From positions 1 to 37,315 of the forward strand of contig NZ_JAAHHG010000053.1 of NCBI RefSeq assembly GCF_010692555.1: 37,315 bases of DNA, in the 5' to 3' direction. Below the pieces are notes generated by a model. The model did not search any database and had not been told where the DNA came from. It saw nothing but the letters and a program-made list of their open reading frames with translations. The stretch's first letter is position 1; each line of letters starts with the position of its first letter. Made by a program: the position numbers and the translations under genes. Origin of the DNA: Okeania sp. SIO3B5 (lineage in GTDB: Bacteria > Cyanobacteriota > Cyanobacteriia > Cyanobacteriales > Microcoleaceae). This document shows positions 1 to 37,315 of the stretch, piece after piece.

Positions 1-101
1 CGAGCTGGGGAGTAGGGGAGTGGGGTAGTAGGGAGTAGGGAGTAGGGGAGTAGGGGAGTGAGGGAGTAGGGGAGTGGGGGAGTGGGGGAGTTGAGAAATC
101 T
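1..101. repeat. G-rich heptamer-type tandem repeat
   Basis: This is a degenerate short tandem repeat built on GGGGAGTA/GGGGAGTG words. It is of the short tandemly repeated repetitive (STRR) type common between genes of filamentous cyanobacteria. The same words recur inside the mini-elements near 410-430, 5745-5765 (other strand) and 16460-16495. No gene is visible here. The stretch 102-246 is AT-rich and shows only the upstream region of the tRNA. Confidence 0.7.
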
Positions 102-246
102 CCGCGCCCTATTTGCTTAGTGCTATGGATTTGGGATTTTTTACAAATAATTCAGATTTGCTATATAATATAAAAATGTGTATTTTCTGAAGATCGAAAT
201 TTAATTATCATTTTTGACTTTTAAATTTTGACTTTTGACTTGTTAT

Positions 247-331
247 GGAGAGGTGGCAGAGTGGTCGAATGCGGCGAACTCGAAATTCGTTGAAGGGTGA
301 CTTTCCGTGGGTTCGAATCCCACCCTCTCCG
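247..331 (+). tRNA. tRNA-Ser (anticodon CGA)
   Basis: The acceptor stem GGAGAGG pairs with CCTCTCC, and the discriminator base is G at 331. The anticodon arm has a five-base-pair stem (274-278 with 286-290) around the loop CTCGAAA, with anticodon CGA at 281-283, which reads UCG serine codons. A long variable arm follows, as expected for class II tRNA-Ser. The T arm carries GGTTCGAATCC. The CCA end is not encoded, since GTTTAA follows. It is a single gene with no linked tRNAs, sitting between repeat-rich stretches. Confidence 0.95.
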
Positions 332-378
332 TTTAAGTTTTACTTATCTAAAACATTGGCGATCGCGCTCACTATACT

Positions 379-568
379 AGGGCTTGCTGAAAAAGTCTTT
401 TTTAAGGAGTAGGGGAGCGGGGGAGTAGGGGAGAATTTTTTGCCCAACTATGCGCTCAAAATGCGCTCCTTTTTGAGCATGAAGAGCTGAAAACCATGTA
501 CTTTTTCAATACCTAAAAAGGCTAAAACTTTTATCTGGTAATTATTTAAGATTTAATCAGCAAACCCT
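379..568 (+). mobile_element. Mini-element family A, full copy (MITE-like)
   Basis: This 190 bp non-coding element begins AGGGCTTGCTGA and ends TCAGCAAACCCT, which form near-perfect terminal inverted repeats. The direct repeat ATACT (TATACT if the last T is counted outside) flanks it at 374-378 and 569-573, which looks like a target-site duplication. It carries a GGGGAGTA-type insert and the word GCCCAACTATGCGC. Related copies lie at 5659-5837 (reversed, one end lost) and 16432-16627. There is no transposase inside, so it is probably a non-autonomous derivative of a DDE-type insertion sequence. The parent family is not identified. Confidence 0.75.
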
Positions 569-580
569 ATACTATTTTTA

Positions 581-1565
581 GTTGAATAAAAAGTCATGCG
601 TATAGCCGAACAACCCCTTATAGTTCATAATATATCACAAAAATTGTGAGGATGCAACCAAAATTCTTTTGACCCGCGATTTTTTTATGTGCTTCATAAA
701 ATGATAGAATTGGTAATTTTCCACTCTATTCTATGAACTGTGGATGGAAGGATTCGGCCATTTTTAGGAGCTTTTCACCATGATAATATTTCTGAATATT
801 GCTTCTGGAAAATATTCCTGAATATTTTGATTGTCTTTTAGTTTAGAAGTTTAGTTGAATAAAAAGTCATGCGTATAGCCGAACAACCCCTTATAGCTCA
901 TAATATATCACAAAAATTGCGAGGATGCAACCAATATTCCTTTGGCGCGCGTTTTTATGAGCTGATCGCAATGACAACAAATATTGGTGATTTTTCACTT
1001 TATGAGCTATGGATGGAAGGATTCGGTCGGGGAAAAACAAATATTTTTAGGCGCTTTTCACCATGATAATATTTCTGATATTGCTCCTGGAAAATATTCC
1101 TGAATATTTTGATTGTCTTTATAGTTTAGAAGTGTAGTTGAATAAAAAGTCATGCGCATAGCCGAACGACCCCTTATAATTCATAAGATATCACAAAAAT
1201 TGTGAGGATGCAACCAAAATTCTTTTGACCCGCGATTTTTTATGTGCTTCATAAAATGATAGAATTAGTAATTTTCTACTCTATAAGCTATGGATGGAAG
1301 GATTCGGTCGGGGAAAAACAAATATTTTTAGGCGCTTTTCACCATGATAATATTTCTGAATATTGCTTCTGGAAAATATTCCTGAATATTTTGATTGTCT
1401 TTTAGTTTAGAAGTTTAGTTGAATAAAAAGTCATGCGTATAGCCGAACAACCCCTTATAGTTTATAATATATCACAAAAATTCTGAGGATGCAACCGAAA
1501 TTCCTTTGGCGCGCGTTTTTTTTAGAAGCTTAACACAATGAAAATGTTGGTAATTTTCCACTAAG
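581..1565 (+). repeat. ~280 bp tandem repeat array, 3.5 copies
   Basis: Units start at about 581, 854, 1137 and 1418, giving spacings of 273, 283 and 281. The last unit is cut after ~148 bp. Each unit opens with GTTGAATAAAAAGTCATGCG followed by a conserved block around GCCGAAC, then GGATGCAACC, GGATGGAAGGATTCGG and CACCATGATAATATTTCTG. The second unit alone has an open frame of 65 codons (869-1066, starting MRIAEQPLIAHNISQ). The same frame in the first and third units is broken by TGA and indels. The array may therefore be a decayed small gene that was amplified, or a non-coding repeat. It is not CRISPR: the units are too long and there are no spacers. Confidence 0.75.
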
Positions 1566-1605
1566 TAAGGAAGTATAGATCGATCAGGAAAAATCTGATT
1601 TTAAT

Positions 1606-1718
1606 CAGGACTTAGGCACGGACACTAAATCCACTGAGGGCGTATGCGGAGCTTGGCGTTAGCCAATGCCATTCGCCCCTACATATGGCGTTTTCAACGT
1701 TAATTTGCGTAAGTCCTG
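1606..1718. mobile_element. Mini-element family C (CAGGACTTA ends)
   Basis: The element starts CAGGACTTA and ends TGCGTAAGTCCTG, giving terminal inverted repeats around CAGGACTTACGCA. Two other copies with the same ends but a different interior lie at 21959-22050 and 24546-24637, and a lone end lies near 20969-20981. The interior here contains a common cyanobacterial repeat word that includes CATTCGCCCCTACA. It has no coding capacity and is probably a non-autonomous transposon. Confidence 0.6.
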
Positions 1719-1767
1719 TTTAATCTTAGAAGTAGAGGACACCAAGTAGCTCAAAGTTAATCAGAGA

Positions 1768-1829
1768 TAACTTTTAACTTTTAACTTTTAACTTTTAACT
1801 TCTGACTTCTGACTTCTAACTTCTGACTT
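1768..1829. repeat. Heptamer tandem repeat (AACTTTT / AACTTCTGACTTC)
   Basis: Consecutive TTTTAAC heptamers pass into TTCTGAC heptamers and stop just before the end of the site-2 protease gene. This is a typical STRR heptamer array. Between the family C element and this array (1719-1767) nothing else is visible. Confidence 0.8.
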
Positions 1830-1833
1830 CAAC

Positions 1834-3351
1834 TTAACCACCTATCCCTAAACGACCAGCTAAAGCAGGAGTTAAAGGAAACAAAGTAGCGATCGCCATA
1901 AACAAAGCTAACAAACACAAAGCAGCTCGTAGATCGTCAGGTTCGATTAATTCATTTAAACAAGGCCGTTCCAAATTTCGCTGTAATACCAAAATAATAA
2001 TTGCCCAATACAATGCTAAAGGATTAACCAGAGAAGCGATAACTAAAACTACAAAAGTGAAAAATGTTGCTCTACCTGCAACTTTCCGAGCATAAATTGC
2101 CTGAATAATTCTACCGCCATCCAACTGACCCGCAGGCATAAGATTTAGCGCTGTAATTACCAAACCCAGCCAACCAATAATTGCTAGTGGGTGAACATCT
2201 ACTATATTTTGATTTACCGCCGAACCTAAAATCGCCCGTGCTAAAGTTCCCACTAAAACAGAAGCTCTGAAAAACTCGGATGGCATCTGAAACATACTAC
2301 CTTCATGGGAAAGCAACAAACCCACCAATAGCATTGCCAAAGAAAGTATTCCTCCAGCAGCAGGTCCGGCAAAAGCTACATCAAAAAGCACTTTCCTATT
2401 CGGTATTGCTGACTCGAAACGGTTAACAGACCCAAAACTGCCAATTTGCCAAGCTGGGAGAAAAAATGGCCAACTAAAGCGGACATTGTGACGTTTTGCC
2501 AAGACTTGATGGGCGACTTCGTGAATACCTAAAACTGCACATAGACCAAGTGCAATGGGTAATGCTTCTGGATACCGTGCAGGTTCGTTGAAAAAGTCAA
2601 ATCCCAATAATAAACCACCTGCTTCAAAACTGGTGGCAATAGTAGCGATCGCCAACACAACTGCCAGAATTTTTTGAGATGTAGTAGCAGGTTGAGGGTC
2701 ATTTTTGCTTGGTAAAATAATGACTACTGGTTTAGCTTCAGGACTTTCTATGAGGAATAGTCGGTAGCGATCGCCCAGTTTTTCTTTTAAACTGACTGAT
2801 AACTGAGTATGGACTTTTTCTACATCTCCCCGTAAATTACCTTTGAAAATAGCTCCTTCTTGATAAGGAATAGTTTCAGTGGTGAAGAAAGTATCAATAC
2901 CAAAAATGTCTTTGATTTTCTGGAGGTCTTCACTAGGAATAGGGATAAATTTTGGAGTTTGTTCTTTTTGTGGTTCAGTGTTTACTATTTGCTCCTGGGT
3001 TGGTTGAACTTCCTCTTCATTGCTAGATAGCTCTGAGGAGTTGCCAATGGTTTTGAGACCGGGTTGATTTTCTGCATCTTTAGCTGCTATTGTTCGTAGC
3101 TGTCGTCCCAAATATATATATAATCCTGTACAAGCTACGAGCAAAAATAGGACAAATACTAGGTTAAGATAAATTCCGGCAGCAAATAGAGCAAAAAATA
3201 ATAGCCAAGGAGCCATTAATACCACTGATTGTAACCAGCCTAGAATGCCTACTTTACCATAAGGTCTTGCTCTGTTGTATCCCCAACCGAGAATTCCCAG
3301 AGTGATTAAAGCTACTATTACTGTGGTTATGTTTTCAGATATGTTATACAT
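1834..3351 (-). CDS. Site-2 protease family (M50) membrane metalloprotease, EGY-type
   Basis: This is a predicted intramembrane zinc metalloprotease of 505 residues. Two N-terminal membrane segments (about 10-25 and 42-80) are followed by an acidic linker (95-140). A soluble domain then contains the GNLR motif (171-174) typical of the plant and cyanobacterial EGY proteins. The C-terminal membrane protease domain has the zinc motif HEVAH at 277-281 and the second metal site NLMPAGQLDGG, with Asp411. All catalytic residues seem intact. EGY proteins act in thylakoid or plastid membranes, and the substrate here is unknown. The ATG at 3351 opens directly into the first membrane helix; no clear Shine-Dalgarno is seen. 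It lies on the same strand as dxr but 436 bp away across a repeat, so joint transcription is doubtful. Confidence 0.9.
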   Translation of the reverse strand: MYNISENITTVIVALITLGILGWGYNRARPYGKVGILGWLQSVVLMAPWLLFFALFAAGIYLNLVFVLFLLVACTGLYIYLGRQLRTIAAKDAENQPGLKTIGNSSELSSNEEEVQPTQEQIVNTEPQKEQTPKFIPIPSEDLQKIKDIFGIDTFFTTETIPYQEGAIFKGNLRGDVEKVHTQLSVSLKEKLGDRYRLFLIESPEAKPVVIILPSKNDPQPATTSQKILAVVLAIATIATSFEAGGLLLGFDFFNEPARYPEALPIALGLCAVLGIHEVAHQVLAKRHNVRFSWPFFLPAWQIGSFGSVNRFESAIPNRKVLFDVAFAGPAAGGILSLAMLLVGLLLSHEGSMFQMPSEFFRASVLVGTLARAILGSAVNQNIVDVHPLAIIGWLGLVITALNLMPAGQLDGGRIIQAIYARKVAGRATFFTFVVLVIASLVNPLALYWAIIILVLQRNLERPCLNELIEPDDLRAALCLLALFMAIATLFPLTPALAGRLGIGG

Positions 3352-3592
3352 AATTTTATGTGCAATTCAAAAGTCCAAGATGGAATGCAGTAGGTTTTCT
3401 ATTATATTTTTGTGAACAAAGGAAGGAATTTTTTAATTAAAATTCTTTGTTTTTCATACTTAACTTTTCAGGCATTTAATCAAAATAATTATAACTACAG
3501 TAGTTATTAAAACAGTATTTTATTAATTAAGTTTCAATCTGAATCTGGCTAAGTATTTTTTTTGAAAAAAATCTGTTGAGCCGATTAATTTG

Positions 3593-3747
3593 TTACCGAA
3601 AAATTCAGGTATAAAGCCTCTCTTAATAATTAATAATTAATAATTAATAATTAATAATTATCAATTGTTAAAGACGTAATTGTCCATCATTCATTATCCA
3701 TTATCAATTAATGAACCCATCCTCTTAATTTATAAGAAAAGGTAATT
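3593..3747 (-). mobile_element. Two-hairpin repeat, family P, copy 1 (IS200/IS605-end-like)
   Basis: Read on the minus strand, this copy begins AATTACC, has a first hairpin ending in AAGAGGAT, and ends with GAGAGGCTTTATACC and a TTTTTCGGTAA terminus. The centre is expanded by an AATAATT tandem run (about 3628-3660). Similar copies lie at 15327-15473, 32292-32389, 33285-33382 and 36257-36372. The GAGGCTTTAAACCC...CGGTAA end also closes the IS200/IS605 element at 7396-7436. An AATTCTA heptamer run (3744-3777) adjoins it. The remaining intergenic DNA (3352-3592) is AT-rich with nothing recognisable. Confidence 0.55.
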
Positions 3748-3787
3748 CTAAATTCTAAATTCTAAATTCTAAATTCGCGCATTCCGA

Positions 3788-5461
3788 TCACTCTTGTATG
3801 AATGTTTCTGGAGTTCCTCTATCAACATGAACATAACTGCGACGTTTAGCAGCTGTATAATTTGGATTGAGTCTAATTGCTTGATTATAATCAGCGATCG
3901 CCCCCCAATTATCCCCTACTTTTCGTAGTACATTTCCCCGTCGATAATAAGCTTTTGGATGAGTTGCATCTAATTTAATTGCCTGATTATAATCATCAAT
4001 TGCTCCTTGATAATCTTCTAATTTTTCTTTAACATCACCTCTATAAATATAAGCATCTGAGTGACTTTTATTTATCTCTATTGCACGATCAAATTCTGCC
4101 AAAGCCAATTGATAATTTTGTTGCTCATATTCTTTTAATCCCTTTTGATAAAAATAATTAAATCCTAGATTTTCATTTTTACTTTGTATTTCTGTAGTTT
4201 CTTCAAATTTAGTTTTTTTTTTCTTTGAATTTTCTATTTTTTCTATTTTTTCTGTTTTTTCTTCAATATTAACTAATACATTTTTGAGAGAATTAGCTAC
4301 TATCAAACTGCCAGCTACAGCTTCTTTTCTTGCCCATTTATCTGTAGCTAAAATATCATCTAGAGTAGGATTTTTCTGATAATCTGACTTATGCTTTTCA
4401 CATACATATTCAATCAACTTAGGAATATCCAAAAAAGGAATTTTTTCTTCTAAAAATAATGCCACAGCCTGTTCATTTGCCGCATTCAAAGCCGCCGGCA
4501 TCGAACCACCTATACGACCCGCAGCATAAGCCAATTGAATACAAGGATATTTCAAATTATCGGGTTCCTTAAAAGTCAAACTACCTGCTTTAACTAAATC
4601 CAATTGTTTCCAATCAGTATAAATCCTTTCCGGCCAAGATAAAGCATAAAGTAGAGGTAAACGCATATCTGGCCAACCCAACTGAGCTAAAACAGAAGTA
4701 TCTTGTAACTCAATTAAAGAGTGAATTATACTCTGAGGGTGAATGACTATATCAATATTGTCATAATCTAATCCAAATAAATAATGAGCTTCAATAACCT
4801 CCAAACCTTTATTCATCATTGTGGCAGAATCAACCGTAATTTTCCGACCCATTGACCAGTTAGGATGTTTAATCGCATCTGCCACTTTGACCTTTGATAA
4901 TTTCTCAATTGGCCAGTCTCGAAAAGCACCACCAGAAGCAGTTAAAATAATTCTACGTAAACCCTCTTTAGGCACACCTTGGAGACATTGAAAAATTGCT
5001 GAATGTTCTGAGTCGGCAGGCAACAACTTTACTCCATATTCTTCAATTAAGGGATTAACAACTGGGCCTGCTGCAATAAGTGTTTCTTTATTTGCCAAAG
5101 CAATATCTTTTCTGGCCTCAATAGCGGCGATCGTAGGTAACAAACCAGCACAACCGACAATACCTGTGACTACAGCTTCTGAGTTACCATATCTAGCAAC
5201 TTCAATGACACCATCTTGGCCTGCAAGCAATATGGGTTGAGGTCTCAGATCAGCAATGGCCTCTTTTAACTCTGTAAATTGGGACTCATCGTTAATAGCA
5301 ACAATTTCAGGGGAGAACTGCTGTACTTGTTGGGCCAACATTTCTACGTTACGTCCAGCAGCTAACCCAATAACTCGAAATTTGTCTGGGTTTTGAGTAA
5401 CAATATCTAAAGTTTGAGTACCAATAGACCCTGTAGATCCCAAGATTGTAATTGCTTTCAT
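3788..5461 (-). CDS. dxr: 1-deoxy-D-xylulose 5-phosphate reductoisomerase with C-terminal TPR extension
   Basis: DXR makes 2-C-methyl-D-erythritol 4-phosphate from DXP with NADPH, the committing step of the MEP isoprenoid pathway in the cytosol. The NADPH motif GSTGSIG is at 8-14 and KET at 125-127. Metal ligands Asp150 and Glu152 lie in PADSEHS, with Glu221 in MMNKGLE. The conserved loop [10 protein letters not shown] is at 199-208. The core ends near residue 395. Usual DXR is about 390-400 residues, but this frame runs on to 557: a charged linker (398-430, rich in K and E) and then three TPR units (about 432-465, 466-499 and 500-533) plus a short tail. The extension stays in frame with no intervening stop. 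The TPRs probably mediate a protein contact; the partner is unknown. Confidence 0.95.
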
Positions 5462-5524
5462 ATTTTTTTGAGAAATTTGTCCACAATTCCACTATACGAT
5501 TCAATGGTCATTTTGTGTTAAGAG

Positions 5525-5658
5525 CAACGACGGAGGAGTCAGGAGTCAGGAGTCAGGAGGGAAGAAAGAAGAAAGAAGAAGGAAGAAGGAAGAAGGAAGA
5601 ACAAGAACAGGAGAAGAAGGAGAAAGTTTTTTTATCACTAATTATCCGGACATGATAT
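5525..5658 (-). mobile_element. Mini-element family B, truncated copy
   Basis: The right end CCGGACATGATAT (5646-5658) and the preceding AATTATCCGG match the family B end seen at 6051 and 24168. The opposite end, which should carry ATATCATGTCCGG, is missing. The middle is a purine-rich low-complexity run (GGAGTCA heptamers, then GAAGAAGGA words). Element A begins directly after it. An open frame reads through this stretch, but it is low-complexity and I do not consider it a gene. Confidence 0.6.
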
Positions 5659-5837
5659 TAGGTATTGAAAAAGTACATGGTTTTCAGCTCTTTATGCTCA
5701 AAAAGTTAGCATTTTTAGCAAAAGTTGGGCAAAAAAATTCTCCCCTACTCCCCTACTCCCCTTTTCCCCTCTACGGTCGGGGGAGGGGCGAGGGATGGGT
5801 CCCGTACTCCTTAAAAAAGACTTTTTCAGCAAACCCT
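5659..5837 (-). mobile_element. Mini-element family A, reversed copy lacking one end
   Basis: This is the reverse complement of the element at 379-568. It runs from AGGTATTGAAAAAGTACATG to the terminal TTTTTCAGCAAACCCT. About 50 bp of the other terminus, including its inverted repeat, is absent, and the element abuts the family B fragment. The insert region differs from the other copies (GGTCGGGGGAGGGGCGAGGG). The copy is non-autonomous and no longer has two ends. Confidence 0.7.
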
Positions 5838-6050
5838 AAATAGACCGCCAAAACAATTTTTTCTGCAAAAAAGTACAAAACAAAGAGAGAAAGCCTCTTT
5901 TAATACCAATTTCATAAAATATTGTTACAGTGACGATACAGGCAACAGGGAAAGAAAAACATAATGAAAAAGAGGAAAAAAAGTGAAAATTTTAGAATTT
6001 ATGGAATTTATGATTTTTTCTTTTAGGAATAAATCACAAATTAAGATGTA

Positions 6051-6199
6051 ATATCATGTCCGGATAATTAGTTATAAAAAAACTTTCTCCTTCAACTCCA
6101 GTTCTTCTTCTTTCTTCCCTCTTTCCTCTTTCCTCTTTCCTCTTTCCTCCTGACTCCTCCGTAGTTATTTATTTATCACTGTTCAACCGGACATGATAT
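6051..6199 (+). mobile_element. Mini-element family B, full copy
   Basis: The 149 bp element has terminal inverted repeats ATATCATGTCCGG and CCGGACATGATAT. The interior carries a pyrimidine-rich run (TTTCCTC and TGACTCC words). The ends can be read as TCATGTCCGG...CCGGACATGA bordered by TA on both sides, which would fit insertion at TA as in the IS630/Tc1-mariner group; that is an inference. Further matches are the full copy at 24168-24318, the truncated copy at 5525-5658, and lone ends near 22469 and 25069. Confidence 0.7.
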
Positions 6200-6443
6200 A
6201 ACTACCTTTTTTGAATTTGGTATAAGAGGGTAGAAAGGTTGATTACCAAAAAAGTAATTGCGATAGCGCAGCAGAACGGGGTTCTATCGCACTCATGGAA
6301 GTTTCCGAAAGTTTAGCCATCACTTTTGCGCTTACTAAATCCTCTTTTTGCTTGTCTTTATTCCTAAATCTATACCTACTGAATTATCAGTTTTAGGTAA
6401 GGTTTGTGGATTTATTTCTACTACAAAACTCAGAAAATATCTA

Positions 6444-6471
6444 GTAGGGGCGATTCGCGAATCGCCCCTAC
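6444..6471. repeat. Perfect 28 bp palindrome
   Basis: GTAGGGGCGATTCG is followed directly by its reverse complement. Related palindromes built on GTAGGGACGTTGCATG occur near 22424-22454 and 25022-25050, so this is a dispersed cyanobacterial palindrome class. It sits at the broken end of the tnpB relic. Between 6200 and 6443 I see no gene. Confidence 0.7.
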
Positions 6472-6479
6472 AATCTTTA

Positions 6480-6957
6480 ATAACTGTTACTGATGATGGT
6501 TGAGCAGGTAATTCTCACGGGCGAGACTATTTTCAGCTTTCCAATCTTGGCTAAATAAACTTTATGCTGACCAACTTTAAAACCTCCCCTTGTAAATCTA
6601 GCAGTTTGCTTTGACTTTCTAATGCATAAATTTAGGAGGTCTTATCGGTTTACCTTTTCTCTTACCTTTAGTTGATTTAAAAAAGTTTTGATAAGCTTGG
6701 TTTAAATCATTCAAAGATTGCTGCAATGGTATAGCGGATACTTCTGATAGCCATTCTCTATCCTGAGTATTTTTAGCTTAAGTAATAAACTGTTTTTGTA
6801 GCTGTGAGTTACTTGGTTTATTCTCTGTTAATTTATACTTCTGTTGGCAACAAGCTAGACTATCATTCCAAACAACACGGACACAACCAAATAATCTTGC
6901 TAACTTGGTTTGTTGCCCTTTTGTTGGATATATTCTATACTTATACCTAGCTTTCAT
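6480..6957 (-). pseudogene. IS200/IS605-family TnpB, decayed 5' fragment
   Basis: The minus strand from the ATG at 6957 reads MKARYKYRIYPTKGQQTKLA and continues LFGCVRVVWNDSLACC, the typical start of TnpB/IS605 OrfB, an RNA-guided nuclease related to Cas12 ancestors. The frame meets an in-frame TAA after about 60 residues. It resumes as AKNTQDREWLSEVSAIPLQQ and KGKRKGKPIRPPKF, then meets another stop and shifts frame (TARFTRGGFKVGQHKVYLAK). Homology fades near 6480. Only roughly the first third of a ~400-residue protein is present, so it cannot be functional. It is divergent from tnpA with about 60 bp between the starts, the IS605/IS608 arrangement. Confidence 0.85.
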
Positions 6958-7018
6958 GTTATCTTAAAGTTTTGGTCTGTATGCTATAACTATAGCAGAG
7001 ATTAAATTGGTATGCAAT

Positions 7019-7405
7019 ATGTTCAGAAAAGAAAGACATAGCGTCTCAGACTTAAAAGTACATTTGGTCTGTGTGACTAAATATAGAAAAAATATATTAA
7101 CAGGAGAAGGACTAGAGATAATTAAAAATTCATTTGATACTGTAGCTAAAAAGATGAACTTCAAGATACTAGAGTTTAATGGAGAAGCCGATCATGTTCA
7201 TGCAGCCATTGAGTATCCACCAAAACTATCAATATCTCAAATAGTTAATCATCTCAAAGGCGTTTCTAGTAGATCCTATGGTGCAGCAGGATACAAAAAA
7301 CCTCATAAAACTGCGCTTTGGAGTCCTTCATATTTTGTAGCATCAGTTGGAGGCGCACCACTTGAGGTTCTCAAGCAATACATCCAGAATCAAAAGTCCC
7401 CCTAG
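7019..7405 (+). CDS. tnpA: IS200/IS605-family transposase TnpA (Y1 HUH)
   Basis: This is a 128-residue single-strand transposase of the Y1 HUH type. The HUH motif is HVH at 59-61 (in EADHVHAAIEYPP), the conserved WSPSYF is at 101-106, and the catalytic Tyr121 is in LKQYIQNQ. The length is normal for the family (about 130-150). I chose the ATG at 7019 over an in-frame TTG twelve bases earlier because the family starts a few residues before the HSVSDLKVHLV strand. The stop codon TAG lies in the loop of the hairpin of the element end. The gene looks intact, but its tnpB partner is dead. It could mobilise related ends in trans, such as the family P repeats; this is an inference. Confidence 0.92.
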   Translation: MFRKERHSVSDLKVHLVCVTKYRKNILTGEGLEIIKNSFDTVAKKMNFKILEFNGEADHVHAAIEYPPKLSISQIVNHLKGVSSRSYGAAGYKKPHKTALWSPSYFVASVGGAPLEVLKQYIQNQKSP

Positions 7406-7436
7406 AAGGGGGAGGCTTTAAACCCAATTTTCCGGT
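7396..7436 (+). repeat. Terminal hairpin of the IS200/IS605 element
   Basis: CCCCCTAGAAGGGGG folds into a short hairpin that overlaps the tnpA stop codon. It is followed by AGGCTTTAAACCC and a TTTTCCGGTAA-like terminus. IS200/IS605 ends are recognised as subterminal hairpins, so this is the probable tnpA-side end. The same end sequence recurs in the family P repeats. Confidence 0.65.
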
Positions 7437-7484
7437 AAAATCACATCAAAGTTTTGGATAAAAACAAAGCCTCTAATCATCCCT

Positions 7485-10400
7485 TTACAGGCGATATAAC
7501 TTAGTCTCAAAAACAGATTCTAGCTCCGCTCCTTGTTCCTTTTCGACAAATGATTTGAACTGCTGATCCGGAAAGTATATGAATACTTCTTCATACTTTT
7601 GCGCTAGCTCCGATATATTAAAATAACTTGAAAATTCACTGGCATCAACATCATTTATGACTTGGAAGTCAACATCTTTATCTACCAAATGACTCAAACC
7701 TAGGACGAAACTGTGCGTAGCTTCACTAATAACAACCGGACGATTTGCGACATTAATCAGTGGAGCCATGTTCAAATTTAATGCATTTGCTGTTGTACCT
7801 TGTTCTAGGTAATCCCAACCTGGTGTTTTGGCGATCATGATAGCTGAAATAACTCCAACGAAAACCATTGTTAGATATGCAAATCTCCAAAAGACTTTTT
7901 CCCAAGCTGAGAATGAAAATATCATACATTTAGTCAGAAAATAGGCGACAGAAATTTGCACAAATAATAGAGAAGGAAGTAGATATCTAGATTGCAGAGA
8001 GCGTCCGCCACCAAAAATCAGATCAGCAGTTACCAGAACTAGAGGTGTCAATACAATTGATATCACTACTAATGACCAAACTCTCCTTGGTGTAAATCGA
8101 ATCAGAAAGTATAAAGATATAACAACAAGACCAAAGATTAAATAACTGGAATAAGACTCTATTCTGGGAACGGAGTTATTCCAATTTAAAAAGGAACTAC
8201 CTAAGCTATTGAGCAAACCTCTGATCAAAATAGAAATATTGGAGTTTCGACTACTTACCCATTTTGTCTTTTCTTGAATTTCATCGAGACTTGTCAATAT
8301 CACAATTATCCAAGGGAGAAATGCTACGAAAGCAACTGACATACTGACAATAAAAGGAACTAAGTAAGAACGAATTTGTTTGAGGCCAAGGGAAAGCATA
8401 TATAAGCAATAACCAAAAGCAACAAATACAAAAAACAGGTGTGAATAGAAACCAAAGGTGAAAGTCAGTGTGCAAATTCCCCAACTTAGTTTATCATTTT
8501 TCCTCATAGCACGCAGGAGTGCTATGGTACAGATTAAAGTAGCAAGTCCAAAAAGACTATACTGACGGGCTCCCTGAGATAGTAGAATGTGATAAGGTGA
8601 AACACTAATTAGTCCAACTGCAATCCATCCTACCGATCGCGAACCAAAAAGCTCATAGCAAAGCCAATAAACAGCAGGCAAACAAGCAAATCCTAATATT
8701 ACAGATAAAACTCTGGCAGCAAAAGGATCTTTGAAAATTGAAATTACAAAACGAGATAAGACGTAGTAGAGAGGAGTGTGTTCTGAATTACCCGCTAGTG
8801 CCGACATAGTATCTGGTAAACCTTTGGCAGATGTTGGCACTTGATAAGTGAGGATTTTCTCTGCACTAATAATTTCCCCATTAAAAACTTCTTCAACAAT
8901 TTGAGTTCGGTTATAACCTGCTATTCGATAAAAGCCTCTAACTTCATCAGCATTGTAAGGCTTTTGATCTAAGTTGGCGAAAGATAAAAAGATGCGCAAT
9001 ACCAGGATCGCAACGATCAAAACTTTCCAAGCGATCGGCATAGAAAGTTCAGTTTGCTGATACTGATGAACTTGAGGTAGATGGAAGGATAAAATATTTG
9101 TTCTTATTAAGAATAGGTAAATAATTACCCCTCCTACAATCGCGACTAACACGACTAAAACTCTTTTCAATAAACCTTGATAGACATATAAAAATAGCCG
9201 AATATTACTGAGAAAATTTAGTTCTCCCATTGACTCAGTATTTTGAATAGCTAAAGTTTCCTTGGTCTTTCCATCATCTGTTAACTTGAATATTTCTAAA
9301 CTAGCTGAACCAAAGGTGTAGATAGTCCTATCATTAATATAGTTTGGTGAAAAAACAATCGGCTTTCCTGATGAAGGCACATTAGCTATTCTTGATAGGG
9401 GTAATGAAGCATCTGCAATTTGTTTGAATGATTGCCCTCCATCTTCACTTTTGTATAACCCAAGACCTAGCACACCCAACACAAGTGTTTTATCGTTCTC
9501 ATAGTTTGGTGAAATAGCAATAGCTTCCAACTCAGGGGAGTCAGTACCTAATCCAGGTATAGTGAGTCGCTGGTTCCAAGTTTTTCCTGCGTCCTGTGAT
9601 TGAAAAAGACCTCGACCCCTGGTACTAACAAATAAAGTTTGATCCTGTGCAAAACCTGGAGAAATAACTATCTGCATTTTTCCTGCTTCTGTTAAAGCTG
9701 TATTTTCACTTATTGCTTCCCAGTTTTTCCCCGCGTCGGTACTCTTGTAGATTCCCTTCTCTCCAGTGACATAGATAGTACGATCGCTAGCAAAATTAGG
9801 GGATATGGCAATAGACGGACCAGTGTTGCCTTGAAGAGATGGAACCTGACCAACTTTCTGATAGTCTTTACCTCCATTTTGAGACCGATAGACATTACCC
9901 TTCTGAGCTAGGATGTAAACAGTCCTATCGTTCGAGAAGTCTGGAGAAACACCTATTGTGAGTCCACGTTCTTCCTTTGGCATAGAACTAATTGACCAGG
10001 AGATACCCCCATCCTGACTTCTTGCTACCTTTGTCCAGAGTAGTGATGCCCATAGTGTTTTATCTTGATCGTAGTTTGGAGAAAAAGCAACATCAAAGTA
10101 GCGACGAGGATCATAGTTTGCTGGTAGTGATTCCCACTTTCTAGTAAACCAAGGTTCTTGGAGACCTCTTTCAGCAATTTTCCAAGTTTGACCGCCATCG
10201 CTACTGATATTAATGTGGCCAACGTAATCTACAGTTGCCAAAGTTGAATCATTAGAAACTGCCATTGCAACCACTGTGCTCCTGAGTATGGTTTCTAAGT
10301 CTTGCCAATTTTCCCCCCGGTCTTCAGACTTGAAGAGACCATCAAAACCTGCTAGGAAACTCACGCTGCCATCTGTAGAGAACTCCAGCTCAGTAAAGCT

Positions 10401-11339
10401 AGGTTGCTTCATATCTTCAGCTTGAGGATCAATTATGAGTCCCTGAGTTTTTCCTTGCCATTCTTGGCCATTCCAGTAAAATAACCCAGTATTTGCTGTA
10501 GAAACGAACAGTTGTGGTTCATTTTGGGAACCTGGAATAATTTTGATATCTTTAATAAGCTCATTGGCGATCGGAATTGCCTGTTTTGTCCAATTTTTGC
10601 CTTGGTCAGTTGTTTGAAAAATACCCTGGGTTTCAGTCCCAAGCCACATTGAATTGACTGGCCCATCTAGCATAGACTCTATAGCAACAATTGGACTATC
10701 AAGTGGTACGCCAGATGCAGCGCGATCGCTAGCTTGCCAAGTTGCTCCACTGTCGCGAGATACTAAGAGTTCCTTTGTATTGGCAGCAATAACTAATTTG
10801 CCATCATTAGAAAAACCCAGAGCTTCAATAGGACTTTTACTTTGGAAGACCTGTTGCCAACTATCCCCAGAATTTTTAGTTAAGTAGAGTTGATCAGATA
10901 TACTTGCTAGGACAATCTTTGATGAAGTTGGTGAAACAATTATATGGTCTATAGTAAGTTCATCTAAACCTTTACTGGTATTTTGCCAGGTAAGTCCTTT
11001 GTCTGATGAGCGATAGATTCCATCTCCAAGTGTTCCCAGAAATGCTAAACCATCATTTTGCTGACTCAACTCCAGATCTGTGATAAACAAACTAGAATAA
11101 TCTAAACCCTGAGTAATACGCTGCCATGAAACGCCTCCATCAGATGAACGATAAAGGTTATTTCTAACAACAATTAATACTGTCTGGTCTTGTTGATAAT
11201 TTGGTGATAGTTCAACGTGTGTGACAACATCATGTGGACGATGCGCCACTGAGATACCCATATTCACAAGTAGTGCCATTAGGAAGGCAACTAATACTAA
11301 TCTGACAAATTGTGTGATTCGGGAAAGGCTTTGAGTCAT
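7485..11339 (-). CDS. Asp-box beta-propeller fused to a GT39/ArnT-like membrane glycosyltransferase
   Basis: The 1284-residue protein has two halves. After an N-terminal hydrophobic segment (10-30, signal or anchor) come many Asp-box/BNR repeats of the form S-x-D-x-G-x-x-W, e.g. SSDGGVSW 65-72, SSDKGLTW 111-118, SEDRGENW 338-345, SSDGGQTW 379-386, SQDGGISW 441-448, STDAGKNW 533-540 and SQDAGKTW 581-588. They alternate with FSPNYxxDxT strands, as in sortilin/Ycf48-like propellers. A membrane helix follows at about 725-745. The second half is a multi-helix GT-C domain: the first-loop acidic pair Asp798-Glu799 (in NADEVRGF), SEHTPLYYVLSRF, and repeated hydrophobic helices to about 1150, then a soluble tail. 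Such enzymes use polyprenyl-phosphate sugars to glycosylate targets outside the membrane. The propeller may position the acceptor. The substrate is unknown. Confidence 0.85.
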   Translation of the reverse strand: MTQSLSRITQFVRLVLVAFLMALLVNMGISVAHRPHDVVTHVELSPNYQQDQTVLIVVRNNLYRSSDGGVSWQRITQGLDYSSLFITDLELSQQNDGLAFLGTLGDGIYRSSDKGLTWQNTSKGLDELTIDHIIVSPTSSKIVLASISDQLYLTKNSGDSWQQVFQSKSPIEALGFSNDGKLVIAANTKELLVSRDSGATWQASDRAASGVPLDSPIVAIESMLDGPVNSMWLGTETQGIFQTTDQGKNWTKQAIPIANELIKDIKIIPGSQNEPQLFVSTANTGLFYWNGQEWQGKTQGLIIDPQAEDMKQPSFTELEFSTDGSVSFLAGFDGLFKSEDRGENWQDLETILRSTVVAMAVSNDSTLATVDYVGHINISSDGGQTWKIAERGLQEPWFTRKWESLPANYDPRRYFDVAFSPNYDQDKTLWASLLWTKVARSQDGGISWSISSMPKEERGLTIGVSPDFSNDRTVYILAQKGNVYRSQNGGKDYQKVGQVPSLQGNTGPSIAISPNFASDRTIYVTGEKGIYKSTDAGKNWEAISENTALTEAGKMQIVISPGFAQDQTLFVSTRGRGLFQSQDAGKTWNQRLTIPGLGTDSPELEAIAISPNYENDKTLVLGVLGLGLYKSEDGGQSFKQIADASLPLSRIANVPSSGKPIVFSPNYINDRTIYTFGSASLEIFKLTDDGKTKETLAIQNTESMGELNFLSNIRLFLYVYQGLLKRVLVVLVAIVGGVIIYLFLIRTNILSFHLPQVHQYQQTELSMPIAWKVLIVAILVLRIFLSFANLDQKPYNADEVRGFYRIAGYNRTQIVEEVFNGEIISAEKILTYQVPTSAKGLPDTMSALAGNSEHTPLYYVLSRFVISIFKDPFAARVLSVILGFACLPAVYWLCYELFGSRSVGWIAVGLISVSPYHILLSQGARQYSLFGLATLICTIALLRAMRKNDKLSWGICTLTFTFGFYSHLFFVFVAFGYCLYMLSLGLKQIRSYLVPFIVSMSVAFVAFLPWIIVILTSLDEIQEKTKWVSSRNSNISILIRGLLNSLGSSFLNWNNSVPRIESYSSYLIFGLVVISLYFLIRFTPRRVWSLVVISIVLTPLVLVTADLIFGGGRSLQSRYLLPSLLFVQISVAYFLTKCMIFSFSAWEKVFWRFAYLTMVFVGVISAIMIAKTPGWDYLEQGTTANALNLNMAPLINVANRPVVISEATHSFVLGLSHLVDKDVDFQVINDVDASEFSSYFNISELAQKYEEVFIYFPDQQFKSFVEKEQGAELESVFETKLYRL

Positions 11340-11367
11340 AAAAATTATCTCCTAATTAATTGGACTT

Positions 11368-11515
11368 ATACCAATTCTCAAAAACTTTGCTATACTTGAA
11401 CTTTCTATTTCTAAATACTATTTATTGACGTAATTTTATTGTTAACTAACCTCTGTGATTTTTCCAGTTATTTTTACCACCTTCCAAGGGTAGCATTACT
11501 TTTGAGAAATGGTAT
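11368..11515. mobile_element. Mini-element family D, copy 1
   Basis: The ends ATACCAATTCTCAAAA and TTTTGAGAAATGGTAT form inverted repeats of about 24 bp with a few mismatches. The 148 bp element carries no gene. A second element with the same ATACCATTTCTC end lies at 11613-11719, and the two bracket a small TPR gene relic. Confidence 0.6.
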
Positions 11516-11543
11516 TACACAAGTAAAAGAATAGAACAGTGGG

Positions 11544-11612
11544 ACAATTGCCTCCTCATAGTCTTCTAATTTATTTTTAACATCATCTCAAATATAAGCA
11601 TCTGCATGATTC
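11544..11612 (-). pseudogene. TPR-coding relic resembling the dxr TPR extension
   Basis: On the minus strand the sequence reads MNHADAYI, a stop, then DDVKNKLEDYEEAI. This closely follows [23 protein letters not shown] in the TPR region of dxr (about 4003-4067), and many bases match (e.g. GTCTTCTAAT against ATCTTCTAAT). It is one TPR unit, cut at both sides by family D mini-elements and interrupted by a stop. It may be a remnant of another TPR gene or a scrap moved from a dxr-like gene. Confidence 0.65.
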
Positions 11613-11719
11613 ATACCATTTCTCTGTAACAATGCGCTTAATAATTCTTACGAAAACCTGAATTTTACTAATAGCTGTTATCTTTAAGTATTAAGCGCAA
11701 CTTTATGGAGAAATGGTAT
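11613..11719. mobile_element. Mini-element family D, copy 2
   Basis: The 107 bp element has ends ATACCATTTCTC and GAGAAATGGTAT, extended by GCGCTTAATA and TATTAAGCGC. This gives terminal inverted repeats of about 31 bp with a few mismatches. It has no coding capacity. The remaining DNA up to the sulfotransferase (11720-11832) is AT-rich and should hold its promoter, but no clear boxes stand out. Confidence 0.65.
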
Positions 11720-11832
11720 CAGGGTCTATCTCTTGGAAAAAAGAATGTCATTTATGATATTAAAAACTTAGTAAACCTTACTAGCATTTTCTAAATAAGA
11801 TATTATATAAAAAATTTTGATTTCTGTGAAAT

Positions 11833-12693
11833 ATGAATAATTTAATTCAGAAAATACGTCAATCTATCCGACTCATTAAAAATGACATGATTCATAAGTA
11901 TTATGACTTGAGAATCAATCAAGTTGAAGACCCATACCGAGCAATGTTCAGAAAGGAACCATACAAGTTCGTTTTTATTCTCAGCCATATGCGTTCTGGT
12001 TCTTCATTACTAGCTAATATATTAAGCTCTCATAAAGAAATCTTAGGATATGGTGAAACTCACATTCAATATGCCTCTGAATTTGATTTAAATAAATTAG
12101 TATTTAAAGTATATCATAAAACCCAAAATATTCATAGGTTGCAAGACTTAAAAAATTTGATAATGAGTCATAAATATATTCTTGATAAAGCTTTACACAA
12201 TAAGATTTTTTTAGATGAAAAATTGTTAACTTCGGAAAAGTTATATGGTATATTTCTCATCAGAGATCCAGAGAGAACAATAGCTAGTATTCTCGATCTC
12301 AAGCCACACTGGAGTGAAGAAAAAGCATTAACTTATTATTTAAATCGTTTATCAACTTTAGAAAGATATGCAAAGTTAATTAATAACAAAGAACGTACTT
12401 TGATAATTACCTACGATCAACTTCTGAATCAGACGGACTTAGTTTTTGATGCTTTAAAAAAAGTTCTGGGAACACAATCAGAATTTTCGGAGGAATACAA
12501 AGTAACAAATAAAACAGGAAGACCTGGAATAGGTGATTCTAAAGAGAATATTAAAGCAGGTCGTATTGTTAGAAACCCTAGAAAATTAGAACAAAAAATA
12601 ACTCCGACATCAATTGCAGAAGGAATTAAGCAGTTTGAAAATTGTGCTTTAAAACTTTCTGAGTATTGTAGTTTTGTGAAAAATCCCAACTAA
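11833..12693 (+). CDS. Sulfotransferase family protein
   Basis: A 286-residue protein with the PAPS-binding signatures of sulfotransferases. The 5'-phosphosulfate loop is SHMRSGSSLL (51-60, after the beta strand FVFIL). The 3'-phosphate motif is FLIRDPERTIAS (141-152), with the Arg and Ser expected for PAPS contact. The conserved GETH at 74-77 follows the first helix. Enzymes of this group transfer sulfate from PAPS to hydroxyls on carbohydrates or small molecules. No signal peptide is seen, so it acts in the cytosol or at the membrane face. It lies just upstream of, and co-directional with, the DUF2079 gene (about 60 bp to the chosen start). An operon is likely, and a role in surface glycan modification is a reasonable inference. 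The substrate is unknown. Confidence 0.8.
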   Translation: MNNLIQKIRQSIRLIKNDMIHKYYDLRINQVEDPYRAMFRKEPYKFVFILSHMRSGSSLLANILSSHKEILGYGETHIQYASEFDLNKLVFKVYHKTQNIHRLQDLKNLIMSHKYILDKALHNKIFLDEKLLTSEKLYGIFLIRDPERTIASILDLKPHWSEEKALTYYLNRLSTLERYAKLINNKERTLIITYDQLLNQTDLVFDALKKVLGTQSEFSEEYKVTNKTGRPGIGDSKENIKAGRIVRNPRKLEQKITPTSIAEGIKQFENCALKLSEYCSFVKNPN

Positions 12694-12756
12694 TTTTTGT
12701 GCTTTGTGCTACTTTTTCTGTTACAAATTGACTTGCGGAATGTGGGATTTAAAAAT

Positions 12757-14310
12757 ATGACGCTTTTTCCACCACCTGTTGTGAGTAGGATAATAATTGT
12801 TGCAGCCTTGATTTTCTTTTTCTGTAGTAGTTTACGCCACGCCTTGTTCTATTCTACTGGTTTTGACTTAGGCATTTATGACCAAGTTGCATATTTGATT
12901 AGTCAAGGAGAATCTCCTATTTCTTCTTTTTTGGGGTATCACCATCTGGGGAATCATGCTGCTTGGGCAGTCTATCCTCTAGGATTATTTTATCTGATTT
13001 ATCCTAATGTACACTGGCTACTTTTGGTACAAGCTATATGTTTGGCCTTGGGAGCTTGGCCTACTTGGTGTTTAGCCAAACAGGCGGGTTTAAATCAAGG
13101 ACAAGCAGTAGCGATCGCTATTTCTTATCTCCTTTACCCAGTAGTTTTTAATATTAATTTATTTGATTTTCACCCAGAAGTTATGGCGTTACCTGCTATT
13201 TTAGCTGCTATTTTAGCTGCTAGACTGCAACGTATTTTCTGGTTTTGTCTGGCAATTATTTGGGTGTTAGGTTGCAAGGCAGTTTTATCATTAACTGTAG
13301 TTTTTATGGGTGTTTGGTTACTAGCTTTTGAAAGGCGGAAGTTTTGTGGTTTAGTTGCTCTTTGTTTAGGTATTTTTTGGTTTGTGGTTGTCACTCAAGG
13401 AATTATTCCTTTTTTCAGTGGTGAAGAGGTAGCTGGAGTAGGACGTTATAGTTATCTGGGAGATTCTGTTGTGGGAATTATGATTAATATTTTGCTACAA
13501 CCAGGGGTAGTGTTAGGGAAGATATTATCTTTTGAGACTATTAAATATATTTGTTTGTTATTGTTACCTGTAATTTGGGGAATATTTCCTCTACTTGAGA
13601 CAAATCAAACTATTTTGCCTCATCTTATCCCTCTCATTCCAACTATTCCCACAATTGTGTTGAATGTGTTGTCTGAAGTATCGTTTCAAAGAAGTTTAAA
13701 TTATCAATATTCGTTGCCAGCGATCGGTTTTTTATTATTAGCAGTAATTTCTTGTTTAGCAGCAGCTTCAAAAGCTGAAGAAAATCACATTTCATTAGAT
13801 TCATCTTGGAAAAGAGAGTTAAAAATTCCCAAATTTAATCTGAGATTATCAGTACCAAATTTTCAAGCTCCTAAAATGATTATTTTGTGGTCTGTTTTAA
13901 TATTTTTATTGCTTGGCAATGTAGCAGATTTATTTTTATATTGGCAGAGTTTGGATACTTGGCAAGCCACAAAAAATGCAATTACTTATGTCAAAACTGA
14001 AGGAGGGGTACTCACAGATAATAGATTAGCACCTCATTTTACCCATCGTTCAACAGTAAAGTTATTGAATCAAACACAGCCAGATAATTTAGATGAATTT
14101 GATTATGTAGTTTTGAATTTACGTCATCCTTGGCCAGATACTGAGGAGGCGGGTATTATTCTGTTTAAGAGTCTTCAAAATAACCAAGAATGGAAATTAA
14201 ATTATCAGCAAAATGATGTACTGGTATTTCAAAGGGAAGAAGGAGGAAAAATTGGTAGTGGTGCAGCCGTAATTGTAGAGGAATATAGGGAGTTAGGGAC
14301 CCACCCCTAA
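12757..14310 (+). CDS. DUF2079 multi-pass membrane protein (copy 1)
   Basis: A 517-residue integral membrane protein of the DUF2079 family, distantly related to GT-C glycosyltransferases but of unproven function. Helices start at about 11-25 and recur to about 420, and a soluble C-terminal domain follows. Conserved landmarks are FDLGIYDQ (36-43, an acidic first-loop motif), HHLGNHAAW (62-70) and DFHPEVMALP (137-146). I used the ATG at 12757; an in-frame TTG at 12697 would add 20 residues but lies only 3 bases after the upstream stop and does not match the paralogue. A second copy lies at 16925-18421 and aligns over its whole length. The last residues come from a repeat (CCCACCCCTAACCCC), so the natural end may have been altered. 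Confidence 0.85.
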   Translation: MTLFPPPVVSRIIIVAALIFFFCSSLRHALFYSTGFDLGIYDQVAYLISQGESPISSFLGYHHLGNHAAWAVYPLGLFYLIYPNVHWLLLVQAICLALGAWPTWCLAKQAGLNQGQAVAIAISYLLYPVVFNINLFDFHPEVMALPAILAAILAARLQRIFWFCLAIIWVLGCKAVLSLTVVFMGVWLLAFERRKFCGLVALCLGIFWFVVVTQGIIPFFSGEEVAGVGRYSYLGDSVVGIMINILLQPGVVLGKILSFETIKYICLLLLPVIWGIFPLLETNQTILPHLIPLIPTIPTIVLNVLSEVSFQRSLNYQYSLPAIGFLLLAVISCLAAASKAEENHISLDSSWKRELKIPKFNLRLSVPNFQAPKMIILWSVLIFLLLGNVADLFLYWQSLDTWQATKNAITYVKTEGGVLTDNRLAPHFTHRSTVKLLNQTQPDNLDEFDYVVLNLRHPWPDTEEAGIILFKSLQNNQEWKLNYQQNDVLVFQREEGGKIGSGAAVIVEEYRELGTHP

Positions 14311-14326
14311 CCCCTCCCAGGAGGGG
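14311..14326 (+). terminator. Hairpin directly after the DUF2079 stop codon
   Basis: CCCCTCC and GGAGGGG pair perfectly around a two-base loop immediately after the TAA. No T-run follows, so it is a weak terminator candidate. It also belongs to a dispersed cyanobacterial repeat (CCCCTAACCCCTCCCAGGAG), and the position may be coincidental. Confidence 0.3.
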
Positions 14327-14416
14327 AATATGAGGAGATGGACAGTGGAAAAAACTCTGAGTAAGAAATAAACCGAAATACATCCTCTTTATTTTAGTAA
14401 GCATTCAGCCGTCAGC

Positions 14417-14613
14417 GCTTCCCTGCGGGATGCTACGCAAACAGGGTTCAGCTATTGCTTTTAGTTCTATATAAAAGCTTTAGTAATTGAGGCAGAATTT
14501 ATACTTACTATCAAAGTCTGCTTTAAAGTCTATATTAATTTAAACCCCCTCATAAGAGCTGAGAGCTGACAGCTAATAGCTGTTTGCGTTTGCGTAGCAT
14601 CCCGTAGGGAAGC
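14417..14613. repeat. Inverted-repeat element between the DUF2079 gene and the DNA-binding module
   Basis: The 22 bp arms at 14417-14438 and 14592-14613 are reverse complements with one mismatch; the core is GCGTAGCATCCCG. Between them is AT-rich DNA with AGCTGACAGCTAATAGCTG. The word type is common in Moorena/Okeania-like genomes. Beside it, 14613-14640 holds GCATTCCGCAGGAAATGC. No gene is present in 14327-14704. Confidence 0.6.
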
Positions 14614-14704
14614 ATTCCGCAGGAAATGCTTACAAAAATCATTACCACTCAGCAACACCTAAAAAATTACCGACCACATTGCTGTGATCGGCTCCTTTGA
14701 TTTT

Positions 14705-14953
14705 TTATTCTTCTTCGTTTGTGTCTTCTGGTAGTTTTTCGACCTGCTCCAACAGTCTAGCTATTTCTTTTTCTAGAGAAGCTGTTTTATTTAGAAATCC
14801 AGCTTTGGCTGTCTGGCTTTCTGTCAATTTTTTCTCCAAATGCTCGCTATGAGCGTTCATGTAATCTAATGCTTCTGAAACTACTTCCCGAAACAGGCCA
14901 AGGATTCCCCCAATAATCCTATAGATTGTAGTTCGTCCCACGCTTGAACCCAC
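14705..14953 (-). CDS. Coiled-coil protein overlapping a ribbon-helix-helix-like ORF (second part)
   Basis: An 82-residue frame from a GTG (14953) that overlaps the upstream ORF by 73 bp in another frame. After a short start (SSVGRTTIYRIIGGIL) it is mostly charged helix from about 35 to 75, with heptad-like spacing (LEKKLTESQ, ASLEKEIARLLEQVEKL), so a coiled coil is likely. Two readings are possible: a separate gene coupled to 14881-15081, or the C-terminal half of one DNA-binding/coiled-coil protein split by a frameshift. DNA-binding domain followed by coiled coil is a common order in plasmid and phage regulators, which makes the frameshift reading attractive but unproven. Confidence 0.5.
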   Translation of the reverse strand: MGSSVGRTTIYRIIGGILGLFREVVSEALDYMNAHSEHLEKKLTESQTAKAGFLNKTASLEKEIARLLEQVEKLPEDTNEEE

Positions 14954-15081
14954 TTCTCCAGCAGCTCGCTTTGACTGGTATTCAATGCTTCTGCTATCTC
15001 CTTCATTCTTTCCTTTGTTTTAGGAGTTACTGACAGATTTAATTTGTCTTTCCTAATTCCGTATTTCGGTTTTCCGGCCAT
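14881..15081 (-). CDS. Small ribbon-helix-helix-like DNA-binding protein (first part)
   Basis: A 66-residue frame that starts MAGKPKYGIRKDKLNLSVTP. The segment from KLNLSVTPKTKERM to ALNTSQSELLEKW has the pattern of a ribbon-helix-helix regulator: a strand with alternating residues, then two helices. The last ~20 residues (AWDELQSIGLLG...) look unlike a normal family end and overlap the next frame, which suggests a frameshift. It is divergent from the ParB-like gene at 15530. A role in autoregulation or plasmid-type control is a guess from the fold. Confidence 0.55.
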   Translation of the reverse strand: MAGKPKYGIRKDKLNLSVTPKTKERMKEIAEALNTSQSELLEKWVQAWDELQSIGLLGESLACFGK

Positions 15082-15133
15082 ATATTTTTACGTCACTCAT
15101 CTTTTGGGTACAAAAATATTTTACTTAAACCTC

Positions 15134-15164
15134 TTGACATAATCTTATACGTAATTAATAATAA
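15134..15164 (+). promoter_or_regulatory. Candidate sigma-70 promoter for the 15530 gene
   Basis: A perfect -35 box TTGACA lies at 15134-15139. AT-rich hexamers resembling TATAAT (TAATAA) occur 16 and 19 bases downstream. If real, the transcript for the gene at 15530 would have a leader of about 350 nt that includes a family P repeat. Reading frames are absent in the leader. Confidence 0.35.
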
Positions 15165-15326
15165 TATTAAGTATTTACGCCAAAGATGTTCGGGAGGTGA
15201 CACCCAACGAAGCAGTTCAAACAGTTAAAACCTAGTACTTAACTGAAATAGCCATACTTATTTTCAGTGACTATCTAATCTATATCTTTCCGGGTGAGGC
15301 TTTTGTCTACTAATTTCACCCCTTTC

Positions 15327-15473
15327 TTACCGAATAATTAAGTTTTAAAGCGTCTCCTTTATAAGGAGAAACAAGCGGTCGAGGGATGGATGGGTTTCCT
15401 AACCATATCCAATCGACCAAGAGAGAAAAAACTTTCCTTTGAGTCAATCCTCTTGTTTTGAAGGAGAGGTAAT
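15327..15473 (-). mobile_element. Two-hairpin repeat, family P, copy 2
   Basis: On the minus strand it starts AATTACCTCTCCTTC with an AAGAGGATTGA hairpin partner. It ends with TCTCCTTATAAAGGAGACGC, CTTTAAAACTTAATTATTC and GGTAA. An insert (TCGACCGCTTG and nearby) separates the two hairpins. It lies in the leader of the ParB-like gene and adjoins ATTAATTATTCATTATTAAT repeats. Confidence 0.55.
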
Positions 15474-15529
15474 TATTAATTATTCATTATTAATTGTTGA
15501 ACCCTTTTACCCCTTTTTACATCTTTCAA

Positions 15530-16423
15530 ATGTCTGGAATCTTTGACACATTAGGTTTTGCCAATTGCTTTCGCCCCGACGATCTACCTGTTTGGGGAGA
15601 ATATATTTGGTACTCTTACGAGGATCTGTTTCTCTGCAACAATGTCCCAGACCTCGAATTACAAATAGACCGTGTAGAACAAATATGGACTAAAGCTAGC
15701 TATTCTTATATACAAGAAGGTATGGCTTATAGCGTCATCAAAGTTTATAAGCTATACAAAAAATTAGGGTTTAAAGACTTCAAAGAGTACTGTCTGAAAC
15801 GAGTCAAGAAAACAACTTGGCGAGTCGAACACATTATCAAGGCAGCTCAAACAGCTTGGAATTTGATGGTTGCCGGGTTCAACGAACTTCCCAGCAATGT
15901 ATCTCAAGCCTACGCTTTATATGAACCTTTAGTGAAGAAAGGCTGTGACTATGACGTTGAAGACGCTTGGAAAAACATACTTTGTCGCAGTCAAGAAGAA
16001 AATACAGCCATTACTGCGGGATTAATAGAAGCAACTGTTAGTCCTGAGAAAAAGAGAAAAAGGTCAAAAATTAAACTGCCTGAAGAGGTGATGGCTTTAC
16101 TCAGAAAAAAGGCCGAAGAAAAAGGTCAAAACCCTGAAGATTTGGCAGCCGAAATTATCAGCGAATATTTTGCCGTAGAACAAGACTTTGAGCCAGATAC
16201 TGAAACAGTAGCCGAGCCAGAGTCTATAGACAATTTAAAAGGGTGTGTGTCAAAAACGCCTGAGATTAAAGCCTGGGAAATTGATTTACAGAATTTAGTT
16301 CAGGAAAAATATACTAATAAATCCAACTTTGAAACAACCGCAGACAGTTCCGTAATACCGGGAGGATGTCAATCAGATGGGGATATCTTCTCTGGAGGCC
16401 AAGTACGGCGACCTCCGACTTAG
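15530..16423 (+). CDS. Plasmid/phage-type DNA-binding protein, ParB-like HTH plus ribbon-helix-helix module
   Basis: A 297-residue protein with three visible parts. Residues about 58-112 (IQEGMAYSVIKVYKLYKKLG, then FKDFKEYCLKR...AAQTAWNL) and 118-170 (ELPSNVSQAYALYEPL...AWKNIL...NTAITAGLIEATV) follow the helical pattern of ParB/KorB-like DNA-binding regions, which are often seen in phage and plasmid genes. Residues 178-212 (SKIKLPEEVMALLRKKAEEK then a second helix) look like a ribbon-helix-helix. The tail after 220 is low in structure. I chose the ATG at 15530; an in-frame TTG at 15494 lies in a repeat. A partition, copy-control or regulator role is inferred from the fold only. No partner ParA is present. 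Confidence 0.6.
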   Translation: MSGIFDTLGFANCFRPDDLPVWGEYIWYSYEDLFLCNNVPDLELQIDRVEQIWTKASYSYIQEGMAYSVIKVYKLYKKLGFKDFKEYCLKRVKKTTWRVEHIIKAAQTAWNLMVAGFNELPSNVSQAYALYEPLVKKGCDYDVEDAWKNILCRSQEENTAITAGLIEATVSPEKKRKRSKIKLPEEVMALLRKKAEEKGQNPEDLAAEIISEYFAVEQDFEPDTETVAEPESIDNLKGCVSKTPEIKAWEIDLQNLVQEKYTNKSNFETTADSSVIPGGCQSDGDIFSGGQVRRPPT

Positions 16424-16431
16424 AGCTACTT

Positions 16432-16627
16432 AGGGCTTGCGCTCAAAAGTCTTTCTTCAGGAGTAGGGGAGCGGGGAAGTAGGGGAGTAGGGGAGAATTT
16501 TTTTGCCCAACTATGCGCTAAAAATGCTAACTTTTTGAGCATGAAGAGCTGAAAACCAAGGTATTACAGACCTAAAAAGGCTAAAACCTTTATTTGTAAA
16601 TGCTTTTAGATTTAATCAGCAAGCCCT
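16432..16627 (+). mobile_element. Mini-element family A, copy 3
   Basis: It begins AGGGCTTGCGCTC and ends TTTAATCAGCAAGCCCT. ACTT (TACTT if the last T is counted outside) is repeated at both edges (16427-16431 and 16627-16631), resembling a target duplication. The interior matches 379-568, including GCCCAACTATGCGC and TTTTTGAGCATGAAGAGCTG. It lies directly after the ParB-like gene. The following 16628-16924 contains only AT-rich DNA and a short TTACTTC heptamer run just before the next gene. Confidence 0.75.
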
Positions 16628-16924
16628 ACTTAGAAGCAGACTTACTTTGAATATACTTATGGACTTGGTATCAGTTATAGGGCTGTGCGCAGGCAACAGG
16701 CAATAGACAACAGCTCATCTGGGGGAATAAAAAAACGATAATATAAGACTTTTAGCTATTAGACAGTTCCTGTAATTTGTAAATATGCTAGCGTACATTA
16801 CTATGTTCAAAATTTGCTTACTTGTTTCTTCTAAATAGAAGTATAGTCAGCAAATATTACTGAATGTTGTCAAACTCAGACTCAGTTGCTAAAATTTTCT
16901 TCCTTCTTACTTCTTACTTCTAAA

Positions 16925-18421
16925 ATGCTAATTGTCAAACAACTAAAATCTGTTCCTCTCTCTACAATAACTATCATTGCTGCCATAATTTTATTTATCT
17001 GTAGCAGTGTGCGTCACTTATTATTTCAATCTAGCGCTTTTGAAATGGGAATTTATGACCAAGTTACTTATTTAATAAGTCAAGGTTTACCCCCTATTTC
17101 TTCCTTCTTAGAAGTACATCATTTAGGTAACCATGCTGCTTGGGCAATGTATCCTGTGGCATTACTTTATAAAATTTATCCTTCTGTCTATTGGTTATTA
17201 CTAATACAAGCTATTTGTTTAGCAATAGGAACAATTCCTACCTGGAGTTTAGCGCGTCATGCTGGCTTAAATAAAAAACTTGCTTTTGCTATGGCAATAG
17301 TTTATTTATCATACCCAGTAGTGTTCAATCTCAATTTATTTGATTTTCATCCAGAAGTAATGGCATTGCCAGCAATGTTAGGAGCAATTTTAGCAGCAAA
17401 ATTAGATAAAACTCTCTGGTTTTGTATAGCTATTATTTGGGTTTTAGGTTGTAAAGATGCTTTATCTTTACCTATTGCTGGAATGGGTTTTTGGTTATAT
17501 TTCTATGAAAAAAAACGATTGTGCGGAGCAATAGCTTTGTTTGCTGGTGTAGCTTGGTTTATTATTGCTACTCAAGTACTAATACCTTATTTTAAAGATG
17601 GTCAACCACCAGGAGGAATCGGACGTTATCGATATTTAGGAGGCTCTATACAAGAAATTTTACTGAATATGTTTTTAAGACCTGAACTGGTGTTTGGTAA
17701 ATTAATTTCACTGAAAACTCTAGAATATTTACTATTACTAAATCTGCCCGTAATTTGGTGGCTTGCTCCTAAATATTTAACTCCTTTAATAGCAGCTTCT
17801 CCCGTTTTGGCGATGAATATTCTCTCTAAAATTGATGCTCAAAGAGATTTAATTCATCAGTATTCTTTGCCAATATTACCTTTTTTATTAATGGCTGTAA
17901 TTTATACTATTGCTGATGGAAAATGTGGTTTATGGTATTGGCTATGGAATTTACGCAAACCTCAAACGGATAAAGCTGAAAATATATCTACAATTGTTAG
18001 CGATCGCTTACCAAAATTTATCATTATTTGGTCTTGCATCGGATTTTTAGCTTTGGCTAAATATGGGTATTTTTGGTCTATTTATTTAGATTATCTAGAT
18101 ACTTGGCAAGCAGCACGAGAAGCGGTTGCTTTAGTTGATACAAAAGGTGGTGTTTTTACTACTTCTGAAATTACGCCTCATTTAACTCATCGTCAGTTTA
18201 TTAAATTAATTGTTGAAGAAGATGAATTACCAAGAACTGAAGCATTAGTTGAATATGATTATATTTTGATAAATGTACGTCATCCAGGGTGGAAAAGTAG
18301 TCAGGAATATTCAACAAAATTAGTAGATAAACTCAAAGTTGATTCTGAATTTCAGCTTAGTTACGAACGAGATGATGTTTATTTATTTGAAAAGGGGAAA
18401 AATATTTCTCTGTTTCACTAA
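16925..18421 (+). CDS. DUF2079 multi-pass membrane protein (copy 2)
   Basis: A 498-residue paralogue of the 12757 gene, with the same order of helices and landmarks: FEMGIYDQ (39-46, Glu where copy 1 has Asp), HHLGNHAAW (65-73) and DFHPEVMALP (140-149), and the TPHLTHR segment in the C-terminal soluble part. The ATG at 16925 matches the start of copy 1; an in-frame TTG at 16886 would add residues encoded by a heptamer repeat and is less likely. The family is a predicted GT-C-like membrane protein of unknown substrate. The two copies probably arose by tandem duplication before the intervening 2.6 kb was inserted. It is convergent with the TIR-like gene. Confidence 0.85.
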   Translation: MLIVKQLKSVPLSTITIIAAIILFICSSVRHLLFQSSAFEMGIYDQVTYLISQGLPPISSFLEVHHLGNHAAWAMYPVALLYKIYPSVYWLLLIQAICLAIGTIPTWSLARHAGLNKKLAFAMAIVYLSYPVVFNLNLFDFHPEVMALPAMLGAILAAKLDKTLWFCIAIIWVLGCKDALSLPIAGMGFWLYFYEKKRLCGAIALFAGVAWFIIATQVLIPYFKDGQPPGGIGRYRYLGGSIQEILLNMFLRPELVFGKLISLKTLEYLLLLNLPVIWWLAPKYLTPLIAASPVLAMNILSKIDAQRDLIHQYSLPILPFLLMAVIYTIADGKCGLWYWLWNLRKPQTDKAENISTIVSDRLPKFIIIWSCIGFLALAKYGYFWSIYLDYLDTWQAAREAVALVDTKGGVFTTSEITPHLTHRQFIKLIVEEDELPRTEALVEYDYILINVRHPGWKSSQEYSTKLVDKLKVDSEFQLSYERDDVYLFEKGKNISLFH

Positions 18422-18449
18422 TGCTCCTACTAAATTTATGAATAATTAA

Positions 18450-19925
18450 TTAAATAGAGCCAATATCTTCTGGATTAAAATTTCTTAAAGGTAGATAGGG
18501 AGACTCTATGGATGGGTTGCTCCATATTTGTTCTAATCTAGTTTTGGCATCAGATATTAAACTGCGAAGTTGTTCTATTGTGTCTAAACCTAAAGGTGAC
18601 AATAATTGTTCGGCAAAATCTACTTTTTTTGCTTCTAATAAATATTTTGGAGTCTTTTCCATGTAGAATAAACTCCAACCATGCCAATATGAATTACTGC
18701 TATCTTCTGTTTTCCTTTGAGATAGGAGAAATAAGAAAAAATCAGCTTCTATAAATTGCTGCATTGGCACAATTTCTGCGATTTTTCCATTTGTATGGCG
18801 CTGATTTAATATCTCTGAATGACGATTATTTGAGGAATTTTCAAATAGTTCTACAGGCTGAGATATATCATTCAATAGTATAGATAAGCTGTCAAGAAGA
18901 TCCCATGAATTGTCAGGACAAAAAACTGTTTCTTTGAGGATTTCTGAAATTAACACCCACCGATTTTCTCGAATTAGAAAAGAAAAATATGTTACAAATA
19001 ATTCGTGAGTTATAAACTTGTATAAATCTAAATCAAAAGTTTTTTCTTGGCTCACAAACTCAGAATCTTGATGTCGATTTTTATCTAGAACTTTAAAAAA
19101 AAGGCTAACTGGCGGAAAATAATGGGTAATAATTTCTCCAAAGCGTTGATATAAACTAATAGCTGCATCATTAGATTCTTTTGTAGTTGCTATTACTTCC
19201 ATAAAACCAGCAAACTCTATAACCAGTTCTTCTGTTTTATCGATTGCTTTTATCAGTAAATCTTCATTTTCTACACTTTTTTCTGAAAATATTGGTGTCA
19301 TATCTTTTATTTTACTGTCTAACTGTTTAACATATTTCTTGATTTTAGTTCCACTCCAGGGAACATCTCTTTTTATCTCTAACTTTGCTTGCTCAATAAT
19401 GGAAAGTATCCTTTTTATTTCTTCTACCAATTCTTGCAAAATAGGACGAATAGCTCTTTCAAGAGATTTTGCTAACTTATTACGCTCTGTAGATTTGTCT
19501 TGATTATCCACAGGCATATTGTAAGTAAGAATTCGTCTCATTCGCAAATCAAAAGGTAGTTGTTCGGGAGTACCAAAAGCAGTATTCATAACCATAATAA
19601 TTTTTCCCTCTCCCAAATTTTTCATTGCATATCCAAGCTCAATTAATACATTTGGATTTGGAGTAAGACGAAAGTTTGCATCTTTATTAATAATCGAAAC
19701 ATCACACACAAAAATCTGAGCCTCGTCAATTTTCTCAAAAATCGTCTTAACAATATCTGGCGAACCAGCTACATTTTGAGTATCGCGGTCTATAACTGGT
19801 TCCACTTTAATAGAATCATCATTACGAATAGACTTGACAGCTTTCTCAAGAGCATCCTTAATAAATCCACGATTTGTATTATTTGGTAAATCTGACTGCC
19901 AAGAATAAAAGATTTTGCAATGCAT
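18450..19925 (-). CDS. TIR-like nucleotide-binding domain protein, putative defence effector
   Basis: A 491-residue soluble protein. The N-terminal ~165 residues have a TIR-like alpha/beta fold pattern: KIFYSWQSDLPNNTNR (4-19), DRDTQNVAGSPDIV (46-59), IFVCDVS (71-77), and PNVLIELGYA (91-100), with Glu96 at the position used for NAD cleavage in TIR enzymes such as those of CBASS/Pycsar. The rest (170-491) is helical and charged and shows no recognised domain; it may be a sensor. I chose the ATG at 19925 because the fold begins there. An in-frame TTG at 19961 would add 12 hydrophobic residues. NADase activity is an inference. The neighbours (toxin-antitoxin pair and Uma2 nuclease) fit a small defence cluster. 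Confidence 0.65.
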   Translation of the reverse strand: MHCKIFYSWQSDLPNNTNRGFIKDALEKAVKSIRNDDSIKVEPVIDRDTQNVAGSPDIVKTIFEKIDEAQIFVCDVSIINKDANFRLTPNPNVLIELGYAMKNLGEGKIIMVMNTAFGTPEQLPFDLRMRRILTYNMPVDNQDKSTERNKLAKSLERAIRPILQELVEEIKRILSIIEQAKLEIKRDVPWSGTKIKKYVKQLDSKIKDMTPIFSEKSVENEDLLIKAIDKTEELVIEFAGFMEVIATTKESNDAAISLYQRFGEIITHYFPPVSLFFKVLDKNRHQDSEFVSQEKTFDLDLYKFITHELFVTYFSFLIRENRWVLISEILKETVFCPDNSWDLLDSLSILLNDISQPVELFENSSNNRHSEILNQRHTNGKIAEIVPMQQFIEADFFLFLLSQRKTEDSSNSYWHGWSLFYMEKTPKYLLEAKKVDFAEQLLSPLGLDTIEQLRSLISDAKTRLEQIWSNPSIESPYLPLRNFNPEDIGSI

Positions 19926-20040
19926 AATCTGTACAAAAAATAGTATTAATAAAATTAACAATTTCCATTGTAATAGAAAAAAAATCTAATCAGTTCGCCA
20001 TCTTAATACACAAAAAAATCAAAAAAAAACCTGTTTTCTA

Positions 20041-20070
20041 TACTCCAAATTATTTTATTTTTCATCCATT
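20041..20070 (+). repeat. 30 bp scrap of the Uma2 gene, downstream of vapC
   Basis: The 30 bases from 20041 match 21457-21486 of the Uma2 gene with one difference. In that gene they encode TPNYFIFNP. Here they lie in non-coding DNA just beyond the end of the toxin gene. Confidence 0.6.
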
Positions 20071-20112
20071 AAAAAATAAAAGTAATGCAATATTATGCGA
20101 TCGCCGTAAATT

Positions 20113-20550
20113 TTATGTCGGTACTTCTACTAATTTTGCTACTTCTTCACCAAGACATATGAAATGGTTAGGATTTAAAGTAAGTAACCGATCTACCTCT
20201 ACTTTAAAAACAACTTGAGCAATTAAACCATCGTAAATTCCACCTCCTGTTAAATTCAAATTTACCATTTTATGAATAACAGTTTGATAATCTTCCGTAG
20301 AAAGAGAAACTACTTCAAATTCTGCTAAATTTTCTCTGATTAATTGTTGTGCAAGTTTTGGGGAAACAGCAGGTTTTATAGGAAGGCGAATTAAAACGGA
20401 ATAGAGTTCTGCCAAAGTATGAGTGCAAATTATTCCTTGAATATTTCCAGATTTAACTTTTTTTAATCGTGAAAGACAAGCTGAATGTTGAGGATAATTA
20501 CTCCATAATGCAGCGACTAAAACACTTGCATCAAATAAAGCTTTTACCAC
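20113..20550 (-). CDS. vapC: PIN-domain toxin, VapC family
   Basis: A 145-residue PIN-domain ribonuclease, the toxin of a type II toxin-antitoxin pair. Acidic active-site residues visible are Asp7 (KALFDASV), Glu48 (HTLAELY) and Asp107 (GGGIYDGLIA). The usual last acidic position in the TxDxxHF motif is Asn126 (TLNPNHF), so a three-acid site is expected. It overlaps the antitoxin gene by 7 bp (20544-20550), which indicates coupled translation. The 3' end and downstream DNA (20093-20135) are repeated at 21908-21957. Confidence 0.9.
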   Translation of the reverse strand: MVKALFDASVLVAALWSNYPQHSACLSRLKKVKSGNIQGIICTHTLAELYSVLIRLPIKPAVSPKLAQQLIRENLAEFEVVSLSTEDYQTVIHKMVNLNLTGGGIYDGLIAQVVFKVEVDRLLTLNPNHFICLGEEVAKLVEVPT

Positions 20551-20801
20551 GATGTTAATTCATTAATTCTTTCTGTTCTCAGTTCATCAATAATTGTTTC
20601 TGTATTAGATATTGGTTCAGCTTTAAAGACTAATATTCCATCTTCATAGTAGGTTTCTAATTCTGGTTCTAAGAGTTGAAGAATAAGTTGATCATTCTCA
20701 ACTTTCAAGGATAACTTAGTTTGATTGTTAATTCCTAATTGTTGGCGTATTTTTTCAGGGATTTCAATACGACCAAATTGATCGATAGTGAGTTGTTCCA
20801 T
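20544..20801 (-). CDS. vapB: AbrB/MazE-type antitoxin of the VapC pair
   Basis: An 85-residue protein with a SpoVT/AbrB-type swapped-hairpin DNA-binding domain at residues 1-45 (LTIDQFGRIEIPEKIRQQLG). It continues into a C-terminal toxin-binding tail (about 50-85). It is encoded upstream of vapC and overlaps it. It should neutralise the toxin and repress its own promoter, the usual arrangement. A promoter must lie between 20802 and about 20850, but no clear boxes are visible. The symbol is by context only. Confidence 0.85.
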   Translation of the reverse strand: MEQLTIDQFGRIEIPEKIRQQLGINNQTKLSLKVENDQLILQLLEPELETYYEDGILVFKAEPISNTETIIDELRTERINELTSW

Positions 20802-20853
20802 ATTGTAATTATCTGCTATAATAATCCTCTTGAACCATCAGAGTTTAGTAGTA

Positions 20854-20956
20854 GACTGACACAGCTAAAACTGTGCAGAGCGCTTTTTTCGTATAGTTCT
20901 TATTATAGCAAGGTTTGAGAATTTTTCCCTAATGCACCATTTAAGCTGTGTCAGTC
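20854..20956. mobile_element. Mini-element family E (GACTGACACAGC ends)
   Basis: GACTGACACAGCTAAAA (start) and TTTAAGCTGTGTCAGTC (end) are terminal inverted repeats with one base skipped. The 103 bp element lies upstream of the antitoxin gene and has no coding capacity. Beside it (20961-20983) is TGCGTAAGTCCTG, a lone family C end. Only one copy is seen in this window. Confidence 0.65.
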
Positions 20957-21037
20957 CATTAGGGTGCGTTGCGTAAGTCCTGATTATTTAATTCATGCTA
21001 CTCTAAAAAATGAAAACACAATTGGAGGGGGCTAAGA

Positions 21038-21805
21038 ATGACTACAGAAACATCTCCCAAAACCGAGTTAGCAACCGAAGTAACTCCCGACTGGGAACCA
21101 CCAATGCCACCTACAGACTTAATCTTTGATGATGGAGAACTCTTGGAAAGCAAACGTCACCGTATTGCCATGAATCTTCTGATAGATTCCTTGTATCAAC
21201 ATTGGTCAGATCGCACCGATTTTTTTGCAGGTGGCAATATGTTTATTTATTACAGTAGCGCTCAAGCCCGAAATCGCGATTACAAAGGTCCTGATTTCTT
21301 TGTGGTTTTGGATGTTGATGGCAAAACAGATCGTCAAGGATGGGTAGTTTGGGAAGAAGAAGGTCGTTATCCAGATATGATAGTTGAACTCACATCTTCT
21401 TCCACTGCTAGTGTAGACATTGGCAAAAAAAAGGATATTTACGAGCGAACATTCCGTACTCCAAATTATTTTATTTTTAATCCATTTGATCGAAAGTCAT
21501 TAAAGGGATGGCGTCTGCAAAATAAGAAATATCAGGAGCTACAGCAGGACGATCGCGGATGGTTGTGGTGCGAGGAGTTAGAGTTATGGTTGGGTACTTG
21601 GGAAGGAACTATTCTGCAAGAGTCGGCAGTGTGGTTACGATTTTATGACTCCGAAGGAAACTTGGTATTATTGCCAGGAGAAGTAGCTGAACAAGAACGT
21701 CAACGTGCTGAACAGGAAAGTCAACGTGCTGAACAAGAACGTCAACGTGCTGAACGTCTGGCTGCTAAACTAAAAGAGTTAGGGGTAGATCCTGATTCTG
21801 TCTAA
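21038..21805 (+). CDS. Uma2 family endonuclease (DUF820) with coiled-coil tail
   Basis: A 255-residue member of the cyanobacteria-rich Uma2 family, a PD-(D/E)XK restriction-endonuclease-like fold. Motif residues visible are Glu34, Asp86 in KGPDFFVV, Glu117 in PDMIVELTS and the Lys pair at 130-132 (GKKKD), consistent with an intact nuclease core. The C-terminal 215-245 segment is a coiled coil of EQERQRA-type heptads (four near-repeats at DNA level). GGAGGGG lies about 12 bases before the ATG, a strong ribosome binding site. The cellular role of this expanded family is not established. It may be linked to mobile DNA or defence. Confidence 0.9.
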   Translation: MTTETSPKTELATEVTPDWEPPMPPTDLIFDDGELLESKRHRIAMNLLIDSLYQHWSDRTDFFAGGNMFIYYSSAQARNRDYKGPDFFVVLDVDGKTDRQGWVVWEEEGRYPDMIVELTSSSTASVDIGKKKDIYERTFRTPNYFIFNPFDRKSLKGWRLQNKKYQELQQDDRGWLWCEELELWLGTWEGTILQESAVWLRFYDSEGNLVLLPGEVAEQERQRAEQESQRAEQERQRAERLAAKLKELGVDPDSV

Positions 21806-21835
21806 TATCAAATCCGTTTGCTTTGGAGTGTTATA

Positions 21836-21900
21836 AGAAACCGGGTTTGTGGGAAGTATGATGTTAGTATGACGCGATATTTCAAACAAACACGGTTTCT
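21836..21900. repeat. Inverted repeat downstream of the Uma2 gene
   Basis: AGAAACCGGGTTTGT (21836-21850) pairs with ACAAACACGGTTTCT (21886-21900) with one mismatch, around a 35-base loop. AGAAACC...GGTTTCT palindromes are frequent in filamentous cyanobacteria. It could act as a terminator but has no T-run. Confidence 0.5.
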
Positions 21901-21907
21901 AGGCTTT

Positions 21908-21957
21908 ATTATGCGATCGCCGTAAATTTTATGTCGGTACTTCTACTAATTATGCTA
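21908..21957 (-). pseudogene. Duplicated 3' end of the vapC gene
   Basis: This 50 bp stretch repeats 20093-20142, including the GCGATCGCC word, the vapC stop codon region and the codons for the last few residues, with few differences. The rest of the toxin gene is absent here. With the 30 bp Uma2 scrap at 20041 this indicates exchange between the two intergenic regions. Confidence 0.6.
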
Positions 21958-21958
21958 C

Positions 21959-22050
21959 CAGTACTTACGCAAAGGCACTACATATAGTAGATAAAAACTA
22001 TAGCACTATAGTAAATATGACATTTTTATCGAAAAAATGCGTAAGTTCTG
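21959..22050. mobile_element. Mini-element family C, copy 2
   Basis: The 92 bp element runs from CAGTACTTACGCA to TGCGTAAGTTCTG. Its centre holds CTACATATAGTAG and CTATAGCACTATAG, both palindromic. It opens unit 1 of the tandem duplication. Confidence 0.65.
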
Positions 22051-22529
22051 AAAAATAAAAACACACACAACAATTTGCTTACAACAGTGTTGCAAAATTT
22101 TTCATCCAATCAGTGTTATTCAGGATAGGTGCATTAGGTATAGTAATACAGCGGATTCCAGGTATATGAAGTACAGAGATTAACAATTAAATGAATGCAA
22201 GTGCAGGCATCTTGCCCGCAACGGCCACAGAAACAAAGGAACGCGCACCAAGAGAAGGAGCAGGAGAATGCTTTGGCCACTGTAGTCTATCTATGTGAAA
22301 ACTGCTATCAGGATTTTTTATATCAAAGGTAAAAGAAATTTATCATAATCTAATAGATATCTCGGATAATAAAAAATCAAATCAACTACCGTACAAAAAT
22401 TATCAATTCTTTCCCTCTACTCTGTAGGGGCGTTCCATGCAACGTCCCTACTACTTCCTCTTTTGGAGAATATCATGTCCGCTTAAATAGTTATTAAATA
22501 AGGGAATAGGAAGCACCGTAACTGGGATA

Positions 22530-22697
22530 ATAAGGATATAAAAGAGGATAGGTTTTTTCCAAATCGCTATTACTTAGACTTGATATCAGTAGTTTCACTT
22601 TTTATGAAGCAAATATAAAGTAAAAAGTTCCGTATTTCCTACCTAGTAACGTCATAAGTCTTCGGTAATAATAAGGATGTTGAAACAAACAAAGACT
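22530..22697 (+). promoter_or_regulatory. Conserved leader of PEP-CTERM gene 1
   Basis: This 168 bp block is identical by eye to 25128-25295 in unit 2, although the genes and flanks of the two units have diverged. It must include the promoter and much of the 5' leader, and ends about 43 bases before the start codon. An ATG at 22677 preceded by AAGG lies in both copies. In unit 2 it gives an 8-codon frame with a stop, and in unit 1 it runs into the gene. I could not assign -35/-10 boxes with confidence. Confidence 0.55.
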
Positions 22698-22739
22698 GTT
22701 AACACAACAACTAATAATTTACATAGGAGATTTAAACAA

Positions 22740-23300
22740 ATGACTACTAACTACCTCAAGCAAATTACACTCGCTACTATCGGAACTGGTTGTATTGCTC
22801 TTGGTGTTGCCACTGAAGCTCAAGCATCTATCGGCACTGTGAATATATCTAATGACATAGGTTTTTTTGGAAGTAATACTGGAATTGAGTTTTTAGACAA
22901 TGATATTGAGTACGCTGGATTTGGAGTTTTCTCCTCCTTTGGAACAGATGCAGATGGTTCAGTTATAACTGGTTCGTTCGGTGTTCCTGGAGGTCCGATT
23001 ACTTCTTTTTTCACTTTTGATGCTAATCCTGGTTTCGTTTTTGACCTTGACTCTATAACTTTTGCAGGTCAAATGGGTGATTTCGTCATGTATGACTTGA
23101 TGGGAACCATCACAGATGACGCGGGGACAGCTTATCAAGTTGAAGGTGGTTTAAGCAGTCAAATGATTGGTTCTCCTTCACAAGGTTATTCTTGGTCAGC
23201 AAGTCTAGAAACTAAAAGAGTTCCTGAACCAGCAACAATATTAGGTTTAGGTGTGGTAGCTGTTGGTTCTGCTTTCGGTTTGAAGAAGAAGAATAGCTAG
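22740..23300 (+). CDS. PEP-CTERM sorting-domain protein (unit 1)
   Basis: A 186-residue exported protein. The signal peptide spans about 1-29 (KQITLATIGTGCIALGVA then EAQAS). The middle is a small beta-rich domain with repeated Gly/Ser/Asp turns. The C-terminus carries the sorting signal VPEPATILGLGVVAVGSAF followed by LKKKNS: PEP motif, membrane helix, basic tail. Such proteins are processed by an exosortase and placed at the surface or in exopolysaccharide; no exosortase is in the window. I use the ATG at 22740, which has GGAG 11 bases upstream and matches the start in unit 2. The ATG at 22677 would add 21 residues not shared by the paralogue. Confidence 0.85.
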   Translation: MTTNYLKQITLATIGTGCIALGVATEAQASIGTVNISNDIGFFGSNTGIEFLDNDIEYAGFGVFSSFGTDADGSVITGSFGVPGGPITSFFTFDANPGFVFDLDSITFAGQMGDFVMYDLMGTITDDAGTAYQVEGGLSSQMIGSPSQGYSWSASLETKRVPEPATILGLGVVAVGSAFGLKKKNS

Positions 23301-23699
23301 TTGTTGAAGTTATTAAAACTTAGTCGTCAAGTTGGATTTGATAATTGCTCGGTCAATATAGCTTTGCTGAATCAAGGAATGAATCTCAAGGGAACAGGCA
23401 CATCTCAAAACTTAACAAGCCTGAATTAGTTCTCATAGAATGTTTGAGTATCTCTATGAGAAATCTCCAAGAATTAAAAATTAAATCAATTGCGATTCAT
23501 AAATTATCAGTTATTTCTCCCTGTTCCCTGTTGGCTGTTGTCTATTGCCTATGGGTGGAGGAGATGTCTCATAGCAGTATTGAAATGATGACAAAGAAAT
23601 TCCTAGAGGTATTGACTGCTGTTGGTGTAGCATGACCGAGGATGGGAAGAGTGAGCTGCTTGGTTAATTGAAGTTCGAGATCGATACTGTTTGATTTTT

Positions 23700-23813
23700 C
23701 TACAGTTTTTTTCGTAACTCAAAATATTTGCGATACATCCCTTTATTTTGATGAGAGCGTGCGATAGCTATTTGAATTCCACTAGCTCCTATTTGATGTT
23801 CTTCACCATACAT
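23700..23813 (-). pseudogene. Possible gene relic in unit 1
   Basis: The minus strand has an open 37-codon frame, MYGEEHQIGASGIQIAIARS then HQNKGMYRKYFELRKKL. Upstream on the same strand, in another frame, ILHGRQKDLPAIAKKINSYK reads openly. Unit 2 keeps only fragments (IGASGTQIAMA; LPAIAKKINSYK). The two units share residues across a frameshift, which suggests a decayed gene rather than chance. I do not recognise the family. Confidence 0.3.
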
Positions 23814-23917
23814 ATAAACTTTCAGTTGTTTGATTTAACATAAAAATTATTTGCTTTTTATATGAATTAATTTTTTTGGCTATTGCTGGTAAGTCTTTCT
23901 GTCTACCATGAAGTATT

Positions 23918-24061
23918 TTACAGCAGATTCCACTAAGGGTGAGGTACACCCCGAAGCGGGCGATTTTATAGCGGTCAAGATGCTATAGCGGGCAAGATGC
24001 CCGCACTACAAAGATTCAATTGTTAATCTCTGTACCTCATAACGCGCGGAAACTGCTGTAA
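23918..24061. mobile_element. Mini-element family F, copy 1
   Basis: TTACAGCAGATTCC at one end and GGAAACTGCTGTAA at the other form the terminal repeats, with inner matches GAGGTAC/GTACCTC. The interior has GCGGGCAAGATGCCCGC repeat words. A second copy lies at 26510-26622, and part of one at about 22153-22215. It is non-coding. Confidence 0.6.
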
Positions 24062-24167
24062 TTTCTCGCTCAACACATTCAGGCATTACAAACTTGCTTT
24101 GACTCCAGAGTCAAAGCAAGAAAATTAGCCCTTGTTATCAACGCCATCAGCCATCTTTGAATCAGTT

Positions 24168-24318
<151 letters not shown>

Positions 24319-24545
24319 TAGTCTCCTGCAAAGGAACTGCGTGAACAGGTGGATGATGGATTTGTCATCTACAATCCCAGTATACAGATATATTTATAAT
24401 TCTATCCACACTTCAATATTACATCGGACTATCTCCCCATTTCTCTACAGATATAATAAGTATTCAACCGGATTTGAGATCAAACCCGCCATCAAATTCA
24501 CCAGTAATTTTCCAGAGTGGCGTGGGGTCTTAAACCCAATATTAA

Positions 24546-24637
24546 CAGGACTTATGCCAAAGCACTACATATAGTAGATCAAAACTATAGCACTATGGTA
24601 TATATGATATTTTGATCGAAAAAATGCGTAAGTCCTG
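24546..24637. mobile_element. Mini-element family C, copy 3
   Basis: The 92 bp element runs from CAGGACTTATGCC to TGCGTAAGTCCTG. It is the unit 2 counterpart of 21959-22050, with a few differences. Confidence 0.65.
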
Positions 24638-25127
24638 AAAAATCAAAATACATATAACAATTTACTGACAACAGTGTTGCCAAATTTTGGCTCTAATCAG
24701 TATTACTCAGGATAGGTACATTAGGTATGGTACTAAGTCCAATTTACTGACAGCGCTGTTCATTTAAGTAGACGACAAAATTCTTTTGGGTTAGGCAATA
24801 GCAGTGCAACCCCACGGGGTGCGATAGACGCATCTGTGAACGCACTCCTGTGAGGGAGAAGGAGAATGGTTTGGCCACTGTAGTCTATCTATATTGAAAA
24901 CCACTATCAGGATTTTTGATATCAAAGGAAAAAGAAATTGAGAATCATCTCATAGACATCTGGCGATAATAAAAAATCAAATCAACTACCCCACAAAAAT
25001 TATCAATTCTTGCCTACTCTTTAGGGACGTTGCATGCAACGTCCCTACTACTTTCTATGGGTGGAGAATATCATGTCTGCTTGAATAATTATTAAATAAG
25101 GGAGTAGGGAACACTGTAACTGGGATT

Positions 25128-25295
25128 ATAAGGATATAAAAGAGGATAGGTTTTTTCCAAATCGCTATTACTTAGACTTGATATCAGTAGTTTCACTTTT
25201 TATGAAGCAAATATAAAGTAAAAAGTTCCGTATTTCCTACCTAGTAACGTCATAAGTCTTCGGTAATAATAAGGATGTTGAAACAAACAAAGACT
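25128..25295 (+). promoter_or_regulatory. Conserved leader of PEP-CTERM gene 2
   Basis: The counterpart of 22530-22697, with no difference seen by eye. Here the ATG at 25275 opens an 8-codon frame (MLKQTKTC, stop at 25299-25301) ahead of the gene. This could be a small upstream ORF or chance. Confidence 0.55.
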
Positions 25296-25337
25296 TGTTA
25301 AGACAACAACTAATCACTTACTAAGGAGATATCAACA

Positions 25338-25895
25338 ATGACTACTAACTACCTCAAGCAAATTACACTCGCTACTATCGGAACTGGTTGTATTGCTCTT
25401 GGTGTTGCTACTGAAGCTCAAGCATCTATCGGCACTGTGAATATATCTAATGACATAGGTTTTTTTGGAAGTAATACTGGAATTGAGTTTTTAGACGGTG
25501 ATATTGAGTACGCTGGATCTGGAGTTTTCTCATCCTTTGGAACAGATGCAGATGGTTCAGTTATGACTGGTATGTTCGGTGTTCCTGGAGGTTCGATTAC
25601 TTCTTTTTTCTCCTTTGATGATGATTCCTCCACTTTTGACCTTGACTCTATAACTTTTGTAGGTCAAATGGGTGATTTCGTCATGTATGACTTGATGGGA
25701 ACCATCACAGATAACGCGGGTACAACTTATCAAGTTGAAGGTGGTTTAAGTAGTCAAATGATTGGTTCTCCTTCACAAGGTTCTTCTTGGTCAGCAACTC
25801 TAGAAACTAAAAGAGTTCCTGAACCTGCAACAGTATTAGGTTTAGGTGTGGTAGCTGTGGGTTCTGCTTTCGGTTTGAAGAAGAAGAATAGCTAG
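25338..25895 (+). CDS. PEP-CTERM sorting-domain protein (unit 2)
   Basis: A 185-residue paralogue of the 22740 gene: same signal peptide, same beta-rich middle and a C-terminal VPEPATVLGLGVVAVGSAF plus basic tail. Differences cluster in the middle (GDIEYAGSG, GMFGVPGGS, DDDSSTFDLDS). The AAGGAGATATCAACA before the ATG is a clear ribosome binding site, which decides the start for both copies. Surface or exopolysaccharide-associated in the family; a specific role is unknown. Confidence 0.88.
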   Translation: MTTNYLKQITLATIGTGCIALGVATEAQASIGTVNISNDIGFFGSNTGIEFLDGDIEYAGSGVFSSFGTDADGSVMTGMFGVPGGSITSFFSFDDDSSTFDLDSITFVGQMGDFVMYDLMGTITDNAGTTYQVEGGLSSQMIGSPSQGSSWSATLETKRVPEPATVLGLGVVAVGSAFGLKKKNS

Positions 25896-26509
25896 TTGTT
25901 GAAGTTATTAAAACTTAGTCGTCAAGTTGGATTGGATAATTGCTCGGTCAATATAGCGTTGCTCAATCAAGGAATAAATCTCAACAGAACAGGTACATCT
26001 CAAAACTTAACAAGGGTGAATTAGTTCTCATAGAATGTTTGAGTATCTCTATGAGAAATCTCCAAGAATTAAAAATTAAATCAATTGCGATTCATAAATT
26101 ATCAGTTATTTCTCCCTGTTCCCTGTTCCCTGTTCGCTGTTATCTATTGCCTATGGGTGGAGGAGATGTCTCATAGCAGTATTGAAATGATGACAAAGAA
26201 ATTCCTAGAGGTATTGACTGCTGTTGGTATACCATGACTGAGGATGGTAAGAGCAAGCTGCTTGGTGAATTGAAGAGCGAGACCGAGACTGTTTGATTTT
26301 TCTCAAGTTTTTTTCGTAACTCAAAATATTTGCTATATATACCTTTGTTTTGATGGTGCCATAGCTATTTGAGTTCCACTAGCTCCTATTTTAGGTTCTA
26401 CACTATACATATCAACTTTCAGTTGTTTGATTTCACATCAAAATTATCTTTTATATGAATTAATTTTTTTGGCTATTGCTGGTAAGTCTGTATGTCTACC
26501 ATGAAGTAT

Positions 26510-26622
26510 TTGACAGCAGATTCCACTAAGGGTGAGGTACACCCCGAAGCAGGCATCTTGCCTGCAATGGGAGCATTCAATTGTTAATCTCTGTACCTGA
26601 TAATGCGCGGAAACTGCTGTAA
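26510..26622. mobile_element. Mini-element family F, copy 2
   Basis: Shorter than copy 1 (113 bp) and equivalent in position within unit 2. It runs from TTGACAGCAGATTCC to GGAAACTGCTGTAA. The stretch 26683-26871 carries a heptamer-like CTCCCTCAC/CTACTCCCC low-complexity run before the next gene, and nothing else. Confidence 0.6.
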
Positions 26623-26871
26623 TTTCTCGTTTGACACATCCAGGCATTACAAACCTGCTTTTACTTTGGTGTCAAAGTTGGTACTCTCAGCTTGCTGCGA
26701 TATAGAACCATTATGGTATCGTTCTTATCTGCTTTTGGCTGCTCTCCTCAGAACTCAGTGCTGGTGAAGTGTAGAAAAATGCTTCCATCTCCTCTACTCC
26801 CTCACTCTCCCATTCTCCTACTCCCCCACCCAGAAATACCCAAGCAGGGGAATAAAATTAAATAACTGAGA

Positions 26872-29082
26872 TTAATTCAACAATTCCATCGCTCGTCCCT
26901 TCAACCCCTCAGCCGTGATACCATTAAAAGCCATCACATGACCAGCACTTGAAGCAGTCTCACCCCGACGCCAAGCAAAGGTATCCCGCTTAACCTGACT
27001 CCTTAACATAATTGGCTCCAACATCAAACTCGCACCACCAGTCACCCCGATCAATGCGTTACCGCCGAATAATTTATCAAAGCCAGCATCATCTAAAAAT
27101 CCGCCATCAGCTTCAGAGCAAGTATCCCAACCTGTATCCTGGGGACGATACAAACGCCTGGGGTTGATTACAGAAACTATCCGCACCCCAACACCTTCAG
27201 TTTCCAAAGCAGCAGCAGCTTCAAATACTGGAATTAATGGCATATCTCCCACCACTGCAAACACAACAGTTTTATTCCCGGCAACCTCAGACAAAACAAT
27301 AGCACCATCCTGCAACCCTTGTCTTGTCTGCTCAAAAGTCGTCCGAATAGGTAACGGTGACTTACTCGCAGTAATAGTCACACCCTTATTTTTAGTAGTC
27401 AATGCCCAATCATAACAAACTTGAATACTATTAGCATCGGGGGGAAACAGGGCGAATACATTACCATTGCGCATCATTGCTGCAAAATAAGCTTCAATTT
27501 CTGGGCGTTGATGAGTCCAACCGTTGCGTCCCTGCTCCAATGCACCCGCAGTAAACAATGTAATTGTTGAAGGAGTCGCGTGACGTAACTCTGCCATTGC
27601 TTGAGTAACAGTCTGCCAAATAGGTACACCGTTAATAGCGAAAGATTCATAGGAACACCAAACTGTACGCGCTCCCATTAATGCTAAACCTGCAGCCATA
27701 CCAGCACAAGCATCTTCGCTCAAAGGTTCATAAACCTGACCCTTCGGACCTTGGAAATAAAGGTCATCAGAGGTAGGGTGAATAATTTTCAACGCTTGGT
27801 TGACATTATTAATACCCGATGCAGCATTACCGTCAGCATTTGTGAGCAAGAAATTGGGGTCTTTTTGCCCGACGTAAGCTATTAATGCTCCCATTGCAGT
27901 TGTGGCAACTTTCTTTTCTCCACCAACAGGAAATTCTTCTAAAGGTAGTTTTCCTAAATCTGGCAATGGGTATTCAAATTCAGTGACAACTGTTTTAGAA
28001 GCAGGGCCTCCACCCGCACGTTCGCAATTTTTCCGGACTAATTCCCAACCTGCTACTGGTAAAGCACGTTCTTTGAGAGCTTCGATCATGTGGGGACTGT
28101 CGAGAGTATCTTTAGGGTAGAGGTTATGAGATTTTGAACCTCTAGCATGAACCCCCGTACCCTTAAGTTGTTTGATAATAAAAATGGTGAGTGTGCCACC
28201 GAGAGCAGATTTTGCAGCTTTATCCACATTTTCTAATACAGCTTTTGTGAATTCTAGACGCTTTTCAAAAGAGAAAGCACTGCTATCTATATAATCACCT
28301 ACTTGGTTTTTGTCATCGAAGTCTTTAGCATCTACCAGTATTACTTCTGCGAAACCGTTGCCTTTCCAATAAGCAATCATTTCTTCATTGGTTTTGGTAG
28401 ATACCATACTATGGTGTTCTTGACTGTAACCATTCCACACTAATACTGGTAAAAAGTTGGTAACTTCAGGATAAGCAGTATTAAAATGTGCCATAGCGCT
28501 GACTGGGTATGGTTCGCCCATACCACCATCTCCCATGGTAAATGGAAATAGAGTGTCACGGTGTAATAGTGCTGCTGCCATGGCGAAGTGTTGCCCTTGG
28601 CCTAGTGGCCCGGCAGGGTTGAGTAAACCAGGGATGTAGCCAGATAAGTGTCCGAGGAGTCCGTGCATTTCCCGGAAGCGATCGCGCATTTGCTGTACTG
28701 TGGAAATTTCCATGTCTTCCAGGGAGCGGTCTAGAAATGCAGCACTATAAAAGCCGGGGGCATGGTGTCCGACTTCTGTCATAATATTTTTGTAGCCTAA
28801 CATTACCAGTGCTGCATAAGCTTCAGCTTGACTAGCAAAACCACCTGGGTGTCCTGATGCTTTGCTGCCTGTAACTTGTAGCATTAGGTAACGGAGAGCA
28901 TCAGCATAGAGGAGGGTTTGATATACGCCAGTAGGGTCGCTTGGTGAGGCGATCGCTTTACTTCCTTCTGCTATTGCTGGAGTATTACCGTGGGTCTCGA
29001 AATCAGGCCAAGCTTCTCCAAAGTATTGGATACCTTCGCAAAAATCTGGAACTGTTGTTGGTTTTGGCGTTGTTGCAGTCAT
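26872..29082 (-). CDS. ThDP-dependent phosphoketolase/transketolase-like enzyme
   Basis: A 736-residue cytosolic enzyme with transketolase-fold features. SGHPGG is at 76-81. The ThDP motif begins GDGG (184-187) and ends with Asn217 (LVWNGYS). The C-terminal half has the phosphoketolase-like series GRNGWTHQRPEIE and FPPDANSIQVCYDWAL, resembling HNGFSHQDPG and PPDAN of Xfp enzymes. The length is between transketolase (about 670) and phosphoketolase (about 800). The usual Xfp start and LRTPKGWTGP stretch are replaced by IKQLKGTGVHARG. It may therefore be a distinct branch of the phosphoketolase group; whether it makes acetyl-phosphate from xylulose or fructose phosphates is unproven. The ATG at 29082 is the natural start. 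Confidence 0.75.
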   Translation of the reverse strand: MTATTPKPTTVPDFCEGIQYFGEAWPDFETHGNTPAIAEGSKAIASPSDPTGVYQTLLYADALRYLMLQVTGSKASGHPGGFASQAEAYAALVMLGYKNIMTEVGHHAPGFYSAAFLDRSLEDMEISTVQQMRDRFREMHGLLGHLSGYIPGLLNPAGPLGQGQHFAMAAALLHRDTLFPFTMGDGGMGEPYPVSAMAHFNTAYPEVTNFLPVLVWNGYSQEHHSMVSTKTNEEMIAYWKGNGFAEVILVDAKDFDDKNQVGDYIDSSAFSFEKRLEFTKAVLENVDKAAKSALGGTLTIFIIKQLKGTGVHARGSKSHNLYPKDTLDSPHMIEALKERALPVAGWELVRKNCERAGGGPASKTVVTEFEYPLPDLGKLPLEEFPVGGEKKVATTAMGALIAYVGQKDPNFLLTNADGNAASGINNVNQALKIIHPTSDDLYFQGPKGQVYEPLSEDACAGMAAGLALMGARTVWCSYESFAINGVPIWQTVTQAMAELRHATPSTITLFTAGALEQGRNGWTHQRPEIEAYFAAMMRNGNVFALFPPDANSIQVCYDWALTTKNKGVTITASKSPLPIRTTFEQTRQGLQDGAIVLSEVAGNKTVVFAVVGDMPLIPVFEAAAALETEGVGVRIVSVINPRRLYRPQDTGWDTCSEADGGFLDDAGFDKLFGGNALIGVTGGASLMLEPIMLRSQVKRDTFAWRRGETASSAGHVMAFNGITAEGLKGRAMELLN

Positions 29083-29272
29083 AGAAATTTATCTGTAATT
29101 TTATCTCTTTAATTTTCAGTTAACAATAATTTAACATCTACGGGGATCGATGTTAATTTCTTTTACTTTGCATAGTAATAAGCTCTAGCAATGTTTATTA
29201 AGTTCTATCTAAATCAAAAAAAACTTAACAGTTCAAGTCATTAGAAAATCAAAAAGATAACTAGATAAGAAT

Positions 29273-29473
29273 ATGACTACAACTCAACTATCAATGCCAA
29301 AAGCTCCTACTCTCATTCAACTCCTCCAATGGGTGTTTTACTTATTGACATTTTCTTATAAATGTGATTAAGAATATGATGATGTATTTCAAGTTCAGCT
29401 TGATGGTCTGTCAATATTTTTCAGTCATTACCAGGCCATTATTAATTTTTTAAGAACAGTCTCTAAGAGCTGA
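29273..29473 (+). pseudogene. Cytochrome P450 N-terminal relic
   Basis: The frame reads MTTTQLSMPKAPTLIQLLQW then VFYLLTFSYKCD, a stop, then EYDDVFQVQLDGLSIFFSHY and QAIINFLRTV. This follows the pattern of cyanobacterial P450 starts (proline-rich leader, QLLQW, then xYGDxFxVxLGG...FFSxPQAI). After about 65 codons it enters the mini-element at 29460. The haem-binding part is absent, so it is a dead fragment. The rest of 29083-29272 is AT-rich without further features. Confidence 0.55.
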
Positions 29474-29609
29474 TTTATAAAGTAAATATTAATGCGCTGA
29501 ATCACTTGCTATATCTAGGTTTAATGATTTATTATCAAGTAATCCCCTAATTGCTAAAAGCTAGGTAATATAAGACTTTTGGCGAAGTTTACAAATCAGC
29601 TCTAAGAGA
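29460..29609. mobile_element. Mini-element family G, inserted in the P450 relic
   Basis: TCTCTAAGAGCTGATTTATA and TTTACAAATCAGCTCTAAG form terminal inverted repeats of about 22 bp with two mismatches. The 150 bp element is non-coding and ends the P450 frame. Only one copy is seen in the window. Confidence 0.6.
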
Positions 29610-29746
29610 AAATTGCTTTTCAAGGATTTTTTGGCCTCAACAACAAAATTGCGAGATACACCCTAATACTTTTATATTATTTTTGGGTGCATCTCCTCAC
29701 AAACAAATATCTGAAGGATATAATGAATCTAGGTTTTAAAATTGAC

Positions 29747-29780
29747 GTAGGTTTGCCAGAAATTAGACCTGTGAACCTAC
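29747..29780 (-). terminator. Hairpin at the end of PEP-CTERM gene 3
   Basis: GTAGGTT and AACCTAC pair around the TAG stop of the gene. No clear T-run follows on the minus strand, so terminator function is weak. The same hairpin occurs at 31073-31106. Confidence 0.3.
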
Positions 29781-30577
29781 ATTTTTTCTTTCTGCTTACG
29801 TTTCAGGAAAGTTGTGCCTAAAGCACTTAGGGCTAATAAACCTAAAACTGAAGCCGGCTCAGGTGTTTTTTTGATATCCCCAACTGTAAAATCATCAAAT
29901 GCAAAAACATCTCCCTGTCCAGTAGTTGTCAAAAAGTCAACAGACATAAATTTTTCAGAATGATCCTCCGCAACTATACCAAAAAAGAAGACTGAACCAT
30001 CTGTACTGCCAAAGCTTCCGACTGTATTAGGAACTGCAAAGGTCTCTATTGTTCCGTTTGATAGCTCTATCGCAAGCTGACCACCAAAATCACTAATGTC
30101 AATACCATAGAAACCAAAAGCCCCTACTGCTGTGTCAAAATCTACCTGAAAGTTATTAGATCCACCTGCTGATACTTGCCAGAAGTTAGTACCAGAAGTA
30201 CCGTATCGACCAAATCCATTCGTGCTACCAACAGGAACAGAGCGTATTCGTCCTCCCCCACCAGAAAGAGTAGCTGTAATATCAGAATCAGGGAAAGTTA
30301 AATCTAATGGTCCACTTGTTCCTGTAGCAAATCCTTCAAAATCTTCAGTTCCTACCCCAACTAAATTAGATAGAAAATCGGATTCAGCATCAGAGGCATT
30401 GGGAAAAGAAGCCAAAGGTACAGAACGACTATTGTTCAAGTCTTCTCCAAAGAAAATTTGAAAAGCCTGTGCAGGAACATTGCTAAAAGTTATGATAGTA
30501 CCAAAAGCAAGGGCACTAGAAACAATAGTTCTGGTGAGTTTGACGCTTTTTACAGCAGCAACAGTTTTGTTCAACAT
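29777..30577 (-). CDS. PEP-CTERM sorting-domain protein, copy 1 of an identical pair
   Basis: A 266-residue exported protein. The signal peptide (about 13-38, TRTIVSSALAFGTIITFSN then VPAQAF) is followed by a beta-sandwich-like middle (DFEGFATGTSGPLDL; DFDTAVGAFGFYGIDISDFG; LTTTGQGDVFAFDDFTVG) and the sorting signal TPEPASVLGLLALSALG with a basic tail LKRKQKEKM. The fold resembles PEP-CTERM proteins with lectin-like or DUF-type beta domains, but I cannot assign it. AGGAGATTTAATC precedes the ATG, a strong ribosome binding site. It is identical in sequence to 31103-31903. Confidence 0.88.
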   Translation of the reverse strand: MLNKTVAAVKSVKLTRTIVSSALAFGTIITFSNVPAQAFQIFFGEDLNNSRSVPLASFPNASDAESDFLSNLVGVGTEDFEGFATGTSGPLDLTFPDSDITATLSGGGGRIRSVPVGSTNGFGRYGTSGTNFWQVSAGGSNNFQVDFDTAVGAFGFYGIDISDFGGQLAIELSNGTIETFAVPNTVGSFGSTDGSVFFFGIVAEDHSEKFMSVDFLTTTGQGDVFAFDDFTVGDIKKTPEPASVLGLLALSALGTTFLKRKQKEKM

Positions 30578-31102
30578 GATTAAATCTCCTGAGAAAATTC
30601 ATTACCTGATATTGTTTCACCACTACTCCGGAAATTTATGCAAAAATTTTTTGCCTCACGAGATAAAGAAATGCCTGAAACGTTATAGCAGTATAGAATA
30701 GAGAAAATAAAAATTACACAATAAATCAAATCAAAATCATTTCCATAGAGGAGTAACTACTTTGCAGTTGTCCCTATATTGAGTTGAGTTATTGTTCAAA
30801 GAAAAACCTAAAAAGCGTCGGGAGGAAGTACGCAGCGCCCGTTTTAACGGCTGGTTAAATAACGACACGCGGGTAATAAGAAGAAGGAAAAATAATGTGG
30901 GCCTTGCATAAATGCGGAATGTAGGTTAGTAGTTTTGTGGAATGGGCATCTTGCCCGTTCCCAAATTGTCTAAATTGCGAGATACACCCTAATACTTTTA
31001 TATTATTTTTGGGTGCATCTCCTCACAAACAAATATCTGAAGGATATAATGAATCTAGGTTTTAAAATTGACGTAGGTTTGCCAGAAATTAGACCTGTGA
31101 AC

Positions 31103-31903
31103 CTACATTTTTTCTTTCTGCTTACGTTTCAGGAAAGTTGTGCCTAAAGCACTTAGGGCTAATAAACCTAAAACTGAAGCCGGCTCAGGTGTTTTTTTGA
31201 TATCCCCAACTGTAAAATCATCAAATGCAAAAACATCTCCCTGTCCAGTAGTTGTCAAAAAGTCAACAGACATAAATTTTTCAGAATGATCCTCCGCAAC
31301 TATACCAAAAAAGAAGACTGAACCATCTGTACTGCCAAAGCTTCCGACTGTATTAGGAACTGCAAAGGTCTCTATTGTTCCGTTTGATAGCTCTATCGCA
31401 AGCTGACCACCAAAATCACTAATGTCAATACCATAGAAACCAAAAGCCCCTACTGCTGTGTCAAAATCTACCTGAAAGTTATTAGATCCACCTGCTGATA
31501 CTTGCCAGAAGTTAGTACCAGAAGTACCGTATCGACCAAATCCATTCGTGCTACCAACAGGAACAGAGCGTATTCGTCCTCCCCCACCAGAAAGAGTAGC
31601 TGTAATATCAGAATCAGGGAAAGTTAAATCTAATGGTCCACTTGTTCCTGTAGCAAATCCTTCAAAATCTTCAGTTCCTACCCCAACTAAATTAGATAGA
31701 AAATCGGATTCAGCATCAGAGGCATTGGGAAAAGAAGCCAAAGGTACAGAACGACTATTGTTCAAGTCTTCTCCAAAGAAAATTTGAAAAGCCTGTGCAG
31801 GAACATTGCTAAAAGTTATGATAGTACCAAAAGCAAGGGCACTAGAAACAATAGTTCTGGTGAGTTTGACGCTTTTTACAGCAGCAACAGTTTTGTTCAA
31901 CAT
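31103..31903 (-). CDS. PEP-CTERM sorting-domain protein, copy 2 of an identical pair
   Basis: The protein is identical, residue for residue, to the 29777 gene product, with the same ribosome binding site and 3' hairpins. It is the upstream copy on the minus strand, so the pair runs in tandem with about 0.5 kb between genes. The distal 5' flank (31946 on) has diverged from that of the other copy, so promoters may differ. Between 31904 and 32291 lies AT-rich DNA with GAAGACA and GAATAAT tandem words, no gene. Confidence 0.88.
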   Translation of the reverse strand: MLNKTVAAVKSVKLTRTIVSSALAFGTIITFSNVPAQAFQIFFGEDLNNSRSVPLASFPNASDAESDFLSNLVGVGTEDFEGFATGTSGPLDLTFPDSDITATLSGGGGRIRSVPVGSTNGFGRYGTSGTNFWQVSAGGSNNFQVDFDTAVGAFGFYGIDISDFGGQLAIELSNGTIETFAVPNTVGSFGSTDGSVFFFGIVAEDHSEKFMSVDFLTTTGQGDVFAFDDFTVGDIKKTPEPASVLGLLALSALGTTFLKRKQKEKM

Positions 31904-32291
31904 GATTAAATCTCCTGAGAAAATTCATTACCTGATATTGTTTCAGCGCTCATCCGGAAATTTATGCAAAACTTTCTTGTCTCACGAGATAAATAAATGC
32001 CTGAAAAGTTGTGACAGTATAGAATAGAGAAAATAAAAATTACATAATAAATCAAATTTTGAAGAAGACAGAAGACATAATACAGAAGACAAAAGGCAGA
32101 AGAAAAAATTGCTTATCGATTCAAACCCCAAGCAATTTTAAGCATTTCCATAAGCTCCAAGAGAATTTCCTCTTTTGAAATTCAAAACAATTAAAATTAT
32201 CCCAAAAATATTCGGCGTTGCTGAATTGAAGTATGAATGTGCGATTGTTTGGCTCTGTTCAACAATGAATAATGAATAATGAATAATGAAT

Positions 32292-32389
32292 AATTACCTC
32301 TCCTTGAAAGAAGAGGATTGACTAATAATGAAAATTTTTCTTTATTATCCCCTTAAAAGGAGAGGCGCATACCCACAATTTTTCGGTAA
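32292..32389 (+). mobile_element. Two-hairpin repeat, family P, copy 3
   Basis: A 98 bp copy: AATTACCTCTCCTTGAAAG with AAGAGGATTGA (first hairpin), an AT-rich middle, CCCCTTAAAAGGAGAGGCG, then CCACAATTTTTCGGTAA. It adjoins a GAATAAT tandem run. Downstream (32390-32649) is a CCCCCAACGTTGGGGG palindrome (32404-32419) and AT-rich DNA without a gene. Confidence 0.6.
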
Positions 32390-32649
32390 AGCCCCCTAAA
32401 TCCCCCAACGTTGGGGGACTTTTAGAGTTTTATTCCCCCCAATTTTGGCTTGCTCGGGTAGCTCTGCATCATACCCAGAATCAGCAAAGCTAAATATCCA
32501 ACACCAGAATATTACTCGAGATATTCCATAGCAATTAAGGTAAATTGTTACAACAGTCGAAGTAAAGGCTAGGACAGATCAAAAGCTTAAAACTCAGACA
32601 ACGTAATACTTTTTCTTATTCCTTCTTCCTTCTTCCTTTTGCTATCTAA

Positions 32650-33141
32650 TTAACGATAATTTGTAAATTGTAATGGCACAGGCAAATCTTCTTCCTTTAA
32701 CCTTTGCATTACTGCTTGTAAATCATCTTTAGACTTACCAGAAATTCTCACAGAATCACCCTGAATAGATGCTTGTACTTTCTTAAATTCATCTTTAATC
32801 AACTTAGTGATTTTTTTAGAAATTTCTTGAGTAAGACCTTTTTGCAGTTTAACTTCTTGCCTAACTCTACCGCCACTAGCAGATTCCACTTTACCAAAAT
32901 CAAATATCTTTAACGATAAATTACGTTTTGCTGCTTTAGTTTGTAAAACAGTATGAACTGCATCTAAAGCAAATTGACTACTGGTATTAATAGTAATTGT
33001 ATCTTCTGACAATTCTAATGTCGTATTAGAATCCTTCAAGTCATAACGAGCCTTTATTTCTCGTTCAGCTTGGTCTATAGAATTAACTAATTCTTGTCTA
33101 TCAAAATCGCTGACAATATCAAAAGATGATGTAGATGCCAT
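32650..33141 (-). CDS. yajQ: YajQ family cyclic-di-GMP-binding protein
   Basis: A 163-residue protein that matches the UPF0234/YajQ family over its whole length. Landmarks are [27 protein letters not shown] (34-40), the central IFDFGKVE and the C-terminal signature [10 protein letters not shown]. Two alpha/beta domains are expected. Family members bind nucleotides or RNA, and some bind cyclic di-GMP and act on transcription. The job in cyanobacteria is not established. The gene stands alone between family P repeats. The ATG at 33141 fits the family start. Confidence 0.92.
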
Positions 33142-33284
33142 AATTATTCAATATATATTACTTTTGTTTAACTTCTAAAGTATGAGAAATTTAACTACAT
33201 TAATATAGCAGTCGCAGAAAAGCTTAGTACAGTTCAAAAGTTTAAAACTCAGACAACTTCAAGAATTTAGAATTTAGAATTTAG

Positions 33285-33382
33285 AATTACCTTTTCTTAT
33301 AAATAAGAGGATTGAATCAAAGGATTTTTTTTTCTTCTTTCTCCATGAATGGAGAGGCTTTATACCTGAATTTTTCGGTAAT
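33285..33382 (+). mobile_element. Two-hairpin repeat, family P, copy 4
   Basis: A 98 bp copy: AATTACCTTTTCTTATAAAT with AAGAGGATTGA, then CTCCATGAATGGAGAGGC, TTTATACCTGAATTTTTC and GGTAAT. TTAGAAT heptamers lie before it (about 33263-33288). The remaining intergenic DNA (33142-33262, 33383-33592) shows no gene. Confidence 0.6.
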
Positions 33383-33592
33383 ACTTTTCCTTACTTTCTT
33401 ATTCCTTGTTCCTTCTGCTATACCATGAATTAATTTGAGATTTTTGATCAAAAAAAACTCTTTATATAGTTTATATTTCAGGTCTTGGTATTAGAATTTT
33501 TTTTCCTAATACCAACAAATAGTATTACATTTATTACATTTAAACTTTAATTGAGAAACAGAGACTATTCTAAATTAAGCCAGCATAATAGA

Positions 33593-34015
33593 TTAAAAAT
33601 TATTAATACTAATCAAACTGAGAATAAATAAAATAGTAGTACCAGAAGAGCTAACAACAAACATTAGCGATCGCCCGATAGGCACATTCAAAATATAAAA
33701 TATTGAATAAAAAAATCGCCCAACAACAAAAGCAACTGCCGCTCCCATTGCCAAAATAGAATCCTGTTGTGTTAGATATGCCATCAAAGAAGCTGCTGTA
33801 AACAAAATCAAAGTTTCAAAAGAATTTTGATGTGCCCAGGTTGCCCTCTTAGCATAATCAGGTAATTGTTCAAACATCGCCCGAGGCGCACCCAAATCAT
33901 AGCCTACTTTAACACGACCGTAGGCTACCACTAAAAAAGGTGCGTAGACTAGCACTGCTCCTATTACTATGGAATCTAATAATATCGATGATGCTGGTAA
34001 CTCCAACAAACTCAT
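33593..34015 (-). CDS. MAPEG family membrane protein
   Basis: A 140-residue protein with four predicted membrane helices (about 13-32, 66-84, 89-110 and 116-136). The conserved loop KRATWAHQNSFETL (57-70) carries the Glu and Asn/Arg of the MAPEG family (membrane-associated proteins in eicosanoid and glutathione metabolism). Bacterial members are small membrane proteins of uncertain substrate, some with glutathione S-transferase activity. It follows the DprA-like gene by 13 bp on the same strand, so the two probably form one transcript. Confidence 0.85.
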   Translation of the reverse strand: MSLLELPASSILLDSIVIGAVLVYAPFLVVAYGRVKVGYDLGAPRAMFEQLPDYAKRATWAHQNSFETLILFTAASLMAYLTQQDSILAMGAAVAFVVGRFFYSIFYILNVPIGRSLMFVVSSSGTTILFILSLISINNF

Positions 34016-34028
34016 TTTTTTTGTTATA

Positions 34029-34532
34029 TTAATCTAGATAGAATAGAGTTACTACTTTACGTTGATCTTCTGCATCTTGACAAGTCTTCAACAGAGTATT
34101 ACTTTCGTGAAAAGCAAAGCAAATAAGCTGTTGGCATCGAGAAATAATTTCCTGGTTACAAATAGAGCTTGCTTCAGCTAAAGATAATTGGTCATTTTTA
34201 GGATTTTCCACTAAATGAATAACCTTATCCAATTGTTGGCGAGATTCTCTTGGTTGCCGTTTCATACTTTGAGGTAAAATAACAGTAACTAAGTTAGGAT
34301 CGGCTCTCATTGCCCCCCGAACTACTGCTAAATTAGTACCTGTTGCACCTGATGTAATAACATGATTCGATCCTAAAACCAAGGCATAACTTAACAACTC
34401 AATTAATTGTTGATGAGTAATAGGAACATGACGAGAACCCAAAATAGCAATTCGTTTAGAACCTGTTTGTTGGATTGCTAAAAGTTCCTCTAAAAAGTCA
34501 TCTACCTTGGGAATATCAATTGATTGACTCAA
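34029..34532 (-). CDS. DprA/LOG-like Rossmann-fold protein
   Basis: A 167-residue protein of the cyanobacterial DprA-related (SLOG-type Rossmann) group. It has a glycine-containing strand-loop (RIAILGSR, 27-34), ITSGATGTNLAVVRGA (59-74, the SGATG nucleotide-binding loop) and ILPQSMKR. It is shorter than true DprA (about 280-370) and lacks the C-terminal winged helix, so a recombination-mediator role is doubtful. It may bind a nucleotide or DNA. It is divergent from the carotenoid oxygenase gene; the 88 bp between them should hold both promoters. Confidence 0.7.
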   Translation of the reverse strand: MSQSIDIPKVDDFLEELLAIQQTGSKRIAILGSRHVPITHQQLIELLSYALVLGSNHVITSGATGTNLAVVRGAMRADPNLVTVILPQSMKRQPRESRQQLDKVIHLVENPKNDQLSLAEASSICNQEIISRCQQLICFAFHESNTLLKTCQDAEDQRKVVTLFYLD

Positions 34533-34620
34533 AGATTTTATCTACTGTAATAAAATTGCCTAGAGGATTATAACAATTAAATATATTTTTGTACATCTAT
34601 ATTTGTAGGAAAAATAACAA

Positions 34621-36075
34621 TTGATCGTTAAAAATCAATCGCTCAAAACTCCAGCATGGGCAAAGGCTTTTGCTCAACCAGCTCAAGAATTCCCACCTAC
34701 TCCTTTAAAAATTATTTCTGGTATTGTCCCCTCTGGACTGAGAGGTTGTTTATATAGAAATGGTCCTGCTAGATTATCGCGGAATCAACAACAAGTAGGA
34801 CATTGGTTTGATGGAGATGGTGCAATTCTAGCAGTGCATTTTAATTCTTCTTTTCTGGAAAATCAAGAACCTTGGGCTACTTATCGTTATGTTCAAACAG
34901 CAGGGTATCAGGTGGAGACAGAAAAAGGAAAATTTATTTTTGGTGGCTATGGAATGAACCCTCCAGGAAATCTGTGGGATAAGCTTACTCAACCAATAAA
35001 AAATGCTGCTAATACCTCAGTTTTGGCTTTGCCAGACCGTCTTTTAGCGCTATGGGAAGGTGGACATCCCCACACTCTCAATTTGGAAACTTTGGCAACT
35101 TTGGGACTAGAAGATTTAGGAGGCTTAGAAAATTATCAAAGCTATTCAGCACACCCTAAAATAGATAGTGCCACAGGTGACATCTATAACTTTGGAGTTA
35201 CTCCTGGACTAAATAGCTCCCTCAATATCTACCGCAGTAATAGTAGTGGAACAATTCAGCAAAAAGGTCTGATTCCTATATCTGGCGTCCCTCTAATTCA
35301 TGATTTTGTTTTAGCAGGCCCATATTTAATATTTTTTATTTCACCAGTACGTTTACAACTACTGCCAGCTTTTACAAAGATAAAAAGCTTTAGTGAAGCT
35401 TTAACCTGGCAACCAGAGCTAGGAACACAGATTTTAGTAGTCGATCGCTCATCTCTACAACTCATTACTCGTCGAGAAACGGAACCCTGGTATCAGTGGC
35501 ACTTTGGCAATAGCTATGTGGACTCAGATGGCACAGTATTAGTTTACTTAATCCGCTATACAGATTTTGATCAAACAAATAAGTACCTCCAAGAAGTACC
35601 TACTGGCCAAACTCATACTCCTGCTAATGGGATATTCTGGCAGATACGCCTAGATCCTAAATCTGGTCGTATCATTGACAGTTATAAATTATTGGATATT
35701 CCCTGTGAGTTGCCTACGGTTGCTCCTGCTGAGGTCGGAAAACCATTTCGCTTTACTTATTTATTAGTTCATAAACCAGGAATAGATATTACTCAAGAAA
35801 TGTTTGGGGCGATCGCCTGTTTTGACCATCAAAAAAATATCCTCACTACCACCAATTTAAGGCCAAATTGCTATCCTATGGAACCTATCTATGCCCCTGA
35901 TGCTGAAGATTCTGAGAAAGGATGGATATTAACTGTTATTTTTGACGGTGAGCGCAACTGTAGTGAGGTCTGGATATTTGATGCTTCTAACTTAGATACC
36001 GAACCTGTTTGTCGGTTAGCCTTACCAGAAGTTATACCAATGGGTTTCCACGGTACCTGGAGTCATTTCAGTTAA
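34621..36075 (+). CDS. Apocarotenoid-15,15'-oxygenase-like carotenoid cleavage dioxygenase
   Basis: A 484-residue member of the RPE65/carotenoid oxygenase family. The four iron-binding His fall in the expected places: His178 (SAHPKID), His227 (PLIHDFV), His294 (WHFGNSY) and His477 (GFHGTW). RNGP (46-49) and GDG (65-67) are also conserved. Length and spacing are close to Synechocystis ACO, which cleaves apocarotenals to retinal at the membrane surface. The start is a TTG at 34621: an in-frame TAA lies 4 bases before it and the next Met is at residue 111, while family homology begins within the first ten residues. GGA lies about 11 bases upstream. Confidence 0.9.
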   Translation: MIVKNQSLKTPAWAKAFAQPAQEFPPTPLKIISGIVPSGLRGCLYRNGPARLSRNQQQVGHWFDGDGAILAVHFNSSFLENQEPWATYRYVQTAGYQVETEKGKFIFGGYGMNPPGNLWDKLTQPIKNAANTSVLALPDRLLALWEGGHPHTLNLETLATLGLEDLGGLENYQSYSAHPKIDSATGDIYNFGVTPGLNSSLNIYRSNSSGTIQQKGLIPISGVPLIHDFVLAGPYLIFFISPVRLQLLPAFTKIKSFSEALTWQPELGTQILVVDRSSLQLITRRETEPWYQWHFGNSYVDSDGTVLVYLIRYTDFDQTNKYLQEVPTGQTHTPANGIFWQIRLDPKSGRIIDSYKLLDIPCELPTVAPAEVGKPFRFTYLLVHKPGIDITQEMFGAIACFDHQKNILTTTNLRPNCYPMEPIYAPDAEDSEKGWILTVIFDGERNCSEVWIFDASNLDTEPVCRLALPEVIPMGFHGTWSHFS

Positions 36076-36121
36076 CAGTTATCAGTTAACAGTTATCAGT
36101 TATCAGTTATCAGTTATCAGT
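36073..36121. repeat. Heptamer tandem repeat (AGTTATC)
   Basis: CAGTTAACAGTTATC followed by AGTTATC repeats starts at the stop codon of the carotenoid oxygenase gene. A typical STRR array. The stretch to 36256 is AT-rich with nothing else. Confidence 0.8.
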
Positions 36122-36256
36122 GTACCTCTTGCTGTTTGCGCAGCATGACAAAGGTCAAGCAAGAGGCTTAATATAAGGAATATTCTCTTCTCTTGGTCAA
36201 TCAATTCCGTTTTAAAGGAGAGTTCATTAATTGATAATTGATAATGGATAATTGAT

Positions 36257-36372
36257 AATTACCTCTGGTTAAAACCGAGAGGATTGAAGATAAGGAAATA
36301 TCCTAGCACTTTTTTTCCCTTAAAAGGGGAGGCTTTAAACCAGAATTATTTAATTATTAATGATTCGGTAAT
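36257..36372 (+). mobile_element. Two-hairpin repeat, family P, copy 5
   Basis: It starts AATTACCTCTGGTTAAAACC with GAGAGGATTGA (first hairpin) and ends TCCCTTAAAAGGGGAGGC then TTTAAACCAGAATT, ATTCGGTAAT. It is bordered by ATTGATAATGGATAATTGA repeats on the left and ATTAATTACTAATTATTAAT repeats on the right. Confidence 0.6.
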
Positions 36373-36396
36373 TATTAATTACTAATTATTAATTAT

Positions 36397-37315
36397 TTAA
36401 CTTGCTCCTAGCTGAAAATGATTGAGTAAGCTGTCAAAGTCGAACTCTTGTGCCATTAGTCTATTGACACACTCTACTTTCACAGGTTCGTTTAGACGGA
36501 CACTACCAAAAGTTCTATCTATAATTTCCACAGTAGATAAAGTATCATAGTCCACTGACAAAACAGGTACTTCCACATACTCCGCACGACGCAGCACTAA
36601 CTCATCCGGAGGCAGTTGCCCAGTTAAGATTAGACAATGGGTAGAAGTTTCTAAAGCTGCTAGTTGAATGTCTGTGCGATCGCCTCCGGTAACTACTGCC
36701 ATATTTGTAGCTTTACGGAAATATTTAATAGCTGCACTAACACTCATTGCACCAATTGTCAAGCTTTCTACCATTAAATCTAGGCGATCAGGACGACAAA
36801 GTACCTGGGCGTTTAATTGCTTCACTAATTCTGCCACTGTGACACTGCGTAAGAGACTGCTTCTCGGCAATATTCCTAATACAGGAATGTTCCTAGACTC
36901 TAGAAAAGGTTTCACTAAAGTAGTCACTGTTTCTTGTGCTGCTAGTGGTACATCATTAATAACCACACCCAACAGGGAACTACCCAAACGTTGTTTAGCT
37001 GAGAGTAAAGAGTCTATATAAGAACCTGAATTTGGACGAGTCACCAAAATTACGGCAGCATTAAGAATTTCCGCAACTTGTACTAAGGATAATTCAAATA
37101 GATTACCCTCATTTAAATTACTTGGTCCTTCTAATAAAACTAAATCTTCTCCTTCTACCTGTAGATATTGGGCTAGAGATTTTTGATAGTCAGTGTTGTC
37201 CTCTCCAAGCAAACGCTTCGTGATAGTACTTTCATCCAGCATGAACAGAGTTGGCCGAATACTATTTTCTGAAAGCTTGAGAGTTTCAGTAATAAACTGT
37301 ACATCAGCATCAATA
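36397..37315 (-). CDS. Phosphotransacetylase-like protein with DRTGG domain (5' end outside the window)
   Basis: The frame is open to the window edge. Codons before the Met at 37242 read DADVQFITETLKLSENSIRP, the expected continuation, so the gene is truncated at its 5' end. Visible parts: an AAA/BioD-like ATPase core (LVLLEGPSNL; ILVTRPNSGSYIDS; GVVINDVP) and a DRTGG domain (MAVVTGGDRTDIQLAALE). This domain order matches the N-terminal part of phosphotransacetylase and related stand-alone cyanobacterial proteins. It probably binds a nucleotide; the P-loop itself lies upstream of the window. It is preceded by repeats on its 3' side. Confidence 0.8.
   Translation of the reverse strand, partial: IDADVQFITETLKLSENSIRPTLFMLDESTITKRLLGEDNTDYQKSLAQYLQVEGEDLVLLEGPSNLNEGNLFELSLVQVAEILNAAVILVTRPNSGSYIDSLLSAKQRLGSSLLGVVINDVPLAAQETVTTLVKPFLESRNIPVLGILPRSSLLRSVTVAELVKQLNAQVLCRPDRLDLMVESLTIGAMSVSAAIKYFRKATNMAVVTGGDRTDIQLAALETSTHCLILTGQLPPDELVLRRAEYVEVPVLSVDYDTLSTVEIIDRTFGSVRLNEPVKVECVNRLMAQEFDFDSLLNHFQLGAS

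Follow-up and report, generated by a model that had tools for sequence, protein, structure and literature searches.

Programmed -1 frameshifting is well known in the IS1 and IS3 families, in which OrfA/OrfAB expression gives a short N-terminal product together with a frameshifted fused product. To our knowledge, few conserved programmed frameshifts have been described in regulators of bacterial mobile elements. For comparison we also considered FseA, encoded by msi172/msi171 of what we take to be ICEMlSymR7A. In the part of the source that was available (PMC4066793), slip sites of the G_GGA_AAA/C and A_AAA_AAC types are reported in IS1/IS3 members; in E. coli, A_AAA_AAC and G_GGA_AAC are low in efficiency there, and the signal of G_GGG is ascribed to Shine-Dalgarno-like initiation and not to frameshifting. 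The sections consulted of PMC5009743 present FseA as a mobile-element regulator completed by frameshifting, and those of PMC3711429 give 8,425 as the number of cyanobacterial fs-genes counted. In the literature searched, as far as its accessible parts go, no description was found of a two-frame gene joining an RHH domain to a coiled coil.

The DNA analysed here is a window of 37,315 nucleotides from the filamentous marine cyanobacterium Okeania sp. SIO3B5 (contig NZ_JAAHHG010000053.1). In it, positions 15081-14705 of the minus strand are best read, from the sequence, as a single RHH-coiled-coil gene split over two frames. Frame A (14881..15081, minus strand) encodes the putative RHH domain, which matches Pfam RHH_1 with E 0.0017 and 18.7 bits, below the cut-off of 20.5. 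It contains the candidate slip site TTG_GGG_GAA (G_GGG_GAA; 14905..14913, minus strand) and stops seven codons beyond it, and a -1 step at this site reads ...LLGGIL... into frame B (14705..14908, minus strand), the coiled-coil C-terminal part. Ribosomes staying in frame would therefore end at frame A's own stop and make the short RHH protein (66 aa in the window copy), while those slipping back one base at NNG_GGG_GAR would make the fused RHH-coiled-coil protein (125 aa in the window); in other copies the slip would occur at G_GGA_AAA/C or A_AAA_AAC. A terminator-like hairpin, CCGATCACAGCAATGTGGTCGG, followed by a run of T, is present at 14660..14691 (minus strand), and it is in this region that nucleotide matches of many other copies start (14657-14670, mostly 14662). 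The sequence-only reading had described an RHH-like and coiled-coil pair on this strand: both ORFs are there, overlapping in different frames, but one two-frame gene is the better interpretation.

A short and a fused product are thus proposed for this gene as in IS1/IS3; however, the fused part is a transposase there and a coiled coil in the cyanobacterial regulator, and most cyanobacterial copies use G_GGG_GAR, which is outside the X_XXZ_ZZN set. With FseA the likeness is that frameshifting is proposed to complete the regulator of a mobile element, but in that case the shift is +1, the protein is another one and it acts as an activator of excision.

The two-frame gene was then sought in other genomes, as the earlier reading had suggested for the whole gene pair. 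The count came to 46 two-frame copies, which come from 22 cyanobacterial genomes of 14 genera in 6 families and have their slip site and -1 step at one aligned place; being two-framed was the entry condition for counting a copy, so that 46 of 46 is by selection. One search covered 98 genomes including that of the window, 12 of which had a match and 8 of these 12 both parts in -1 relation; the class-wide searches matched 23 of 388 and 26 of 388 genomes. Matches of long frames to the RHH part only (G001:C228, G004:C28, G000:C53, G011:C410, G055, G031 and G008) were left out, and so were, after their frames had been read by eye, L125, L128-L130, L132, L135-L142, L149, L152, L164, L165, L169-L173, L175-L178 and L180; rows without a locus (e.g. 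G019:C1:2347937, G112:C27, G104:C7:99797 and G250:C154) stand outside the count. L161 and L133 are the weakest of the counted copies. A candidate A_AAA_AAG site was seen in L134. The joined products of 26 close copies are 123-127 aa long.

Concerning the slip site, NNG_GGG_GAR occurs in 34 copies, NNG_GGA_AAA/C in 11 and CTA_AAA_AAC in one. Only 12 of the 46 fit the X_XXZ_ZZN heptamer, while the window copy and 33 others, with G_GGG_GAR, hold only the tetramer G_GGG. The codon that precedes the slip stands for L, M, S, Q or P, depending on the copy, while it ends in G in 45 of the 46 copies and in A in the A_AAA_AAC copy. It should be noted that this distribution leans towards these motifs, because a scan demanding one of the heptamers led to the first selection of L162 and L174, and a motif pattern was used to place the slip in the 26 close copies. 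The geometry of the open frames alone is likewise not decisive, since among the 915 heptamer sites of 34 loci it is shown by 69, true copies included. The place of the step is bounded by single copies: in L127 the frame A stop immediately follows GGG GAA, in L098 it follows GGG GAA TCC, and in L010_6048 a frame B stop immediately precedes the site. The 0 frame and the -1 frame are both coding and are joined at a single site, as expected for programmed -1 frameshifting.

The same fused protein would arise if RNA polymerase added one G in the run of five G, and to such transcriptional slippage we give a low probability. The run is present in the 34 G_GGG_GAR copies, the one in-frame fused relative (L009 5612-6004, which reads ..LFLGGILKQL..) has a run of seven G, and an RNA-hairpin-dependent case in a Roseiflexus IS is mentioned in the sections consulted of PMC5009743. 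However, the G_GGA_AAA/C and A_AAA_AAC sites of the other 12 copies fit motifs of ribosomal slippage, and the hairpin, where it is seen, is 3' of the site and not 5' in the nascent RNA.

This hairpin was evaluated after 9 near-identical copies of the 46 had been dropped. It follows the slip site in 14 copies that do not belong to the Okeania-type set, with stem p <= 0.05 in 12 of the 14 and a Fisher p of 1.6e-13 against synonymous-codon shuffles, and the stem starts at 0-7 in 13 of these copies, in a search limited to starts of 0-13 and to ends no further than 61 nt. Alignment of the 14 sequences gives a stem of 13 bp that is 79.9% paired, with both sides changed in 9 pairs; none of 500 shuffles reached its covariation score and slid versions were 24-45% paired, for a stem derived from the same 14 sequences on which it was scored. 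For the window's own copy the hairpin was not convincing (stem p 0.10, MFE p 0.63), and the 23 Okeania-type copies jointly gave no hairpin signal (Fisher p 0.56 for the stem, 0.29 for MFE). Over 31 non-redundant copies, the mean z was -0.51 in the 60 nt right after the site, hardly lower than the -0.43 of a stretch 60 nt further on.

We also evaluated which frames are under selection. Upstream of the slip site, dN/dS in frame A was 0.11 (summed ratio, 27 pairs), with 1.24 and 1.91 in the other frames; downstream, it was 0.16 in frame B (summed ratio, 22 pairs), with 0.91 and 1.78 in the others. Family-wide values were 0.09-0.11 before the site and 0.13-0.16 past it, indicating purifying selection across the close family, in frame A on one side of the site and in frame B on the other. 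Two overlapping genes, for the RHH and for the coiled coil, the second having a start of its own or being reached by re-initiation, could give such a layout: in the window, frame B is open from 15019 and contains, ahead of the slip site, a GTG at 14953 (ORF 14953-14705), an ATG-started frame B begins before frame A in some copies (e.g. L013 7454-7849), and a G-rich run can serve as Shine-Dalgarno for initiation in the -1 frame, as the available part of PMC4066793 suggests for G_GGG in E. coli. We nevertheless judge this very improbable, since frames other than A have dN/dS above 1.2 upstream of the site, an in-frame fused relative exists, and the frame B stop in L010_6048 leaves the conserved GGIL stretch of that copy without a usual start codon before it.

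Slightly less probable again is a pseudogene family carrying one inherited ancestral frameshift mutation. Some copies in Okeania stand in tandem arrays, the gene next to the window copy is broken, and the 6 differences between the window and G003, its nearest relative, in the frame B part are all non-synonymous (dN 0.039, dS 0), all of which would suit decay; against it are the purifying selection on each side of the site and the putatively frameshifted arrangement itself, which is found in 14 cyanobacterial genera with interchanging slip sites. What favours programmed -1 frameshifting is one protein, one selected frame per side, conservation of the slip site and, in the copies that are not of the Okeania type, a hairpin that covaries.

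Divergent to this gene, on the plus strand, a protein of 297 aa is encoded at 15530..16423 (dN/dS 0.22 vs G003), with a ParB-HTH-like part and a C-terminal Arc/CopG-like RHH. A start at TTG 15494 was ruled out, as it is inside a dispersed repeat, and the start of the family is ATG 15530. The protein may resemble ParB/Spo0J/Noc/SopB HTH proteins in a similar helical domain, its model reaching VIA Z 5.0-6.5 to seven such entries, values below the tool's safe level and outranked by three Raf1 entries (VIA Z 6.7-7.5); it differs in having a C-terminal RHH and no ParB N-terminal Pfam match. No ParB-type domain was among its Pfam matches at E <= 1, Foldseek with the model gave nothing at E <= 0.001, and the predicted N terminus is helical, without strands; the ParB-like similarity, as modelled, is at fold level only. 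The C terminus aligned with Arc (Z 4.1, 32% identity over 41 residues), and the notable matches in a PDB sequence search were RHH only and at this end (AvtR with E 3e-4, MazE7, Arc). Both proteins of the module have a putative RHH-like domain in common with the CopG/Arc repressors, from which the regulator differs by its putative frameshifted coiled-coil extension and its divergent ParB-like partner. The predicted fold of the in-frame fused relative alone was of low confidence (mean pLDDT 66). The intergenic region between the two genes (15082..15331, plus strand) holds a TTGACA at 15134-15139, operator-like repeats and a conserved leader. Over 13 intergenic regions, the operator-like repeats are copy-specific (permutation p 0.0002-0.0006); they are weak in the window copy. 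No conserved RNA fold of the leader was worth naming, and the two Rfam matches were both under the gathering score.

The whole module lies between two DUF2079-like paralogues (12697-14310 and 16886-18421, both on the plus strand), which, as had been noticed from the sequence, align end to end (about 51% amino-acid identity over residues 25-504) and are separated by about 2.6 kb with the divergent contents described above. The observation is not a chance one, because the same genome has 10 two-frame copies on 8 contigs and 7 matches to the ParB-like protein. Among five congeneric genomes with the DUF2079 pair, this one included, only two have the module; in the other three the site holds an unrelated spacer of 0.7-0.8 kb (n=2) or 1.6 kb of other DNA (n=1). 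The empty site that the sequence-only reading had proposed to look for in relatives therefore exists, and the genes are not at the same place in all of them.

The ends of the module were more elusive. An inverted repeat (arms of 26 nt, 96%, at 14417-14442 and 14588-14613) and, on the right, a MITE-like repeat (16434..16625, ends GGCTTGC/GCAAGCC) between 8-bp direct repeats CTACTTAG at 16426-16433 and 16626-16633 had been placed at its two sides. Both are real; however, the inverted repeat does not delimit the module, because the 42-bp stretch with its second arm is missing in G003, and the right-hand element, with its target duplication, lies off the module's edge, inside a broken remnant (16311..16660, plus strand, with an internal stop) of the gene that comes after the ParB-like gene in fuller elements. 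The G003 comparison and this position rule them out as module ends, and they look like independent repeats. The remnant is recognised by tblastn at 16311-16430 (57% over 42 aa, E 4e-10), and its possible continuation beyond the repeat that splits it, at 16628-16660, is weak alone (E 0.34). A 170-bp dispersed repeat, with at least 49 matches in the genome, is inserted into the leader of the ParB-like gene (15332..15501, plus strand) and is missing at the same spot in G003.

Could the module still be a small mobile unit that is intact and is moved in trans? Relatives with a module-free site would agree with this, as would dS between G000 and G003, which is 0.048 in the ParB-like gene and 0.127 and 0.143 in the flanking genes and suggests a later exchange. 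We consider it unlikely, though not as much so as transcriptional slippage: neither a boundary nor end repeats nor a target duplication could be found for the module at the DUF2079 site, comparison of the congeneric genomes revealed no shared boundary, and the next element gene is a broken remnant. The proposal that the module is a small mobile unit bounded in its own right was accordingly not borne out, and the window copy has the look of an element that was stripped down to a remnant and into which repeats were later inserted.

In fuller copies the divergent pair is found within elements that also encode a tyrosine recombinase and an IS110-type transposase, and a full ParB-like gene was seen in only one of 12 enlarged distant loci. 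Locally built models found no recombinase or IS110-type protein in the 37-kb window. The earlier suggestion of a plasmid- or phage-like control region holds in so far as the fuller copies point to the control region of a mobile element, but the window's module proteins have no match in the collections searched: tblastn found none in PLSDB for the joined protein, none in PLSDB and INPHARED for the ParB-like protein, and none in viral contigs scanned with the window queries. Two plasmid records matched the IS110-type protein and two a distant ParB-like protein; two joined distant regulators matched none. One plasmid region with an integrase and an IS110-type protein (L206) has an A_AAA_AAC candidate at an HTH protein and was rejected as a family copy.

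We think it quite probable that the module is the control cassette of an element, left between the Okeania DUF2079 genes, and that its minus-strand gene uses programmed -1 frameshifting. A cassette of a cyanobacterial integrative element would have been stranded there in an Okeania lineage, the remainder of the element being lost in the window. The RHH protein might act at repeated operators to repress the divergent promoter, the coiled coil might alter oligomerisation or partner binding, and the frameshift might set the ratio of two forms which, with the ParB-like/RHH protein, control the element. More tentatively, elements with a recombinase and an IS110-type protein may be ruled by RHH forms set in this way, at G_GGG_GAR sites where only the P-site tRNA would re-pair perfectly, and each paralogue may have its own operator, allowing independent control in one cell.

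For the family, this means that most copies use a slip site that does not belong to the set surveyed in E. coli, and that the hairpin, seen in some lineages but not in Okeania and its close kin, offers a natural comparison of what the stimulator is needed for. Moreover, ordinary gene calling would split or drop the two-frame gene, so that both the regulator and the elements it belongs to may go unnoticed.

The sequence-only reading had placed the module within a 2.6-kb gap between two DUF2079-like genes, and this arrangement is confirmed in the window. Concerning the divergent genes in the gap, the one on the plus strand is ParB-like/RHH, and the minus-strand RHH/coiled-coil "pair" is, judging from the sequence, not two genes but one gene read in two frames. 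The coiled-coil frame (B; open from 15019, stop at 14705-14707, minus strand) is -1 relative to the RHH frame (A; 15081-14881, minus strand), which it overlaps. A search for the two-frame gene in 98 genomes, its own included, gave a match in 12, and in 8 of these both parts occurred as neighbouring matches in different frames. Among 26 close copies the slip place is fixed at nucleotide 168 (22 copies) or 171 (4) from the start of frame A, giving joined products of 123-127 amino acids. One relative, L009 5612-6004 of the same genome, carries both parts in a single frame, with seven consecutive G where the slip site would be. With 14 more distant copies and 6 further ones the total, which takes in two-framed copies only, rises to 46 in 22 genomes, of which 12 belong to five other families of the class. 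In the 14 more distant copies the -1 frame stays open for 34-58 codons beyond the stop of frame A, versus 1-24 for the +1 frame. In three loci, L010 (C78), L092 (C50) and L093 (C296), two or three two-frame regulators form a tandem array alongside a single ParB-like gene.

Divergence by codon position in the closest pairs was 0.037/0.029/0.199 for frame A upstream of the site (13 pairs) and 0.061/0.033/0.141 for frame B downstream (20 pairs). By dN/dS, a single frame appears to be coding on either side of the slip site. Between the window and the related genome G003 the A part has dN 0 and dS 0.092, and all 6 differences in the B part are non-synonymous.

The slip sites of the 46 copies read NNG_GGG_GAR (34), NNG_GGA_AAA/C (11) or CTA_AAA_AAC (1). 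A slip site would demand a fixed last base in the preceding codon, and this matches what is found: its meaning varies (L, M, S, Q, P), yet the last base is always G, or A in the A_AAA_AAC copy. G_GGA_AAA/C and A_AAA_AAC are sites of the X_XXZ_ZZN type, which occurs in IS elements and in some cases has low efficiency in E. coli (PMC4066793); G_GGG_GAR falls outside that type. Outside the Okeania-type set there are 14 non-redundant copies, of which G019 comes from the same family; in these the best stem starts 0-11 nt past the site (0-7 in 13 of 14) and ends at 34-47; against synonymous-codon shuffles it reached p <= 0.05 in 12 of 14 (Fisher p 1.6e-13). Changes on both sides affect 9 of 13 stem pairs, counted on the same 14 sequences; another count used 8 sequences. 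No such signal was found in 23 non-redundant Okeania-type copies, window included (Fisher p 0.56), and 31 copies left unsplit gave a mean z after the site of only -0.51.

The window's ParB-like protein has a single Pfam match at E <= 0.01, which stays under the cut-off. Across 23 members, NikA-like (5 members, best E 8e-5) and VAPB_antitox (3) are the weak matches seen most often. The structure predicted for the window's protein (pLDDT 83-95 across residues 61-170) aligns with ParB, Spo0J, Noc and SopB entries, seven in all (Z 5.0-6.5), three Raf1 entries scoring higher (Z 6.7-7.5), and the protein's C terminus aligns to Arc. The gene lies in the locus of 24 of the 26 close copies, divergent in all 24. 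The spacing is 238-313 nt in twelve next-door copies and 449 nt in the window, of which 170 are an inserted repeat. Repeats that surround the TTGACA promoter, compared over 13 intergenic regions, match better within a copy than between copies (p 0.0002-0.0006), which suggests that the putative operators are paralogue-specific.

Fuller copies exist. In the Microcoleaceae MAG MO_207.B10 (L192, 1660-9620) a tyrosine recombinase is followed by two unknown genes, the two-frame gene, the ParB-like gene, five small genes and an IS110-type transposase, both recombinases being named from likeness to those in other loci. Pfam backs an IS110-type assignment for L008, L194 and L195, with L013 slightly under cut-off, and a Phage_integrase assignment for L013, L094 and L194. 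Across 12 enlarged distant loci, locally built models, which include some proteins of these loci, detected an IS110-type protein in 8 (6 unused in the model) and a recombinase in 4 (3 unused); one locus has a full ParB-like gene. Where the host of a close copy has a name, it is an Okeania (O. hirsuta, SIO2C9, SIO1I7, SIO2B3, SIO3I5) or MO_207.B10. For an element with tyrosine recombinase and/or IS110-type transposase flanking the regulator cassette (L192 1660-9620, L008, L013, L194, L195), a literature search gave no match. A plasmid region, L206 (CP150887.1, 12926-32125), carries a site-specific integrase, an IS110-type protein annotated 'transposase' and an adjoining ParM/StbA gene.

The repeats that had been claimed, inverted repeats on one side of the module and an element with a target duplication on the other, are present in the window. 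A further one, the 170-bp dispersed repeat (15332-15501), absent at the same spot in G003, has at least 49 matches in its own genome, of which about 35 are nearly complete (40 scored of 1205 first-look candidates), with partial copies near 32268-32339, 33258-33339 and 36236-36400. The MITE-like repeat (16434-16625), with 8-bp direct repeats, recurs twice in the window, as a similar copy at 391-569 (82%) and in part at 5678-5770 (91%). Elsewhere, at 20113-20801 (minus strand), lie two adjoining genes which, by eye, we take to resemble a PIN-type toxin and an AbrB-type antitoxin.

The evidence is comparative throughout. Both the stimulator and the clearest operator signals come from copies other than the window's, and in the window's own copy the predicted frameshift mechanism may be weak or have been lost. 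Among the five genomes compared at this site, only the window's and G003 have the module; the gap holds a short spacer in G002 and G004, and other DNA in G001. A broken remnant of the next element gene (16311-16430, perhaps to 16660) has a repeat inserted within it, and dS of the ParB-like gene against G003 is about one third of that of the flanks. Because of this patchy presence, the broken gene and the lower dS, the window copy is most likely a stripped remnant of the element, exchanged more recently than its flanks and with both regulator genes still open.
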